Source: Bradyrhizobium iriomotense (lineage in GTDB: Bacteria > Pseudomonadota > Alphaproteobacteria > Rhizobiales > Xanthobacteraceae). From it: a stretch of 64,000 nt of DNA. The first letter of the stretch is position 1, and each line of letters starts with the position of its first letter. The notes beneath the pieces were generated by a model. It did no database searches. It was given only the letters and a program-made list of their open reading frames with translations, and was not told the origin of the DNA. A program made the position numbers and the translations under genes. The DNA is taken from NCBI RefSeq assembly GCF_018130765.1, contig NZ_JAFCJZ010000003.1:1-64000 (forward strand). The letters run 5' to 3'. Shown here piece by piece: positions 1-64,000 of this stretch.

Positions 1-497
1 GCTGCATTCTGCGCGGCGACAATTCGCGCGGCGAGTTCTACTCGATCGCGATCTCGAACGGCTTCCAGCAGGTCGATAGCGGCACCAAGATGATCCATCT
101 CGGCAAGAACACGTCGAGCCGCATCATCTCCAAGGGCATCGCCGCCGGCAAGTCGCAGAACACCTATCGCGGTCTCGTCACCGCGCACCGGAAAGCCATC
201 GGCGCGCGCAACTTCACCGCCTGCGACTCCTTGCTGATCGGCGACAAATGCGGTGCGCACACCGTGCCGTACATCGAGGCCAAGAACTCCTCGGCGACGT
301 TCGAGCACGAGGCGACGACCTCGAAGATCTCCGAGGACGTGCTGTTCTACTGCATCCAGCGCGGGCTCAGCCAGGAAGAGGCCGTCGGCCTCGTCGTCAA
401 CGGCTTCGTCAAGGACGTGCTGCAGCAGCTGCCGATGGAATTCGCGGTGGAAGCGCAGAAGCTGATCTCGATCTCGTTGGAAGGAAGCGTCGGATGA
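1..497 (+). CDS. sufB: SufB, Fe-S cluster scaffold subunit (5' truncated by window edge)
   Basis: Carboxy-terminal part (about 165 residues) of SufB, the scaffold subunit of the SUF iron-sulfur assembly complex SufBC2D. The open frame runs from base 3 with no start inside the window. The residues [35 protein letters not shown] and [12 protein letters not shown] are typical of the SufB beta-helix core, and the segment ending in the SufC-binding helices ([20 protein letters not shown]) is complete. It is followed 31 bp later by sufC, so it belongs to a sufBCDS operon. Its promoter is outside the window, so NifA control cannot be judged here. Confidence 0.95.
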
Positions 498-528
498 CCA
501 TCTTCGGACCCAACAGGCAAGGAGAAGT

Positions 529-1290
<762 letters not shown>

Positions 1291-1294
1291 TCCC

Positions 1295-2614
1295 ATGAAT
1301 GCCGAGATCCGCGCCGTGAAGACCGCCGCCGAAATCGGCCTGGCCGATCTGTTCGCTGCTGTGCGAAAGGACCTGCCCGGCGGCAGCAGCACCGAGGCGA
1401 TCCGGTCTGATGCCTTCGATCGCTTCGCGGCCCAGGGTTTGCCCCACTCCCGCGTTGAGGCGTGGAAGTACACCGACCTGCGGCGCCTGGTGCGCGATGC
1501 CAAGCCGCTGGCGTCTCGACCTGATGCGGCCGCCAAGACCGCGGCCGGCGGAGCCGGGGCGGTGTTCGCCGGTCTTGACGTTCGGCGGCTCTTGATTGTC
1601 GACGGCGCCTTCGTGCCCGAACTCTCCGATCTCGCTGCTCTCGAAGCCGGCGTCGCCATTCGTGCGACGGTCGAGGCGCTGGCGGCGGAGGAAATGGTTC
1701 TCCCATTGGGGATGGCTGGGACCGATCCGGTTGCGGCACTCAACACCGCGCTCGCCGGCGACGGTGTCGTGATCACGGTTGCCGCCGGTGCCGTCGTGGC
1801 GCGGCCGATTCATCTCGTCTTCGTAACGACGAGTGCTGCGCCGGCGGCGATGTTTACGCGATCGCGGCTGGAGCTCGGTAATGGCGCCTCGCTGACGCTG
1901 ATCGAGACGCATGAAGGACCGGATCAGTCCGACTACCAGGTCAATGCGGCCTTGCAAGTGGACGTCGGTGACAAGGCCAGCCTGGATCACATCAAGATCA
2001 CGAGCGAAGGTGCGGCTGCGCTGCACATCGCGACGCTGGAGGCGTCGATCGGTGCGCGCGCGAACTACCGTGAGTTCGGGTTCACGACGGGCGGCGCCGT
2101 GGTGCGCAACCAGCTCTTCCTGAGACTGGCCGGCGAGGGGAGCATCGCCAGTGTGCACCAGGCGAGCCTTCTGTCCGGCCGGCAGCACGCAGACACCACA
2201 CTCACCGTCGATCATGCCGCCGCAGGCTCGCAGAGCCGCGAGGTGTTCAAGGCGGTGGTCGACGACGAGGCGCGCGCGGTGTTCCAGGGCAGGATCACGG
2301 TGCAGCCGGGCGCGCAGCAGACCGATGCCAGGATGATGGCCCGGGCGTTGCTCCTGTCCGACGAAGCCGTAGCCAATTGCAAGCCGGAGCTCGAGATCTT
2401 CGCGGATGACGTCCAGTGCGGCCACGGCACCACCACCGGCGCGCTGGACGATCAACTGAAGTTCTACCTGATGGCCCGCGGCATAGCGGAAAAGGAAGCC
2501 GAAGCGCTGCTGATCGAGGCCTTCGTCGGCGAGGTGATCGACGCCGTCGCGCGGGATGATCTGCGCGAGGCACTGTCGAGCAAGATGCTCGACTGGCTCA
2601 AGGGGCGGGAATGA
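1295..2614 (+). CDS. sufD: SufD, Fe-S cluster assembly scaffold partner
   Basis: 439-residue SufD, the structural homologue of SufB that forms the SufB-SufD heterodimer on which clusters are built. Family features are RVEAWKYTDLRRL near the N-terminus, the beta-helix core, and the C-terminal segment with ADDVQCGHGTTTGALDDQLKFYLMARG, where the conserved Cys-Gly-His sits. The start ATG at 1295 is 4 bp after the sufC stop. The sufS ATG begins 5 bp beyond its own stop, so translation of C, D and S is probably coupled. Confidence 0.96.
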   Translation: MNAEIRAVKTAAEIGLADLFAAVRKDLPGGSSTEAIRSDAFDRFAAQGLPHSRVEAWKYTDLRRLVRDAKPLASRPDAAAKTAAGGAGAVFAGLDVRRLLIVDGAFVPELSDLAALEAGVAIRATVEALAAEEMVLPLGMAGTDPVAALNTALAGDGVVITVAAGAVVARPIHLVFVTTSAAPAAMFTRSRLELGNGASLTLIETHEGPDQSDYQVNAALQVDVGDKASLDHIKITSEGAAALHIATLEASIGARANYREFGFTTGGAVVRNQLFLRLAGEGSIASVHQASLLSGRQHADTTLTVDHAAAGSQSREVFKAVVDDEARAVFQGRITVQPGAQQTDARMMARALLLSDEAVANCKPELEIFADDVQCGHGTTTGALDDQLKFYLMARGIAEKEAEALLIEAFVGEVIDAVARDDLREALSSKMLDWLKGRE

Positions 2615-2618
2615 TCCC

Positions 2619-3860
2619 ATGCATCCGGCGGTCAGCAACGGAAGCTATGATGTCTATCGCGTCCGGCAGGACTTTCCGATCCTGTCGATGCAGGTGCACG
2701 GCAAGCCGCTGGTCTACCTGGACAACGCGGCCTCGGCACAGAAACCGAAGGCCGTGCTGAGCCGACTAACCGAGGCCTACACCAGCGAATACGCCAACGT
2801 GCATCGCGGACTGCATTACCTCGCCAACGCCGCCACTGAGGCTTATGAGGGCGCGCGCGACAAGATCGCGAAGTTCCTCAACGCGGAGCGGCGCGAGGAG
2901 ATCATCTTCACCCGCGGTGCCACGGAGGCGATCAATCTCGTGGCCCAGACGTTTGGCCGGGAGCGGATCGGCGAAGGCGACGAGATCGTGCTTTCGATCA
3001 TGGAGCACCACGCCAACATCGTGCCCTGGCACTTCCTGCGCGAACGGCAGGGCGCCGTGATCAGATGGGCGCCGGTCGACGACGACGGCAGTTTTCTGAT
3101 CGACGAGTTCGAAAAGCTGCTGAACGAGCGGACCAGGCTGGTCGCCGTCACCCAGATGTCGAACGTGCTCGGCAGCGTCATCCCAGTGAAGGAGGTCGTT
3201 CACCTCGCCCATTCACGCGGAATCCCTGTCCTGGTTGACGGCTCGCAAGCCGCTGTCCACATGGATGTCGATGTCCGAGACATCGACTGCGACTTCTACG
3301 TCGTTACCGGACACAAGCTGTACGGGCCGACCGGCATCGGTGCGCTCTATGGCAAGTACGCGCATCTGTCGGCCATGCCGCCCTTCAACGGCGGCGGAGA
3401 GATGATCCGCCAGGTCTCCCGCGACACCGTCACCTATGGCGAACCGCCGCACCGCTTCGAGGCCGGCACGCCGCCGATCGTGCAGGCGATCGGCCTCGGC
3501 GCCGCGATCGACTATGTCGGATCGATCGGAAAGGAACGAATCCGCCGGCACGAGAGCAGCCTCCTGGCCTACGCCCAGGAACGGCTGCGCGGGATCAACT
3601 CGTTGCGGATCATCGGGACGGCGACTGACAAGGGGCCGGTCGTGTCGTTCGAGATGAAGAATGCCCACGCCCACGACTTTGCAACCGTCATCGACCGCTC
3701 GGGCGTCGCTGTGCGCGCGGGCACCCATTGCGCGATGCCGTTGCTCGATCGCTTCGGGGTGACCGCGACCTGTCGTGCTTCGTTCGCGCTCTACAACACC
3801 ATGGAAGAGGTCGACGCTCTGGCCGAGGCCTTGGTCAAGGCCCAGGAGATGTTCTCATGA
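2619..3860 (+). CDS. sufS: SufS, PLP-dependent cysteine desulfurase (group II)
   Basis: Cysteine desulfurase that mobilises sulfur from L-cysteine for the SUF system; its partner SufE is encoded just downstream on the other strand. About 413 residues. The PLP Schiff-base lysine is in VVTGHKLYGPTG and the catalytic cysteine lies in the C-terminal loop RAGTHCAMPLL. The longer frame open upstream overlaps sufD; the ATG at 2619 (MHPAV) is preferred because it starts just after the sufD stop and matches the family length. It overlaps the following NifZ-domain gene by ATGA. It is distinct from NifS at 16701. Confidence 0.95.
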   Translation: MHPAVSNGSYDVYRVRQDFPILSMQVHGKPLVYLDNAASAQKPKAVLSRLTEAYTSEYANVHRGLHYLANAATEAYEGARDKIAKFLNAERREEIIFTRGATEAINLVAQTFGRERIGEGDEIVLSIMEHHANIVPWHFLRERQGAVIRWAPVDDDGSFLIDEFEKLLNERTRLVAVTQMSNVLGSVIPVKEVVHLAHSRGIPVLVDGSQAAVHMDVDVRDIDCDFYVVTGHKLYGPTGIGALYGKYAHLSAMPPFNGGGEMIRQVSRDTVTYGEPPHRFEAGTPPIVQAIGLGAAIDYVGSIGKERIRRHESSLLAYAQERLRGINSLRIIGTATDKGPVVSFEMKNAHAHDFATVIDRSGVAVRAGTHCAMPLLDRFGVTATCRASFALYNTMEEVDALAEALVKAQEMFS

Positions 3861-4195
3861 GCGACCAGATCGCTACCAAACCACGGCCCGTGGCCCGAAT
3901 CGTATGCGATGCCCATCGACGCCGTGCGGTGCGGAACATGGAACGGCGGTTCACCGGTGAGTTCTCGCCTGGCGAGCCGATCCGCGCCGCGGCCGTGATC
4001 AGGAACGACGGCATGTATCCGCACAAGGACATCGGCGAGCCGCTGGTGCATCCCGGTGACGCCGGCGTCGTCCGCGAGAGCTGGCGCTTCCTCGGCGAGG
4101 TCTACTACACGGTCGAGTTCGTGGCTCGCTCGGTGTTCGTCATCATGCGCGGCCACGAAATGGCGCGAATGGGGACCGCGTTCGACGCTGCCTGA
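3857..4195 (+). CDS. NifZ-domain protein in the suf operon
   Basis: 112-residue protein. The central part reads FSPGEPIRAAAVIRNDGMYP, then PGDAGVVRESWRFLGEVYYTVEF, which is the NifZ-family pattern (G-x2-V/I-R-x5-I/V-R-N-D-G-x-Y/F). NifZ acts in P-cluster maturation of the MoFe protein. The N-terminal 35 residues are extra and basic. The start ATG overlaps the sufS stop (ATGA), implying translational coupling with cysteine desulfurase. It is one of three NifZ-type genes in the window (others at 22681 and 22995). Its specific role is not known; placement in a suf operon suggests a cluster-transfer or maturation function. Confidence 0.75.
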   Translation: MSDQIATKPRPVARIVCDAHRRRAVRNMERRFTGEFSPGEPIRAAAVIRNDGMYPHKDIGEPLVHPGDAGVVRESWRFLGEVYYTVEFVARSVFVIMRGHEMARMGTAFDAA

Positions 4196-4209
4196 CGCGC
4201 TGCCGGATA

Positions 4210-4653
4210 TCACACGGCTTCCGCCAGCGCTGCGGTCGCGTCGGCCCGCATCCGCGACACCATGGACCGGAAGCCGTTCGAGCGTTGTGGCGTCAGGTGT
4301 TCGCCGAGTCCGAGGCGCTCGAACAGGGCCAGGGCATTTTCGCCGGCGATCTCCGCCGCGGAGCGCCCGGACAAAAGCGCAATCAGGATGGCGACCAGGC
4401 CGCGGACGATGTGAGCATCGCTGTCGCCGGCAAAGCTGAGGAATGGCCGCCCGTCCCGGTGCTCGACGGTGGTCGCCAGCCAGACCTGGCTGACGCAGCC
4501 CTGTACCTTGTTGGCGTCAGTGCGCCGCGCTTCGGGAAATGGCGCCAGCTTGCGACCGAGCTCGATCACATAGCGGTAGCGATCATCCCACTCATCGAGC
4601 AGGGCGAAGTTCTCGATGATGTCGTCGATCGGCGTTGGCTGGGATGGGGTCAT
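4210..4653 (-). CDS. sufE: SufE, sulfur acceptor for SufS
   Basis: 147-residue SufE, which accepts persulfide sulfur from SufS and stimulates it. Family motifs: IIENFALLDEWDDRYRYVIELG at the N-terminus, NKVQGCVSQVWL carrying the active cysteine, and GLVAILIALLSGRSAAEI. It is convergent with the sufBCDS operon (15 bp between the stops), so unlike common sufBCDSE operons here it is transcribed from the opposite strand. Confidence 0.95.
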   Translation of the reverse strand: MTPSQPTPIDDIIENFALLDEWDDRYRYVIELGRKLAPFPEARRTDANKVQGCVSQVWLATTVEHRDGRPFLSFAGDSDAHIVRGLVAILIALLSGRSAAEIAGENALALFERLGLGEHLTPQRSNGFRSMVSRMRADATAALAEAV

Positions 4654-4686
4654 GAAATATCTCCGGGGTCGGTGACTGATCAGTCG

Positions 4687-5124
4687 TCAGCCAGAGGCTG
4701 CGTGGATGAGGCGCGATGAGCCGTCGCGAGAGGTCGGATCTGCCAGCGCCCGATCGACCGCATCACAGACGGAGTCGAACGAGATCGGCTTGCGAATAAT
4801 CCCGCAAACGCCATGTTCGAAAGACAGCCGTGCGAGCGGATCCGAATTGCTGTCGGCGACAAGCAGGATCGCGGCTCTGCCGAATGGCCAGGATTGCGCT
4901 GGCGGCAACACGTCACGCCGTTCCTGCAGAAATGACACTCCCAGCAGCACCGCATCGGGCGCGTCCATGACGCCGGCCGCCGCCTCGTCGAGAGATGCGA
5001 ATGCGCGGGTCCGGTGGCGCTCACGCAGGATATAGTGGAGCGCGGATCGCACCACCTGTTCGCGCTCGATCACGAATATTGTCGCCGGCGTTCCGGTCGG
5101 CTGAAATCTCGGTTCGAACTGCAT
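4687..5124 (-). CDS. Degenerate response-regulator receiver protein (pseudo-receiver), divergent from nifD
   Basis: 145-residue stand-alone receiver-like domain with no output domain. It keeps the fold pattern (IFVIEREQVVRSALHYIL, PDAVLLGVSFL, AAILLVADS, IIRKPIS with Lys113) but the phosphoacceptor aspartate is replaced by Gly62 and the acidic pair is reduced to Glu20. Phosphorylation is therefore unlikely. The frame stays open upstream to 5616 through the nifD promoter; the ATG at 5124 is chosen because it matches the length of the paralogue at 30680-31114 and lies downstream of a minus-strand -24/-12 motif (5157-5171). It is probably co-activated with nifDK by NifA. Function unknown; a protein-protein signalling or sequestration role is inferred. 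Confidence 0.75.
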   Translation of the reverse strand: MQFEPRFQPTGTPATIFVIEREQVVRSALHYILRERHRTRAFASLDEAAAGVMDAPDAVLLGVSFLQERRDVLPPAQSWPFGRAAILLVADSNSDPLARLSFEHGVCGIIRKPISFDSVCDAVDRALADPTSRDGSSRLIHAASG

Positions 5125-5156
5125 GAGCGCCTCAATGCGTTGGTCAAAGGCGTCAA

Positions 5157-5171
5157 GCAAGCTCCATACCG
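5157..5171 (-). promoter_or_regulatory. Candidate sigma-54 promoter for the pseudo-receiver gene at 4687
   Basis: On the minus strand the sequence reads CGGTAT-N5-TTGC, with the essential GG and GC ten bases apart as in -24/-12 promoters. It lies 33 bp upstream of the ATG at 5124 and about 65 bp from the nearer NifA-type site. The -24 element deviates from TGGCAC, so this is a weaker match than that of nifD. Confidence 0.5.
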
Positions 5172-5235
5172 CAGCGCGGATCGGTCCTGCCGTACAGGAA
5201 AATGCATGTTCAACGTCATTTGGCGACGCGCGCAT

Positions 5236-5251
5236 TGTTTTGTTTCGAACA
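5236..5251. promoter_or_regulatory. NifA upstream activator site (distal)
   Basis: TGT-N10-ACA exact match (TGTTTTGTTTCGAACA), 110 bp upstream of the nifD -24 element and 65 bp from the divergent minus-strand promoter. The site is palindromic in its conserved parts and could serve both promoters. Confidence 0.7.
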
Positions 5252-5285
5252 GCCGTCCGTGCACGCACATGTCGGCATGAAGCGA

Positions 5286-5301
5286 TGTCGGGTTTGCAAC
5301 A
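5286..5301. promoter_or_regulatory. NifA upstream activator site (proximal)
   Basis: TGTCGGGTTTGCAACA matches TGT-N10-ACA exactly, 60 bp upstream of the nifD -24 element. It closely resembles the site between modA and modD (43094) and the site before the iscA-type gene (15882), which supports it being a real NifA site. Confidence 0.85.
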
Positions 5302-5360
5302 AAGACGAGGAGCTGAGCTATCTCTCTCCAATCGCTTCGTTTTTTGTCTTCGGCGAAGGC

Positions 5361-5375
5361 TGGCACACTCGTTGC
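5361..5375 (+). promoter_or_regulatory. Sigma-54 (-24/-12) promoter of nifDKENX
   Basis: TGGCACACTCGTTGC is a perfect TGGCAC-N5-TTGC element. It lies 192 bp before the nifD ATG, giving an untranslated leader of roughly 180 bases. Two TGT-N10-ACA sites lie upstream at 5236 and 5286. Confidence 0.93.
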
Positions 5376-5566
5376 AAAAGTCCTTATGCAACGCGACCTC
5401 GCGGAAAGAGATCGCGAGAGCGGCGCGCCGGTTGAGGGCAATCGGCCGAAGGAGAGCAGAGTGACCACATCGGGACAGGTCGCGTTGTGAGGCCTGTCGA
5501 TCGTCTATCAGGCGCTTCGGAGGAGGCGTCCGACCCCTCGCACAGGGATAACCGAAGGATATTCGT

Positions 5567-7069
5567 ATGAGCCTAGCAACCACAGAGAGCGTCGCGGAGA
5601 TCAAGGCCCGCAACAAGCAACTGATCGACGAAGTCTTGAAGGTCTATCCGGAGAAGACTGCCAAGCGTCGCGCCAAGCACCTCAACGTACACGAGGCCGG
5701 CAAGTCCGATTGCGGCGTCAAGTCGAACCTGAAGTCCATACCCGGCGTGATGACCATCCGCGGTTGCGCCTATGCCGGCTCCAAGGGCGTGGTGTGGGGT
5801 CCGATCAAGGACATGATCCACATCAGCCACGGACCGGTCGGTTGCGGCCAGTATTCCTGGGCCGCCCGCCGCAACTACTATATCGGCACGACCGGCATCG
5901 ACACCTTCGTCACGATGCAGTTCACCTCCGACTTCCAGGAGAAGGACATCGTGTTCGGCGGCGACAAGAAGCTCGCCAAGATCATCGACGAGATCCAGGA
6001 GCTGTTCCCGCTCAATCACGGCATCACCATCCAGTCGGAATGCCCGATCGGCCTGATCGGTGACGACATCGAGGCGGTGTCGAAGGTGAAGTCCAAGGAG
6101 TACGACGGCAAAACCATCGTTCCGGTGCGTTGCGAAGGCTTCCGCGGCGTCTCGCAGTCGCTCGGCCACCACATCGCCAACGACGCCGTGCGGGACTGGA
6201 TCTTCGACAAGGTCAACCCGGAGGCAAAGCCGGCCTTCGAATCCACGCCCTACGACGTCGCGATCATCGGCGACTACAACATCGGCGGTGACGCATGGTC
6301 CTCGCGCATCCTGCTTGAGGAGATGGGCCTGCGCGTGATCGCGCAATGGTCCGGCGACGGCAGCCTCGCCGAATTGGAAGCAACGCCTAAGGCGAAGCTC
6401 AACGTCCTGCATTGCTACCGTTCGATGAACTACATCTCGCGCCACATGGAAGAAAAGTTCGGTATTCCCTGGTGCGAGTACAACTTCTTCGGCCCCTCCA
6501 AGATCGCGGAATCACTGCGCAAGATTGCCAGCTTCTTCGACGACAAGATCAAGGAAGGCGCCGAGCGCGTCATCGCGAAGTACCAGCCGCTGATGGATGC
6601 GGTGATCGCCAAGTACCGCCCGCGCCTCGAAGGCAAGACCGTGATGCTGTTCGTCGGCGGCCTGCGTCCCCGCCACGTGATCGGCGCCTATGAGGACCTC
6701 GGCATGGAGGTGGTCGGCACCGGCTACGAGTTCGGCCACAACGACGACTACCAGCGCACTGCCCAGCACTACGTCAAGGACGGCACGCTGATCTATGACG
6801 ACGTCACCGGCTACGAGTTCGAGCGCTTCGTCGAGAAGATCCAGCCCGATCTCGTCGGCTCCGGCATCAAGGAGAAGTACGTCTTCCAGAAAATGGGCGT
6901 GCCGTTCCGCCAGATGCACTCCTGGGACTATTCCGGTCCCTATCACGGCTATGACGGGTTCGCGATCTTCGCGCGCGACATGGACATGGCGATCAACTCC
7001 CCGATCTGGAAGAAGACCAAGGCACCCTGGAAGGATGCCCCGCGGCCGAGCTTGATGGCGGCGGAATAA
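5567..7069 (+). CDS. nifD: Nitrogenase MoFe protein alpha chain
   Basis: 500-residue NifD, alpha subunit of dinitrogenase, holding the FeMo-cofactor and half of each P-cluster. Visible ligand regions: the P-cluster cysteines in [10 protein letters not shown] and [12 protein letters not shown], the FeMo-co cysteine in [10 protein letters not shown], and the cofactor histidine in [14 protein letters not shown]. Length and motifs are normal for Bradyrhizobium NifD. It is the first gene of the nifDKENX operon and has a strong sigma-54/NifA promoter. An 86-bp spacer with a perfect hairpin separates it from nifK. Confidence 0.99.
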
Positions 7070-7081
7070 CAGAGGCGACGT

Positions 7082-7114
7082 CAGGCTCTTCCCGATGCTT
7101 TCGGGAAGAGCCTG
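7082..7114 (+). repeat. Perfect 14-bp stem-loop in the nifD-nifK spacer
   Basis: The left arm 7082-7095 (CAGGCTCTTCCCGA) and right arm 7101-7114 are exact reverse complements with a 5-base loop. There is no downstream T-run, so it is not a classical terminator; a role in mRNA stability or processing between nifD and nifK is an inference. Confidence 0.8.
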
Positions 7115-7155
7115 AGGACTGGCGATCGAACACGAAATCCAACGAAGGTGCCAAG

Positions 7156-8715
7156 ATGACACAGAATGCAGAACACGTGCTCGATCACTTCGAGCTGTTC
7201 CGAGGTCCGGAATACCAGCAGATGCTGGCCAACAAGAAGACGCTGTTCGAAAATCCGCATGATCCCGCGGAAGTCGAGCGGATCAGGGAATGGGCCAAGA
7301 CGCCCGAATATCGCGAGAAGAATTTTGCTCGCGAGGCGCTGACCGTCAACCCCGCCAAGGCATGCCAGCCGCTGGGCGCGGTGTTCGTCGCGGTCGGTTT
7401 CGAGGGCACGCTGCCTTTCGTGCATGGCTCGCAGGGGTGCGTCGCCTATTACCGCAGCCATCTGTCGCGGCACTTCAAGGAGCCGAGCTCCTGCGTTTCG
7501 TCCTCGATGACGGAGGACGCGGCGGTGTTCGGCGGCCTCAACAACATGATCGACGGGCTCGCCAACACCTACAACATGTACAAGCCGAAGATGATCGCCG
7601 TCTCCACCACCTGCATGGCGGAAGTGATCGGCGACGACCTCAACGCCTTCATCAAGACCGCGAAGGAGAAGGGTTCAGTCCCGGCGGAGTACGACGTTCC
7701 CTTCGCCCATACGCCGGCCTTTGTCGGCAGCCATGTCACCGGCTACGATAATGCGCTGAAGGGCATCTTGGAGCACTTCTGGGACGGCAAGGCCGGCACC
7801 GCGCCGAAGCTCGAGCGCAAGGAGAACGGCAAGGTCAATTTCATCGGCGGCTTCGACGGCTACACCGTCGGCAACATCCGCGAGATCAAGCGGATCTTCG
7901 AGCTGATGGGAATCGAATACACGATCCTTGCCGACAACAGCGACGTGTTCGACACCCCGACCGACGGCGAGTTCCGCATGTACGACGGCGGCACCACGCT
8001 GGAGGACGCCGCGAACGCGATCCATGCCAAAGCGACCATCTCGATGCAGCAGTACTGCACGGAGAAGACGCTGCCCTTCATCGAGAACCACGGCCACGAG
8101 GTCGCGGCCTTCAATCACCCGGTTGGAGTCAGTGCGACAGACGAGTTCTTGATGACGCTCTCGCGCATCACCGGAAAGCCGATCGCGAAGGCGCTGGAGC
8201 AGGAGCGCGGTCGCCTGGTCGACGCCATGGCCGACTCCAGCGCGCATATCCACGGCAAGAAGTTCGCGATCTACGGCGATCCGGACCTCTGCTACGGCTT
8301 GGCGGCCTTCCTGCTCGAGCTCGGCGCTGAGCCGACCCATGTACTCTCCACCAACGGCAACAAGGCCTGGGCGGAGAAGATGGAAGGGCTGTTTGCCAGT
8401 TCGCCGTTCGGCAAGAACTGCCATGCCTATCCCGGCAAGGATCTCTGGCACATGCGCTCGCTGCTGTTCACCGAGCCGGTCGATTTCCTGATCGGCAACA
8501 CCTACGGCAAGTACCTGGAGCGCGATACCGGCACGCCGCTGATCCGCATCGGCTTCCCGGTGTTCGATCGCCACCATCACCACCGCTATCCGGTGTGGGG
8601 CTATCAGGGCGGAATGAATGTGCTGGTGAAGATCCTCGACAAGATTTTCGACGAGATCGACAAGAACACCAACGTACCGGCCAAGACCGACTACAGCTTC
8701 GACATCATCCGCTGA
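7156..8715 (+). CDS. nifK: Nitrogenase MoFe protein beta chain
   Basis: 519-residue NifK, beta subunit of dinitrogenase, which completes the P-cluster. P-cluster cysteines are in [21 protein letters not shown] and [12 protein letters not shown]; the conserved [13 protein letters not shown] segment is present. The N-terminal extension typical of NifK is seen (ending in [16 protein letters not shown]). It follows nifD after 86 bp and precedes nifE after 122 bp, in the same transcription direction. Confidence 0.99.
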
Positions 8716-8730
8716 CGTCGCGAAAGAGCT

Positions 8731-8759
8731 GCCGCCGCCTCGGAAAACGGGGCGGCGGC
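8731..8759 (+). repeat. GC-rich stem-loop in the nifK-nifE spacer
   Basis: GCCGCCGCC (8731-8739) pairs with GGCGGCGGC (8751-8759) around an 11-base interval. No T-run follows. Together with the hairpin at 7082 it means that both structural-gene spacers of the operon carry stem-loops, compatible with differential stability of nifDK versus nifEN message. Confidence 0.6.
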
Positions 8760-8837
8760 GGACGACAAGTCTAGCCAGAGCGATCGAGACTGCGGGGCAC
8801 AGAGCTCGCGCAGCGGGTCGGGGAATAGGAGAGACGA

Positions 8838-10505
8838 ATGAGCTCGCTGTCGGCCACCATCCAGGACGTCTTCAACGAGCCGGGCTGCGGCAAGAACGCC
8901 AACAAGACGGAAGCCGAGCGCAAGAAGGGCTGCACCAAGCAATTGCAGCCGGGAGGGGCCGCCGGCGGCTGCGCCTTCGACGGTGCCAAGATCGCGCTGC
9001 AGCCGTTCACCGATGTTGCCCATCTGGTTCACGGCCCGATCGCCTGCGAGGGCAATTCCTGGGACAACCGCGGCAGCGCCTCGTCAGGATCCGATCTCTG
9101 GCGGCGCAGTTTCACCACCGACATGAACGAGACCGACATCGTGTTCGGCGGCGAGAAGCGGCTATACAAGGCGATCAGGGAGGTCATTGAGAAATATGAT
9201 CCGCCAGCGATCTTCGTCTACCAGACCTGCGTGCCCGCCATGATCGGCGACGACATCAACGCGGTCTGTAAGGCGGCGGCGACGAAGTTCGGCAAGCCGG
9301 TCATTCCCGTCAATTCGCCTGGCTTCGTCGGGCCGAAAAACCTCGGCAACAAGCTCGCCGGCGAAGCGCTGCTCGAGCATGTGATCGGTACCGAGGAGCC
9401 GGACTACACCACGCCCTACGACATCAATATCATCGGAGAATACAACCTCGCCGGCGAGTTCTGGCAGATCAAGCCGCTGCTTGATGAGCTCGGCATCCGC
9501 ATCCTCTCCTGCATCTCCGGCGACGGGAAATACCGTGAGCTCGCCTATTCGCACCGCGCCAGGGCGGCGATGATGGTTTGCTCCAAGGCGATGATCAATG
9601 TCGCACGCAAGATGGAGGAGCGCTACGGCATTCCGTTCTTCGAGGGTTCGTTCTACGGCATCCAGGACTCCAGCGACTCCTTGCGCGAGATCGCGCGCAT
9701 GCTGATCGAGCGTGGCGCGCCGGCGGAGCTGATGGAGCGCACCGAGGCGGTGATCGCCCGGGAGGAGGCCAAGGCCTGGGCTGCGATCGAGCGCTTCAAG
9801 CCGCGCTTCAAGGACAAGAAGGTGCTGCTGATCACCGGCGGCGTGAAGTCGTGGTCGGTGGTCGCCGCGCTCCAGGAGGCGGGGCTCGAGATCGTGGGCA
9901 CGTCCGTGAAGAAGTCCACCAAGGAGGACAAGGAGCGGATCAAGGAGCTGATGGGCCAGGACGCCCACATGATCGAGGACATGACGCCGCGCGAAATGTA
10001 CAAGATGCTGAAGGACGCGAGCGCCGACATCATGCTGTCCGGCGGCAAGTCGCAGTTCGTCGCGCTGAAAGCGGCGATGCCCTGGCTCGACATCAACCAG
10101 GAGCGCTGCCACGGCTATATGGGCTACATCGGCATGGTCAAGCTGATGGAGGAGATCGACAAGGCGCTCTACAATCCGATGTGGGCGCAGCTCCGCAAGC
10201 CGGCGCCATGGGACGATGCGGGCGTCAACTGGCAGACGAAGGCGATGGCGCAGATGGATGCCCAGGCCGCCGAGATCGCCGCCGATCCGGTCCGCGCCGA
10301 GGAGGTCCGGCGCGCCAAGAAGATCTGCCACTGCAAGACGGTCGACCTCGGCACCATCGAGGATGCGATTGCCGCCCACGGCCTCTCCACCGTCGACGGG
10401 GTAAAGGAGCATACCAACGCCTCAGGCGGTTGCGGCGCCTGCAAGGGGCGGGTCGAGGACATCCTGGCCGCCCAGCCGGCCCCCGTCCTTCAGGCGGCGG
10501 AGTAG
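8838..10505 (+). CDS. nifE: FeMo-cofactor scaffold subunit NifE with C-terminal [2Fe-2S] BFD-like domain
   Basis: 555-residue NifE, the alpha-like subunit of the NifEN scaffold on which the NifB product matures to FeMo-cofactor. Homologous cysteines are seen in HGPIACEGNSWDNRG and YQTCVPAMIGDD. After the scaffold domain, residues about 495-547 carry KICHCKTVDLGTIEDAIAAH and GGCGACKGRVEDIL, a C-x-C...C-x2-C arrangement as in bacterioferritin-associated ferredoxin domains. This extension is absent from short NifE proteins (about 475 aa) but known in Bradyrhizobium. nifN begins 10 bp downstream. Confidence 0.97.
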   Translation: MSSLSATIQDVFNEPGCGKNANKTEAERKKGCTKQLQPGGAAGGCAFDGAKIALQPFTDVAHLVHGPIACEGNSWDNRGSASSGSDLWRRSFTTDMNETDIVFGGEKRLYKAIREVIEKYDPPAIFVYQTCVPAMIGDDINAVCKAAATKFGKPVIPVNSPGFVGPKNLGNKLAGEALLEHVIGTEEPDYTTPYDINIIGEYNLAGEFWQIKPLLDELGIRILSCISGDGKYRELAYSHRARAAMMVCSKAMINVARKMEERYGIPFFEGSFYGIQDSSDSLREIARMLIERGAPAELMERTEAVIAREEAKAWAAIERFKPRFKDKKVLLITGGVKSWSVVAALQEAGLEIVGTSVKKSTKEDKERIKELMGQDAHMIEDMTPREMYKMLKDASADIMLSGGKSQFVALKAAMPWLDINQERCHGYMGYIGMVKLMEEIDKALYNPMWAQLRKPAPWDDAGVNWQTKAMAQMDAQAAEIAADPVRAEEVRRAKKICHCKTVDLGTIEDAIAAHGLSTVDGVKEHTNASGGCGACKGRVEDILAAQPAPVLQAAE

Positions 10506-10515
10506 GGCGCAGCAA

Positions 10516-11898
10516 ATGGCGATCGTCACCACCTCGAAGAAGGCCTGCTCGGTCAATCCGCTCAAGATGAGCCAGCCGATCGGCGGCTCCTTCGCCTTCA
10601 TGGGCCTGCGCGGCGCGATGCCCCTGCTGCACGGCTCACAGGGCTGTACCTCGTTCGGCCTGACGCTGTTCGTCCGGCACTTCAAGGAAGCTGTGCCGAT
10701 GCAGACCACCGCGATGAGCGAGGTCGCGACCGTGCTCGGTGGTTATGAGAATGTCGAGCTGGCGATTCTCAATATCTACAATCGTACCAAGCCGGAGATC
10801 ATCGGCATCAATTCGACCGGCGTCACCGAGACCAAGGGCGACGACGTCGAGGGCTTTATCCGCCTGATCCGGCAAAAGCACGCGCAGCTCGAAAAGCTCC
10901 CGCTGGTGTATGTCTCGACGCCCGATTTCAAGGACGCCTTCCAGGACGGCTGGGAGAAGACGGTGGCGCGCATGGTCGAGGTTCTTGTCGATCCGGTCGA
11001 GGCGGGAACGGCGCACGATCCGACACGCGTGAACGTCCTGCCAGGCTGCCATCTCACGCCCGGCGATCTCGACGAGCTGCGCACGATCATCGAGGATTTC
11101 GGGCTCAAGCCGTCCTTCCTGCCGGATCTCGCCGGCTCGCTCGATGGACACATCCCGGATGAGTTCACGCCCACCACGATTGGCGGCATCGGGGTCGACG
11201 AGATCGCCACCATGGGGCAGGCGGGCTGGACCATTGCGGTCGGCGCGCAGATGAAGCGTGCGGCCGAGGCCATGCAGCAGAAGACCGGCGTGCCGTTCCG
11301 CCTGTTCGAGCGGCTCTGCGGCCTCATCCCCAACGACGAGTTCATCGCGTTCCTGAGCGAGATCAGCGGCCGGCCGGTTCCCGCGAAGTACCGCCGGCAG
11401 CGCGGCCAGCTGGCGGATGCGATGCTGGATACGCACTTCCACATCGGCGGCCGCAAGCTTGCGATCGGCGCCGAGCCGGACCTGCTGTTCGATCTGTCGA
11501 GCATGCTGCACGAGATGGGCGCCGAGGTCGCGGCGGCGGTGACCACGACACTCTCGCCCGTGCTCGAACGCGTCAAGGCGCAGGAGGTCCTGATCGGCGA
11601 TCTCGAGGACCTCGAAGATCTCGCCAAGGCGCGCGGCTGCGATCTCCTTATCACTCACTCGCACGGCCGCCAGGCGGCCTCGCGGCTGAAGATCCCGTTC
11701 TATCGCGCGGGCTTTCCGATGTTCGACCGGCTCGGCGCCGGGCACCAGATGTCGGTCGGCTACCGCGGCACGCGCGATCTGATCTTCGACCTCGCCAATC
11801 TTGTCGTTGCCGACCGCGAGGATAACCACCAGGCGACGCCCGACACCTGGCGGACCACGGACGCCGGCCTCCAGGTCGTCCCACCGCAATTGCATTGA
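10516..11898 (+). CDS. nifN: FeMo-cofactor scaffold subunit NifN
   Basis: 460-residue NifN, the beta-like subunit of the NifEN scaffold complex. The conserved cysteine is in HGSQGCTSFGLTLFVRHFKE; NSTGVTETKGDDVEGF and the C-terminal region MFDRLGAGHQMSVGYRGTRD are typical. It lies 10 bp after nifE and 21 bp before nifX, so it is in the same operon. Confidence 0.98.
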   Translation: MAIVTTSKKACSVNPLKMSQPIGGSFAFMGLRGAMPLLHGSQGCTSFGLTLFVRHFKEAVPMQTTAMSEVATVLGGYENVELAILNIYNRTKPEIIGINSTGVTETKGDDVEGFIRLIRQKHAQLEKLPLVYVSTPDFKDAFQDGWEKTVARMVEVLVDPVEAGTAHDPTRVNVLPGCHLTPGDLDELRTIIEDFGLKPSFLPDLAGSLDGHIPDEFTPTTIGGIGVDEIATMGQAGWTIAVGAQMKRAAEAMQQKTGVPFRLFERLCGLIPNDEFIAFLSEISGRPVPAKYRRQRGQLADAMLDTHFHIGGRKLAIGAEPDLLFDLSSMLHEMGAEVAAAVTTTLSPVLERVKAQEVLIGDLEDLEDLAKARGCDLLITHSHGRQAASRLKIPFYRAGFPMFDRLGAGHQMSVGYRGTRDLIFDLANLVVADREDNHQATPDTWRTTDAGLQVVPPQLH

Positions 11899-11919
11899 CG
11901 AAGAAGAGGGACCAGATCG

Positions 11920-12315
11920 ATGAAAGTCGCCTTTGCCACCCAGGACCTGAAGCGCGTCGACGCGCATTTCGGCTGGGCCAAGAACATCGCCATCTATGAC
12001 GTCAATCCGGACGGCCATCGCTTCGTCGAGGCAATCCAGTTCGACGGCGACCTCAAGGAGGACGGCAACGAGGACAAGTTGGCGCCGAAGATCGAGGCGA
12101 TCAAGGACTGCACGATCCTCTATGTCGCCGCGATCGGCGGCTCGGGCGCTGCGCGGGTCGTTGCCAACAACATCCACCCGATGAAAGTGGCGCAGCCCGA
12201 GGCGATCGACGACCTCTGCGTCAAGCTCGAAGACGTGCTGAAGGGCTCGCCGCCGCCGTGGCTGCGCAAGGTGCTGGCCAAGGGCCAGGAACGCAGCTTT
12301 GATTTCGAAGACTGA
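11920..12315 (+). CDS. nifX: NifX, FeMo-cofactor precursor carrier
   Basis: 131-residue NifX of the dinitrogenase iron-molybdenum cofactor-binding family. It binds the NifB product or a later precursor during cofactor assembly. The start [21 protein letters not shown] and the pattern [21 protein letters not shown] fit the family. The ribosome site AGAGG precedes the ATG at 11920. A homologous NifX-type domain is also fused to NifB at 19264. Confidence 0.97.
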
Positions 12316-12326
12316 AGGAGACCGCC

Positions 12327-12797
12327 ATGAGTGAAGCGGCTGAACTGATCCAACCGGATACCGCGGCCGAGGCGCCGTTCGTCAAGGAGCTCGTCAAGAT
12401 CTGGCGGGCCCAGGATACCCACGGTGCCTGGGAAGGCAAGAAGGACCTCGATCTGCTCGAGCCCTACATTCTCGACAAGGAGAAGCGCCGCGCGCTGCCG
12501 ATCGTCGGCGATCCTGATCCGGATACGATCTGGCGGATGGAGCTGTTCTTCAATGCGGTCGCACTCTCGATCGAGAAGGCGACCGGCGTGATGATTTCGC
12601 CGATGCTGAAGATGCATCACGAAGGCTTCGGCCGCATGGTCCTGATCGGCGGCCGGCTGATCGTCGTCAACAAGCAGCTCCGCGACGTGCACCGCTTCGG
12701 CTTCGACAATCTCGGCAAGCTCGCGGCCGAAGGCGACAAATATGTCGCGGGCGGAGTCGAGATGATCCGCAAATTTCCCGACGTGGCGAATTATTGA
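12327..12797 (+). CDS. NifX-associated nitrogen fixation protein (DUF269 type)
   Basis: 156-residue protein that nearly always follows nifX in diazotrophs. Recognisable segments are [19 protein letters not shown], the central [24 protein letters not shown], and [27 protein letters not shown]. No catalytic motif or cysteine cluster is evident. Its biochemical role is unknown; conserved linkage points to cofactor assembly or trafficking. It sits 11 bp after nifX and 9 bp before the next small gene. Confidence 0.9.
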
Positions 12798-12806
12798 GGT
12801 CTAAGC

Positions 12807-13007
12807 ATGAGCGATCTTGAAACCCTGAAGGCCGAGATCAAGAAGCTGTCGGCCAAGGCCACGCAGGCCAAGATGGACCTCCACGATCTCTCGGAGGAAC
12901 TGCCGATCAACTGGACCTCGATCCTGAGTGTGGCGCAGAAGGCCCACGATGCCTTCGCCGAGCTCGAGCGCAAGCGCGAGGACCTCAAGACGCTGGAAAA
13001 GGCATAA
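12807..13007 (+). CDS. Small coiled-coil nif-operon protein (CCE_0567/DUF683 type)
   Basis: 66-residue, highly charged, helical protein (MSDLETLKAEIKKLSAKATQ; LERKREDLKTLEKA). Short proteins of this type occur between the NifX-associated gene and the nif-specific ferredoxin in many diazotrophs. Heptad-like leucine spacing suggests a coiled-coil hairpin; a metal- or partner-binding role has been suggested for the family but is not visible here. It is tightly spaced in the nifENX operon. Confidence 0.85.
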   Translation: MSDLETLKAEIKKLSAKATQAKMDLHDLSEELPINWTSILSVAQKAHDAFAELERKREDLKTLEKA

Positions 13008-13020
13008 TCGGATCTCGACC

Positions 13021-13308
13021 ATGTCCTACGCAACCCGCGACGGCCGCGACTGGAAGCCGGACTATCTGGTGTCGATCGATGCCCAGAAATGCATTGGCTG
13101 CGGCCGCTGCTACAAGGTCTGCGGCCGCGAGGTCATGACGCTGAAAGGCATCAACGAGGACGGCGAGATGATCGACCTCGACGACGATGACGACGAGGTC
13201 GAGAAGAAGGTCATGGTGATGAACGACGACGGCGCCTGCATCGGCTGCGGTGCCTGCGCGCGGGTCTGCCCGACCAACTGCCAGACCCACGCCCCCGCGG
13301 CCGCCTGA
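13021..13308 (+). CDS. fdxB: nif-specific ferredoxin III, two [4Fe-4S] clusters
   Basis: 95-residue ferredoxin. The first cluster motif is CIGCGRCYKVC and the second CIGCGACARVCP, separated by an acidic insert (DLDDDDDEVEK), the signature of ferredoxin III proteins encoded after nifX. ATG 13021 is chosen over a longer open frame because it lies right after the preceding gene and gives the family N-terminus. Likely electron donor or cluster carrier for nitrogenase maturation. Confidence 0.92.
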   Translation: MSYATRDGRDWKPDYLVSIDAQKCIGCGRCYKVCGREVMTLKGINEDGEMIDLDDDDDEVEKKVMVMNDDGACIGCGACARVCPTNCQTHAPAAA

Positions 13309-13325
13309 GGCGTGCGGAACCTGCA

Positions 13326-13643
13326 ATGAGCAAGACCCGGTTCGCCAGGTACAATATCGGCCAGGTGATCCGCCACCGGCTCTATGCGATGCGCGGCGTC
13401 ATCTTCGACGTCGATACGTCGTTCGCCGGCACGGATGGTGAACCGGTGCCCGAAGGGGCGGCAACGGGCCTGGTCTACCGGTTGTTCGCCGAAGACGACG
13501 AAGTCCCCTATGTGGCCTGTATCTCCGAACGCGACCTGGAGCCCGATGATTCCGGGGAGCCAGTCAGCCATCCCGGGATCGGGGCGATGTTCGAGGTCGG
13601 CGAGGCAGGCAACTATCGCCGGCGCAGGCACGCAATGAACTGA
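13326..13643 (+). CDS. HspQ/YccV-like hemimethylated-DNA-binding-fold protein
   Basis: 105-residue protein with the HspQ pattern: RFARYNIGQVIRHRLYAMRG, VIFDVD, then VPYVACISERDLEPDDSGEP and VSHPGIG. HspQ in enterobacteria is a heat-shock factor and a specificity factor for Lon protease. Here it is the last gene of the nifDKENX operon (17 bp after fdxB), so a role in turnover or quality control of nitrogenase components is an inference from context only. Confidence 0.8.
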   Translation: MSKTRFARYNIGQVIRHRLYAMRGVIFDVDTSFAGTDGEPVPEGAATGLVYRLFAEDDEVPYVACISERDLEPDDSGEPVSHPGIGAMFEVGEAGNYRRRRHAMN

Positions 13644-13668
13644 CACGCGACGGACACCGCGATCTGCC

Positions 13669-13983
13669 TTACTCTATCCCCTGTTCGCGTGCCTTCATCA
13701 TTGCAGCGATCCGGAAACGTTCGTGGATGGCGACGGGATTGGCGAGCATGTCGGCTTCCGCCCGCTTGAACGCAGCAAGCACGATTTCGGCTTCCTCGCG
13801 CGTCAGCGGCACGCGGCCGGCCATGTGGGTCGCCTCCGGTGCCGTGGCACGGATCGCGCGGCGATAGGGGTGATCCTTCACCTCGATCAGCTCATTCGCT
13901 TCGAGCTTGCCGCCCAGCGTGATCGCGAGCCCGACCACTTCGAGCTTGCGGCCGTCCTGTGTGGTCTTGACCAGTGTCGCCAT
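13669..13983 (-). CDS. Conserved-type hypothetical protein, 104 aa
   Basis: Not recognised. A soluble protein with an N-terminal beta-rich part (LVKTTQDGRKLEVVGLAITL, then GGKLEANELIEV) and a helical C-terminal half (REEAEIVLAAFKRAEADML). No cysteines, signal peptide or membrane segment. The ATG at 13983 overlaps the upstream stop as TGATG; a GTG one codon earlier (13986) is an alternative. It forms a two-gene unit with 13983-14441, convergent with the nifDKENX operon. Confidence 0.65.
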   Translation of the reverse strand: MATLVKTTQDGRKLEVVGLAITLGGKLEANELIEVKDHPYRRAIRATAPEATHMAGRVPLTREEAEIVLAAFKRAEADMLANPVAIHERFRIAAMMKAREQGIE

Positions 13984-14441
13984 CACGGCACCATCGGCAT
14001 GGCAAAGCCGGGGCGGGGATGTGCGTCGTAATAGTCGGGGCGCTCCGGCCAGCCGCCTTCGGCGATGAACTTGAACGTGGTGATCTTCACAGGCGCGCCT
14101 TGCGAGCAGGAGACCTCGGCGAACTTGATCTCGCGCGGGCCGGGGCCGGCGGAGAAATCCGCAACCACGGTGCCGTCCGCCTTGCAGGCGCGGGCAAAGC
14201 CCGGTGTGCCCACGCTGCTTGCCGGCACAGGATTGGCCGCGAAGTTCGCGCCGGTGTCGCCGCTGAAGGCGGGGCTCGCAAACTTGAACGTGGCGAGCAC
14301 ACCGCTGCGATCGACCGGGCGATCGGCGGTGATCGGGCGCGCAACCGAATAGACGGTCAGGGTGCCGCCATCGAGCAGCGCCTTGATCTCGTCTTCCGAG
14401 CAGGTGGCGAATTCGGACGCAACGTTCATGTCATTCTCCAT
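13983..14441 (-). CDS. Hypothetical protein, 152 aa
   Basis: Not recognised. The N-terminus MENDMNVASEFATCSEDEIK is followed by a beta-rich region with many Gly/Pro/Thr residues (ATFKFASPAFSGDTG; DFSAGPGPREIKFAEVSC) and a Pro-rich tail (ERPDYYDAHPRPGFAMP). Three cysteines, no clear cluster motif. Translationally coupled (TGATG) to the 104-aa gene downstream. It diverges from the Rieske-protein gene at 14675, so the pair may be co-expressed with nif genes, but no good minus-strand sigma-54 promoter was found. Confidence 0.65.
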   Translation of the reverse strand: MENDMNVASEFATCSEDEIKALLDGGTLTVYSVARPITADRPVDRSGVLATFKFASPAFSGDTGANFAANPVPASSVGTPGFARACKADGTVVADFSAGPGPREIKFAEVSCSQGAPVKITTFKFIAEGGWPERPDYYDAHPRPGFAMPMVP

Positions 14442-14628
14442 GCCAACGGGCCTGACTGGACAAGATCAATTTCCATGCCACCTCGCACGTGCGTGTCGAG
14501 GGGCACGACGTCGTCGAATCCGGGTGAATCGGCGTGCAATCCGCGCTGGTACGCCGAGCCAGGTCGGGTCGTTGTGACAACGGCGTCGTTGTGTCGGATT
14601 CCGTTCAGAACGAACGGGACGCAGCGCC

Positions 14629-14643
14629 TAGCGCGATTCTTGC
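14629..14643 (+). promoter_or_regulatory. Candidate sigma-54 promoter for the Rieske-protein gene
   Basis: TAGCGC-N5-TTGC has the -12 TTGC but only a partial -24 (TAG instead of TGG). It ends 31 bp before the ATG at 14675. No TGT-N10-ACA site was found in the 230-bp gap, so this remains tentative. Confidence 0.35.
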
Positions 14644-14674
14644 AACGAGATATCCGACCGCAAACGAGGACAGC

Positions 14675-15079
14675 ATGGACCAGAATACCGCTTATGCGAT
14701 CTGCGCCTTCAGCGACATTCCGAGCCAGCGGGCGATCGGCTTTCATCTCATGATCGTCGGCGAGGACGGCGCGCCACGGCCCTGGTCGATCGTGATCGTG
14801 CGTTGGGGCAAGCAGGTATTCGGCTATCTCAACCGCTGCCCGCACAACGGCGTGAACCTGGACTGGGAGCGCAACCAGTTCCTGGATGGCAACGGCACCC
14901 GGCTGCTGTGCGGCAAGCACGGTGCCACCTTCGAGCTCGGCACTGGCCGGTGTGTGGACGGGCCCTGCAAGGGTGAGAGCCTGACGCCGATTGCGCTCGC
15001 CGTGCTCGACGGCGATATCTGCGTGACCGGCGTGACGCTGGTCGAGGACGACGAGACTGCCTGCGAGGAAGAGGTCTGA
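14675..15079 (+). CDS. Rieske [2Fe-2S] domain protein (first of two in the window)
   Basis: 134-residue soluble single-domain Rieske protein. The cluster ligands are in RCPHNGVNLDW (Cys-x-His) and LLCGKHGATFE (Cys-x2-His). Unusual conserved extra cysteines lie in GRCVDGPCKG. It ends in an acidic tail. The paralogue at 25698-26147 shares the same layout, including CPHDGV, CGRHGATFE and LCIDGPC. Such proteins are common ferredoxin partners of oxygenases, but none is encoded nearby; a role in electron transfer or redox protection linked to nitrogen fixation is inferred from location. Confidence 0.82.
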   Translation: MDQNTAYAICAFSDIPSQRAIGFHLMIVGEDGAPRPWSIVIVRWGKQVFGYLNRCPHNGVNLDWERNQFLDGNGTRLLCGKHGATFELGTGRCVDGPCKGESLTPIALAVLDGDICVTGVTLVEDDETACEEEV

Positions 15080-15089
15080 CGCCGATGCG

Positions 15090-15680
15090 TCAGACCGGGC
15101 GGTTCTCGTTGCGGTTCTTCACCGGCTCCATCTTTGCGACGCCCTCCTCGAAGGAGATGTCGGTATAGGAGCCGTCGAGGTCCTTTGCGGCGTCGAGCAG
15201 GTAATCGAGCTTGCCGGCGGTATCCAGCTTCTTGATGTCGTTCTTGTCGACACCGGCAAGGTCCATCATCTCCTTCCAGACCGTCGATTCATCGCACGGC
15301 AGCACACGGAACTCGATGTCGCCGATCTTGGTGCGGTATTTCGCCAAGAAGTCGATGTTGTTGCAGAACATGAAATAGCTGCCCTTCGGGCTGAGCGCGC
15401 CGTCCAGCACCTTCGCGACGTCGGCGAGATAGGCGTAGGAATGCAGGTAGCCGGCAAGCACCGGGATGGTCGCTTCGCCCTCCTGCGCCACGGTCAGCAC
15501 CTGCTCGATCGAATAGTCCGGCGGGCGCTTCTCGTCGGCGACCTGGGCCTGGAATTTCAGCGCGATGTCGCCGCGAAAGCCGAAGCGGCCGGGCTTGGTG
15601 GTATCGCCCTTCAGCACCGCGTTCAGCAGCCGGCCCTCCTTGTCCAGGCGGCCAAGGGCGGTGTTGTCGATCGTCGTCAT
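15090..15680 (-). CDS. Hypothetical protein, 196 aa, divergent from the iscA-nifU-nifS unit
   Basis: Not recognised. A soluble acidic protein starting MTTIDNTALGRLDKEGRLLN, with GFRGDIALKFQAQVADEKRP, GYLHSYAYLADVAKVLDG, YFMFCNNIDFLAKYRTKIG and a C-terminal KKLDTAGKLDYLLDAAKDL. Two isolated cysteines. The ATG at 15680 is preferred over longer frames because it follows GAGAG and lies 65 bp from a minus-strand -24/-12 motif. It shares a 335-bp divergent control region, with one NifA site, with the iscA-type gene. It is probably a NifA target of unknown function. Confidence 0.68.
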   Translation of the reverse strand: MTTIDNTALGRLDKEGRLLNAVLKGDTTKPGRFGFRGDIALKFQAQVADEKRPPDYSIEQVLTVAQEGEATIPVLAGYLHSYAYLADVAKVLDGALSPKGSYFMFCNNIDFLAKYRTKIGDIEFRVLPCDESTVWKEMMDLAGVDKNDIKKLDTAGKLDYLLDAAKDLDGSYTDISFEEGVAKMEPVKNRNENRPV

Positions 15681-15745
15681 GAATCTCTCCTGGTCTTGTT
15701 GGCCGCGCGGCTGCCGGCCAGCGCGAAGGTCTCGATGGCCCTTAT

Positions 15746-15760
15746 GCAAGGAGTTTGCCG
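15746..15760 (-). promoter_or_regulatory. Candidate sigma-54 promoter for the 196-aa gene
   Basis: Minus-strand CGGCAA-N5-TTGC with correct GG-N10-GC spacing, 65 bp upstream of the ATG at 15680. The NifA site at 15882 is about 120 bp away and could serve both directions. Confidence 0.5.
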
Positions 15761-15881
15761 ACCGCCCGCGCATGAAACGAAAGTTCGAGTGCAGCGCGAA
15801 TCCGGACCGGTTTGTGCGGCCGCTGCGCATCGTCCGGTATTGCGTTGCCGTCCAGTTTGTCCCGGCGTCGCCAAGGCCGCG

Positions 15882-15897
15882 TGTCGCAAATGCGACA
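15882..15897. promoter_or_regulatory. NifA upstream activator site
   Basis: TGTCGCAAATGCGACA is a perfect TGT-N10-ACA and almost fully palindromic. It lies 63 bp upstream of the -24 element at 15961. Confidence 0.88.
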
Positions 15898-15960
15898 AGC
15901 GTCGCAAAGGCAACAGCCGAAGGCCTCGCGAAAACGCAGCAGTTTCAGGTGCATGTGCTC

Positions 15961-15975
15961 TGGCACGGGACTTGC
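15961..15975 (+). promoter_or_regulatory. Sigma-54 promoter of iscA-type/nifU/nifS/nifT
   Basis: TGGCACGGGACTTGC, perfect TGGCAC-N5-TTGC, 40 bp upstream of the ATG at 16016. Confidence 0.93.
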
Positions 15976-16015
15976 GATCCCTCGTTGCGACAGACCCAGA
16001 CAGCGAGGGCGAGCG

Positions 16016-16336
16016 ATGATCAACCTGACGGACAGCGCGGTGAATGCGGTGAAGACCGCGATCTCCTCGGCAGCGCAGCCGGCGAGCGGCTTGCGCATCA
16101 TGGTGGAAACCGGCGGCTGCGCCGGGTTCAAATACATGATGGGCCTCGCCGAGGAAGCCAAGCCCGACGACACCGTAATCGAGCGCGGCGGCGTGAAAGT
16201 GTTCGTCGACAATGCGAGCCACGAGCATCTCAACGGCACCACGATCGACTTCGTCGTCGCACTGGAAGGCTCCGGGTTCACCTTCGACAATCCCAACGCG
16301 AAGTCCAGTTGCTCCTGCGGCAAGTCGTTCAGCTGA
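16016..16336 (+). CDS. iscN: A-type Fe-S carrier (IscA/HesB), nif-linked
   Basis: 106-residue A-type carrier that receives or delivers Fe-S clusters during nitrogenase maturation. All three family cysteines are present: GGCAGFKYMMG and the C-terminal SSCSCGKSF (Cys-x-Cys). It is the first gene of a NifA-controlled unit with nifU and nifS, the order called iscN-nifU-nifS in some rhizobia. A divergent homologue without the Cys-x-Cys tail lies at 21066. Confidence 0.88.
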   Translation: MINLTDSAVNAVKTAISSAAQPASGLRIMVETGGCAGFKYMMGLAEEAKPDDTVIERGGVKVFVDNASHEHLNGTTIDFVVALEGSGFTFDNPNAKSSCSCGKSFS

Positions 16337-16377
16337 ACCGTATCCTTCGATCCGATCCGCAAGAAAGAGAATGTGAA

Positions 16378-16671
16378 ATGCTCGTCGAATCCGAACATCT
16401 CAAGCAAGCGCCGGCTGCCGAACCGGGCGATCGTGAGCGCATCATTCGCGCTGTGCTCGACGAGGTCAGGCCAAATCTCAAGCGCGACGGCGGCGATTGC
16501 GAGCTGCTCGAGATCGACGGCAACAAGATCATGGTCAGGCTCACCGGGGCCTGCGTATTCTGCAAGCTCGCCAGCGCGACGCTGGAGGGCATCCAGGCGC
16601 GCCTGATCGAACGGCTCGGCGAATTCGTCCGCCTGATCCCCGTTGCCGGGGCGGCCAAGCCCCGTCACTGA
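16378..16671 (+). CDS. nifU: NifU C-terminal-domain protein
   Basis: 97-residue protein consisting only of the NifU C-terminal (Nfu-like) scaffold domain: IIRAVLDEVRPNLKRDGGDCE and TGACVFCKLASATLEGIQARL with the cluster-binding Cys-x2-Cys. Full-length NifU (about 300 aa) also has an IscU-like domain and a central [2Fe-2S] domain, both missing here, so this is a short form. An ATG at 16371 is followed at once by a stop; the real start is 16378. It lies between the iscA-type gene and nifS. Confidence 0.87.
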   Translation: MLVESEHLKQAPAAEPGDRERIIRAVLDEVRPNLKRDGGDCELLEIDGNKIMVRLTGACVFCKLASATLEGIQARLIERLGEFVRLIPVAGAAKPRH

Positions 16672-16700
16672 ACTAGGCTCGCCACTGAAAGAGGACTTCC

Positions 16701-17897
16701 GTGCGGCCGATCTATCTCGACAACAACGCGACGACCCGCACGGACCCTTCTGTCGTCGCGGCGATGCTGCCGTTCTTCTCGGAGCAGTTCGGCAACGCGT
16801 CCTCAGCGCATGCCTTCGGCAGCGACGTCGCCCCGGCGGTGAAGGAGGCGCGGCGCAACGTGCAGGCGCTGGTTGGCGCGGCCTTCGACCACGAGGTCGT
16901 CTTTACCTCGGGCGGCACTGAATCTGACAACGCGGCAATCCTGTCGGCGCTCGCCGTGCAGGAAGGGCGCGACGAGATCGTCACCACGGCCGTGGAGCAT
17001 CCAGCCGTGCTGTCGCTGGTCGAGGAACTGGGCCGCCGCGGCATCAGGAGCCATCTCATCCCCGTCGACAGGCGCGGTCGGCTGGACATCGAGGCCTACC
17101 GGCGCGCACTCGGCCCCCGCACGGCGATCGCGTCGGTGATGTGGGCCAACAACGAGACCGGCACGATCTTCCCGGTCGAGTTCCTGGCGAAGATGGCCCG
17201 CTCGGTCGGCGCGCTGTTCCACACCGACGCGGTGCAGGCGGTCGGACGGATTCCGATCGCGCTGGGCGCTACCGAGATCGACATGCTGTCGCTCTCCGGT
17301 CACAAGCTGCACGGTCCCAAGGGGATTGGCGCGCTCTATGTGCGCAAGGGAACGAAATTCAAGCCGCTGATCCTGGGTGGTCCGCAGGAGCGCCGCCGCC
17401 GCGCCGGGACCGAGAACATTCCCGGCATCGTTGGTCTCGGCAAGGCAGCCGAGCTTGCGGCGGCGCAATTGGATCAGGAGCGCGCCGGGGTCGCCTTGCT
17501 GCGCGACCGGATGGAGCAGGGGATCCTGCAACTCGGTCACTGCATGGTGCTGGGCGACGTCAAGAGCCGGCTGCCGAACACGTCAAACATCGCCTTCGAG
17601 CATGTCGAGGGCGAGGCGATCATCCATCATCTGAACCGCGCCGGCATCGCCGCCTCGCTCGGATCGGCCTGCGCCTCCGGCTCGATGGAGCCATCGCACG
17701 TGCTGCGCGCGATGAACGTGCCGCGGCAGGCGTTGCGCGGGGCGATTCGCTTCTCCCTGTCGCACGAAACCACGGTCGATGAAGTCGACCGCGTCCTGCA
17801 CATACTGCCGGATATTCTATCGAAACTGAGAGCATTGTCTCCGTCGTGGCAAGAGCGCGCGAGCGACACCTCTCTTCCCGCGGAGCTCAGCCTATGA
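16701..17897 (+). CDS. nifS: NifS cysteine desulfurase (group I)
   Basis: 398-residue PLP-dependent desulfurase dedicated to nitrogenase Fe-S clusters. It begins with GTG at 16701 (RPIYLDNNATTRTDPSV) after the ribosome site AAAGAGGA. The Schiff-base lysine is in LSGHKLHGPKG; the loop with the active cysteine is SLGSACASGSMEPSHVL. The PLP-binding histidine lies in FHTDAVQAVG. Its stop overlaps the nifT start (ATGA). Confidence 0.95.
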   Translation: MRPIYLDNNATTRTDPSVVAAMLPFFSEQFGNASSAHAFGSDVAPAVKEARRNVQALVGAAFDHEVVFTSGGTESDNAAILSALAVQEGRDEIVTTAVEHPAVLSLVEELGRRGIRSHLIPVDRRGRLDIEAYRRALGPRTAIASVMWANNETGTIFPVEFLAKMARSVGALFHTDAVQAVGRIPIALGATEIDMLSLSGHKLHGPKGIGALYVRKGTKFKPLILGGPQERRRRAGTENIPGIVGLGKAAELAAAQLDQERAGVALLRDRMEQGILQLGHCMVLGDVKSRLPNTSNIAFEHVEGEAIIHHLNRAGIAASLGSACASGSMEPSHVLRAMNVPRQALRGAIRFSLSHETTVDEVDRVLHILPDILSKLRALSPSWQERASDTSLPAELSL

Positions 17898-18115
17898 AAG
17901 TCATGATTCGTCGCTCGCCTGAGACCGGCCTGTCGATCTACGTGCCGAAGAAGGATCTCGAGGAGCCGATCGTCGAATCCGAGCACGAGACGCTCTGGGG
18001 CGGTTGGATCAAGATCGCCAATGGCTGGGTACTCGACCTGCCGCAGATGGCCGCTGATACCAGCCTGCCTATCACGATCAACGCCAAGAAGCGCGGCGGA
18101 GAGGGAGACGAGTGA
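17894..18115 (+). CDS. nifT: NifT/FixU protein
   Basis: 73-residue NifT/FixU. It starts [20 protein letters not shown] and contains [17 protein letters not shown], the family signature. The molecular role is unknown and mutants elsewhere have weak phenotypes. It overlaps the nifS stop by ATGA and the next gene by TGATG, so it is translationally coupled at both ends. Confidence 0.92.
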
Positions 18116-18981
18116 TGAACGCGCCGGTCCCGCAGATCGACTTCGCCGCTCCGGCGGACGCCGAAGCCATCCTCAGTGAGGTCGTCGCGCGCCTGCGCGG
18201 CGGCACCGTCATTCCCTATCTCGGGCCCGGCGTCGCGGAGCTGGGCGGAGCGGCCGTTCCGATGAATCCGGAAGCGCTGGCAGCATTTTTCGGCACCAAA
18301 GTCGCGCTGCCGCGACGTGCCCGGGGCAATGCCTGGGCCTCGGCACAGCACATCGAGAGCACGAGGCACCGCGCCACGGTGACTGCGCTGATGGCGGACG
18401 CCTTTGCCAGCCCGGTCGCGCCAACGGTGCTCCACCGTCATCTCGCCACCATGCCGCTGCCGCTGATCGTCGACAGCTGGTACGACGGCGCGATGCGTGG
18501 CGCGCTCGCCGGGCGCAGTGATTGGGGCGAGATCCAGGGCATCACCCGTGCCGGCATCGGCGAGGACCGCTGGTACCGCTTCTACGATGCCGCAGGCCTG
18601 GAGGTCGATCGCGCCCAGGCCAAGGCCTGGACCACGATCCTCTACAAGCCACACGGTAGCGTCGCGCCGGCGAAGAATTTCCTGATCTCAGACGCCGACT
18701 ATGTCGAGGTGCTGACCGAGATCGATATCCAGACGCCGATTCCGGACGACGTGAAGGCGCGGCGCACAGGCCGCAGCTTCCTGTTCCTCGGCTGTCGCTT
18801 CAACGACCAGCTCTTGCGCACCTATGCGCGGCAAGTGTCGAAGCGTTCGGCGGACAGCCACTATGCCGTCGTCGAGCCCGATGCGCTCTCGAAGAACGAG
18901 CTGCGCTTCCTGGTCAACCAGGGGCTCACCCCGCTCGCCATCCCGCTCGCGCGTGCAATCGAGATCGTGCTGGCGGGCTGA
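18115..18981 (+). CDS. SIR2-like domain protein in the nifS-nifT operon
   Basis: 288-residue soluble protein. The N-terminal [19 protein letters not shown] resembles the nucleotide-binding start of SIR2-like folds; later features are [41 protein letters not shown] and [18 protein letters not shown], typical of the SIR2_2-type family that binds NAD. Classical sirtuin zinc cysteines are absent. Related genes occur beside nif genes in several proteobacteria. Enzymatic activity is unproven; NAD hydrolysis or deacylation are possibilities. It overlaps the nifT stop as TGATG and ends the operon at a hairpin. Confidence 0.72.
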
Positions 18982-19005
18982 TCTTAATCGAATGATCGAC
19001 CTGAC

Positions 19006-19037
19006 ATCTCCGCGCGAATTGATGTTCGCGCGGAGAT
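19006..19037 (+). terminator. Perfect 13-bp stem-loop after the SIR2-like gene
   Basis: ATCTCCGCGCGAA (19006-19018) and its exact reverse complement (19025-19037) flank a 6-base loop. There is no T-run, so it may be a Rho-assisted or 3'-end-stabilising hairpin. It separates the nifS unit from the nifB promoter. Confidence 0.6.
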
Positions 19038-19070
19038 CGTTGTGCGTCGATGCATGCCGAAGATGATGTC

Positions 19071-19086
19071 TGTCACCTTTCCAACA
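19071..19086. promoter_or_regulatory. NifA upstream activator site of nifB
   Basis: TGTCACCTTTCCAACA, exact TGT-N10-ACA, 76 bp upstream of the -24 element at 19163. Confidence 0.83.
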
Positions 19087-19162
19087 TGCGTTGACAACCC
19101 GACATTCGCCGACATGCGCGCTAACTCCTTGAAGCAAGCCATAAAACCGAGCGGCGCCGCGA

Positions 19163-19177
19163 TGGCATGCGGGTTGC
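19163..19177 (+). promoter_or_regulatory. Sigma-54 promoter of the nifB operon
   Basis: TGGCATGCGGGTTGC: TGGCAT-N5-TTGC, one base off consensus. It lies 86 bp before the nifB ATG. Confidence 0.9.
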
Positions 19178-19263
19178 TAATACCTTTCTAGAATGAATCT
19201 TAGGACGCTTCTCGAAATCAGAGCCCCGCAAAATCTGTTCGGCCTGCAAGGAGAACTGAGTAA

Positions 19264-20820
19264 ATGGACATTTCAGCGCAACACGACGCGAGCAGCAACG
19301 TCGCCGATGTCGGCGAGATCATGCAGGCCATCGCCGAGCACAAGGGGTGCGGCACCACCGGTGGCAGCGGCAAGGCGAGCTGCGGATCGGGAGCCGGGCA
19401 GGGCGATCTGCCGACCGAGATCTGGGAGAAGGTGAAGAACCATCCGTGTTACAGCGAAGAGGCGCATCATCACTACGCGCGCATGCATGTCGCGGTCGCG
19501 CCAGCCTGCAACATCCAGTGCAACTACTGCAATCGCAAATACGACTGCGCCAACGAATCGCGCCCGGGCGTGGTCAGCGAGAAGTTGACGCCCGAGCAGG
19601 CCGCCAAGAAGGTTTTGGCTGTGGCCTCCACCATCCCCCAGATGACCGTGCTCGGCATTGCCGGCCCCGGCGATCCCCTGGCCAATCCGGAAAAGACCTT
19701 CAAGACCTTCGAGCTGATCTACAATACGGCGCCCGACATCAAGCTCTGCCTGTCGACCAACGGCCTTATGCTGCCCGACCACGTCGACACCATCGCGAAG
19801 TACAACGTCGACCACGTCACCATCACCATCAACATGGTGGATCCCGAGATCGGCGCGCAGATCTATCCGTGGATCTTCTACAAGCACAAGCGCTACACCG
19901 GCTACGAGGCCGCCAAGATCCTGACGGATCGCCAGCTCCAGGGCCTGGAGATGCTCACCGAGCGCGGCATCCTCTGCAAGATCAACTCTGTGATGATCCC
20001 CGGCATCAACGACAAGCACCTGGTTGAGGTCAACAAGGCCGTGAAATCGCGCGGCGCCTTCCTGCACAACATCATGCCGCTGATCTCCGCGCCCGAGCAC
20101 GGCACCGTGTTCGGCCTGAACGGCCAGCGCGGTCCGAGCGCGCAGGAGCTGAAAGCGCTCCAGGATTCCTGCGAAGGCGAGATGAACATGATGCGGCATT
20201 GCCGCCAGTGCCGCGCCGACGCCGTCGGCTTGCTCGGCGAAGACCGCAGCGCCGAGTTCACCACCGACAAGATCATGGCGATGGAGGTCAAGTACGACGC
20301 CGACACCCGCAAGGCCTATCAGGCCAAGGTCGAGGAGGAGCGCATTGCCAAGGTCGCGGCCAAGAAGGAGGAGCTGGCCGAACTCGCCGGCGCGTCCAGC
20401 GACATCAAGGTGCTGGCTGCGGTCGCGACCAAGGGCTCCGGCCTGATCAACGAGCATTTTGGTCACGCCAAGGAGTTCCAGGTCTACGAGCTCTCGACGG
20501 CAGGTGCGAAATTCGTCGGCCACCGGCGCGTCGATCTCTACTGCCAGGGCGGCTACGGCGAGGAGGATAGCCTCGAGACCATCATCCGCGCCATCAACGA
20601 CTGCCATGCGGTGTTCGTGGCCAAGATCGGCGGCTGCCCGAAGGGCGATTTGATCAAGGCCGGCATCGAGCCTGTCGATCAATACGCCCACGAGTTCATC
20701 GAGAAATCGGCGATCGCCTGGTTCAAGGCCTATCTCGACAAAGTCAACAGCGGCGAGATCACCCACGTGGAGCGCGGCGATGCCGCCATCCGCCAGGGCG
20801 CGCTGATTTCGGCGGCTTGA
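19264..20820 (+). CDS. nifB: NifB, radical-SAM FeMo-cofactor core synthase with NifX-like tail
   Basis: 518-residue NifB, which fuses two [4Fe-4S] units with an SAM-derived carbide to make the 8Fe core of FeMo-cofactor. The radical-SAM motif is [14 protein letters not shown]; the N-terminal [16 protein letters not shown] and the C-terminal metal-cluster cysteines in [20 protein letters not shown] are present. Residues from about 380 on ([40 protein letters not shown]) form a NifX-like domain. It is first in a run of 15 closely spaced genes. Confidence 0.98.
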
Positions 20821-20830
20821 GGAGAGATCG

Positions 20831-21055
20831 ATGCCGTTCAAGATCATTTCCTCGCAATGCACGAGCTGCTCGGCCTGCGAGCCGGAATGCCCGAACGTCG
20901 CCATCCGCGAGAAGGGCGGGACGTTCGTGATCGATCCCAAGAAATGCACCGAATGCATCGGCCATTTCGACGAGCCGCAATGCGTGGCGGTGTGTCCGGT
21001 CGACAATACCTGCGTCATCGACACGTCGCTGCCGCGCTATCAGGCGCCCGCCTAG
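20831..21055 (+). CDS. fdxN: FdxN-type ferredoxin, two [4Fe-4S] clusters
   Basis: 74-residue bacterial ferredoxin. Motifs are [12 protein letters not shown] and [18 protein letters not shown], the second with the long loop usual for FdxN. FdxN proteins downstream of nifB donate electrons to NifB or to nitrogenase reductase in rhizobia and Rhodobacter. It starts 10 bp after nifB with the ribosome site GAGGAGAG. Confidence 0.95.
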
Positions 21056-21065
21056 GAGGACAGAC

Positions 21066-21374
21066 ATGAACTTCACGATCACGCCTGCGGCACAGAAATT
21101 CATGCGCATGATGCTCCGTGTGGACGGTGCTGCGGGGAGCGGCTTCCGCCTCGCAGTCAGCCCCGGTGGTTGCTCGGGCCTTGCCGCCGACATCCACGTG
21201 CTCGCCGAGCCCAGGGCCGGCGATGCCGTGGTCGAGCGTGACGGCGTCAAGTTGTTCCTGCCGGCCGAAAGCCGGCTGCTGCTCGACGGCGTCACCATCG
21301 ATTTCGCGGATACGGCGACCCAGACTGGGCTCGTGTTCCACGATCCGAAGCAGGTCTCCTACGGACATCATTGA
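21066..21374 (+). CDS. HesB/IscA-like protein lacking the C-terminal Cys pair
   Basis: 102-residue A-type-carrier homologue: MNFTITPAAQKFMRMMLRVD, SPGGCSGLAADIHV and GVTIDFADTATQTGLVFHDP. The first cysteine is present but the C-terminal Cys-x-Cys is replaced (DPKQVSYGHH). It may bind a cluster differently or act as a partner rather than a carrier. HesB-like genes after nifB-fdxN are common in diazotrophs. Its start follows AGGAGGACAG. Confidence 0.85.
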   Translation: MNFTITPAAQKFMRMMLRVDGAAGSGFRLAVSPGGCSGLAADIHVLAEPRAGDAVVERDGVKLFLPAESRLLLDGVTIDFADTATQTGLVFHDPKQVSYGHH

Positions 21375-21384
21375 ACAGGCGAAA

Positions 21385-21918
21385 ATGATGCCCGACACGT
21401 TTGTCAGCCCGCAGGTCGAGATCAACGAGGCGCTGGTCACCAGCGCCTTGCTCGGGCGCGGGCTGCCGAGCGAGGCGGAGCATCATTTGTGGGAGGCGGG
21501 CCTCTCCTATCACCTGGACGACATCGCGGAACATCATTTGCGTGAAGCCGAGGCGCTGGCCCCCGGGCACGCCGCGGTGCTGATCGGCCTCTATCGCTTC
21601 TACTTCTACAAGGGCCGTCTTGCCGAAGCGCTCGACGTCGCCAGACGCTGTCTCGTCAAGGCGGCGGAGGAGAACAATCTCCCTGCCGACTGGCGCTGCG
21701 TGCGTACGAGCGACGCCGAGTTCGGCCGATACGAAAACATCCTGCCGCGCTTCTTCCTGTTCTCGCTGAAGGGCTACGCCTATTTGCAGATGCGCCTCGG
21801 CGAGACCGATGAGGGGCGGCTCGCGGTGCAGAAGCTGCTGGAGCTCGATCCCACCGACAAGATCGGCGCCAGTGTGCTTCTGGGCGTGCTCGACCGAATG
21901 GGGCAGGACGATGATTGA
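21385..21918 (+). CDS. TPR-like helical protein (paralogue of 28482)
   Basis: 177-residue all-helical protein with tetratricopeptide-like pairs: AEHHLREAEALAPGHAAVLI, GLYRFYFYKGRLAEALDVAR and FFLFSLKGYAYLQMRLGETD. It shares the layout and several segments with the protein at 28482-28991 (YRGRLDEAQSIAERGL; FALYTLKALAFIHLRKDD). The ATG at 21385 lies 10 bp after the hesB-like stop, and the gene overlaps the next by 8 bp. Probably a protein-interaction factor in nitrogenase maturation; function unknown. Confidence 0.75.
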   Translation: MMPDTFVSPQVEINEALVTSALLGRGLPSEAEHHLWEAGLSYHLDDIAEHHLREAEALAPGHAAVLIGLYRFYFYKGRLAEALDVARRCLVKAAEENNLPADWRCVRTSDAEFGRYENILPRFFLFSLKGYAYLQMRLGETDEGRLAVQKLLELDPTDKIGASVLLGVLDRMGQDDD

Positions 21919-22684
21919 TGACATCGATGAGGCCCTTGACTGGCAGGGTCATCAGGTCGAGTGCACGGGTTGCACCCATCTGGCGCTCAACGCCGCCGGC
22001 GGCTGCCGGATCAGGCACGCCTGCGTCAACGATCGCTATGCTCGCCGGATCGACCGCTTCTTCAACTGGAATCCCGGTCTCGCCGACGGCTACCTCGGCC
22101 ATCCGCATTTCGAGGTACGCGCGATCGCCGCGAAATTCGCCAATCTGTTCTTGCTCCCGCCGCTGCTCAGCGATGCCGACGAGACCGTGCGCTGGAACGC
22201 CGTTCGCCGCCTGCCCAGGCGCTATGCGCTGCAATTGCGCGGAGATCCGCATCGCGAGGTCAGGATGCGGGTTGCCACACTGATCGAGGGCGACGAGTTA
22301 CTGCCGATGGCGTCGGACGAGGACTACTATGTCCGCCTCGTCGTCGCGCGCAGGCTGGCGTCGTTGTTGCTCGGCCGGATGATCAATGACGAGGAGGCGG
22401 AAGTGCGCCGCGTCGTGGCCCGACGCATCCCGGACGAATGGCTGCTCGGCATGATCAACGACGGCGACGCCGCCGTGCGGCTCGAGGTCGCGCAGCGCTT
22501 GTCGCCGGATCGTCTTGCGCTGATGCGCTGCGATCCGGACTGGCGCATCCGATACGAGGTCGCAAGCCGCGCGGCGACCGGCGAGTTGATGGGGCTCGTC
22601 GAAGATCAGGATGGCTTGGTGCGCGAGGTCGCACGGTCGCGGGTCGCCGTTCGGCTGGAACGAGAAACCGGAGCCTCCCTATGA
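21911..22684 (+). CDS. LRV (leucine-rich variant repeat) protein with N-terminal Fe-S cluster domain
   Basis: 257-residue protein. The N-terminus carries four cysteines in CTGCTHLALNAAGGCRIRHA and following CVNDRYARRIDRFF, the 4Fe-4S module of LRV proteins; the rest is a row of about 24-residue helical repeats (for example DADETVRWNAVRRLP, DEEAEVRRVVARRIPDEWLL, DGDAAVRLEVAQRLSPDRLA). The prototype is encoded in the Azotobacter nif region. Role unknown; a repeat scaffold coupled to a redox cluster is inferred. It overlaps its neighbours at both ends. Confidence 0.88.
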   Translation: MIDDIDEALDWQGHQVECTGCTHLALNAAGGCRIRHACVNDRYARRIDRFFNWNPGLADGYLGHPHFEVRAIAAKFANLFLLPPLLSDADETVRWNAVRRLPRRYALQLRGDPHREVRMRVATLIEGDELLPMASDEDYYVRLVVARRLASLLLGRMINDEEAEVRRVVARRIPDEWLLGMINDGDAAVRLEVAQRLSPDRLALMRCDPDWRIRYEVASRAATGELMGLVEDQDGLVREVARSRVAVRLERETGASL

Positions 22685-22998
22685 GCAACATCGTCCGCGA
22701 CAGCGATGTCGTCGAGCTGACGGCTGCACCGTTCTTCACCTTCGGCGAGAAGGTCCGGGCCAAGCGCACCATCCGCAACGATGGCACTTATGCCGGCAAG
22801 GAGATCGGCGACATCCTCGCCAAGAAAGGCGAGATCGGCTACGTGGTCTCGATCGGCACCTTCCTCCAGCAATTCTACATCTATGGCGTCGAATTCCTCG
22901 ATAGCGGCAACCGCGTCGGGATGAAGCGCAAGGAGCTCGACCCCGTTACCCCGCGCGATGCGGTCGAGGACATTCCGCTGCCGGAGGCCGCATCATGA
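22681..22998 (+). CDS. nifZ: NifZ
   Basis: 105-residue NifZ, needed for formation of the second P-cluster in MoFe protein. Signature: FTFGEKVRAKRTIRNDGTYAG, KKGEIGYVVSIGTFLQQFYI, YGVEFLDSGNRVGMKRKELD. It overlaps the LRV gene by ATGA and the next gene by ATGA. Two further NifZ-domain proteins lie at 3857 and 22995. Confidence 0.93.
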   Translation: MSNIVRDSDVVELTAAPFFTFGEKVRAKRTIRNDGTYAGKEIGDILAKKGEIGYVVSIGTFLQQFYIYGVEFLDSGNRVGMKRKELDPVTPRDAVEDIPLPEAAS

Positions 22999-23237
22999 TG
23001 ATCGAACCAAAACTGCCGAAATATCAATGGGGCCAGCGCGTGAAGGCGGCGGTGGACCTGCACAATGACGGCTCGTTTCCGGACGCGCCGGCCGAGGGCC
23101 TCCTGGTCGGAGTCGGCCACACCGGCGAGATCGTCCAGGTCGGCCGGCATACTGATGCCAATCTGCCGATCTACCTCGTCGAGTTTGGCGAGCGGCTGGT
23201 GGTCGGTTGCCTCGAAGAAGAAATCAGTCCGCTGTAG
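22995..23237 (+). CDS. Short NifZ-family protein
   Basis: 80-residue second NifZ-type protein, directly coupled to nifZ by ATGA. It has YQWGQRVKAAVDLHNDGSFP, VGHTGEIVQVGRHTDANLPI and YLVEFGERLVVGCLEEEI, matching the NifZ core. It is shorter than NifZ and lacks the C-terminal tail. The pair may act together or at separate steps of P-cluster assembly. Confidence 0.82.
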   Translation: MMIEPKLPKYQWGQRVKAAVDLHNDGSFPDAPAEGLLVGVGHTGEIVQVGRHTDANLPIYLVEFGERLVVGCLEEEISPL

Positions 23238-23247
23238 GGATGCCACG

Positions 23248-23607
23248 ATGAATGCCGCGGTCCTCAGACAGCCAGACGTGCACTTGCCCGCGCATCCCAA
23301 CGAGCTCGACCGCAGGCGGATCGAGCGCGCACTCGGATCGCGCAAGCGCTATCGCTACGTCTCGCCAGTCGTCAAGGGCGTGACCGGCGGCTACGTCATC
23401 GAGAGCCCCTGCTGTTCGCGAAACATCGACGCCGAGGGCGGCATCATCGATGTCGCGCTGCTGCATCACGATGCGGCAAGCGCAAGCTGGAAGCTGTTTC
23501 GCAAGGATCACGCGACCGGCGCCTGGGAGCTGCACGGCGTGCATCAGCGGTTGGCGTCGGTGACAGAGGTCCTGAACGCCGACCCCGAGCGCGTGTTCTG
23601 GCAATAG
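23248..23607 (+). CDS. Conserved hypothetical protein (DUF3024-like)
   Basis: 119-residue protein. The pattern NELDRRRIERALGSRKRYRY, VSPVV, GGYVIESPCCSRNIDAEGGI and LFRKDHATGAWELH resembles proteins catalogued as DUF3024; this is recalled from the pattern, not searched. Two adjacent cysteines (SPCC) might bind metal. The ATG at 23248 is 10 bp after the previous stop, within the nifB operon. Confidence 0.7.
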   Translation: MNAAVLRQPDVHLPAHPNELDRRRIERALGSRKRYRYVSPVVKGVTGGYVIESPCCSRNIDAEGGIIDVALLHHDAASASWKLFRKDHATGAWELHGVHQRLASVTEVLNADPERVFWQ

Positions 23608-23621
23608 CGGGGGGAGGGGAG

Positions 23622-23891
23622 ATGGCATTGGCGGCAATCGAACTCGCTGAAATCGAGCAGGTGCTGGCGTCGTACGGCGCCGCGCCGCAGGCCTATCTCG
23701 AGCTGCGGCAGAAATTCCCGCACCTTGCCTGGATCCGCTGCGATGCCTCCGACGTGACGGAGACGCCGTACCGCAGCTTTGGGGCGTTCGACCTGCACCT
23801 GCTCGACAGCGCCGATCATTGCGCTGCGATCACCGATGATCCGGCGCGCGCGACCGGTATTGTGCTGGCAAAGCGGGCGACGGGATCATGA
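23622..23891 (+). CDS. Small nif-operon protein, 89 aa
   Basis: Not firmly recognised. A soluble protein with ELAEIEQVLASYGAAPQAYL and ELRQKFPHLAWIRCDASDV, then FDLHLLDSADHCAAITDDPA. Small proteins of this look are found in other nif clusters (possibly the family called DUF6129). Two cysteines. It overlaps the next gene by ATGA and has the ribosome site GGGGAGGGGAG. Confidence 0.68.
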   Translation: MALAAIELAEIEQVLASYGAAPQAYLELRQKFPHLAWIRCDASDVTETPYRSFGAFDLHLLDSADHCAAITDDPARATGIVLAKRATGS

Positions 23892-25096
23892 CGGAACCTG
23901 CTCTCGCCTATGATGACGTTGCGGAAACCGGCGAGGCGCCGGCCGAGACGGGCCATGATTTCATTCCGCTGTCGGACCCCGACATCACGCTGGCCGAGAT
24001 CGGGGCGGTGGATGCCGTCCTGCGTTCACCGCGAATCTCCAACGGTACGCTCGCAGAGGAATTCGAGGCGGCGTTTGCCGCCTATGTCGGCCGGGCCTAT
24101 GCGATCGCGGTGCCGAGCGGGACCATCGGCCTCGTCCTCGCGCTGAAGGCCTACGGCATCGGCGCCGGCGACGAGGTCATTGCCTCGTCCTATTCGTTCC
24201 GGGAAACGGCGCATGCGATCAGTCTCGCCGGCGCGCGGCCCGTATTCGCCGACATTGACTACTGGTCCGGCACGCTGGCGCCGCAGAAGGTGGAAGAGCG
24301 CATTACGCCGAAAACGCGAGCCGTTCTCGCGGCGAACACCAATGGCCATCCGGCGCCCTGGTCGGAACTGCGCGACATCGCGGTTCGGCACGGTCTCCTC
24401 CTGCTGGAGGATTCCACCGAGGCGATCGGCTCGCGCTACAAGGACAGGCTGGTCGGCAGTTTCGGCGACGCCGCCGTGTTCGATTTCGCGCAGCCCTCGC
24501 TCCTGACTTGCGGCGAGGGCGGCATGGTCGTGACCGACGACATCGATCTGGCCGTGACGCTGCGGCGTCACCGCTCGCACCGGCTGAATGAGCGCGCCTC
24601 GGTCGTGGTCAGCTCAGCGGCGTCCTATCAGGCCGGGATCAGCGATCTCGCGGCCGCGCTCGGGCTGGCGCAGCTGAGGCGCATCGACGAGATCGTCGAA
24701 CGCCGCCGGCTCATCGAGCAACTCTACGCGACGCATGTGCAGTCCTTCGAGGGCATCAAGCCGCCCTATATCGCACCCGATGTGACCGAGGTGAACTGGT
24801 TCCTCTATCTCGTGCATTTGGGCACGCGTTTCACCCGCTCGAGCCGGGATGCCATCGCCGAGGACCTCCGGGTCGAGCAGGTCGAGGCCGCCGCTTACAG
24901 CCATCCGTTGCATTTGCAGCGGCACTATTTCGACCTCGGTTATCGCCGCGGCGATCTGCTGGTGACCGAGAAGATTGCGGATCGTGCCGTCGCGCTCCCG
25001 TTCCACACCCATCTGACGGACAGCCAGATCGAATTCATCGTCGAGACCATGAAGGACGCCTCGATCAATGTGGGGGCAGGCGCGGCGATCTATTGA
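23888..25096 (+). CDS. DegT/DnrJ/EryC1-fold protein lacking the PLP lysine
   Basis: 402-residue fold-type I aminotransferase homologue: PLSDPDITLAEIGAVDAVLR, FAAYVGRAYAIAVPSGTIGL, YGIGAGDEVIASSYSF and LLLEDSTEAIGSRYKDRLVG are typical. In active members a lysine sits seven residues before the GEGG loop (F-S-F-x3-K-x4-G-E-G-G); here that stretch is FDFAQPSLLTCGEGGM, with Ser204 at the lysine position. It is thus unlikely to form a PLP Schiff base. It may be a dehydratase-like or non-catalytic relative. It is coupled (ATGA) to the 89-aa gene. Confidence 0.82.
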   Translation: MTEPALAYDDVAETGEAPAETGHDFIPLSDPDITLAEIGAVDAVLRSPRISNGTLAEEFEAAFAAYVGRAYAIAVPSGTIGLVLALKAYGIGAGDEVIASSYSFRETAHAISLAGARPVFADIDYWSGTLAPQKVEERITPKTRAVLAANTNGHPAPWSELRDIAVRHGLLLLEDSTEAIGSRYKDRLVGSFGDAAVFDFAQPSLLTCGEGGMVVTDDIDLAVTLRRHRSHRLNERASVVVSSAASYQAGISDLAAALGLAQLRRIDEIVERRRLIEQLYATHVQSFEGIKPPYIAPDVTEVNWFLYLVHLGTRFTRSSRDAIAEDLRVEQVEAAAYSHPLHLQRHYFDLGYRRGDLLVTEKIADRAVALPFHTHLTDSQIEFIVETMKDASINVGAGAAIY

Positions 25097-25130
25097 ACCA
25101 AAGACACGCACAACAGAGAGGATGAAGATC

Positions 25131-25439
25131 ATGACCACACTGACCATCATGCCTGAAGGCAAGACCATCGAGGTTTCCGAAGGAACGACGCTTCTGGCCG
25201 CGCTGCTTGGGGCCGAGATCGCGATCCCGCACAAATGTGAGGGCCAAGCCAAATGCGGCTCCTGCCACATCTTCGTGCAGGAGGGCCGCAAGGGCCTGTC
25301 GAAGATTGCGCGGCTCGAGAACGAGAAGCTCGATTCGATCGTCGGCGTCGGCTCGAAGTCACGGCTCGCCTGCCAGGCCACCGTGCTCGGCACCGAAGAC
25401 GTGAAGATCGAACTGCTCGGCTTCTCGTCCGGTCTTTGA
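25131..25439 (+). CDS. Plant-type [2Fe-2S] ferredoxin
   Basis: 102-residue ferredoxin with ligands in PHKCEGQAKCGSCHIFVQEG and the fourth cysteine in SRLACQATV (C-x5-C-x2-C...C). The sequence is closer to adrenodoxin/Isc-type than to photosynthetic ferredoxins. ATG 25131 is preferred over 25122 because GAGAGG at 25116-25121 gives normal spacing only for 25131. Likely redox partner for maturation or for a Rieske protein encoded 260 bp downstream. Confidence 0.9.
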   Translation: MTTLTIMPEGKTIEVSEGTTLLAALLGAEIAIPHKCEGQAKCGSCHIFVQEGRKGLSKIARLENEKLDSIVGVGSKSRLACQATVLGTEDVKIELLGFSSGL

Positions 25440-25455
25440 GCGCGGGAGCGGAACG

Positions 25456-25680
25456 ATGGATACGCAGAACGTCATTCTTCACGTGCGCTTTGCGCCGAAC
25501 GGCACCGTGGTCGAAATCAGCGAACGGCCCCAGAGCCTCGTGCCGCAGGCCTGGTTCGACTTCCTCAGTGACAAGGCGGGTGATGTCTATCAGGCATTCG
25601 CCGGCGGCAGGGGCGTGTTCCGCCTGACGCGGACCGAGCTCGACGCGCTCAAGCAGGCCGCCGTGCCGGCTGTGGCCTAG
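25456..25680 (+). CDS. Hypothetical protein, 74 aa
   Basis: Not recognised. A small soluble protein: MDTQNVILHVRFAPNGTVVE, then SLVPQAWFDFLSDKAGDVYQ and RLTRTELDALKQAA. Beta-strands followed by helices; no cysteine. It lies between a [2Fe-2S] ferredoxin and a Rieske protein in the nifB operon with 16- and 17-bp spacers, so it is probably an accessory factor expressed with them. Confidence 0.7.
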   Translation: MDTQNVILHVRFAPNGTVVEISERPQSLVPQAWFDFLSDKAGDVYQAFAGGRGVFRLTRTELDALKQAAVPAVA

Positions 25681-25697
25681 CCTCGGAGGTAGCAGAC

Positions 25698-26147
25698 ATG
25701 GACGCGGAGGGGATCGAGGTCTTCGTCATCTGCGCCAGCGATGCGATCGAGCGTGGCGGCGCCAAGGCGTTCAGCCTGTCCCGCATCGACACGTCCGGTG
25801 AGAGCCGCCCGTTCCCGATTGTCGTGATCCGAACCCACGGCAACGACTATATCGGTTACGTCAACTCCTGCCCGCATGACGGGGTCTGGCTCAATATCGG
25901 CAGCGGCGACTTCTTCACGCAGGATCGCGCGTTCCTGAAATGCGGCCGTCACGGCGCAACGTTCGAGATCGACACCGGGCTCTGCATCGACGGTCCCTGC
26001 AGCGGCAAGAGCCTCCAGCCGATCGCACTCGCGGTGGTCGACGGTGAGGTCTGCCTGTGCGGCGAGCGGCTGGTCGAGGACGACCGCCCGTTCGGCGCCT
26101 TCGACGACACTGATGAGACCATGGAAATCATGATCCATCCGGACTAG
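25698..26147 (+). CDS. Rieske [2Fe-2S] domain protein (second of two)
   Basis: 149-residue paralogue of the Rieske protein at 14675. Ligands are in SCPHDGVWLNIGSG and LKCGRHGATFE; extra cysteines recur in GLCIDGPCSGKSLQPIALAV. The C-terminal tail is acidic (FGAFDDTDETMEIM). It has no transmembrane anchor, so it acts in the cytoplasm. It is preceded by GGAGG and sits in the nifB operon. Confidence 0.83.
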   Translation: MDAEGIEVFVICASDAIERGGAKAFSLSRIDTSGESRPFPIVVIRTHGNDYIGYVNSCPHDGVWLNIGSGDFFTQDRAFLKCGRHGATFEIDTGLCIDGPCSGKSLQPIALAVVDGEVCLCGERLVEDDRPFGAFDDTDETMEIMIHPD

Positions 26148-26160
26148 CGGAGGACCGGTC

Positions 26161-26328
26161 GTGACCGTTGCTCAACTGCTCGATCGACTGAAGGGGTTGC
26201 CGGAGGACGCCGTGGTGCTGATGGACAGCGGTGACGGACTTTCGCGCGTGTCCACGCTGGAATTTGTCGCCGATCAAGGCCCAGGCGCGCCGGCGGAGGT
26301 TATCCTGTCACCCAGCATGGACGAGTAG
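26161..26328 (+). CDS. Small protein, 55 aa, GTG start
   Basis: A short open frame that starts with GTG at 26161 after GCGGAGGACC and ends with TAG at 26326-26328. Product: VTVAQLLDRLKGLPEDAVVL, MDSGDGLSRVSTLEFVADQG, then PGAPAEVILSPSMDE. The helix-then-strand composition, good ribosome site and exact fit into the 205-bp gap between the Rieske and hemoglobin genes support it as real. Function unknown. Confidence 0.6.
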   Translation: MTVAQLLDRLKGLPEDAVVLMDSGDGLSRVSTLEFVADQGPGAPAEVILSPSMDE

Positions 26329-26352
26329 GCGCCTGTAGCGGAAGGCATCGGC

Positions 26353-26781
26353 ATGAGCGATACGGTGGTCACGGTTTCAATGTTCGAGCGGATCGGCGGC
26401 CCTGTCGTCATCGACCGCCTGGTGGAAAGCTTCTATCGCCGGATGGATGCGCTGCCCGAAGCCGCCGGCATTCGCGCCATGCATGCGGACGACCTCACAT
26501 CGACCAAGCAGGTGCTGAAGCGCTACCTCACCGAATGGACTGGCGGTCCAAAGCTCTATTCGCCGGAGAAGGGGCACCCGCGGCTGCGGCAGCGTCACAT
26601 GGGCTTTCCGATCGGCAGCGCCGAGCGCGACGCGTGGCTGTTGTGCATGCGCGGCGCGCTGGCGGAGACGGTTGCCGACGAGGCGGCGCGGGGAGAGGTC
26701 GATGCTGCGCTCACCAAGCTAGCCGACTGGATGCGCAACCAGGCCGGCAACCCGCACGACGCACGCGGTGGTCACGGGTAG
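26353..26781 (+). CDS. Truncated hemoglobin (group II type)
   Basis: 142-residue 2/2 hemoglobin: MFERIGGPVVIDRLVESFYR, TSTKQVLKRYLTEWTGGPKL and PRLRQRHMGFPIGSAERDAW. The proximal histidine is in LRQRHMGFPI and the WTGGP segment is typical for group II. Such proteins bind O2 or NO. In the nifB operon it could buffer oxygen or detoxify NO near nitrogenase; that is inferred. It ends the operon at a hairpin. Confidence 0.88.
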   Translation: MSDTVVTVSMFERIGGPVVIDRLVESFYRRMDALPEAAGIRAMHADDLTSTKQVLKRYLTEWTGGPKLYSPEKGHPRLRQRHMGFPIGSAERDAWLLCMRGALAETVADEAARGEVDAALTKLADWMRNQAGNPHDARGGHG

Positions 26782-26783
26782 GT

Positions 26784-26802
26784 TCCCTTGTCCCACAAGG
26801 GA
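26784..26802. terminator. Stem-loop between convergent genes
   Basis: TCCCTTGT (26784-26791) and ACAAGGGA (26795-26802) form an 8-bp stem with a 3-base loop, between the hemoglobin gene and the convergent 81-aa gene. No strong T-run. It could end transcription in both directions. Confidence 0.5.
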
Positions 26803-26818
26803 GAAGGGAAGAGCGTGT

Positions 26819-27064
26819 TCAATCCGACAGCGGGATGCCGAAAAACTCTTCCTCCGCTCCGCCCCAGGCCTTGTGCAGGGCAAGGCCGCTCTGCCACCGT
26901 CCCAATTCCAATTCATTCGCCAGCCGATGGGTGACCTTGCCCTCCGGCTTTTCGGCCAGCAAAAATTCCTTGCCGTTGCGGATGAAGCGGTTGAGGTCCT
27001 TGGTGTCGGTCGGCCGCACGACGCAGCGTGGCGAATCGTCGATCAGAATGGTCGTCGGAAGCAT
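26819..27064 (-). CDS. Hypothetical protein, 81 aa
   Basis: Not recognised. A soluble protein MLPTTILIDDSPRCVVRPTD, then DLNRFIRNGKEFLLAEKPEG and a helical part LANELELGRWQSGLALHKAW. One cysteine. The ATG at 27064 lies 23 bp beyond the preceding stop. It is the last gene of a minus-strand unit with the TPR, SufT-like and hydrolase-like genes, so a nif-related role is inferred. Confidence 0.65.
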   Translation of the reverse strand: MLPTTILIDDSPRCVVRPTDTKDLNRFIRNGKEFLLAEKPEGKVTHRLANELELGRWQSGLALHKAWGGAEEEFFGIPLSD

Positions 27065-27087
27065 CCTGGCAAGACTCCTGCGATCGG

Positions 27088-27333
27088 CTAGAACCCGTCT
27101 TCCTTGCGGCCCCAGGGGTGGGATCCCGGGACCAGAGCAGCCTTGATCCCCGCCTTGGTAATGTCGGCCATGCTGGCGTAGAGCGTGCCTTCGTGCACGA
27201 GGGCGCCACTCTTGGTCGTGATAGCGACATAGCGCGAAGCCGGATCGGTTTCGCAGAGATAGCCGCCGCCGGGGTCGAGCGTGTTGCGTGCGTTGCCGTC
27301 CCAGTCGATGAAGAATCCGTCCGTCGTGGACAT
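27088..27333 (-). CDS. Hypothetical protein, 81 aa
   Basis: Not recognised. MSTTDGFFIDWDGNARNTLD, then YLCETDPASRYVAITTKSGA and LYASMADITKAGIKAALVPG. Mixed alpha/beta, one cysteine, ending GSHPWGRKEDGF. ATG 27333 follows GGGAGCGACC in the minus-strand sense, 11 bp beyond the upstream stop. It is part of the minus-strand five-gene unit. Confidence 0.65.
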   Translation of the reverse strand: MSTTDGFFIDWDGNARNTLDPGGGYLCETDPASRYVAITTKSGALVHEGTLYASMADITKAGIKAALVPGSHPWGRKEDGF

Positions 27334-27344
27334 CGGTCGCTCCC

Positions 27345-28112
27345 TCAATCCATCGGCGGTCCGAGGTCGTCGTCTGCCTTCTTCTTTTTCTTCTTCTCGG
27401 TCTTCGCCTGTGCATAGGCTCCCGCATTCTTCAACAGGATCGGCTGCTGTCCTTCGACATATTGTGAGATCCAGAACAGGGTCCGTTCCAGCGCCTTCGC
27501 GGCCGCGTCCTCGCGATAGTTGCCGCGCTCGTTGCAGCCAAAGCCCTGGGCGGCTTCGGGATAGGTGAAGGCGCTGACGTCGGGACGCCAGGCGCGGAAC
27601 TGCGTGATTGTCTCGAGCGGAAGCTCCGGATCGCACTCACCGAAATGCAGGAGCGTCGGGACCTTGCGCTTCTCGCGATAGTCGGCGACGGTTTTGCTGC
27701 CGTCATAGCCGATCACGCAGGCGATGCCGTTGACCCTGTTGGCTGCGGTGTAGGCGAGGTCGCCGCCCCAGCAATAGCCGACGACCGCGACCTTGCCGGC
27801 GTCCTTTACCGCGTCGACAGTCGCCTGGATGTCCGAGATCGCCTGCTCGTTGCCGATCTGCGCGCTGATCGCCGCACCCTCGGCCTTGCCGCCGTCGTCG
27901 TGGCCGAGGCTGACGCCGGGCTTCACCCGGTCGAACAAGGATGGCGCGATCGCGACATAGCCCTGGGCCGCGAAGGCGTCGGCGACCTTGCAAATCTCGG
28001 GTGTGACGCCAAAAACGTCTTGAAGAACGACCACGGCACCCTTGGGGGCGTCCGCAGGCTCGGCACGATAGGCGGAGAAACTTGCTCCGTCGCTGGCGGT
28101 CAGTTCGATCAT
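27345..28112 (-). CDS. Dienelactone-hydrolase-family protein with altered triad
   Basis: 255-residue alpha/beta hydrolase of the dienelactone hydrolase type. The nucleophile Cys114 is in VGYCWGGDLAY and the aspartate in HFGECDPELP (Asp161), but the catalytic His, expected in a Pro-x-Ala-x-His-Gly-Phe motif, is Gln189 (YPEAAQGFGC). The C-terminus has a lysine run (EKKKKKKADDDLG). Loss of the histidine suggests altered or lost hydrolysis. It starts at ATG 28112 downstream of the SufT-like gene; the frame is open farther upstream, but that would overlap the SufT-like gene. Confidence 0.85.
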   Translation of the reverse strand: MIELTASDGASFSAYRAEPADAPKGAVVVLQDVFGVTPEICKVADAFAAQGYVAIAPSLFDRVKPGVSLGHDDGGKAEGAAISAQIGNEQAISDIQATVDAVKDAGKVAVVGYCWGGDLAYTAANRVNGIACVIGYDGSKTVADYREKRKVPTLLHFGECDPELPLETITQFRAWRPDVSAFTYPEAAQGFGCNERGNYREDAAAKALERTLFWISQYVEGQQPILLKNAGAYAQAKTEKKKKKKADDDLGPPMD

Positions 28113-28147
28113 TGCATCCTCTCCTCTCCGATGGTCTTTGGTTGTTT

Positions 28148-28474
28148 CTAGAGCAGGCCGAGTTCGAGCTTGACGTCGTCGGTCATCCGCGATGAGTCCC
28201 ATGGCGGATCGAACACCAGCCGCACCGCGACCTTCTCGACGCCGCTGACCTCGGCCACCGCCTTCTCCACCCAACTCAGCATCTCGCCCGCAACCGGACA
28301 GCCCGGCGCGGTCAAGGTCATGTCGATCTCGACAAGGCCGCCGTCCTTCGGCTCGATCCGGTAGATCAGGCCGAGGTCGTAGATGTTCACGGGGATTTCC
28401 GGATCGTGGACAGTCCGCAGCGCAGCGATGATGCCGGCGATCAACGTGTCGTCTGCGAGACCTGTCATCGACAT
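28148..28474 (-). CDS. MIP18/SufT-family (DUF59) Fe-S assembly protein
   Basis: 108-residue MIP18-family protein: LRTVHDPEIPVNIYDLGLIY, IDMTLTAPGCPVAGEML and RLVFDPPWDSSRMTDDVKLE. The reactive cysteine (TAPGCP) is conserved. SufT/PaaD-type members help mature Fe-S proteins. ATG 28474 (MSMTG) is preferred to 28495, which would overlap the upstream gene by 14 bp; GTGAGG precedes it. It is probably NifA-regulated with the TPR gene. Confidence 0.88.
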   Translation of the reverse strand: MSMTGLADDTLIAGIIAALRTVHDPEIPVNIYDLGLIYRIEPKDGGLVEIDMTLTAPGCPVAGEMLSWVEKAVAEVSGVEKVAVRLVFDPPWDSSRMTDDVKLELGLL

Positions 28475-28481
28475 CGGAGCC

Positions 28482-28991
28482 TCACTGAAGTCCATCGGCG
28501 AGTGCGGCGACGACCGGCCAGCCGACCGCGCCGGTGGGGTCGAGCCGGCGCAGGGCGGCGAGCAGCTCGAGGGCCTGGGCCTGGTCGTCCTTTCGTAGAT
28601 GGATGAACGCCAGCGCCTTCAGCGTGTACAGCGCGAAGCGGCCGGCACCGTCAGGCAGTTCGGTCTCCGGCCGCCAGTTGCGCCAGTCGGGATCCCATCC
28701 CGCCTGCTGCGCCGCTTCGCGCAGGCCGCGCTCGGCGATGCTTTGTGCCTCGTCGAGGCGGCCGCGATAGGTGTGGGTCTTGTAGAGGCAGAAATAGACC
28801 GCAAGCTCGCTCGGCGCCGCGTCGAGCGCCTTGCGAAAGATACGGTCGGCCTCGAGCGGATCGCGCCGGTAGCTGACCACGCCCTGCTGAAGCAGCGAAT
28901 CGATCTCGGGCGGAAGCTCGCCGAAGTTGATGGAGTCGGAATCGACGAGCACGGGCGTCATGAAGCGCTCGCAATCGTCGGGATCAGGCAC
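28482..28991 (-). CDS. TPR-like helical protein (paralogue of 21385)
   Basis: 169-residue helical repeat protein. It has ADRIFRKALDAAPSELAVYF, CLYKTHTYRGRLDEAQSIAE, FALYTLKALAFIHLRKDDQA and LAALRRLDPTGAVGW. Three tetratricopeptide-like helix pairs are visible. It is similar in length and order to the protein at 21385-21918. It is the first gene of the minus-strand unit; an alternative start is Met11 at 28961. Probably a protein-interaction factor; function unknown. Confidence 0.72.
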   Translation of the reverse strand: MPDPDDCERFMTPVLVDSDSINFGELPPEIDSLLQQGVVSYRRDPLEADRIFRKALDAAPSELAVYFCLYKTHTYRGRLDEAQSIAERGLREAAQQAGWDPDWRNWRPETELPDGAGRFALYTLKALAFIHLRKDDQAQALELLAALRRLDPTGAVGWPVVAALADGLQ

Positions 28992-29071
28992 GGAGCGCCC
29001 AATCTGCTGAAGTCCGGGTCAGGCAATGTCGAGTCCTCTTCTTGCGTCTCGGAATACCGATGTTGCCGCTT

Positions 29072-29086
29072 GCAAAGCAAAAGCCG
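29072..29086 (-). promoter_or_regulatory. Candidate sigma-54 promoter for the TPR/SufT-like unit
   Basis: Minus-strand CGGCTT-N5-TTGC with correct GG-N10-GC spacing, 80 bp upstream of the ATG at 28991. The -24 element is poor; the shared NifA site at 29205 supports it. Confidence 0.4.
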
Positions 29087-29204
29087 GGCCGCGCGGGAAA
29101 CCGCATGAAAGCGCGTCAATTCGAGACGTCAGAAACGATCGTCGCCACATCTGGTGCCGGGCGGGCTCCGTCCGTCATGTCAGCGACACGCGCGTGCACG
29201 GCCG

Positions 29205-29220
29205 TGTCGGAAGTCGGACA
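29205..29220. promoter_or_regulatory. NifA upstream activator site between divergent units
   Basis: TGTCGGAAGTCGGACA, exact TGT-N10-ACA, 51 bp upstream of the plus-strand -24 element at 29272 and about 118 bp from the minus-strand candidate. Confidence 0.78.
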
Positions 29221-29271
29221 TGACGACGGCGCGAACGCCGCAAGTCCCTCTGAAAGCACGGCTTCCGGAAC

Positions 29272-29286
29272 TGGTTTGGCGCTTGC
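29272..29286 (+). promoter_or_regulatory. Sigma-54 promoter of bolA-grx-ferredoxin unit
   Basis: TGGTTTGGCGCTTGC: TGG-N8... with TTGC at the right distance (GG-N10-GC). It lies 31 bp upstream of the ATG at 29318. Confidence 0.72.
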
Positions 29287-29317
29287 ATGAGAGGGGTGCA
29301 GAGCAGGAGTGTGCGAC

Positions 29318-29551
29318 ATGGCGATGGCGGGACCGGATATCGAGCAATTGATCAAAGAGGCATTTCCGGATGCCCATGTGATCGTGACCGATCTTGCCGG
29401 CGATGGCGATCACTATGGCGCGCGCGTCGTCTCGCAGGCCTTTGCCGGCAAGAGCCGGATTCAGCAGCACCAGATGGTCTACGCCGCCCTGAAGGGGCAC
29501 ATGGGCGAGGCGCTGCATGCGCTCGCGCTCGAAACGGCCGTGCCGAAATGA
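29318..29551 (+). CDS. BolA-family protein
   Basis: 77-residue BolA-like protein: GPDIEQLIKEAFPDAHVIVT, GDGDHYGARVVSQAFAGKSR and IQQHQMVYAALKGHMGEALH, with the conserved histidines. BolA proteins pair with monothiol glutaredoxins (the next gene) to bind and deliver [2Fe-2S] clusters. ATG 29318 is chosen over the GTG at 29309 because GCAGGAG lies 8 bp before it. The unit has its own NifA/sigma-54 promoter. Confidence 0.9.
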   Translation: MAMAGPDIEQLIKEAFPDAHVIVTDLAGDGDHYGARVVSQAFAGKSRIQQHQMVYAALKGHMGEALHALALETAVPK

Positions 29552-29569
29552 ACATGGAAGGACGAAAGT

Positions 29570-29905
29570 ATGAGTGAACCGACCGAGCAACGCATCAAGG
29601 ACCTTATCGCGGGCAGCGACGTCGTGCTGTTCATGAAAGGTGTTCCGGCCGCGCCGCAATGCGGCTTCTCCGGCGCGGTGGTGCAGATCCTGAACGGCCT
29701 TGGCGTGCCCTTCACCGGCATCAACGTGCTTGCCGATCCTGACATCCGCGACGGCATCAAGTCGTTCTCGAACTGGCCGACCATTCCCCAGCTCTACGTC
29801 AAGGGCGAGTTCCTCGGCGGCTGCGACATCGTGCGGGAGATGTTCAAGCTGGGTGAGCTGACCGCGGTGCTGAAAGACAAGGGCGTTGCGGTGGCGGCGT
29901 CATGA
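29570..29905 (+). CDS. grxD: Monothiol glutaredoxin (Grx4 type)
   Basis: 111-residue monothiol glutaredoxin with the CGFS active site ([20 protein letters not shown]), the [20 protein letters not shown] segment and glutathione-binding residues. These proteins carry [2Fe-2S] clusters, usually with BolA, which is encoded 18 bp upstream. The stop overlaps the next start by ATGA. As a nif-promoter-driven copy it may be a nitrogen-fixation-specific paralogue of a housekeeping grxD. Confidence 0.94.
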
Positions 29906-30255
29906 GCGATGGTTTGACCGAGGATTTCGAGCTCCCGCAGCTCTACCGCCACCACGTCTTCGCCTGCCACACCCAGCGACCGCCGGGCCACCCGCGCGGA
30001 AGCTGCGGCGCGGCCGGCGGCGGGCCGTTGTGGGAACGGCTCGGCAAGGCGATCGAAGCGAAAGGGCTCACCGACATCGGTTTCACGGCGTCGGGCTGTC
30101 TCGGCTTCTGCGGAGCGGGTCCGTTGATGGTCGTCTATCCCGATGGTGTCTGGTATCGGCCGACCACGCCGGAAGACATCGACGAGATCGTCGAGGAGCA
30201 CCTGAAGCAGGGCCGCCGCGTCGATCGCCTGGTCATGGTGCTCGCGCGGAGCTGA
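29902..30255 (+). CDS. Thioredoxin-like [2Fe-2S] ferredoxin
   Basis: 117-residue ferredoxin of the thioredoxin-like class (Shethna type I). Cysteines lie in [20 protein letters not shown] and in [40 protein letters not shown] is the typical C-terminal region. These ferredoxins are found beside nif genes in Azotobacter and rhizobia and may reduce or protect maturation factors. It is coupled to the glutaredoxin by ATGA. Confidence 0.9.
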
Positions 30256-30258
30256 GCT

Positions 30259-30669
30259 TCACGACTCCGCGCAATGCGGCATCACCTCCGGCCGCGTGCA
30301 GCCGTCTAGATCGCTACGCGTGCCGCCGAGCAGCGACAGCACCGGCTCGCGGTCGAACCCGGCGCATCTAGTGCCGTCGGCTTCGATCAGCGGGCGCCGG
30401 ATCAGCAGGGGATCCTCGAGCATCAGGGCGATCGCGCCCGCTGCACCGATCTCCGCCGGCTTCACCTCGCCGGATTTGATCCGCGGCGCGGCCGGGTTGA
30501 ACCAGGACATGAAGGGCGTCTCGCCGAAGAAGGCCTGGAGGTCCTTGGCAGTCCACGGCTCTGTCAGCAGGCTCTTCGCGATCACCTGATGACCCGCTGC
30601 TTCCAGCGCCCGAATTTGCCGGGCGTTGGTTCCGCAGCCTGGCTTTTGGTAGAACAGGACTGTCGCCAC
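30259..30669 (-). CDS. ArsC/Spx-like nitrogenase-associated protein
   Basis: 136-residue ArsC-family thioredoxin-fold protein: VLFYQKPGCGTNARQIRALE, SLLTEPWTAKDLQAFFGETP, LMLEDPLLIRRPLIEADGTR. It keeps one N-terminal cysteine (GCGTN) instead of the classical Cys-x2-Cys. A subfamily named nitrogenase-associated protein has this form. Arsenate reduction is unlikely. It is convergent with the ferredoxin gene (3 bp between the stops) and follows the pseudo-receiver by 10 bp in the same direction. Confidence 0.87.
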   Translation of the reverse strand: MATVLFYQKPGCGTNARQIRALEAAGHQVIAKSLLTEPWTAKDLQAFFGETPFMSWFNPAAPRIKSGEVKPAEIGAAGAIALMLEDPLLIRRPLIEADGTRCAGFDREPVLSLLGGTRSDLDGCTRPEVMPHCAES

Positions 30670-30679
30670 GTCCGGGTTC

Positions 30680-31114
30680 CTATTTCATCATGCTGAGCTG
30701 AACCAGTGGCGCGGCGCCGCCGCGGCCGAGGATCGTGTCGACCTTCTTGCGCACGCCTTCCAGCGTCAGCGGCTTCACCACCGCGCCGTGGGCACCCGCC
30801 TTCATCGCCTCGACCGCGGTGGCCTCGTCGGATTTGTCGGTGACGACGAGAATGCGGACGCCCGGAAACCTGGTGCCGAGATCGCCGATCAGGGCAGGGC
30901 CGCGGGCCTTCAGGAACGAGACCCCGAGCAGCACCACGTCGGGCTTCAGCCAGTCCACGCCCTTTGCATAGGCCTCTTCCGGCGTGGCGAGCTCATGAGT
31001 TTCGATCTCGTCATGCAGCATGAACTGGAGCGCTGCGCGGGTGATCTCGTCGTCGTCGACCACGAACACGCGCCGCTGGTCGACGGCCTTGGCTGTCTCG
31101 ACACCGATCTGCAT
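30680..31114 (-). CDS. Degenerate response-regulator receiver protein (pseudo-receiver), divergent from nifH
   Basis: 144-residue stand-alone receiver domain. The acidic cluster is intact (VFVVDDDEITRAALQFML) and Lys114 is present (AVVKPLTLEG), but the phosphorylation-site aspartate is Gly64 (PDVVLLGVSFLKARGP). It is a paralogue of 4687-5124, with the same LLGVSFL motif and the same position opposite a nitrogenase structural gene. The minus-strand -24/-12 motif at 31152 and two NifA sites suggest co-expression with nifH. Function unknown; it may bind a partner constitutively. Confidence 0.8.
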   Translation of the reverse strand: MQIGVETAKAVDQRRVFVVDDDEITRAALQFMLHDEIETHELATPEEAYAKGVDWLKPDVVLLGVSFLKARGPALIGDLGTRFPGVRILVVTDKSDEATAVEAMKAGAHGAVVKPLTLEGVRKKVDTILGRGGAAPLVQLSMMK

Positions 31115-31151
31115 CTGTCGTTCTCCTCAAATCGCTTCTTCTCTTGGGTTA

Positions 31152-31166
31152 GCAATTTCCGTTCCG
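31152..31166 (-). promoter_or_regulatory. Candidate sigma-54 promoter for the pseudo-receiver gene at 30680
   Basis: Minus-strand CGGAAC-N5-TTGC with correct spacing, 38 bp upstream of the ATG at 31114 and 53 bp from the NifA site at 31219. Confidence 0.5.
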
Positions 31167-31218
31167 CCTGCGCGCCGCGGAAATAGCGGTGCATTTGCAC
31201 CGCCGTCACTGAGATCCT

Positions 31219-31234
31219 TGTCCGGTTTCTGACA
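31219..31234. promoter_or_regulatory. NifA upstream activator site 1 of nifH
   Basis: TGTCCGGTTTCTGACA, exact TGT-N10-ACA, 98 bp upstream of the nifH -24 element; it also lies 53 bp from the divergent promoter. Confidence 0.85.
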
Positions 31235-31247
31235 GAGGCCCTACCTC

Positions 31248-31263
31248 TGTAGGGTTCGACACA
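31248..31263. promoter_or_regulatory. NifA upstream activator site 2 of nifH
   Basis: TGTAGGGTTCGACACA, exact TGT-N10-ACA, 69 bp upstream of the nifH -24 element. Centre-to-centre distance to site 1 is 29 bp. Confidence 0.85.
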
Positions 31264-31332
31264 GCTTCTGTCGGCCGCGCGCGTCGAAATATTTCGCGAG
31301 TGCGATCAGCGTCTTAGTGCGCGCGCAGCGAA

Positions 31333-31347
31333 TGGCACGCCAGTTGC
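31333..31347 (+). promoter_or_regulatory. Sigma-54 promoter of nifH
   Basis: TGGCACGCCAGTTGC, perfect TGGCAC-N5-TTGC, with about 150 bases of untranslated leader before the nifH ATG at 31507. Confidence 0.94.
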
Positions 31348-31380
31348 TATTTGGATGCAGCAACAACGAGTGAGGGCTGA

Positions 31381-32391
<1,011 letters not shown>

Positions 32392-32397
32392 TGATCC

Positions 32398-32428
32398 TGC
32401 CGGTCTCCCCGGATCGGGGAGGCCGGCA
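32398..32428 (+). terminator. Stem-loop downstream of nifH
   Basis: TGCCGGTCTCCCC (32398-32410) pairs with GGGGAGGCCGGCA (32416-32428) over 13 bp, with one T-G wobble and a 5-base loop, followed only by CATTT. It is a partial terminator or 3'-stabilising hairpin that would favour nifH over nifQ message. Confidence 0.65.
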
Positions 32429-32467
32429 CATTTCGACGATCCTGCGGCATAACCGGCGGAGCGTTCC

Positions 32468-33184
32468 GTGATCGCGGCGCAAGCGAGTACGACCGAAGCG
32501 ACAGTGCGTCTGCCGGCAGGCTCCGACACCGGCGGGCCGCATGCAGGAATAGAATTCTACCGCCTGCTGACCGGGCGCGATCCGGCAGAAGCCGATATCA
32601 GCACCGACGATGATTTCGACCGCCACGTCCTAGCCTCGATCCTGGCCGCGGCCGTGATGGATGGCGGTCCGATCGCAGAGCGCGTCGGTCTTTCGGAGCA
32701 GGAATTCAACAATCTGCTGACCGGCCATTTCCCGTCGGCCACGCTCCGCGCCTTCGCGTGGATACCGAAATCGACCTCCGAGATCGATGACGAGACCATC
32801 ATGGTACGCGACCTCCTGCTCGCTCAGCGCTCGAGCGACGGCGAAGTCGGCCATTGGCTCGCGGCGATGGTGGCACGGCGCGCGATGGAGCCGAACCATC
32901 TCTGGGAAGATCTCGGCTTGCGCGAGCGAGCGGAACTATCGCGCCTCCTGACACGTCATTTCGCGCCGCTGGCGACCCGCAACACCAGGAATATGCGCTG
33001 GAAGCGCTTCTTTTACCGCATGCTCTGCGAGGACGACGGCTTCGTGATGTGCACGACCCCGGTCTGCACGGAGTGCAACGATTTCGCGCTTTGCTTCGGC
33101 GAGGAAAGCGGCGAGAGCCGCATGGCCGAGCGTCGGCGGGAATTTTTGCGCGGCGGCGGCGATCATATCGATGACCCGAGGTGA
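32468..33184 (+). CDS. nifQ: NifQ, molybdenum donor for FeMo-cofactor
   Basis: 238-residue NifQ, an Fe-S protein that delivers molybdenum to the NifEN/NifH complex. The C-terminal cysteine motif MCTTPVCTECNDFALCFGEE (C-x4-C-x2-C-x5-C) is intact. It starts with GTG at 32468 in an otherwise typical context; no nearer ATG preserves the N-terminal domain. It lies 76 bp after nifH, with a hairpin between, and its stop touches the start region of the Irr-like gene. Confidence 0.93.
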   Translation: MIAAQASTTEATVRLPAGSDTGGPHAGIEFYRLLTGRDPAEADISTDDDFDRHVLASILAAAVMDGGPIAERVGLSEQEFNNLLTGHFPSATLRAFAWIPKSTSEIDDETIMVRDLLLAQRSSDGEVGHWLAAMVARRAMEPNHLWEDLGLRERAELSRLLTRHFAPLATRNTRNMRWKRFFYRMLCEDDGFVMCTTPVCTECNDFALCFGEESGESRMAERRREFLRGGGDHIDDPR

Positions 33185-33186
33185 TC

Positions 33187-33678
33187 ATGGACGCGTATCC
33201 GGAAATGTTCGTCATCGATACTTTGGATGCGGAACTGTCTGCGCAGAGCGAAATCCGGGACAGCGAATGTTCCGCATTCCGGCGGTTGCGCGACGCCGGC
33301 CTGCGACCGACGCGCCAGCGTGTGCTGTTGGCAGATTTGCTATTCGGCCAGGGACAGGGACACCGTCACGTCACCGCCGAGATGCTCTTTGCCGAGTCCG
33401 TTGAGGCCAACATTCAGCTTTCCCTGGCAACCGTCTACAACACGCTCAACCAATTCACCCAGGCCGGACTGTTGCGCCGCATTGGCCCGGATGGCTCGCG
33501 CTCGTTCTTCGATACCAACACGACGGTCCATCCGCATTTCTACCTTCACGGCGAGGATTGGCTGATCGACGTGCCGGAGACGCTCGTCCTCGAGCAGATG
33601 CCCGAACCATTGCCGGGGCATGAGATCTCGCGGCTCGACATCATCATCCATATCCGCCGCAAGTCCGGTGATACCTGA
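33187..33678 (+). CDS. Irr-like iron regulator (Fur superfamily)
   Basis: 163-residue Fur-family regulator closest to Irr: LRDAGLRPTRQRVLLADLLF, HVTAEMLFAESVEANIQLSL, ATVYNTLNQFTQAGLLRRIG, and the Irr-type end ISRLDIIIHIRRK. The His-rich site is reduced to VHPHFYLHG. The N-terminal heme regulatory motif (Gly-Cys-Pro) of Bradyrhizobium japonicum Irr is missing, so heme-triggered degradation may not apply. ATG 33187 follows GAGGTG; a GTG at 33181 is less likely. Located between nifQ and nifV, it could link iron status to cofactor synthesis. Confidence 0.83.
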   Translation: MDAYPEMFVIDTLDAELSAQSEIRDSECSAFRRLRDAGLRPTRQRVLLADLLFGQGQGHRHVTAEMLFAESVEANIQLSLATVYNTLNQFTQAGLLRRIGPDGSRSFFDTNTTVHPHFYLHGEDWLIDVPETLVLEQMPEPLPGHEISRLDIIIHIRRKSGDT

Positions 33679-33694
33679 CACGCCTGTCTGACGC

Positions 33695-33710
33695 TGTCGC
33701 ATTCGCGACA
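33695..33710. promoter_or_regulatory. NifA upstream activator site of nifV
   Basis: TGTCGCATTCGCGACA, exact TGT-N10-ACA and near-palindromic, 57 bp upstream of the -24 element at 33768. Confidence 0.87.
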
Positions 33711-33767
33711 AAGCGGACAGCGTCGATAAATCCATCAATTTCAACTGTTTGGCGGTCGTTCTGGCGA

Positions 33768-33782
33768 TGGCACGAGGGTTGC
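33768..33782 (+). promoter_or_regulatory. Sigma-54 promoter of nifV-cysE-nifW
   Basis: TGGCACGAGGGTTGC, perfect TGGCAC-N5-TTGC. The expected start of transcription (about 33793) supports the nifV ATG at 33820 rather than the upstream TTG/ATG codons. Confidence 0.93.
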
Positions 33783-33819
33783 TGAACTGTTGATCGGAAT
33801 GAATGATTGGAGGACGCGG

Positions 33820-35001
33820 ATGGCGTTTCCCGACCCAACGACCCGATCGAACGGAGTTCAGCCCCGATCCGTCGTTCTCAACGACACCACCCTGCGCGAC
33901 GGCGAACAGGCGCCGGGCGTCGCCTTCACCACCGCGGAGAAAGTCTCGATCGCACGTGCGCTGGCTTCCGCTGGCGTCACCGAGATCGAAGCGGGCACGC
34001 CCGCCATGGGCCATGACGAGGTGAGCGCGATCCGGGCCATCGTCGAAGCTGACCTTCCAGCAACCGCGATCGGCTGGTGCCGGATGCGGACATCGGACGT
34101 CGATGCGGCGATTGAAGCCGGCGTCTCCATGGTGAACGTCTCCATCCCGGCCTCCGACGTGCAGATCGCCGCGAAGCTCGGCGGCAGCCGGTCAGCAGCG
34201 CTGGAACAGGTGAGGCGGGTGGTCGGCTATGCCCGCGACAGGGAGCTCGACGTAGCTGTCGGCGGCGAGGATTCGTCCCGTGCCGATGTCGGCTTCCTCG
34301 TCGAGCTGATCGCTGCCGCAAAGGCTGCCGGTGCACGGCGCTTCCGTATTGCCGACACGTTGAGCGTGCTCGACCCCGATGCCGCCTTCGCGTTGCTGGC
34401 GGCACTTCGCGCCACCACCGACCTCGAGCTCGAATTCCACGGCCACGACGATCTGGGCCTCGCAACCGCCAACACGCTTGCCGCGATCAAGGCCGGTGCG
34501 ACGCATGCGTCCGTCACCGTGATCGGTCTCGGCGAGCGCGCGGGCAATGCCCCGCTGGAGGAGGTCGCGGTCGCGCTCAAGCAGCTCTATGGCTGCGACA
34601 CCGGTGTGGTGCTGTCCGAACTGGAGAAGGTGGCGTCCGTGGTTGCCACTGCGGCCGCACGCGCCATTCCCCTCAACAAGGCGATTGTGGGCGAGCACGT
34701 CTTCACCCATGAGTCCGGCATTCACGTCGACGGTCTTTTGAAAGATCAGCGCACCTACCAGGCGCTGGATCCGCGCCTGCTCGGCCGCTCCAATCGCATC
34801 GTGATCGGCAAGCATTCGGGGCTTGCCGCGATCACCGCGCTGCTCGCCGAGCTCCAGCTGTCCGTCAGTGCGGACGAAGCAAAGTCCGTCCTCGCCCGTG
34901 TCCGTCGACATGCCGTCGAGCACAAGGGCGCCGTTGCGCGCGAGACGGTAACGGCGATCTGGCGCGAGGTGCGCGAGCGCTCGCTTCTCAATTGCGCGTG
35001 A
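33820..35001 (+). CDS. nifV: Homocitrate synthase NifV
   Basis: 393-residue homocitrate synthase, which joins acetyl-CoA and 2-oxoglutarate to give the organic ligand of FeMo-cofactor. Metal and substrate motifs: [37 protein letters not shown] and [21 protein letters not shown] 33820 has GGAGG at the right distance and lies just after the predicted transcription start; two earlier start codons (33790, 33799) do not fit as well. nifV is missing from many strictly symbiotic rhizobia. Confidence 0.96.
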
Positions 35002-35008
35002 GGTGGTT

Positions 35009-35779
35009 ATGACCTGTGTCGTCGATATTCCGCTCGCCGAACCTTCCCCGTCCACACCGGTAAAGCCGTCCTTGCTGAAGTTGGTCCGCGAAGACGTCGG
35101 CTGCGTGCGCCAGCGCGATCCGGCCGCGCGGGGCCAGCTCGAGACGCTCCTGACCTATCCCGGCATCCACGCCCTGATCTGGTATCGTATCGCCAACCGG
35201 CTGTGGCTCTCGGGCTGGCGCTTTCCTGCGCGGCTGCTGTCCTGGTTCGGGCGCTTTGTCAGCAATGTCGACATTCATCCGGGTGCACGTATCGGTCATC
35301 GCTTCTTCATCGACCACGGCGCCTGTGTCGTCATCGGCGAGACCGCGGAGATCGGCGATGACGTTACGCTCTATCACGGCGTCACGCTCGGCGGCACGTC
35401 CTGGTATCCGGGCAAGCGCCATCCGACGCTCGAGGACGGCGTCGTGGTGGGGGCGGGTGCCAAGATCCTCGGGCCGATTACGGTCGCGGCGGGCGGGCGC
35501 GTCGGCGCCAATTCGGTCGTGATCGAGAGCACGCCGCCCGACGTCACCGTGGTCGGCATCCCCGCCCGCGTGGTGCGCCCGCAATTGAGCCATCGCCGCG
35601 TCGTCGGCCGGATCGACCTCGACCATCATCTGATGCCGGACCCCGTTGGGGACGCCATCGAAGTGCTGCTCGACCGCGTCGAGTTTCTCGAGGCGCGCCT
35701 GACCCACATGCAGAAGCGCCTGCGTGGTGCCGGCGAGCCGGTCCGCGGCGCAGCGATTATGGAGGCCGACAATGACTGA
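35009..35779 (+). CDS. cysE: Serine O-acetyltransferase, nif-linked
   Basis: 256-residue serine acetyltransferase (NifP/CysE type) that makes O-acetylserine for cysteine synthesis. The left-handed beta-helix is visible in [40 protein letters not shown] and [20 protein letters not shown]. The catalytic histidine is in [17 protein letters not shown] 35009 follows GTGAGGTGG. It is 7 bp after nifV and overlaps nifW by 8 bp; extra cysteine supply for Fe-S synthesis during fixation is its likely role. Confidence 0.93.
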
Positions 35780-36101
35780 CGGGATTCTCGCGCAACTGAA
35801 CAAGGCATCCGCGGCCGAGGAATTCTTCACGCTGCTCGGCGTCGACTACGATCCCAAGATCGTCAACGTGGCGCGGCTGCATATCCTGCGGCGCATGGGC
35901 CAGTACCTCGCCGGAGAAGACTTTGCTGGCGCTACGGATGAGATCGTGGCGGAGCGGTGCAGGGCCGTTCTGGAGCGTGCCTATGCCGACTTCGTCGCAT
36001 CCTCGCCGATCGATCAGCGTGTCTTCAAGGTCCTGAAGGACGCCGTCGCGCCGCAGCCCAAGCAGACGCCGACATTGGTGCAGATCGGTACGCTGAAGTG
36101 A
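35772..36101 (+). CDS. nifW: NifW, MoFe-protein stabilising factor
   Basis: 109-residue NifW, which binds or protects MoFe protein. Signature: [60 protein letters not shown]. The ATG at 35772 overlaps the cysE stop by 8 bp, with GGAGG upstream inside cysE. It is the last gene of the nifV unit. Confidence 0.94.
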
Positions 36102-36111
36102 ACGTCCGCTC

Positions 36112-36127
36112 TGTCGCATTTGCGACG
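36112..36127. promoter_or_regulatory. Imperfect NifA site before fixA
   Basis: TGTCGCATTTGCGACG matches TGT-N10-ACA except for the last base, and resembles the perfect sites at 15882 and 33695. It lies 106 bp upstream of the fixA -24 element. Confidence 0.5.
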
Positions 36128-36233
36128 CGTGTCGCAGCAGCGTTGTCGGCTCCGCTGCCTGAAGTGGATGCAACCGATACCGTCGCTCTTCTAAGTCGCT
36201 GTATCGACGTCTGATTTTGATCGTTCGCGCAGT

Positions 36234-36248
36234 TGGTACGACACTTGC
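36234..36248 (+). promoter_or_regulatory. Sigma-54 promoter of fixABCX
   Basis: TGGTACGACACTTGC: TGGTAC-N5-TTGC, one base off consensus, 47 bp before the fixA ATG. Confidence 0.88.
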
Positions 36249-36295
36249 TGTTCTTGCTCTGAACCGAGTTCTGGAGACGAGTCCTGGAGAAGCAC

Positions 36296-37138
36296 ATGCA
36301 CATCGTCGTCTGCATCAAGCAGGTCCCCGACTCCGCGCAGATCCGCGTACATCCCGTGACCAACACCATCATGCGTCAGGGGGTGCCGACCATCATCAAC
36401 CCCTACGATCTCTTCGCGCTGGAGGCGGCGCTCGAGCTGCGCGACCAGTTCGGCGGGGAGGTCACGGTGCTGACCATGGGACCGCCTTCGGCCGAGGACA
36501 GTCTGCGCAAGGCGCTGACCTTCGGCGCCGATCGTGCGGTGCTGCTGACCGACCGATTCTTCGCCGGCGCCGATACGCTGGCCACGACCTATGCGCTCGC
36601 GACCGCGATCCGCAAGATCTCGACCGAGTTCGGCGCGCCCGATCTCGTCTTTACGGGCAAGCAGACCATCGATGGCGACACCGCGCAGGTCGGCCCCGGC
36701 ATCGCCAAGCGGCTCGGCCTGTTGCAGCTCACCTATGTCGCCAAGATCAGTGCGCTGGATTTACAGGCCCGCACTATTGACGCCGAGCGACGCTCCGAGG
36801 GCGGTGTGCAGCTTCTGCGCACCAGGCTGCCGTGCCTCGTCACTATGCTGGAGGCGACCAACCAGATCCGCCGCGGCGCAATGGCTGACGCGTTGCGCGC
36901 CGCGCGCGCGCCAATCGTGAAATGGAGTGCGCAGGATGCCGGCGTCGAGGACATCTCGAAATGCGGCCTGCGCGGCTCGCCCACCATCGTCAAGCGGGTG
37001 TTCGCGCCAGCCGCGCGCAGCGAGAAGGCGGTGCTGATCGAGTCTGGCGAACAGCCAGCGGAAGCGTTGATCGACGCCATCTTCAAGCGCCAGCCGGCGC
37101 TCGAGACCGAGCTGGCGGCGCTGGCGCGCGGCTATTGA
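36296..37138 (+). CDS. fixA: FixA, electron-transfer flavoprotein beta subunit
   Basis: 280-residue ETF-beta-type subunit of the FixABCX bifurcating complex, which uses NADH to reduce ferredoxin/flavodoxin for nitrogenase together with quinone. Typical sequence: [40 protein letters not shown] and [20 protein letters not shown]. First gene of the fix operon behind a sigma-54 promoter; fixB starts 19 bp downstream. Confidence 0.97.
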
Positions 37139-37157
37139 GGCGAGGGGAGCAAGCATC

Positions 37158-38264
37158 ATGAGCACCGCACCAAAGACTGCCGCACCCGCCGCGGGGCGCG
37201 CCGCGACCAAGAAGGAGCTGCCCGAGCATTTCAAGGCCTACAAGCACGTCTGGGTCTTCATCGAACAGGAGCGCGGCCAGGTTCATCCCGTCTCCTGGGA
37301 GCTGATGGGCGCCGGCCGCAAGCTCGCCGACAAGCTCAAGGTCGATCTCGCCGCGGTCGTGATCGGGCCCGAAGGCGAGGCGACCCAGAGCGCCGCCGCC
37401 GAGGCCTTCTGCTACGGCGCCGATCTCGTCTATATGGTCGCCGACAATCTGCTCACCGACTACCGCAACGAGTCCTACACCAAGGCGCTGACCGACGTCG
37501 TCAACACCTACAAGCCAGAGATCCTGCTGCTCGGCGCCACCACGCTCGGCCGCGATCTCGCGGGCTCGGTGGCGACGACACTGCTCACCGGTCTCACCGC
37601 CGACTGCACCGAGCTTGACGTCGATGCCGACGGCTCGCTCGCCGCGACGCGCCCGACCTTTGGCGGCTCGCTGCTCTGCACGATCTACACGCTGAACTAC
37701 CGGCCGCAGATGGCGACGGTGCGGCCGCGCGTGATGCCGATGCCGGAACGCGTCGTGCGCCCGGTCGGCCGCATCGTCAGTCATCCGCTCGGCCTCGTCG
37801 AGGACGACATCGTGACCAAAGTGCTGTCGTTCCTGCCCGATCGCGATTCCGCAAAGTCCAATCTCGCCTACGCGGACGTCGTCGTCGCCGGCGGACTAGG
37901 GCTGGGATCACCAGAGAACTTCCAGCTCGTGCGCCAGCTCGCCACCGTGCTCGGGGCCGAATATGGCTGCTCGCGGCCGCTGGTGCAGAAGGGCTGGATC
38001 ACATCCGACCGGCAGATCGGCCAGACTGGTAAAACCATCCGGCCGAAGCTCTACATCGCCGCGGGCATCTCCGGCGCGATCCAGCATCGCGTCGGCGTCG
38101 AAGGGGCCGACCTCATCGTCGCCATCAACACCGACAGGAACGCGCCGATCTTCGATTTCGCCCATATGGGCATCGTCGCCGATGCCATCCGGCTGCTTCC
38201 GGCCCTGACCGCGGCGTTCCGTGCCCGGCTGTCACCGCATTCGCGCGACCGGATCGCGAGCTAG
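37158..38264 (+). CDS. fixB: FixB, electron-transfer flavoprotein alpha subunit
   Basis: 368-residue ETF-alpha-type subunit. FAD-binding features of the C-terminal half are present: [60 protein letters not shown] and [20 protein letters not shown]. The N-terminus is alanine-rich, then [20 protein letters not shown]. It is placed between fixA and fixC with 19- and 16-bp spacers. Confidence 0.97.
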
Positions 38265-38280
38265 AAGAGGGAGAGGCGTC

Positions 38281-39588
38281 ATGATCGAGGAGAAATTCGA
38301 TGCCATCGTCGTCGGCGCCGGCATGGCCGGCAACGCGGCGGCGCTCACGCTGGCCCAGCGCGGGCTGAAGGTGCTCCAGCTCGAGCGCGGCGAATATTCC
38401 GGTTCGAAGAACGTGCAGGGTGCGATCCTCTATGCCGACATGCTGGAGAAGCTGATCCCCGATTTCCGCGAGGACGCGCCGCTGGAACGGCACCTGGTCG
38501 AGCAGCGCTTCTGGATGATGGATGACCGCTCGCACACCGGCCTGCACTATCGTTCCGATGACTTCAACGAGGAGAAGCCGAACCGCTACACCATCATCCG
38601 CGCCCAGTTCGACAAATGGTTCTCCCAGAAGGTCCGGGAAGCCGGCGCGACGGTGCTGTGCGAGACGACGGTGACCGAGCTGGCACAAGATGCCTACGGC
38701 AGGGTGATCGGCGTGCGCACCGACCGCGCGGATGGCGAGATCCATGCCGACGTCGTGGTGCTGGCGGAGGGAGTCAACGGCCTGCTTGGGACCCGCGCGC
38801 ACCTGCGCGAGCGGCCCAAGCCCGACAAGGTCGCGCTCGCCGTGAAGGAGATGCATTTCCTGCCGCGTGAGACCATCGAGGCCCGCTTCAACCTCAAAGG
38901 CGACGAAGGCATGGTGATCGAAGCCGCAGGCACCATCTCCCGCGGCATGACCGGCATGGGCTTCATCTACGCCAACAAGGAGTGCATCTCGCTCGGCATC
39001 GGCTGCCTGGTCGCCGATTTCCAGCGCACCGGCGAGACGCCGTACGGCCTGCTCGATCGGTTCAAGCGCCATCCTTCGGTCGCCCCGCTGATCGAGGGCT
39101 CCGAAGTGAAGGAATATGCCGCGCACCTCATCCCCGAGGGAGGCTTCAAGGCGATCCCGCAGCTTTACGGCGAGGGCTGGGTTGTGGTCGGCGACGCCGC
39201 CCAGCTCAACAATGCCATCCATCGCGAGGGCTCGAATCTGGCGATGACGTCGGGCCGGATCGCGGCGGAGGCGATCTTCCAGGTCAAGTCGCGCAAGGAT
39301 CCGATGACGGCGGAGAACCTGGCGCTCTACAAGACGATGCTGGACGAGTCCTTCGTCATCAAGGACCTGAAGAAGTACAAGGACATGCCAGCGCTGATGC
39401 ACACCCAGTCGCAGAACTTCTTCCTGACCTATCCCGAACTCGTCTCCAGGGCGATGCAGAACTTCCTGCGCGTCGACGGCACGCCGAAGGTGGAGAAGGA
39501 GAAGACGACATTCAAATCGTTCATCAAGGCGCGCTCATGGAGCGGGCTGTTCGGCGATGCCTTCCGCCTCGCGCGCGCCTGGCGGTGA
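38281..39588 (+). CDS. fixC: FixC, flavoprotein-quinone oxidoreductase subunit
   Basis: 435-residue FAD-dependent oxidoreductase related to ETF:ubiquinone oxidoreductase, the quinone-facing subunit of FixABCX. The dinucleotide fold is [20 protein letters not shown], followed by the FAD motif [20 protein letters not shown]. The ATG at 38281 follows AGAGGGAGAGG and matches the family N-terminus [12 protein letters not shown]. fixX lies 36 bp downstream. Confidence 0.97.
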
Positions 39589-39624
39589 CAAGGAAATAGA
39601 TCACCAAGGACGGAGACCCAAACC

Positions 39625-39921
39625 ATGTCGATCGAGCCATCCGTGCGTGTCGAGGACAAGCTGTTCTACAACCGTTACCTGGTCGATGCCGGCCGCGCCC
39701 ATATCAAGGTGCGGCCCCACACCACGCCGTCGCCTGAGCTCCTGACGATGCTGAAGGCCTGCCCGGCGCGCTGCTATGAGCTCAACGACAAAGGGCAGGT
39801 TGAGATCACGGTCGACGGCTGCATCGAGTGCGGGACCTGCCGCGTGATTTGCGAGGGGAGTGGCGACATCGAGTGGAGCTATCCGCGCGGTGGCTACGGC
39901 GTGCTGTTCAAGTTCGGCTGA
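39625..39921 (+). CDS. fixX: FixX, ferredoxin-like subunit
   Basis: 98-residue ferredoxin-like subunit of FixABCX. Cysteine pattern: [20 protein letters not shown] and [20 protein letters not shown], sufficient for a [4Fe-4S] cluster with a second partial site. The C-terminus [13 protein letters not shown] is diagnostic. It transfers electrons between FixABC and ferredoxin or quinone. mop begins 3 bp after its stop. Confidence 0.97.
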
Positions 39922-39924
39922 CCC

Positions 39925-40131
39925 ATGAAGCTCAGCGCCCGAAACATTCTCCCGGGGCGGATCGTCGCCGTCACCAAGGGGACGACAACGGCCCATGTGA
40001 AGATCGAGCTCGCGCCGGGACTGGTCGTGTTTTCCGCGATCACCAACGAGGCAGTGGACGATCTCGCCCTGAAGGTGGGCGATACCGTCTCCGCGGTGAT
40101 CAAGTCATCCGACGTGATGATCGGCAAGTAG
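39925..40131 (+). CDS. mop: Molybdenum-binding protein Mop (single TOBE domain)
   Basis: 68-residue molbindin: [60 protein letters not shown]. It stores molybdate as an oligomer. It starts 3 bp after fixX, so it is transcribed with fixABCX. Its end overlaps by 27 bp the end of the convergent modC-DUF2478 gene. The neighbouring ModC lacks a TOBE domain, so Mop may supply the missing molybdate-sensing module. Confidence 0.92.
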
Positions 40132-41472
40132 CGCCGCAGATGCATCAGAGGGCAGGCGCGCGTCGCGCGCCCGCTTCATGCGCGACGACAGGTCCTGCCA
40201 CCAGCCCTCGATCGCACTTCGCTCGCACAAGAGGCTGGTGCCGATACCGCCGGTAAAATCATTCCAGGCGTCCAGGCATTTTTCCGGCACGGCCGTGAGC
40301 ACGGGAATACCGGCGGCGATGGCGCCGGCTAGCTCGTCGCGCAGGCCTTCGCCGGCGGCCTCCTGCTTGGAGAACTTGTTGATCACGACCAGGTCGACAT
40401 CCGCTGCGATCGCGCGTGTGACGGCGACCGCCGCTTCGGCCAGTCCCGCCGCGTCGAGCTTGCAGGCCATCGCGCCCGAGCCGAGCGGCTGGCAGATCGA
40501 AATCTCGCGGCCGGTCATCAGGTCGATTGCCTGCATGCCGACCTGACAGCCGGCGCCGTCCTTGATGTTGCGCTGGACGACCCCGCCGATCCGCTCGCCC
40601 GACCGCGCCAGAGTCTCGGCGAAGTCGGCGAGCAAAGCATCGACGTCGTCCTGCGAGCGGTAAAGGATTGCGGCGACGCGGTTCGGATCAATGTCGTGGA
40701 AGTCGATAGGCATGGAAGTCATCCTCATCCGGTTTCCTACGCTCTTCCGTCGTGGTGAGCAATCTCCATGCCGATCGCTGCTCCCGGCCAGCGGTATCGG
40801 ATGGAGGGTATGCAGCGGGCCGGAGCCGACGACGCGGCCCTGTTCCATCAGCACCAGATGATCGGCAAAGCGCTCGATCTCCGTCATGTCATGGCTGATA
40901 TAAAATACCGGCAGCGACAGCCGCTCGTGCACCCGCTCGAGGAATGGCAAGATCTCATTCTTGGTGGTGCGGTCGAGCGCCGCCAGCGGCTCGTCCATCA
41001 GCAGCAGCTTCGGCTGCGACAGCAGCGCACGGCCGATTGCGACGCGCTGCCGTTCGCCGCCGGAGAGGCGGTTCGGCGCGCGATCGAGCAGCGCGGAAAG
41101 GCCAAGCAGCTCCACGACCTCGTCGAAGCCGATCTGCACCCCTGCGGCCTTCGGTGCGCCGAATAGCAGATTGCTGCGTACCGAGAGATGCGGAAACAGG
41201 CTCGCTTCCTGGAACACATAGCCGATCGGTCGCCGATGCACGGGGCGAAACGACTTGCGGTCCTGCCAAATATCGCCGTCGACCGCGCAAAAGCCGTCGG
41301 CCATGCGTTGCAGGCCGGCGATGCAGCGCGCCACGCTGGTCTTGCCGCAGCCGGAAGGGCCGAAGATCGCGGTAACGCCTGTAGCTGGCACGCTGAGCGC
41401 GACATCGAGCGTGAAGGTGCCCAGCCTGCCGCGGAAGGCCGCATTGATCTGGCCGGGTTCGGCGTGCCTCAC
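40105..41472 (-). CDS. modC: ModC molybdate-transporter ATPase fused in frame to a DUF2478-type domain
   Basis: One uninterrupted 455-codon frame. Residues 1 to about 235 are the ModC ATPase: [61 protein letters not shown]. The usual C-terminal TOBE domain is missing. A polar linker ([16 protein letters not shown]) leads into a C-terminal half with [31 protein letters not shown] and [20 protein letters not shown], typical of DUF2478 proteins found beside mod genes. GTG start 41472 overlaps the modB stop (GTGA) behind AGGAGG. Internal ATGs at 40728, 40722 and 40713 could also start a separate 205-aa DUF2478 protein. Confidence 0.85.
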
Positions 41473-42155
41473 GCGGCGATCCTCCTGCCGCGCTTGTCGA
41501 TCAGCGTCATGGTCAGGATGACGGCGAAGGCGAAGATCACCATGAAGCCCGCGAGGATGCTCGCCTCGCGCCAGCGTGAGGTCTCGACATAATCGAAGAT
41601 CGCGACCGACAGCACTTTTGTGCGGCCGGGAATGTTGCCGCCGATCATCAGCACGAGGCCGAACTCGCCGACGGTGTGCGCAAAGCCGAGCACCGCGCCG
41701 GTCAGGAAACCTGGCCGCGCCAGCGGCACCGCGACGGTCCAGAACGTACGCAGGGGTGAGGCGCGCAAGGTCGCGGCGACCTCGAGCGGCCGCTCGCCCA
41801 TCGCGGCGAAGGCATTCCGGATCGGCTGAACCACGAAGGGCATCGAATACACCACCGAGCCGATGACCAAGCCCTCGAAGGTGAAGGCGAGCGTGCGCGC
41901 GCCCCACAGGCGTGCGATCCATCCGCCCGGTCCATCCGGGCCGAGCAGCACCAGGAGATAGAAGCCAAGCACGGTCGGCGGCAGCACCAGCGGCAGCGCG
42001 ACCACGCTTGCGATGATCTCGGTCCACCAGCCCTTGGCGTGCGCCAGCCACCAGGCCAGCGGCGTCGCCAGCACCAGCAGGATCGCAGTCGAGATCGCGG
42101 CGAGCTCGATCGTGAGCAGGACCGACTGACGGATCTCCGCCGACCAGATCTCCAT
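41469..42155 (-). CDS. modB: ModB, molybdate ABC transporter permease
   Basis: 228-residue inner-membrane permease with five to six hydrophobic segments (for example [40 protein letters not shown] and [20 protein letters not shown]). The cytoplasmic coupling loop [20 protein letters not shown] contains the EAA-type motif. It is followed by modC with overlapping stop and start, and preceded by modA with a 5-bp spacer. Confidence 0.96.
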
Positions 42156-42160
42156 GCGCG

Positions 42161-42913
42161 TCAGCTCTGCCCGTCCAGCACGTAGCCGTACTTCTCGATG
42201 ATGGCACGTGCCTCGGGTCCCCTAAGGAAGGCGATGAACGCGCCGGCGGCCTCGTTTCCGGCGCCGGTCTTCAGCAGCACCGCGTCCTGGCGGATCGGAT
42301 TATAGAGCGCCTGCGGCACCACCCAGCGCGAACCGGCATCGCTGCCGGTCAATTGCGACAGCGCGACGAAGCCGACTTCGGCATTCCCGGTCTCGACGAA
42401 TTGATAGGCTTGGGTGATGGTCGCGCCCTCCACCAGCTTCGGCTTCAGGGCGTCGTACAGGTTCAGCGACTTCATCGTTTCCACGGCGGCGAGCCCGTAA
42501 GGCGCGGCGGCCGGATTGCAGATCGAGAGTTTTGCGAAGGAGGCGGTCTTCAGCGTCTCCTCGCCGGTGACGATGCCGGGCGACTTGCTCCACAGCACGA
42601 GCTTGCCGATCGCGTAGGTGAAGCGGCTGTCCGCGACGGCAAGACCGTCCTCGACGAGCTTCCTCGGTCGTGAATCGTCGGCGGACAGCAACACCTGGAA
42701 CGGCGCGCCCTGCGTGATCTGGGTGTAGAACTGGCCGCTCGCCCCGAAGCTCAGCACAGCCTCGTGTCCCGTCTTCTGCTTGAAGAGGGCGGCGATCTCC
42801 TTGGCAGCATCGGTGAAGTTGGCGGCGACGGCCACATTGGTCTGTGCGGCTTGCGCCCCGGTGGATGTGAGCAGCAGGCCTGCGGCGACGGCGATCGTAC
42901 GAAACAGTTTCAT
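42161..42913 (-). CDS. modA: ModA, periplasmic molybdate-binding protein
   Basis: 250-residue binding protein. A cleavable signal peptide is clear ([20 protein letters not shown], then QAAQT). The mature part starts [20 protein letters not shown] and has [39 protein letters not shown] and [18 protein letters not shown], the oxyanion-binding regions. The ATG at 42913 is set by the signal peptide. Upstream lie a minus-strand sigma-54 promoter (42987) and a NifA site (43094), so the mod operon looks nif-regulated. Confidence 0.96.
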
Positions 42914-42986
42914 GATGAACTCCAGCGGACGGTAACCGCCTCCGCGCCAGCCTGATTGCTGCGAGGCGACGACCATGATGGGCTCA

Positions 42987-43001
42987 GCAATCGGCGTGCC
43001 G
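42987..43001 (-). promoter_or_regulatory. Sigma-54 promoter of modABC
   Basis: Minus-strand CGGCACGCCGATTGC: CGGCAC-N5-TTGC, one base from consensus, 73 bp upstream of the modA ATG. Confidence 0.75.
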
Positions 43002-43093
43002 GATGCGCCGATCGGAGTCTGGTGCGCGCCTTGCAGAAATGAACGTCAAAAGCGGAACTTCCAGCCCCTTGCGGCGGCGGGACCGACGATCCG

Positions 43094-43109
43094 TGTCGGG
43101 TTTGCGACA
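43094..43109. promoter_or_regulatory. NifA upstream activator site between modA and modD
   Basis: TGTCGGGTTTGCGACA, exact TGT-N10-ACA, differing by one base from the proximal nifD site. It is 93 bp upstream of the minus-strand -24 element and 41 bp before the modD ATG; no plus-strand -24/-12 fits in between. Confidence 0.82.
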
Positions 43110-43149
43110 AAGTCGTCGGCAAGCCGACAGCAACGAAGGGAAGCACGAC

Positions 43150-44073
43150 ATGACAACGGTTGCGTCGCGCGCCGAGCTCGAGCGCCTGTTGGAGGACGAC
43201 GTGCCCTACGGCGATCTCACCACTGAGGCGCTCGGGGTAGGCGCGATCAGGGGCGTCATGCAATTTGCCGCGCGCACGCCGATGGTGCTGGCGCTCGCCG
43301 AGGATGCCGCCGCGATTATCGCGCTCGCCGGCTGCGAGGTGGAGCTGTTCGCCGCATCCGGCGCGGCGCTGGAGCAGGGCGCGCCGATCCTCGAGGCGCG
43401 CGGTCCGGCTGCTGCACTGTTGCGGAGCTGGAAGGTCGCGCAGACCCTGATCGAGATCTGGTCGGGCGTGGCCAGCGAGACCCGCGCCATCGTCGTCGCC
43501 GCGAGGGCGGTCGCGCCGCAGATTCCGGTTGCCTGCACGCGCAAGAACGTGCCGGGTACCAAACGCTTTGCGGTAGCTGCCGTGAAGGCGGGCGGCGCCG
43601 TCATGCATCGGCTCGGCCTCTCGGAGACGGTGCTGGTGTTTCCCGAGCACCGCGCGTTTCTCGGTGATCTGCCGCTGTTTCAGGCGGTCGGGCGATTGCG
43701 CCGGGCGGCGCCGGAGAAGAAGCTTGTCATCGAGGTGAAGACGGCCGACGCCGCGCTTGCCGCGGCAGTCGCCGGCTTCGATGTGATCCAGGCCGAGAAA
43801 TTCTCGCCTGCCGAGATTGCGGCGCTCGTCGAGCGCATTGCATCGATGGCCTATACGCGGACGCGTCCGATCATCGCCGCCGCCGGCGGCATCAACACGG
43901 CGAACGCCGCAGCCTATGCGGAGGCCGGCGCCGACGTCCTGGTCACGTCGTCGCCCTATCTGGCGAAGCCCAAGGACGTGCAGGTGCGGATCGTGGCGGC
44001 CGACGAAAGGGGGAGCCGGGCGCGTGATATGAACGGCTCAACGCCGGGACCGCGAATTGGCGCAATCCTGTAA
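43150..44073 (+). CDS. modD: ModD protein (quinolinate phosphoribosyltransferase-like)
   Basis: 307-residue ModD, related to nicotinate-nucleotide pyrophosphorylase (NadC) but found with molybdenum transport genes. Motifs: LLEDDVPYGDLTTEALGVGA, ACTRKNVPGTKRFAVAAVKA, GGAVMHRLGLSETVLVFPEH, AAAGGINTANAAAYAEAGAD. The ATG at 43150 fits the family start; an open extension upstream would run across the NifA site and is rejected. It is divergent from modABC. Its metabolic role is not established. Confidence 0.9.
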   Translation: MTTVASRAELERLLEDDVPYGDLTTEALGVGAIRGVMQFAARTPMVLALAEDAAAIIALAGCEVELFAASGAALEQGAPILEARGPAAALLRSWKVAQTLIEIWSGVASETRAIVVAARAVAPQIPVACTRKNVPGTKRFAVAAVKAGGAVMHRLGLSETVLVFPEHRAFLGDLPLFQAVGRLRRAAPEKKLVIEVKTADAALAAAVAGFDVIQAEKFSPAEIAALVERIASMAYTRTRPIIAAAGGINTANAAAYAEAGADVLVTSSPYLAKPKDVQVRIVAADERGSRARDMNGSTPGPRIGAIL

Positions 44074-44405
44074 CGAAGCCAGGAATCTCTGCCCGCTCCA
44101 GCCAGTCCTCTGATCTCGTTATGTGAGCAGGTTATTCCCGTCGCATCCTTCGGGCGCCGCCGACCGGGTTTGGCGGCGAGGCGAGGCCCTTTTGCGTAGC
44201 TGCGAAGGTCCCTCGTCCGAACGGGGCCACCGGTCAACTTGCCACTCCGATGGATAGCATCTTGCCAGCAGAGGCGTCGCGCTTCGCCTCCGTGCATTGA
44301 CGCGCCCGGCGCCAAATTCCCTCGCAATGACTACACGTTGGCAGCCATCGTCGCTGGCGTCCTGGAGCACGCGCCGGGAGTGGCCTGGCCTTTGCTCTCC
44401 TCAGT
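44074..44405. other. Intergenic region upstream of hupN (332 bp)
   Basis: No convincing gene. Short minus-strand frames here have no family resemblance and poor start context. It was examined for a cobalamin or nickel riboswitch: a GCCACT-like segment occurs, but the rest of a B12 element is not seen. Apart from the -24/-12-like motif at 44381 nothing was identified. Confidence 0.5.
44381..44395 (+). promoter_or_regulatory. Possible sigma-54 promoter just before hupN
   Basis: TGGCCTGGCCTTTGC matches TGGCCT-N5-TTGC, the same -24 variant as the hupS promoter at 52008. It ends only 10 bp before the annotated ATG, so transcription would start at about that codon; if real, the ATG at 44448 is the translation start. 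Confidence 0.35.
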
Positions 44406-45527
44406 ATGACAGTTCTAGACAATGATCATACCGCGGGGCTCGGGCCGATGCAGCAAGTGACGAAGTTGTCTTCGCGGGTGGTCGAGCCCGCCACCGTGCT
44501 GCTGTTCGGCGGGCTGATTGCCGCCAACGTCATCGCATGGGCCTTTGCCTTCGCGCTGTTCGGCGCTCGGCCGGCCGCGATGGCGACCGCGCTGCTCGCC
44601 TGGGTGTTTGGCCTGCGCCATGCCGTCGATGCCGACCACATCGCTGCCATCGACAATGTGGTGCGCAAGCTGATGCATGCGAGCGTTGCGCCGCGATCCG
44701 TCGGGCTTTATTTCGCGCTCGGCCATTCCAGCGTCGTTGTGGTCGCGACCACGCTGCTTGCGCTTGGCGTGGTGAGCCTCGGCGGCGACAGCCTGCTCAA
44801 GGAGATCGGCGGCCTGATCGGCACCTCGGTGTCGGCGTTGTTCCTGCTGGTGATCGCGGCCATCAACGTCGCCATCTTCGCCGGCCTGTGGCGGACTCTT
44901 CACATGGCGCGCGAGCATGGCGTTCACGATGTGGAGGGCCTCGAAGCGCTGCTTGCGAGCCGCGGATTTCTCGCGCGGCTGCTCGGGCCCATGTTTCGTC
45001 TGGTGACGAAGTCCTGGCACATGTATCCGCTCGGCTTCCTGTTCGGGCTCGGCTTCGACACCGCAACCGAGATCGGATTGCTCAGCATCTCGGCCGGCGA
45101 AGCCACGCACGGCGCGTCGCTCGTCGATGTCCTGGTCTTTCCCGCGCTGTTCGCATCAGGCATGGCGCTGGTCGACACCGCCGATTCCGCGCTGATGGCC
45201 AGCGCCTATCGCTGGGCCTTCGTCGATCCCTGTCGCAAGCTCTGGTACAACCTCGGCGTCACCGGGGCCTCCGTCGCGGTTGCGCTGTTCATCGGCGGCA
45301 TCGAGGCGCTCGGGCTGGTCAGCGACCGGCTCGGCCTGTCCGGCGGGCTGTGGGCGCTGGTCGATGGCCTCAACGATTCGCTCGCCAATTTCGGCTTCGC
45401 CGTGATTGCGCTGTTCGCGCTCGCCTGGTTCGCCTCGGTCGTGCTTTATCGCCGCGCATTCACCGATGATGCGCGTCGTGCCGCGCCTGAACCGCTGGAC
45501 TGCGCCGATGCGACCGAGGCGGCATGA
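44406..45527 (+). CDS. hupN: HupN, NiCoT-family nickel permease
   Basis: 373-residue high-affinity nickel/cobalt permease of the HoxN/HupN/NixA family that supplies Ni for the hydrogenase. The signature in the second membrane helix is RHAVDADHIAAIDN; LYFALGHSSVVVV and FLFGLGFDTATEIGLL are the other family motifs. About eight hydrophobic segments. The start could be 44406 or Met at 44448. Its 3' end overlaps the TonB-receptor frame by 20 bp, pointing to a nickel-uptake operon. Confidence 0.93.
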   Translation: MTVLDNDHTAGLGPMQQVTKLSSRVVEPATVLLFGGLIAANVIAWAFAFALFGARPAAMATALLAWVFGLRHAVDADHIAAIDNVVRKLMHASVAPRSVGLYFALGHSSVVVVATTLLALGVVSLGGDSLLKEIGGLIGTSVSALFLLVIAAINVAIFAGLWRTLHMAREHGVHDVEGLEALLASRGFLARLLGPMFRLVTKSWHMYPLGFLFGLGFDTATEIGLLSISAGEATHGASLVDVLVFPALFASGMALVDTADSALMASAYRWAFVDPCRKLWYNLGVTGASVAVALFIGGIEALGLVSDRLGLSGGLWALVDGLNDSLANFGFAVIALFALAWFASVVLYRRAFTDDARRAAPEPLDCADATEAA

Positions 45528-47832
45528 TAGCGCCTGGACCGGGCGACGATGCGGAGCGCTGTCGGTCCTGGTAACCTGCATCCTCGTCAGTGATGGCGGA
45601 CACGCCCGCGCCCAGGAAGATGGTTCCTCCCGTGAGCTGCCGCCGATCCTGATCGACGGCGGCGAGGTGCCGCGTCGCAAGAAGCCACCTCAATCGCGAC
45701 ACGCCGCAAAGCCGGCGTCGACCGATCGCCGCATCTTCGTCTCTCCGGCAGCACCGCCTGTCTCGGATGCCGGCAATGTCGCCTCGGGCACGAAGGGCTC
45801 TCCAGGCATGGCGAGCGAGCTCACCGTTTCCGGTGAAACGCTCAATGCGCGTCCCTTCGCGCGGCCGGGCGAGGTGCTCGAAGCCGTGCCGGGGCTGATC
45901 GTGACCCAGCACTCCGGCGAGGGTAAAGCCAACCAGTATTTTCTGCGCGGCTACAATCTCGACCACGGCACCGATCTCGCCATCTATGTCGACGATGTTC
46001 CCGTCAACATGCGCACCCACGCCCATGGCCAGGGTTATGCCGATCTCAACTGGCTGATCCCGGAGACCATCGGTGCGATGGATGTTCGCAAGGGGCCGTA
46101 TTTCGCCGACGAGGGCGATTTTGCATCGGTCGGCAGCGTCCATATCGGCCTGATCGACCGCACCGAAAAGGGCCTTGCGCAGGTGACGGCCGGCGGCTTC
46201 GGTTATCGCCGGCTGCTCGGCACGGACTCCGCCAAGGCCGGCGATGGTTCGTTGCTCGTCGCCGGCGAACTGGGCACTTACAACGGCCCCTGGGACAACC
46301 CGGACAATGTGCGCAAGCTGAACGGGTTGGTGCGCTACACCCAGGGCACCGCGACCGATGGCGCCTCTGTCACCGGCATGGCCTATGTCAACAGATGGAA
46401 TTCCACCGACCAGGTGCCGCAGCGCGCGATCGCCGCCGGACAGCGCGGCCGCTTCGGCTCGGAGGATCCCACCGATGGCGGCAACACCAACCGCTTCGCG
46501 CTCTCGGGCCGCGTCGCGCAGAGCGACGATCTCGGCGCCTGGAAGGCCAATGCCTATGTCGTGAAGAGCCAGCTCGACCTCTACAACAACTTCACCTATT
46601 TCCTCACCGACCCCGTGTTCGGCGACCAATTTCACCAGCATGACGACCGTCTGATGGCCGGCGCGAACATCTCGCGCACCCTGAACGGCTCGTTCGCCGG
46701 CCTGCCGATGCAGACCATTTTCGGCCTGCAATCGCGCTATGACGCGATTGATCTGGCGCTGACCAACACCTTCCAGCGCAGCTTCCTCTCCAATGTCCGC
46801 AGCGACAAGGTCGGCGAGGGCAGTATCGGCCTCTATGCCGAGAACACCGTACGCTGGACCGATTGGCTCCGGACCACGGTCGGCTGGCGCGGCGACTATT
46901 ATGCGGCAAACGTGAGCTCGCTGTTCAATTCGAACAATTCCGGCCACGTGAATGTCTCGCTCGGCAGTCCTAAACTCCGGATGGTGCTCGGTCCCTTCAG
47001 CCAGACCGAATTCTTTCTCGGCGCCGGCTACGGCATGCACTCGAATGACGCGCGCGGCGCCACGACGACCGAAGACCCCAGTGATCCCGCGACAAAGCTC
47101 TCGCCTTCCCCGCTGCTGGTGCGCACCCGAGGCGCCGAGGTCGGTGTTCGCAGCAAAATCGTTCCGGGTCTCGACACCTCGTTCAGCGTCTTCATCCTCG
47201 ACCAGGATTCCGAGATCCTGTTCGCTGGCGACGCCGGCGACACCGAGGCGAGACGCGCCAGCCGCCGCTATGGTTTCGAGTGGACCAACCATTACCGTCC
47301 GCGATCCTGGATCGATGTCGACGTCGATCTTGCGATGACCCATGCGCGTTTTCGCGGCTATGACGGCGACCAGGCCGCGGTCTATGCCTCGCTCGCCGGC
47401 TATCCGGAGGCGCAAATAGGCAACGCGCCCGGCAATTACATTCCGAACGCGCCGCCCATGGTGGCATCGGCCGGCATCACGCTCGGCGAGAAGACCGGCT
47501 GGTTCGGGACCTTACGCTGGCGCTATCTCGCCGCCAGCCCGCTGACGGAGGATAATGCGTTCCGCTCGTCTGCCACCAGCGTCTTCAACGGACGCCTCGG
47601 CTATCGCGCCGACAATGGCTGGCGTATCCAGCTCGACGTGCTCAATCTGTTGAATACAAGAGCCAATCAGATCACTTATGCCTATGGCTCCCTGCTGAAG
47701 ACCGATACGCTCTACAATCTCTGTACGTCAGGTGCGGCGCCGACGATCGTGTGCCAGAACGGGGTGATGGATTACGTGCTGCACCCGGTCGAGCCGCTGA
47801 CGTTCCGCCTGACTGTGGCCGGGACGTTCTAG
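45508..47832 (+). CDS. TonB-dependent outer-membrane receptor, probably for nickel
   Basis: 774-residue receptor. A basic N-terminus, a hydrophobic stretch (CGALSVLVTCILVSDGGHAR, with cleavage near RAQED) and a plug domain (RPGEVLEAVPGLIVTQHSGE, KANQYFLRGYNLDHGTDLAI, YVDDVPVNMRTHAHGQGYAD) precede the beta-barrel; the C-terminus ends in aromatic Phe (FRLTVAGTF) as outer-membrane proteins do. ATG 45508 is chosen to fit the signal peptide; it overlaps hupN. The substrate is inferred from the neighbouring nickel permease; a cobalt or siderophore ligand is possible. Confidence 0.85.
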   Translation: MRPRRHDSAWTGRRCGALSVLVTCILVSDGGHARAQEDGSSRELPPILIDGGEVPRRKKPPQSRHAAKPASTDRRIFVSPAAPPVSDAGNVASGTKGSPGMASELTVSGETLNARPFARPGEVLEAVPGLIVTQHSGEGKANQYFLRGYNLDHGTDLAIYVDDVPVNMRTHAHGQGYADLNWLIPETIGAMDVRKGPYFADEGDFASVGSVHIGLIDRTEKGLAQVTAGGFGYRRLLGTDSAKAGDGSLLVAGELGTYNGPWDNPDNVRKLNGLVRYTQGTATDGASVTGMAYVNRWNSTDQVPQRAIAAGQRGRFGSEDPTDGGNTNRFALSGRVAQSDDLGAWKANAYVVKSQLDLYNNFTYFLTDPVFGDQFHQHDDRLMAGANISRTLNGSFAGLPMQTIFGLQSRYDAIDLALTNTFQRSFLSNVRSDKVGEGSIGLYAENTVRWTDWLRTTVGWRGDYYAANVSSLFNSNNSGHVNVSLGSPKLRMVLGPFSQTEFFLGAGYGMHSNDARGATTTEDPSDPATKLSPSPLLVRTRGAEVGVRSKIVPGLDTSFSVFILDQDSEILFAGDAGDTEARRASRRYGFEWTNHYRPRSWIDVDVDLAMTHARFRGYDGDQAAVYASLAGYPEAQIGNAPGNYIPNAPPMVASAGITLGEKTGWFGTLRWRYLAASPLTEDNAFRSSATSVFNGRLGYRADNGWRIQLDVLNLLNTRANQITYAYGSLLKTDTLYNLCTSGAAPTIVCQNGVMDYVLHPVEPLTFRLTVAGTF

Positions 47833-47844
47833 AAGAGGCGTACC

Positions 47845-49191
47845 GTGCAACCAGGAGCCGAGGACGTGTCGATGAGCAATGGTCCAGATCTCGCCGACTT
47901 TACGCTGCATCCGCAGCGCGATGCGGTGCTGAGCGAGGTGCACGCCCGCCCATTCACGCGGCTGACCGCCCCGCTCGGCGTGCTGCGTTTTGCGTTTCTC
48001 AGCCAGGGCGATGTCGCCGCCGCCGATCGGCAAAGCTTTGCGGCTTTTTGCGCGGCGCAAGGGCTGCCCGCGCCGGAGGTCTCGGCCAAACACCATCAGG
48101 TGACGATCGGCGCAATCATGCTGCGCTGGGAGCAGCATTCTGAATTCACGACGTTCACCTGGATCTGGAGCCGCGCGAGCTCCGCGCAGCCGTTCGGCGC
48201 CATGGACAAACAGCTCGCCGCGCTGATCCGCGCGCTGCCGCAGACCGGGCAATTGCTGGTCGCGCTCAAGCTGGAGGTCGAGCAGACATCGGCCGCGGTC
48301 GAGCGCGCCGAGCAGCTGTTCGAGAGGGGCAGCCTCGCCATGGCGACTGTGCGCAGCGGTCCGGCCGTCGTCGCCTCCGACTTCCGCGCGGACGAGCAGG
48401 GTTTTGTGCGCATCCTGGTCTGCAACGACGGCCTGTCGCCGGGCCGTCTGGGCGCGCTGGTGCAGCGCGTGCTGGAGATCGAGACCTATCGAACGCTGGC
48501 GCTGCTCGGCCTGCCGGCCGCGCTCGAGCTGGCGCCTTCGGTCGATCATATCGGGCGCCGGCTGGTCGAGGTGCTCGAGGAGATGCAGGGCTCGGCGGAT
48601 CTCAAGCTCAACAACCACCTGCTGACCGAGCTGACCGCGCTTGCCGCCACGCTCGAGCGCGGCGCCGCCGGCAGCCTGTTCCGGTTCGGTGCCAGCCGGG
48701 CCTATTACGACATCGTGCAGGCGCGCCTTGCGGTGATCGAGGGCGGCGAGATTGCAGGCTATCCGACCTGGTCGTCGTTTCTTGCCCGCCGGATGGCGCC
48801 GGCGATGCGGACCTGTGCAGCCCTGGGGGATCGCCAGGCCGATTTGTCGATCAAGCTCGCGCGCGCCGCCGACCTCCTGCGCACCCGCGTCGACGTCGAG
48901 CTCGAGGAGCAGAACCGCGACCTCTTGCGTTCGATGAACGAGCGCACCAAGCTGCAACTGCGCCTGCAAAGCACGGTCGAGGGCCTGTCGGTGGCGGCGA
49001 TCGGCTACTACGTCGTCAGCCTGTTCGGTTATCTTGCCAAGGGCGCGCATGACGGCGGCCTGCATGTCGAGCCGTCGCTGGCGACCGCCTTGTTCGTGCC
49101 GGTGGCGGTCGGCTTGGTCTGGATCGTCACGCACCGGATCCGCCAGCGGCACCTGAAGCACGACGGCGGGACGTCGGCCGGACATGATTGA
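47845..49191 (+). CDS. DUF3422-family membrane-anchored protein
   Basis: 448-residue protein. The N-terminal part begins LHPQRDAVLSEVHARPFTRL, the DUF3422 hallmark; a long helical middle is followed by two C-terminal membrane helices (VAAIGYYVVSLFGYLAKGAH and ATALFVPVAVGLVWIVTHRI). GTG 47845 follows AGAAGAGG and is 13 bp after the TonB-receptor stop; ATG 47872 (MSNGPD) is an alternative. The topology resembles CorA-like membrane ends. Function unknown; it is encoded with nickel-uptake genes and may be part of the same transport system. Confidence 0.8.
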   Translation: MQPGAEDVSMSNGPDLADFTLHPQRDAVLSEVHARPFTRLTAPLGVLRFAFLSQGDVAAADRQSFAAFCAAQGLPAPEVSAKHHQVTIGAIMLRWEQHSEFTTFTWIWSRASSAQPFGAMDKQLAALIRALPQTGQLLVALKLEVEQTSAAVERAEQLFERGSLAMATVRSGPAVVASDFRADEQGFVRILVCNDGLSPGRLGALVQRVLEIETYRTLALLGLPAALELAPSVDHIGRRLVEVLEEMQGSADLKLNNHLLTELTALAATLERGAAGSLFRFGASRAYYDIVQARLAVIEGGEIAGYPTWSSFLARRMAPAMRTCAALGDRQADLSIKLARAADLLRTRVDVELEEQNRDLLRSMNERTKLQLRLQSTVEGLSVAAIGYYVVSLFGYLAKGAHDGGLHVEPSLATALFVPVAVGLVWIVTHRIRQRHLKHDGGTSAGHD

Positions 49192-49274
49192 GTTCCCTCA
49201 AGCCGGGGCCTTGCTCTTGTGCTACGAGCGGCCGATGCTCGGGGGCTTTGGGATTGGGGCCTTCAGGAGGAGCC

Positions 49275-50291
49275 ATGAGCCGATCGGATGGGATGACCAA
49301 CGTGCTTTGGCTGCAGGGCGCAAGCTGCGGCGGCTGCACCATGTCGATCCTGGAAAGCGGCGCCTCCGGCTGGTTCGACGAGCTCAGGCAGTTCGGCATC
49401 AACCTCTTGTGGCATCCCTCGGTCAGCGAGGAGACCGGCGAGGAAGCGGTCGAGGTGCTGCAATCGGTGCTGGACGGCGAGGTGCCGCTCGACCTGCTGC
49501 TGCTCGAAGGCTCGGTCGCGCGCGGCCCGAACGACAGCGGCCGCTTCAACATGCTCGCGGGCACCGGCCGCTCGGTCTATCGCTGGATGCTCGATCTCGC
49601 GCCGCGCGCGGACTATGTGGTCGCAGTCGGAAGCTGCGCCGCCTATGGCGGTGTGCCGGCGGCGGGAATCAACCCGACCGACGCGGTCGGCCTGCAATTC
49701 GAGGGTGCCGAGTCCGGCGGCGCGCTCGGTGCCGGCTTCCGCTCCCGGCTCGGCCTGCCGGTGATCAACGTTGCCGGCTGCGCGCCGCATCCGGGCTGGA
49801 TGATGGAAACCATCCTGGCACTGACGGCCAAGGACCTGTCCGCGACCGATCTCGATGGCTACGGGCGGCCGAAATTCATCGCCAACCATCTTGCTCACCA
49901 CGGGTGCTCGCGCAACGAGTTCTACGAGTTCAAGGCCAGCGCGGAGACGATGTCCGAGCGCGGCTGCCTGATGGAGCATCTCGGCTGCAAGGCGACGCAG
50001 GCGGTCGGCGACTGCAATCAGCGTTCATGGAACGGCGGCGGCTCCTGCACCAAGGGCGGCTATGCCTGTATCGCCTGTACCTCGCCGGGCTTCGAGGGCG
50101 CGCAGAATTTCCTGGAGACCGCCAAGCTTGCCGGTATCCCCGTCGGCCTGCCGACCGACATGCCGAAAGCCTGGTTCGTGGCGCTCGCCGCCTTGTCGAA
50201 ATCGGCAACGCCGCGGCGCGTGCGGCTGAACGCGACCGCCGATCACGTGGTCGTGCCGCCCGGCCGCCCCACGGGCAAGCGCACTCCATGA
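49275..50291 (+). CDS. hupU: HupU, H2-sensing hydrogenase small subunit
   Basis: 338-residue small subunit of the regulatory [NiFe] hydrogenase. It begins MSRSDGMTNVLWLQGASCGG and goes straight into the proximal-cluster motif, with no twin-arginine signal, as expected for a cytoplasmic sensor. Further cluster cysteines are in GSCAAYGGVPAAG, AGCAPHPGW, HHGCSRNEFYEFKAS, GCLMEHLGC and YACIACTSPGF. ATG 49275 has a perfect AGGAGG. It overlaps hupV by ATGA. The sensor normally signals to HupT/HoxA, which are not in this window. Confidence 0.94.
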   Translation: MSRSDGMTNVLWLQGASCGGCTMSILESGASGWFDELRQFGINLLWHPSVSEETGEEAVEVLQSVLDGEVPLDLLLLEGSVARGPNDSGRFNMLAGTGRSVYRWMLDLAPRADYVVAVGSCAAYGGVPAAGINPTDAVGLQFEGAESGGALGAGFRSRLGLPVINVAGCAPHPGWMMETILALTAKDLSATDLDGYGRPKFIANHLAHHGCSRNEFYEFKASAETMSERGCLMEHLGCKATQAVGDCNQRSWNGGGSCTKGGYACIACTSPGFEGAQNFLETAKLAGIPVGLPTDMPKAWFVALAALSKSATPRRVRLNATADHVVVPPGRPTGKRTP

Positions 50292-51727
50292 CCAGGATCA
50301 CGATCGGTCCGTTCAACCGCGTCGAGGGCGATCTCGAGGTGCGGCTCGACGTCGAGGGCGGCCGCGTTGCGCGGGCCGAGGTCACGGCGCCGCTCTATCG
50401 CGGCTTCGAGCAGATCCTGGAAGGGCGTCCGCCGCTCGATGCGCTGGCGCTGGCGCCGCGAATCTGCGGCATCTGCTCGGTCTCGCAATCGGTGGCGGCT
50501 GCGGCCGCGCTTCGCCACGCCATGGCGATCGATGCTGCGCCGAACGGATTGCTCGCCACCAACATCGCGCATGCGGCCGAGAATGCCGCCGATCACCTCA
50601 CGCATTTCTACATCTTCTTCATGCCGGACTTCGCCCGCGAGGCCTATGCTGCGCACCCCTGGCACGAGGCGACCCGCGAACGTTTTGCGGCGACGCGCGG
50701 CAGTGCCGCGCGCGATGCCCTGCCGGCGCGGGCGCGGTTGCTCGAGACCATGGGCATCATCGCCGGCAAATGGCCGCACAGCCTGGCGTTCCAGCCCGGC
50801 GGCACGACGCGGGCGATCGATCTCGGTGAGCGCGTGAGGCTATTCTCGATCGCTGCCGCCTTCCGCTCCTTCCTGGAGCGTATTGTCTTCGCGGATACGC
50901 TGGACAACGTGCTGGCGATCTCGACCGCCGAAGAGCTCGATCGCTGGCGGGACGGCCGCGGCGGCGATTTCGCGCATTTCCTTCGGCTCGCGGACGCGCT
51001 GTCCCTGAGCGAGCTCGGCAAGGGCCCGGGACTGCTGATGAGCTATGGCGCCTATCATGGTGCCGACGGCGAATTGTTTCCGCGCGGCCTGTTCGGGCCG
51101 CGAGCGATGATCGAGCCGCTGCCGCTGGCGCGGATCACCGAGGACGTCTCGCACGCCTGGATGCGGGATTCATCCGCCGATCCCGCGCACAGCACCACCG
51201 TGCCGGACCCGGACAAGGCGAGCGCCTATAGCTGGTGCAAGGCGCCGCGACTTTCGGGTCAGCCCATCGAGGTCGGCGCGATCGCGCGCCAGACGGTTGC
51301 CGGGCAGCCGCTGATCAATGATCTCGTCGGGGCCGGCGGCACCAACGTCCGCACCCGCGTGATCGCGCGACTGGTCGAGCTCGCGCGCGTCGCGCTCGCA
51401 ATGGAGCAGTGGACCCGCGCGTTGAAGCTGTCGGAGCCGTTCTGCAATCCCTCGCAGGCGATGCCCGACGGCGCTTACGTCGGGCTGGTCGAGGCCGCGC
51501 GCGGCAGTCTCGGGCACTGGATGGCCGTGCGTGACGGCAAGATCGAGCGCTACCAGATTATCGCGCCCACCACCTGGAATTTCTCGCCGCGCGATTCGTT
51601 CGATATCGGCGGTCCCCTGGAGCAGGCGCTGGTCGGTACCGATGTCGGCGATGCCGGACCGCGTGCCGTCGCGATCCAGCATATCGTCCGCTCATTCGAT
51701 CCCTGCATGGTGTGCACTGCGCACTAA
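50288..51727 (+). CDS. hupV: HupV, H2-sensing hydrogenase large subunit
   Basis: 479-residue large subunit of the regulatory hydrogenase. Nickel ligands are in RICGICSVSQSVAAAAALRH and at the extreme C-terminus SFDPCMVCTAH. The protein stops right after the last histidine, so there is no cleavable C-terminal peptide, unlike HupL; this is typical for sensor hydrogenases, which skip HupD processing. The start MTRITIGPFNRVEGDLEVRL is typical. It is coupled to hupU by ATGA. Confidence 0.94.
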   Translation: MTRITIGPFNRVEGDLEVRLDVEGGRVARAEVTAPLYRGFEQILEGRPPLDALALAPRICGICSVSQSVAAAAALRHAMAIDAAPNGLLATNIAHAAENAADHLTHFYIFFMPDFAREAYAAHPWHEATRERFAATRGSAARDALPARARLLETMGIIAGKWPHSLAFQPGGTTRAIDLGERVRLFSIAAAFRSFLERIVFADTLDNVLAISTAEELDRWRDGRGGDFAHFLRLADALSLSELGKGPGLLMSYGAYHGADGELFPRGLFGPRAMIEPLPLARITEDVSHAWMRDSSADPAHSTTVPDPDKASAYSWCKAPRLSGQPIEVGAIARQTVAGQPLINDLVGAGGTNVRTRVIARLVELARVALAMEQWTRALKLSEPFCNPSQAMPDGAYVGLVEAARGSLGHWMAVRDGKIERYQIIAPTTWNFSPRDSFDIGGPLEQALVGTDVGDAGPRAVAIQHIVRSFDPCMVCTAH

Positions 51728-51850
51728 AGCATGATCCGGACCCGAAGGGCCGCGTTAGCGCAAAGTGCGAAGCGGTTTTCCGGAAAGATCATGCGTAAGC
51801 AACAATCTAAAGCGCGATGACGATCCATCCGAATCTCATCGCGCTTTAGG
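51727..51850. repeat. Dispersed palindromic intergenic element (REP-like) upstream of hupS
   Basis: The stretch after hupV has an imperfect palindrome (GCATGATCCGGA ... TTCCGGAAAGATCATGC) followed by a perfect 14-bp inverted repeat, CTAAAGCGCGATGA (51807-51820) with TCATCGCGCTTTAG (51836-51849). This arrangement looks like the short palindromic repeats widespread in intergenic regions of Bradyrhizobium and relatives. It could end hupUV transcription or fold in RNA. Confidence 0.65.
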
Positions 51851-52007
51851 AAAGATATTTCCGGCGAGATTCCGGAAACTTCGTTGCCGCCTGCAAATCG
51901 AGTTGTTTCCGCTTCTCGTCGTTTCAGCGTCCTCGCGTATCGCCTGCGCGCGGAATTCGAACCCCAACATTCTGGAATCGTTTCACTTTTGAATCACTCC
52001 AGACTGT

Positions 52008-52022
52008 TGGCCTGCTTCTTGC
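52008..52022 (+). promoter_or_regulatory. Sigma-54 promoter of hupSL
   Basis: TGGCCTGCTTCTTGC: TGGCCT-N5-TTGC, 44 bp before the hupS ATG. No TGT-N10-ACA site was seen in the gap, in line with activation by another enhancer-binding protein such as HoxA. The rest of 51851-52007 holds nothing recognised. Confidence 0.75.
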
Positions 52023-52066
52023 TGTCCTTGGGAATCGAAAAGTCAAAGCCGAAGACGGGAGGATTC

Positions 52067-53158
52067 ATGGGCGCGGCGACGGAGACGTTCTACAGCGTGA
52101 TCAGGCGGCAAGGGATCACGCGTCGAAGCTTTCACAAATTCTGCAGCCTGACGGCGACGAGCCTCGGGCTCGGCCCGCTCGCGGCGAGCCGAATTGCGAA
52201 TGCGCTCGAGACCAAGCCGCGCGTGCCCGTCATCTGGATGCACGGCCTCGAATGCACCTGCTGCTCGGAGAGCTTCATCCGCTCCGCCCATCCGCTGGTG
52301 AAGGACGCGGTGCTGTCGATGATCTCGCTCGACTATGACGACACCATCATGGCCGCCGCCGGTCACCAGGCCGAGGCGATCCTCGAGGAGACCCGGGCCA
52401 AGTACAAGGGACAATATGTTCTCGCGGTCGAAGGCAATCCGCCGCTGAACGAGGGCGGCATGTTCTGCATCGACGGCGGCAAGCCGTTCGTCGAGAAGCT
52501 GAAGGTGATGGCCGAGGACGCCATGGCGATCATCGCCTGGGGCGCCTGCGCCTCCTGGGGCTGCGTGCAGGCAGCCAAGCCCAATCCGACCCAGGCGACC
52601 CCGATCGACAAGGTCATCACCAACAAGCCGATCATCAAGGTGCCGGGCTGTCCGCCGATCGCGGAAGTCATGACCGGCGTCGTCACCTACATCACCACCT
52701 TCGGCAAGCTGCCCGAGCTCGACCGGCAGGGCCGGCCGAAGATGTTCTACTCGCAGCGGATCCACGACAAGTGCTACCGGCGCCCGCATTTCGATGCCGG
52801 CCAGTTCGTCGAGGAGTGGGACGACGAGGCCGCGCGCAAGGGCTATTGCCTCTACAAGATGGGCTGCAAGGGGCCGACCACCTACAACGCCTGCTCGACG
52901 GTGCGCTGGAACGGCGGCGTATCGTTCCCGATCCAGTCGGGCCATGGCTGCATCGGCTGCTCGGAGGACGGCTTCTGGGACAAGGGCTCGTTCTACGACC
53001 GCCTCACCAACATCAAGCAGTTCGGCATCGAGAAGAACGCCGACCAGATCGGCATGGCGGCGGCCGGCGCCGTCGGAGCCGCGGTCGCGGCGCATGCGGC
53101 GGTGACAGCGGTGAAGCGGCTCGCCAGCAAGCGCGAAGACACCAAGCAAGATCATTAA
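52067..53158 (+). CDS. hupS: HupS, uptake hydrogenase small subunit
   Basis: 363-residue precursor of the membrane-bound [NiFe] hydrogenase small subunit. A twin-arginine signal is clear ([20 protein letters not shown]) and a C-terminal membrane anchor lies around [20 protein letters not shown]. Fe-S cluster cysteines: [47 protein letters not shown] and [14 protein letters not shown]. The ATG at 52067 has GGGAGGA at normal spacing and starts the signal peptide. Confidence 0.97.
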
Positions 53159-53180
53159 TCGATTTCAGGAAGCGCAAACG

Positions 53181-54971
<1,791 letters not shown>

Positions 54972-54984
54972 GGAGGGGGACACC

Positions 54985-55728
54985 ATGATGGATGCAGTTG
55001 CTCCGACCTCCGAAGCCAAGCCGGACCTGACGGCGATTGCTGCCGACGCCGCCGGAGAACAGGCGGTGGGCCGGCCCACCGTCTACGTCTACGAGGCGCC
55101 GGTGCGGATCTGCCACTGGGTGAACGCGGTCTCAATTCTGGTCCTGATGGTGACCGGCTATCTGATCGGCACGCCCTTGCCGACGGTCGCCGGCGAGGCC
55201 TCCGACAACTTCGTGATGGGCTATATCCGCTTCGCCCATTTCGCGGCGGGGCAGGTGCTGGCGGTGTTCTTCCTCGCCCGCATCCTGTGGGCCTTTGTCG
55301 GCAATCATCATTCGCGGCAGATCTTCTACATTCCCGTGCACCGCAAGCAGTTCTGGAAGGAGGTCCTGCACGAGATCCGCTGGTACGCGTTCCTGGAGCG
55401 CGAGCCGAAGATGTATGTCGGCCACAATCCGCTGGCGCAGACCGCGATGTTCACGGGCTTCACGCTGTTCGTGGCCTTCATGATCGTCACCGGCTTTGCG
55501 CTCTATTCGGAGGGCACCGGGATCGACAGCTGGCAGCACAGACTGTTCGGCTGGGTGTTCGCGATCTGGCCGAACAGCCAGGATGTGCACACCTGGCATC
55601 ATCTCGGCATGTGGGCGCTGGTGATGTTCGTCTTGGTGCACATCTATGCCGCGATCCGCGAAGACATCATGTCGCGCCAGAGCATCATCTCCTCGATGGT
55701 CTCGGGCGAGCGGCAGTTCCGCGATTGA
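54985..55728 (+). CDS. hupC: HupC, hydrogenase cytochrome b subunit
   Basis: 247-residue di-heme cytochrome b that passes electrons from HupSL to quinone. It has four membrane helices (for example INAVSILVLMVTGYLIG-type segments beginning VSILVLMVTGYLIG, AAGQVLAVFFLARILWAFVG, MFTGFTLFVAFMIVTGFALY, MWALVMFVLVHIYAAI) with heme histidines in RICHWVNAV, IRFAHFAAG, HTWHHLGMW and VLVHIYAAI. Two adjacent ATG codons begin the frame. It is 13 bp after hupL. Confidence 0.95.
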   Translation: MMDAVAPTSEAKPDLTAIAADAAGEQAVGRPTVYVYEAPVRICHWVNAVSILVLMVTGYLIGTPLPTVAGEASDNFVMGYIRFAHFAAGQVLAVFFLARILWAFVGNHHSRQIFYIPVHRKQFWKEVLHEIRWYAFLEREPKMYVGHNPLAQTAMFTGFTLFVAFMIVTGFALYSEGTGIDSWQHRLFGWVFAIWPNSQDVHTWHHLGMWALVMFVLVHIYAAIREDIMSRQSIISSMVSGERQFRD

Positions 55729-55745
55729 CAAGAGAAGTGAGACCG

Positions 55746-56324
55746 ATGCCGACATCCTCGCAAGCGAACCGTATCCTGGTGCTCGGCATCGGCAACATCC
55801 TGTGGGCCGATGAAGGTTTTGGCGTGCGCGCGGTGGAGGAATTCCACCGCCGCTATGCCGTGCCCGACAACGTCACCATCCTCGACGGCGGCACGCAGGG
55901 GCTTTACCTCGTGAACTATCTCGAGGAGGCCGACTGCCTGATCGTGTTCGACGCGATCGATTACGGGCTCGAGCCGGGACGCTTGAAGCTCGTGCGCGAC
56001 GACGAGGTGCCGCGCTTCACCGGCGCCAAGAAGATGAGCCTGCACCAGACCGGTTTTCAGGAGGTGATCTCCGCGGCCGACCTGCTCGGCCGTTGCCCGA
56101 AGCATCTGGCGCTGATCGGCTGCCAGCCGCTCGACCTTGAGGACTGGGGCGGGCCGCTGACGCAGCCGGTGCGCGACCAGATCGCGCCGGCGATCGCGCT
56201 CGCCTGCGAGGTGCTGGCCGGGTGGGGCATCGCGGTGCCCCCGCGCAGCGAGCCGTTGCCGGCCTCCGAGCGCCTGCTCGCCAACGACATCGATCATCTC
56301 AGCTACGAGATGCGGCCGGCCTGA
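55746..56324 (+). CDS. hupD: HupD, hydrogenase maturation endopeptidase
   Basis: 192-residue protease that removes the C-terminal peptide of HupL once nickel is in place. Motifs: RILVLGIGNILWADEGFGVR with the nickel-binding Glu/Asp, VTILDGGTQGLYLVNYLEEA, and MSLHQTGFQEVISAADLLG with the His ligand. ATG 55746 gives the family length; a longer frame overlaps hupC. Confidence 0.96.
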   Translation: MPTSSQANRILVLGIGNILWADEGFGVRAVEEFHRRYAVPDNVTILDGGTQGLYLVNYLEEADCLIVFDAIDYGLEPGRLKLVRDDEVPRFTGAKKMSLHQTGFQEVISAADLLGRCPKHLALIGCQPLDLEDWGGPLTQPVRDQIAPAIALACEVLAGWGIAVPPRSEPLPASERLLANDIDHLSYEMRPA

Positions 56325-56345
56325 CCACCTTCGGAGACAAGCGCG

Positions 56346-56642
56346 ATGTGCCTCGGCGTGCCGATGACGATTGTCGAGACGGATGGCGTCTCCGCGCTGT
56401 GCGAATTCCGCGGCGAGCAGCGTCGTGTCTCCATGCTGCTGCTGTCCAATCCTCCGGTCGGCGCCAAGGTGCTGGTCTATATCGACACCGCGATCCGGCT
56501 GCTCGATGAGGCGGAGGCGCGCCTGATCGCGGATGCGATCGAAGGCCTCGGCGCGGCACTCAACGGCGAGGATTGCGACCGCTTCTTCGCCGACCTCATC
56601 GACCGCGAGCCGCAACTCCCCGAGCACCTTCGGCTCGACTAG
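56346..56642 (+). CDS. hupF: HupF, HypC-family chaperone
   Basis: 98-residue HypC/HupF-family chaperone starting MCLGVPMTIVETDGVSALCE; the N-terminal cysteine next to Met is the active ligand for the Fe(CN)2CO moiety. HupF is thought to stabilise HupL under oxygen. A standard HypC is encoded separately at 63537. It lies 21 bp after hupD and is followed by a 270-bp control region. Confidence 0.94.
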   Translation: MCLGVPMTIVETDGVSALCEFRGEQRRVSMLLLSNPPVGAKVLVYIDTAIRLLDEAEARLIADAIEGLGAALNGEDCDRFFADLIDREPQLPEHLRLD

Positions 56643-56725
56643 CAGCCGCCCCGCTTCAAGCGCCACGACAGCAGCACTCGGACCGGGCTTGCGCGAGCCG
56701 CAACGCGGCTGGAAGGTGGCTTTCT

Positions 56726-56759
56726 ATATGCAAAGATAGTTCTCGCTCGATATGCAAAG
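56726..56759 (+). repeat. Direct repeat of ATATGCAAAG
   Basis: Two copies of ATATGCAAAG (56726-56735 and 56750-56759), start-to-start 24 bp, within an AT-rich part of the hupF-hupG gap. They might be regulator-binding half-sites; no known motif is recognised. Confidence 0.45.
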
Positions 56760-56804
56760 TATCTTTTCATTGAAACTTGCGTTGCCGCCCGCCTCGGAAA
56801 ATAT

Positions 56805-56818
56805 CTGATCCAGATCAA
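56805..56818. promoter_or_regulatory. FixK/FNR-type box
   Basis: CTGATCCAGATCAA matches TTGAT-N4-ATCAA except the first base. It lies 32 bp upstream of the -24 element at 56851. FixK2 control of hup genes is known in Bradyrhizobium; this site would give microaerobic regulation. Confidence 0.55.
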
Positions 56819-56850
56819 TGAGATAAATCCGGAAAGACGGTAGTCGATCC

Positions 56851-56865
56851 TGGCACGTGCCTTGC
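56851..56865 (+). promoter_or_regulatory. Sigma-54 promoter of hupGHIJK
   Basis: TGGCACGTGCCTTGC, perfect TGGCAC-N5-TTGC, 47 bp upstream of the hupG ATG. It suggests an internal promoter that boosts the maturation genes separately from hupSL. Confidence 0.82.
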
Positions 56866-56912
56866 TAACCTCTAATCCGAGCGGAATCATAAGCTTGTCA
56901 GGGGGAGGTCTG

Positions 56913-57368
56913 ATGGAATTCCAGGAGGGAAGGCAGGATCTGGCGCGGCGCGGCCTGCCCGAGATCGATGTCGCGACGGTCGATGGGTTTCTCGGCGCGG
57001 CCGACGAGGCCGACGAGGCCGGCGCAGTCGCGGTGCTGCTGTCAGCGGGTGACCCCAAACGCTTCCCGGAGGCCGTCGACGTTGCGGTGGTGCTGCCGGA
57101 GCTGATCGACGCCTTCCAGGGGCGGCTGCGCGGTGCGGTGATCGCGCGCGCGGCCGAGAGCGAGCTCGGCCAGCGCTTTGGCGTGCGCGTGCAACCAACG
57201 CTGATCTTCGTCGCCAAAGGCGAGACGCTCGGGCTGATCGCCAAGATCCAGGACTGGTCGGTCTACATCGATCGCATCACCAAGCTGATCGACCGCCCGC
57301 GCGGACACAGCGCGGCCGTGGCGGCCACCATCATTCCTCAGCATCGCGGACAGGGTGTCGAACTATGA
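56913..57368 (+). CDS. hupG: HupG, HyaE-type thioredoxin-fold hydrogenase chaperone
   Basis: 151-residue HupG/HyaE protein, a thioredoxin-fold chaperone (without the redox cysteines) for the hydrogenase small subunit before Tat export. Family segments: [40 protein letters not shown] and [23 protein letters not shown] 56913 follows GGGGGAGG. It overlaps hupH by ATGA. Confidence 0.92.
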
Positions 57369-58228
57369 AAGCCGGTTTCTGGACTGCGCCGGAAGGCGCC
57401 GAGCAGCCGATCAGCGTGTTTCCGATCGGCGAGGAGAGTCTCAATGCCGCCAGCGGCAGCCTGACGGCGGCCGGCGCCCTGGCCAAGCTCGCCACGCTGG
57501 ATAGCGCCGAGCTCGCCAGGAGTTGCCCCAATGCGGTGGAGCTGCTGTCGAAGGTGGCGGATGTGATCGCCGGGCAGAAGGCCGATGCGCCGACGCAGCT
57601 GTTCCGGCTTGGCAATCTCAACGATCTCGAGCGCCGTCTGATCGCCGACGTGCTCGGCGAGGGCGAGGTGGCCGGCGTCGTTGCGCTGCCGGACGGCTCG
57701 CTTGCGCAGATTCAGGAATCGGTGCTCGCCGGTCTCTGGCGTATCAGGATCGAGACCGACGGCCATCACGAATATCTCGAGGTCGGTGCGATCCCCGAGA
57801 TCGTGAAGCGCGCGGCCGCCGATCTGACATCCGCCGATTTCGAGATCGGGCAGCCGCCGGAAGGCGCCATGAACGTGTTGCCGGTGCTCGCCGAGATCCG
57901 CGAGCGGGCGCTGGCATGGCGGCCCGGCACCCGCTCGCAGATCATCAATTTCACGCTGCTGCCGATGAGTCCCATCGACATGAGCTTCCTGCAGCAGACG
58001 ATCGGGAACGGGCCGATCCAGCTCGTCTCGCGCGGTTACGGCACCTGCCGTGTGCTTGCGACCGGAATCCGCAATGTCTGGTCGGTGCAGTTCTTCAACG
58101 CCATGGACACCATCATCCTCGATACGCTCGAGGTCGGCGGCGTGCCCACGGTCGCGATCGCGGCGGACGAGGATTTCGAGGACTCGGCCGAGCGCCTCAA
58201 GGAAATCATCGAGGCCTATTTCAAATGA
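57365..58228 (+). CDS. hupH: HupH, hydrogenase expression/formation protein
   Basis: 287-residue HupH (HyaF-type). N-terminal linker [20 protein letters not shown], then the paired HupH domains with [20 protein letters not shown] and [40 protein letters not shown] and [20 protein letters not shown]. It assists maturation of the small subunit. It overlaps hupG and hupI by ATGA at both ends. Confidence 0.94.
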
Positions 58229-58434
58229 GCGGATTCGAGAATTTCGGTTTGCGCCAGGATGTCGCCGAGCTCACGCGGCTGGAATGCGGCATATGCTGGA
58301 CCGTCTATGATCCCGTGGACGGCGACGAGGTGGCGCAGATCGCGCCCGGCACGCCCTTCGCGGCATTGCCGGAGGACTGGCACTGTCCGAACTGCGACGC
58401 GCCCAAATCCAAATTCATGGCGATCGAGTCATGA
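58225..58434 (+). CDS. hupI: HupI, rubredoxin
   Basis: 69-residue rubredoxin with iron ligands in [20 protein letters not shown] and [14 protein letters not shown] (two Cys-x2-Cys). It is encoded among hup maturation genes in Bradyrhizobium and Rhizobium and helps assemble small-subunit clusters under oxygen. Overlaps with hupH and hupJ (ATGA) indicate translational coupling. Confidence 0.95.
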
Positions 58435-58946
58435 TGGCCGAGGCGCACAGGCTGCCGACCGACGCCGATGCGCTCGCATGGGGTGCGCTTCTGGCCGATG
58501 CCTATCGCGAGATCGGCGCGCGGGCGATGCGTGATCTGCCGATCTACAACGATGCGCTCGGCGTCGAGGCGGTCGGCTTTCGCATCTTCAACGGACAGAT
58601 CGTCGGCATCATGGTCACGCCGTGGTTCATGAACGTGGTGATGCCGGCGGACCAGATGGCGCTGGATGCCATGGGTGCAAGCTTGCGCGTCCATCTGCCC
58701 GCTGGCGACATCGAGTTCGCGCTCGGCGAGGTCGAGCCCGTGGGCCGCATCGCGAGCTGCTCGCTGTTCTCGCCGATGTTCGCCTTCGCCGACATGGCTG
58801 CAGCGATCGCAACGGCCGAGGCCGCGCTCGCCGAGCTAATGCTGCCGGCTGACAGCGAGGAAGCGGTCCGCCGCCGCGCCTCCGCAACGCCCGCGATCGA
58901 CCGGCGCAATTTCCTGCGTGGTGTTCTGACGGAGCGGGGCGGATGA
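58431..58946 (+). CDS. hupJ: HupJ, HybE-type hydrogenase chaperone
   Basis: 171-residue HupJ (HybE family). Segments: MRDLPIYNDALGVEAVGFRI, GIMVTPWFMNVVMPADQM, SCSLFSPMFAFADMAAAIAT. It ends with a twin-arginine-like pattern AIDRRNFLRGVL, also found in homologues. It assists hydrogenase complex maturation. It overlaps hupI and hupK by ATGA. Confidence 0.93.
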   Translation: MMAEAHRLPTDADALAWGALLADAYREIGARAMRDLPIYNDALGVEAVGFRIFNGQIVGIMVTPWFMNVVMPADQMALDAMGASLRVHLPAGDIEFALGEVEPVGRIASCSLFSPMFAFADMAAAIATAEAALAELMLPADSEEAVRRRASATPAIDRRNFLRGVLTERGG

Positions 58947-60031
58947 ACCTGGCCTTCCGTAACGAGATCGCCATCACCGTGCTGCTGTCGGGCGGTGCGA
59001 TCGCCGACGTCAAGGTCGAGCCACGGAGCCGGCCGCCGTTGACGCGTCTGTTCGCGGGAAAGCCGGCCGCCTCGCTGCTTCCGGTGCTGCCGCGGTTGTT
59101 CTCGCTCTGCTCGGTGGCGCACCAGGTGGCGTATCTCTCGGCGGTCGAAGCCGCGCGCGGCGATGATGCCGCGCCCATGACGATGCGACGCCGCATCACG
59201 GCCGTCATTGCCGAACGGCTGACGGAATTGTTGCGAAGCCTGTTCATCGGGCGGCTCGCGCTCGACGGCGCGCGGGCGGCATCCGTGCGCGCGATGATGC
59301 AGGCGGGCGCGGTGCTCTGCGCCGGCGCCGACGAAAGCGGGCCGGAGACGCCGCGGCGCGAGGCGGTGCTTCAGATCAAGTCCGCTCTCGGCGAGCTCGG
59401 GATCGCGGGTGAAGATCCCGCGCCCGGCAGCATGATCGCCGCGTATCTCGCCGGCCTCGACGCTGAGGCATTGACGTCGCCGCTGGCCGAGCCGTCATTC
59501 CTGACGGCGGCCGATGACCTCGACATCGTCACGCGGCTGTCGCGTGACGGCGCGGACTTTTCCGATGCGCCCGACCTCCATGGCCGGATTCCCGAGACCG
59601 GCGTCTGGGCCCGCAGGATTGGGCGGCAGCCGGTCCCGCCGCCGGGCGCGGGCCCTGCCGAGCGTTTCAAGGCGCGGATCGCCGAAGTCGCCCGGCTCTG
59701 CGCGTGGCTTGAGGGCAGCGGGCAGGATCACGACGATAGCGCCGTCGCGGCGTATCGTCTCGGCAGTGGCAAGGGCGCGGCCGCGGTCGAATGCGCGCGC
59801 GGCCGGCTCCATCATGCCGTCGAGCTCGACCGGGATGACCGCATCGTCCGCTTCGAATTCCTGGCGCCGACCGAATGGAATTTTCACGGCCGCGGGCCGC
59901 TGGTTCGCAGCCTCAAGGGTGCAGTGCTCGCGTCCGGGCGACGGGGGCAGGATGCCGTGCGCGCGCTGGTCGATTCCTTCGATCCCTGCGTCGGCTTCAG
60001 TCTGAGTTATCGCGAGGCCGGCCATGCATGA
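58943..60031 (+). CDS. hupK: HupK, hydrogenase large-subunit-like maturation protein
   Basis: 362-residue HupK, a degenerate homologue of the hydrogenase large subunit that acts in active-site assembly. FLRGVLTERGG of HupJ ends just before; HupK itself has LPRLFSLCSVAHQVAYLSAV in place of the N-terminal ligand motif and a C-terminal [20 protein letters not shown], where the last CxxC is reduced to one cysteine. It overlaps hypA by 8 bp. Confidence 0.92.
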   Translation: MNLAFRNEIAITVLLSGGAIADVKVEPRSRPPLTRLFAGKPAASLLPVLPRLFSLCSVAHQVAYLSAVEAARGDDAAPMTMRRRITAVIAERLTELLRSLFIGRLALDGARAASVRAMMQAGAVLCAGADESGPETPRREAVLQIKSALGELGIAGEDPAPGSMIAAYLAGLDAEALTSPLAEPSFLTAADDLDIVTRLSRDGADFSDAPDLHGRIPETGVWARRIGRQPVPPPGAGPAERFKARIAEVARLCAWLEGSGQDHDDSAVAAYRLGSGKGAAAVECARGRLHHAVELDRDDRIVRFEFLAPTEWNFHGRGPLVRSLKGAVLASGRRGQDAVRALVDSFDPCVGFSLSYREAGHA

Positions 60032-60365
60032 AATGGCGTTGTGCGAGGGCATTATCGGGATCGTGGAGGACGAGGCGCGCAAGCGCTCGTTCTCGAAGGT
60101 GAAGGTGGTGTGCCTCGAGATCGGCGTGCTCAGCCACGTTGCGCCGGAAGCGATACAGTTCTGCTTTGAGGCCGTTGCTGCGCGCACCATCGCGCGAGAC
60201 GCAAAGCTCGAGATCATCGAGACGCCGGGGACGGCCTGGTGCATGGCCTGCTCGACCAACGTCGAGATCAGGCAGCGTTACGAGCCGTGTCCGTCCTGCG
60301 GCAGCCATCAATTGCAGGTGACCGGCGGTGAAGAGATGCGTGTGAAGGAACTGGAGGTCGATTGA
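60024..60365 (+). CDS. hypA: HypA, nickel metallochaperone
   Basis: 113-residue HypA, which inserts nickel together with HypB. N-terminal [20 protein letters not shown] contains the nickel-binding His-Glu; the zinc motif is [20 protein letters not shown] with SCGSHQL (two Cys-x2-Cys). It overlaps the hupK end and the hypB start. Confidence 0.96.
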
Positions 60366-61285
60366 TGTGCACGGTCTGCGGCTGTAGCGACGGCAAGACG
60401 TCCATCGAACATGCGCATGATCATCATCATGGGCATGACGGGCATCACCATGATCACGACCATGTGCACGATGGGCATCACCATGATCACCATCACGGTC
60501 ACGGACATCACCATGGCCCGGTCCATGATCAGGCGCCCGCGGACGCCGGCCTGCTCGATCGCGGCGCCAATCCGGCCGGGCAGACGATTGCCGGTCTGAG
60601 CAGCGACCGCATCATCCAGGTCGAGCGCGACATTCTCGGCAAGAACGACAGCCTGGCCGCCGCCAATCGCGCCCGCTTCCGCGCCGACGAGGTACTCGCC
60701 TTCAACTTGGTGTCGAGCCCCGGCGCCGGAAAGACCTCTCTCCTGGTCCGCGCCGTGTCGGAGTTGAAGGACAGTTTTCCCGTCGGGGTCATCGAGGGCG
60801 ACCAGCAGACCTCCAACGATGCCGAGCGCATCCGCGCCACCGGTGTCGCGGCGATCCAGGTCAACACCGGCAAGGGCTGTCATCTCGACGCGGCCATGGT
60901 CGGCGACGCCTACGACCGTCTGCCCTGGCTGAACGGCGGGCTCCTCTTTATCGAGAATGTCGGAAATCTGGTTTGTCCCGCGGCGTTCGACCTCGGCGAG
61001 GCCTGCAAGATCGTGGTGTTCTCGACCACCGAGGGCGAGGACAAGCCGCTCAAATATCCCGACATGTTCGCAGCATCATCCTTGATGCTGATCAACAAGA
61101 TCGATCTCGCGCCGGTGCTTGATTTCGATCTTGCCCGGACCGTCGAATATGCGCGGCGGGTCAATCCGAAGATCGAAGTGCTGACGGTGTCGGCGCGCAC
61201 AGGCGAAGGATTTTCCGCCTTCTACGCCTGGATCCGCAGGCGCTGGACGAAGCTGAAGCAGAGCGGAATGGTGGCGCAGGGATGA
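60365..61285 (+). CDS. hypB: HypB, GTPase with nickel-storing His-rich region
   Basis: 306-residue GTPase for nickel delivery. The N-terminus [20 protein letters not shown] carries the high-affinity nickel site and leads into a long histidine-rich tract (about 60410-60530) that stores nickel. G motifs: [40 protein letters not shown] and [21 protein letters not shown] 60365 overlaps the hypA stop as TGATG; the TTG one codon earlier is less likely. Confidence 0.96.
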
Positions 61286-63537
61286 TGAGCGGCGCGGCCA
61301 CGGCACGAGACGGCAAGAGGCTGCGTCTGCATGTGCGCGGCGCCGTGCAGGGCGTCGGCTTTCGTCCTTACGTCTATGGTCTCGCCACACGCTACCGCCT
61401 CGGCGGCTTCGTCGCCAACGATCCGCACGGCGTCGTCATCGAGATCGAGGGCGAGCGCGCCGCTGACTTCGTCGCGGCGCTGCCGCTGGAGAAGCCGCCG
61501 CTCGCCCGGATCGACGAGATTTCAGTGCAGCCGATCGGCGCCGTCGCGAGCGGCGCGTTCTGCATCCGTGCCAGCGAGCAGGGCAGGGTGTCGACCCGGA
61601 TCGTCGCGGACGCCGCGACCTGTCCGGACTGCCTGGGTGAGCTGTTCGATCCGGCCAGCCGCTTCCACCTTTATCCCTTCGTCAACTGCACCCATTGCGG
61701 TCCGCGCTACACCATCGCCGAGCGGCTGCCCTACGATCGTGCGGCGACCGCCATGAAGCGCTTCGCCATGTGCGCGGCCTGCGCCGCAGACTATGCCGAT
61801 CCGGCGAGCCGCCGCTTCCATGCCGAGGCGATTGCCTGCCCGCAATGCGGCCCGCGGCTCAGCCATGGCATTGCGGAGATCGCGGCTGCGATCGCCGCGG
61901 GCAGCATTGTGGCGATCAAGGGGCTCGGCGGCTATCAGCTGCTCTGCGATGCCCGCGATGATGAGGCGGTAACACGACTGCGCCAGCGCAAGCACCGCGA
62001 CCAGAAGCCGTTCGCCGTGATGGTGGGCTCCAAGGCTGTGGTCGCGGAGATCGCCGAGGCCAGTGCTGCCGAGCTTGCCTTGCTCGAAACGACGGCGCGG
62101 CCGATCGTGCTGATGAATTCGCGCCGGCGCCTCGCGCCCGCGATCGCGCCAAAACTGACGCGAATTGGTGTCATGCTGCCGGTCAGCCCGCTGCATCGCC
62201 TGATCTTCCATGCCCTGCAATCGGCGCATCCCCGCAGCGGCGAGAGCTGGGTCATCGTTGCGACCAGCGCCAATCCCGGTGGCGAGCCGCTCCTGATCGA
62301 CAATGGCGAGGCCGAGCGGCGCCTTGCCGGCATCGCCGACCTCATCGTCACCCATGACCGCGACATCGTCACCCGCGCCGATGATTCCGTCGCGTCCGTC
62401 GTGGCGGGCCGGACGCAATTCATCCGTCGTGCCCGCGGCTATGTTCCCGAGCCGGTGCGCCTGGCGCGATCGGTCCCGCCGGTCCTTGCCGTCGGCGGCG
62501 CGCTGAAATCGACCGTGACGGTGACGCGCGGCAACGAGGCCTTCGTCTCCCAGCACATCGGCGATCTCGACACCGCCGAAGCCGTCCGCTTCTTCGAGGA
62601 GACGGTGCGGCATCTGCTCTCGACGCTGGACGTCGATCCCGTCGTCGTCGCCCACGATCTGCATCCGAACATGGCTTCGACCCGCTTTGCCGAAGCCAGC
62701 GGAAAACGGCTGATCGCCGTCCAGCATCATCACGCCCATGCGGCCTCCGCGATGGCGGAGCACGGCGTCGAGGGGCCCGCGCTCGCGCTGGTGCTCGACG
62801 GCTTCGGCCATGGCAGTGACGGCGGCAATTGGGGCGGCGAGCTTCTCGCCTGTGAAGGCACGCGCTTCCGGCGTCTCGGCCACCTCGCCCCGCTCAGGAT
62901 GCCTGGCGGCGACCGCGCCGCGCGCGAGCCATGGCGGATGGCCGCGAGCGTGCTGCATGACCTCAGGCGCGGCGCCGACATCGCACACCGCTTTGCCGCG
63001 CAGCCGCAGGCGATGCGCCTGGCCGCCTTGCTCGACCAGCGCGACGTGCCGACGACGACCAGCGCCGGCCGGCTGTTCGACGCAGTGGCGGGACTGCTTG
63101 GAGTCCAGGCCGTGCAGAGCTACGAGGGCGAGGCCGCCATGAAGCTGGAAGCGCAGGTAGGCCGGCCGCGCGTCGAGGCGGGCGGCTGGGCGATCGAAAA
63201 TGGTGTGCTCTCGCTTCTCCCGCTGCTCGGACGTCTCGCCGATGGCCTCGATCCGGTCGATGGTGCCGAACTCTTCCACGGCACATTTGCCGCCGCCTGT
63301 GTCGACTGGATCATGCGCGCGTCGCGCCAGACCGGGATCACGACCGTCGCCTTGAGCGGCGGCTGCTTCCTCAACGCGATCCTCAGCGCCGAGATCGAGC
63401 GCGGCTGCATCGCGGCCGGCCTCACGCCGCTGCTGCCCCGCCAGGTGCCGCCCAATGATGGCGGCCTCAGCCTGGGGCAGGCCTGGGTCGCCGCTCTCCA
63501 ACTCCTCGAACACCAAGGCCTGGAAGGAAACGTCTGA
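61282..63537 (+). CDS. hypF: HypF, carbamoyltransferase for cyanide ligand synthesis
   Basis: 751-residue HypF, which converts carbamoyl phosphate to the HypE thiocarboxamide. Domains in order: acylphosphatase ([20 protein letters not shown]), two zinc fingers ([60 protein letters not shown]), YrdC-like ([20 protein letters not shown]) and the Kae1-like carbamoyltransferase ([20 protein letters not shown]). Coupled to hypB by ATGA and touching hypC. Confidence 0.97.
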
Positions 63538-63773
63538 TGTGTCTCGCCATACCCGCGGAGGTCACGAAACTCCTGTCTGACGAGATGGCCGTCGTCTCCA
63601 TCGACGGCGTCAGCAAGGAGATTTCCGTCGCCCTGATCGAGGATCTCGCCGTCGGCGACTATGTCATCATCCATGTCGGCTACGCCCTGACCAAGATCGA
63701 CCCGGAGGAAGCGCGGCGGACACTGGAGTTGTTGCGCGAGCTCAGCGCCGAGGGACAGGGGGCCGTGCCATGA
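63537..63773 (+). CDS. hypC: HypC, hydrogenase maturation chaperone
   Basis: 78-residue HypC starting [20 protein letters not shown], with Cys2 as ligand of the iron centre; VGDYVIIHVGYALTKIDPEE is the conserved C-terminal half. It works with HypD to build the Fe(CN)2CO unit. Its start shares a base with the hypF stop and its stop overlaps hypD (ATGA). Confidence 0.97.
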   Translation: MCLAIPAEVTKLLSDEMAVVSIDGVSKEISVALIEDLAVGDYVIIHVGYALTKIDPEEARRTLELLRELSAEGQGAVP

Positions 63774-64000
63774 AATATGCCGACGAGTTTCGCGACAAGG
63801 AGATCGCGCTGGGGCTGTCGAAGGCGATCCGCGCCGAGGCCGCTCCGCAGAGATCCTATCGGTTCATGGAGTTCTGCGGCGGCCACACCCACGCGATCTC
63901 GCGCTATGGCCTCGAGGACATGCTGCCGAAGAACGTGCGGATGATCCATGGGCCAGGCTGCCCGGTCTGCGTGCTGCCCGCTGGGCGTATCGACATGGCG
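63770..64000 (+). CDS. hypD: HypD, Fe(CN)2CO assembly scaffold (3' truncated by window edge)
   Basis: First 77 codons of HypD. MKYADEFRDKEIALGLSKAI is followed by FMEFCGGHTHAISRYGLEDM and RMIHGPGCPVCVLPAGRIDM, the conserved cysteine motifs that hold iron with HypC. The ATG at 63770 overlaps the hypC stop. The gene continues beyond the window; hypE and probably hupT/hoxA would be expected after it. Confidence 0.96.
   Translation, partial: MKYADEFRDKEIALGLSKAIRAEAAPQRSYRFMEFCGGHTHAISRYGLEDMLPKNVRMIHGPGCPVCVLPAGRIDMA

Follow-up and report, generated by a model that had tools for sequence, protein, structure and literature searches.

In the 64,000-nucleotide stretch of Bradyrhizobium iriomotense DNA analysed here (the window), hydrogenase genes come after a nif cluster, and two short receiver-like genes are present, one divergent from nifH and the other divergent from nifD (Table 1). 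The names RcvH, for the nifH-side receiver, and RcvD, for its nifD-side paralogue, were coined in the present analysis. A gap of 392 bases separates RcvH from the ATG of nifH, and on the other side an ArsC-like gene starts ten bases past RcvH. Elsewhere in the window, sufC, sufD and sufS-like Fe-S assembly genes lie upstream of the nifD region (529–3857), an Irr-type Fur-family regulator is encoded in the nif cluster downstream of nifH (33181–33675), and a minus-strand ORF at 27345–28274 appears by eye to be dienelactone hydrolase-like, with a Lys-rich low-complexity tail at its end.

Table 1. Coordinates of the receiver genes, their neighbours and the associated promoter elements in the window.
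Feature	Position	Strand	Basis
SufE-like gene downstream of RcvD	4210..4653	-	ORF, family match
RcvD, paralogous pseudo-receiver, 145 aa from ATG at 5124, opposite nifD	4687..5124	-	ORF, tree, model
RcvD sigma54-type -24/-12, CGGTATGGAGCTTGC	5157..5171	-	motif scan
NifA-type site between RcvD and nifD	5236..5251	.	motif scan
Second NifA-type site between RcvD and nifD	5286..5301	.	motif scan
nifD -24/-12 promoter, by similarity a former nifH promoter	5361..5375	+	motif and leader alignment
Putative nine-codon scar of deleted nifH in nifD leader	5461..5490	+	leader alignment
nifD, divergent from RcvD	5567..7069	+	ORF
ArsC-like "nitrogenase-associated protein" (TIGR01616), next gene in receiver operon	30259..30669	-	E 1.5e-50
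RcvH, stand-alone pseudo-receiver, 144 aa, Gly64 at phospho-Asp position	30680..31114	-	ORF, Pfam, alignment, model
Sigma54-type -24/-12 of receiver operon, CGGAACGGAAATTGCT	31151..31166	-	motif scan, conserved across loci
NifA-type UAS TGT-N10-ACA, common to RcvH and nifH	31219..31234	.	motif scan, conservation
Second NifA-type UAS, common to RcvH and nifH	31248..31263	.	motif scan, conservation
nifH -24/-12 promoter, TGGCACGCCAGTTGC	31333..31347	+	motif scan
nifH (Fe protein of nitrogenase), divergent from RcvH, counted from its ATG	31507..32391	+	ORF

RcvH Is a Stand-Alone Receiver Without the Phosphorylatable Aspartate

Residues 16–125 of RcvH matched the Pfam Response_reg model (E 7.3e-16, 58.8 bits against a cut-off of 30.2) and no other Pfam domain scored above its cut-off, indicating a stand-alone receiver domain. 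The initial annotation had described a 144-aa receiver with Gly64 at the phosphosite and the motif LLGVSFL, a description on which the ORF, the Response_reg match and the alignment agree; the same motif occupies the phosphosite region of RcvD. Counting proteins of 120 aa or more, and with degenerate rows dropped from the main alignments, Gly64 was present in 59/59 intact RcvH from the genomes of genus and family, in 82/82 of a second set whose genomes partly overlap the first, and in 45/45 rows of a further alignment, which like some of the others and the tree was made from a chosen subset. The corresponding Gly was found in all 21 RcvD, and the three aligned rows lacking Gly64 were all broken copies. 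Since the phosphosite Asp is absent from every intact aligned homologue, RcvH is not a phosphorylatable response regulator and belongs with the pseudo-receivers, that is, receivers without a phosphorylatable Asp, and Asp phosphorylation at the normal site is therefore ruled out by Gly64.

Other positions of the former phosphorylation pocket are largely kept. Residue 20 is Asp in 79 and Asp or Glu in 81 of the 82 RcvH, Thr or Cys stands at residue 92 in 79 of them, and Lys114 is found in all 82; residue 21 is variable. RcvD differs in having Glu at residue 20 and Ala at residue 92 (21/21). The single-chain AlphaFold2 model of RcvH adopts the (beta-alpha)5 fold of receivers (pLDDT 82.9, pTM 0.76), and the Foldseek matches listed for it were receivers with TM scores of 0.63–0.74 by query length.

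Conservation along RcvH was unevenly distributed. In 27 chosen rows the N-terminal tail, alpha1, the alpha1-beta2 loop and beta2 had the lowest entropy (mean 0.09–0.26), with beta1, the alpha4-beta5 loop and the beta5-alpha5 loop close behind (0.27–0.32), whereas beta5 (0.80) and alpha5 (0.62) were intermediate and alpha3, beta4-alpha4 and alpha4 were the most variable segments (1.25–1.83); part of this segment conservation is inflated by the contig scan for RcvH relatives, which required MLHDEIE or KAVDQRRV, a filter absent from the genus scan, the family scan and the dN/dS sets. In the receiver topology beta2 is an edge strand beside alpha1 and lies away from the usual signalling face formed by alpha4-beta5-alpha5. 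With the N-terminal tail, alpha1, the following loop and beta2 most conserved and alpha3 and alpha4 most variable, the alpha1/beta2 edge is the probable interface of RcvH.

RcvH and nifH Flank a Common Set of NifA-Type Sites

Two NifA sites shared with nifH had been proposed at 31219 and 31248. Both contain TGT-N10-ACA, and among the 72 related loci in which the nifH start is visible, at least one such UAS lies between the two promoters in 67 and two in 52, so that a chance origin of the UAS and promoter sites is rejected on their conservation across loci. Within the 64-kb window, TGT-N10-ACA occurs 12 times against 4.2 expected, a count reached in 1/100 shuffles. Each UAS pair is located approximately 50–70 bases from both of its promoters, at RcvH/nifH as well as at RcvD/nifD.

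The initial annotation had missed the outward sigma54-type elements of RcvH and RcvD. That of RcvH is the only match to its motif in the window (0.08 expected), and a reverse sigma54 element was found 47–155 bp ahead of the receiver start in 81/81 related loci (L105–L185, consisting of 80 kept of 124 relatives and one plasmid), compared to a mean of 0.18 and a maximum of 1 in mononucleotide shuffles, which preserve base content only. nifH was divergent from the receiver in 72/72 loci with a visible nifH start, and its -24/-12 element was found in 71 of them. Thus, neither of the two observations named beforehand as counting against the annotation, homologues with an intact Asp and absence of nif linkage elsewhere, was made in the aligned homologues or at these loci. 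Of the 81 loci, 57 have an ArsC-like gene next to the receiver within 400 bp and 13 have a SufE-like gene within 800 bp, while the remaining 11 have neither.

Based on its motifs, the RcvH–nifH gap is a predicted shared enhancer region between two sigma54-type promoters. Having a UAS and a -24/-12 element facing it, RcvH falls by motif within the NifA/sigma54 regulon, and since its own -24/-12 is present in 81/81 loci, it is the predicted first gene of a NifA/sigma54 operon, which here includes the ArsC-like gene. A palindrome, GCGGTGCATTTGCACCGC, was noticed by eye at 31187–31204, with the NifA sites on one side of it and the receiver promoter on the other.

RcvD and the Probable Remains of a Second nifH

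Within the genome, the paralogue that matches RcvH best is RcvD (33% identity, E 1e-11; the next at 3.6e-7), and the single-chain model of RcvD has the receiver fold (pLDDT 78.3, pTM 0.73), with residues 71–80 modelled less well (mean 65). In the tree, RcvD copies form one clade (support 100/99) inside the RcvH family, with long-branch warnings; independent recruitment of RcvD is thereby disfavoured, with the caveat that long branches meet at this point and that the position of the Methylococcus row is unsure. In some genomes RcvD-type copies face nifH followed by nifD.

The leader of nifD in the window offers a further record of this history. Its start resembles the nifH promoter of another genome, G008 (score 50, maximum of 50 shuffles 24), its end resembles the nifH–nifD spacer of the same genome (score 64, shuffles at most 22), and between these two parts lies a short frame, GTG ACC ACA TCG GGA CAG GTC GCG TTG TGA (5461–5490), that resembles the leader and start of the nifH of the window (score 30, shuffles at most 24). 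As the leader resembles the promoter, start and spacer of nifH, duplication of a [receiver-promoter-nifH] module, followed by deletion of its nifH in the lineage of the window, is probable. Duplication of a promoter-plus-gene module, as initially suggested, is thus supported both by the RcvD clade inside the RcvH family and by a nifD leader that looks like that of a deleted nifH copy.

A divergent receiver at both nitrogenase structural promoters, as claimed initially, is true of the genome under study and does not hold generally. Among 13 genus genomes (own included) with an RcvH of at least 91% identity, an RcvD-type copy was intact in 4 and broken in 1, and at E 1e-9 it was not found in the other 8, two of which are assemblies less than 90% complete. 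Nor can the two copies be given equal status, as RcvD evolves faster and is often not found. RcvD would accordingly be a duplicate that stayed opposite nifD when its module lost nifH by deletion, with its fold kept and under weaker constraint.

RcvH Is Found Opposite nifH in a Broad Group of Diazotrophs

Matches to RcvH at E ≤1e-12 were obtained in 54/242 genus genomes, with 16 candidates scored per genome, and in 32/296 family genomes. Outside the genus, 57 genomes of the family carry nifD, of which 25 have an RcvH match (one of them broken, G463) and 32 have none; RcvH is therefore not generally needed for nitrogen fixation. In a class sample of 385 genomes RcvH was detected in the own genome and G755 alone, and it was absent from 60 relatives of G755, an isolated occurrence that fits transfer with the nif island.

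The named part of the 80 loci kept of 124 relatives comprises Bradyrhizobium, Xanthobacter, Azorhizobium, Aquabacter, Methylocystis, Methylocapsa, Rhodoblastus, Nitrospirillum, Niveispirillum, Azospirillum sp. B4 and Roseibium, and metagenome bins labelled Acidiphilium, Sphingobium, Novosphingobium and Parvibaculum were among the others; no locus among these 80 was labelled Rhodopseudomonas. A broad range of alphaproteobacterial diazotrophs carries RcvH opposite nifH. It is also found opposite nifHDK on a plasmid of the gammaproteobacterium Methylococcus sp. EFPC2, where a protein annotated "response regulator" is 51% identical over 91% of the length and has kept the Gly. Past the receiver on this plasmid (L185:9001–13345), the annotations include a truncated haemoglobin and Rieske-type, ArsC/Spx-type and nitroreductase-type proteins among others.

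Sequence Constraint on RcvH

The dN/dS of RcvH was 0.09 for a set of nine nodA- Bradyrhizobium and 0.05 for seven BTAi1-like Bradyrhizobium (one of which, G160, is nodA+), and a Xanthobacter-like set gave 0.22. Five full-length nodA+ copies gave 0.34, three drifting ORFs (two nodA+ and the nodA- G165) gave 0.90, and the RcvD sets ranged from 0.15 to 0.39. In the nodA- Bradyrhizobium, BTAi1-like and Xanthobacter-like sets pN was 0–0.02 across codons 1–43 and 0.05–0.16 across codons 44–86. Constraint at the DNA level was rejected as the cause of the N-terminal conservation, as pS in codons 1–14 was 0.29 compared to 0.36 for the whole gene, and 0.37 compared to 0.38; N-terminal synonymous differences occur at about the gene-wide frequency, and therefore the protein itself is constrained. 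Of the conserved post-translational role initially assigned to both receivers, a conserved phosphorylation-independent role of the nifH-side protein is supported by sequence conservation (Gly in all intact aligned copies and dN/dS of 0.05–0.09).

RcvH Is Missing or Decaying in Most nodA+ Bradyrhizobium Examined

Among the 242 genus genomes nifD was found in 151 and nodA in 130. RcvH was intact in 20 of the 21 nifD+ nodA- genomes, the remaining one having a drifting copy (G165). In the 130 nifD+ nodA+ genomes, RcvH was intact in 11 and degenerate in 14, 6 had the RcvD type only and 99 had no match. Across the nodA- and nodA+ genomes, ORFs that the analyst judged to be drifting (G044, G148 and G165) were scored as degenerate, and so were G039 and G102 with their local frame shifts. 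The difference in intact RcvH between nodA- and nodA+ genomes corresponds to a Fisher p of 4e-16 with phylogeny ignored; because the lineages are related, loss events are fewer than genome counts, and the pattern may reflect few inheritance events.

Four of the 11 intact nodA+ copies (G056, G094, G110 and G121) occur in genomes with two nifD loci, where RcvH is about 25 kb from one nifD and lies on another contig than nodA or megabases away; the remaining ones are that of G160 from the BTAi1-like set and six of a relaxed 72–79% type. G094 is Bradyrhizobium sp. DOA9, with its RcvH on the chromosome, and in the sections of PMC6066989 consulted the chromosomal NifA of DOA9 is indispensable for fixing nitrogen in the free-living state, whereas in symbiosis its two NifA are redundant.

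We also inspected 30 nodA+ nifH loci, with flanks of 1.5 kb, sampled from the 99 genomes without an RcvH match. None of the 30 had an intact receiver, and 14 retained the reverse sigma54 motif together with an ArsC match; the 16 without this combination may lie in other symbiotic lineages. Receiver-like fragments in broken frames, partly recognised by eye, were present at L231, L232, L233 and L240. In these nodA+ loci the receiver decays while promoter and operon partner persist. Linkage alone thus does not preserve RcvH, and the idea that it is a functionless passenger, kept by its linkage to the nif island and the shared promoter, is very improbable: RcvH does travel with the nif genes wherever visible and is easily lost in nodA+ Bradyrhizobium, but its dN/dS is low, its conserved segments are shared up to the gammaproteobacterium, and it was lost in 14/30 loci where the promoter motif and the next gene stayed.

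Loss in all symbionts is refuted by BTAi1 and Azorhizobium doebereinerae; because both nodulate and keep RcvH, loss does not track symbiosis as such. BTAi1 (G198, locus L127) was counted among the nodA- genomes and is one of the nod-gene-independent nodulators. Nodulating strains of this kind are described in the accessible part of PMC3899966, and nitrogen fixation by A. caulinodans takes place in nodules as well as in the free-living state, as stated in the abstracted portion of PMC2443382. A fitting reading is that RcvH is retained where cells also fix nitrogen outside nodules.

Discussion

Pseudo-receivers are already known, whereas a nifH-tied stand-alone family with a divergent sigma54 promoter was absent from the literature found. 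Our search, which mostly covered openly accessible papers and these in part, returned no paper describing the RcvH gene or a stand-alone receiver family tied to nifH. The gene is unmentioned in the portions seen of PMC4999443, PMC13327599, PMC6066989 and PMC9977809, and nothing in PMC6422874 matched it; RcvH may be among three conserved hypothetical genes, left without names, that are noted as shared with BTAi1 in the consulted part of PMC3169532. A 2025 review calls the switching of pseudo-receivers a mystery in the passages available, and its main text mentions neither nif, FixT and glycine nor stand-alone or single-domain receivers (PMC12632262).

Several known systems resemble RcvH in part. 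FixT of Sinorhizobium and Caulobacter is a receiver-like protein inhibiting the autophosphorylation of FixL; phosphorylation of S. meliloti FixT was undetected in vitro, and one Cys is broadly conserved in FixT (C64 in Caulobacter), according to the sections of PMC7078487 consulted. RcvH likewise is a single receiver domain, and FixT, known here by description, sits in an oxygen/nitrogen-fixation circuit. In contrast to FixT, RcvH lies opposite nifH behind a NifA/sigma54-type promoter, its N-terminal tail is conserved, and Cys is missing from RcvH of the window and from 29/82 other copies; Fe-S binding as in Caulobacter FixT was therefore rejected for the window protein. By analogy, FixT may nevertheless serve as the nearest working model. 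Aspartate-less receivers such as FrzS and RitR share with RcvH the fold without phosphorylatable Asp and largely the first acidic residue and the Lys, whereas RcvH has Gly at the site, stands alone and is tied to nifH; 11% of Aspartate-less receivers have Gly at this position, and a characterised structure of that type was lacking in 2015 (PMC4395418, in part). The NCBIfam FixJ model also matches RcvH (2.7e-11), and FixJ (5xt2) and NtrX (4d6x) are among the Foldseek matches, but RcvH has no output domain or phospho-Asp and scores 43.4 bits against the curated FixJ cut-off of 255.

Since RcvH has lost the phosphosite, is linked to nitrogenase, is conserved, and is missing in most nodulating Bradyrhizobium examined, it probably binds a partner. 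We estimate at about 0.5 the probability that RcvH is a pseudo-receiver acting by binding and not by phosphorylation, docking in the manner of FixT and being of importance outside the nodule. Judging from promoter anatomy, NifA bound at the two shared sites would fire the back-to-back sigma54 promoters of nifH and of RcvH with the ArsC-like gene, so that RcvH would be made in step with the Fe protein. The partner would dock via the alpha1/beta2 edge and not via the alpha4-beta5-alpha5 face, and most likely the action would be stoichiometric docking on a nitrogen-fixation control protein, as FixT acts on the kinase FixL, providing a feedback tied to the nitrogenase level. The loss pattern suggests that RcvH matters when nitrogenase runs outside the nodule and may be dispensable in many nod-dependent symbionts. 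Counting against this reading, residue 20 and Lys114 are largely kept, which would be superfluous for a pure scaffold, and 11 nodA+ genomes have an intact RcvH while that of the nodA- G165 is drifting.

Alternatively, RcvH could act directly on nitrogenase, most likely on NifH, as a post-translational guard or off-switch responding to ammonium or oxygen, replacing DraT/DraG in many of these bacteria. We consider this possible, as RcvH stays opposite nifH even where nifH and nifDK lie apart, as in the window, and as DraT was found in 8 of 58 RcvH+ genomes tested compared to 14 of 20 RcvH- nif+ family genomes (20 of 32 tested), with a Fisher p of 6e-6, phylogeny ignored. A. amazonense, now Nitrospirillum amazonense, carries RcvH, and a DraT match was not found in it (L174/G909). 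In the portion of PMC3169532 consulted, draG/draT lie upstream of nifH in two Azospirillum and are absent from A. amazonense. However, these enzymes are unrelated to RcvH and the negative association is loose: 8 genomes hold both RcvH and DraT, so the two are not mutually exclusive and strict replacement is rejected. One of the 58 RcvH+ genomes (G463) has a broken RcvH, and kinship may explain the DraT pattern. In the fuller version, RcvH would be a hitherto unrecognised post-translational regulator of nitrogenase: locked as a receiver, it would bind the Fe protein or the activator of the latter, set nitrogenase activity in cells fixing nitrogen outside the nodule, replace DraT/DraG in many bacteria lacking it and be discarded by nod-dependent symbionts with host-provided control. 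This version appears doubtful to us.

We also regard it as rather unlikely that RcvH is still switchable, sensing a metal, a small ligand or modification of another residue in the old pocket and signalling by conformational change. The pocket is largely kept (Asp/Glu at residue 20 in 81/82, Thr/Cys at residue 92 in 79/82, Lys114 in 82/82), but residue 21 is variable, and alpha4, which is part of the usual output face, belongs to the least conserved segments. Moreover, Aspartate-less receivers show a general tendency to retain the Lys as well as the first acidic residue, presumably because these stabilise the pocket, as reported in the consulted part of PMC4395418.

RcvH represents a family of pseudo-receivers in which the Gly is invariant, the genomic partner is fixed and the interface can be tested. 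In nodulating Bradyrhizobium the gene decays, often with promoter and next gene kept, and this amounts to a natural knock-out series, which points to nitrogen fixation outside nodules.
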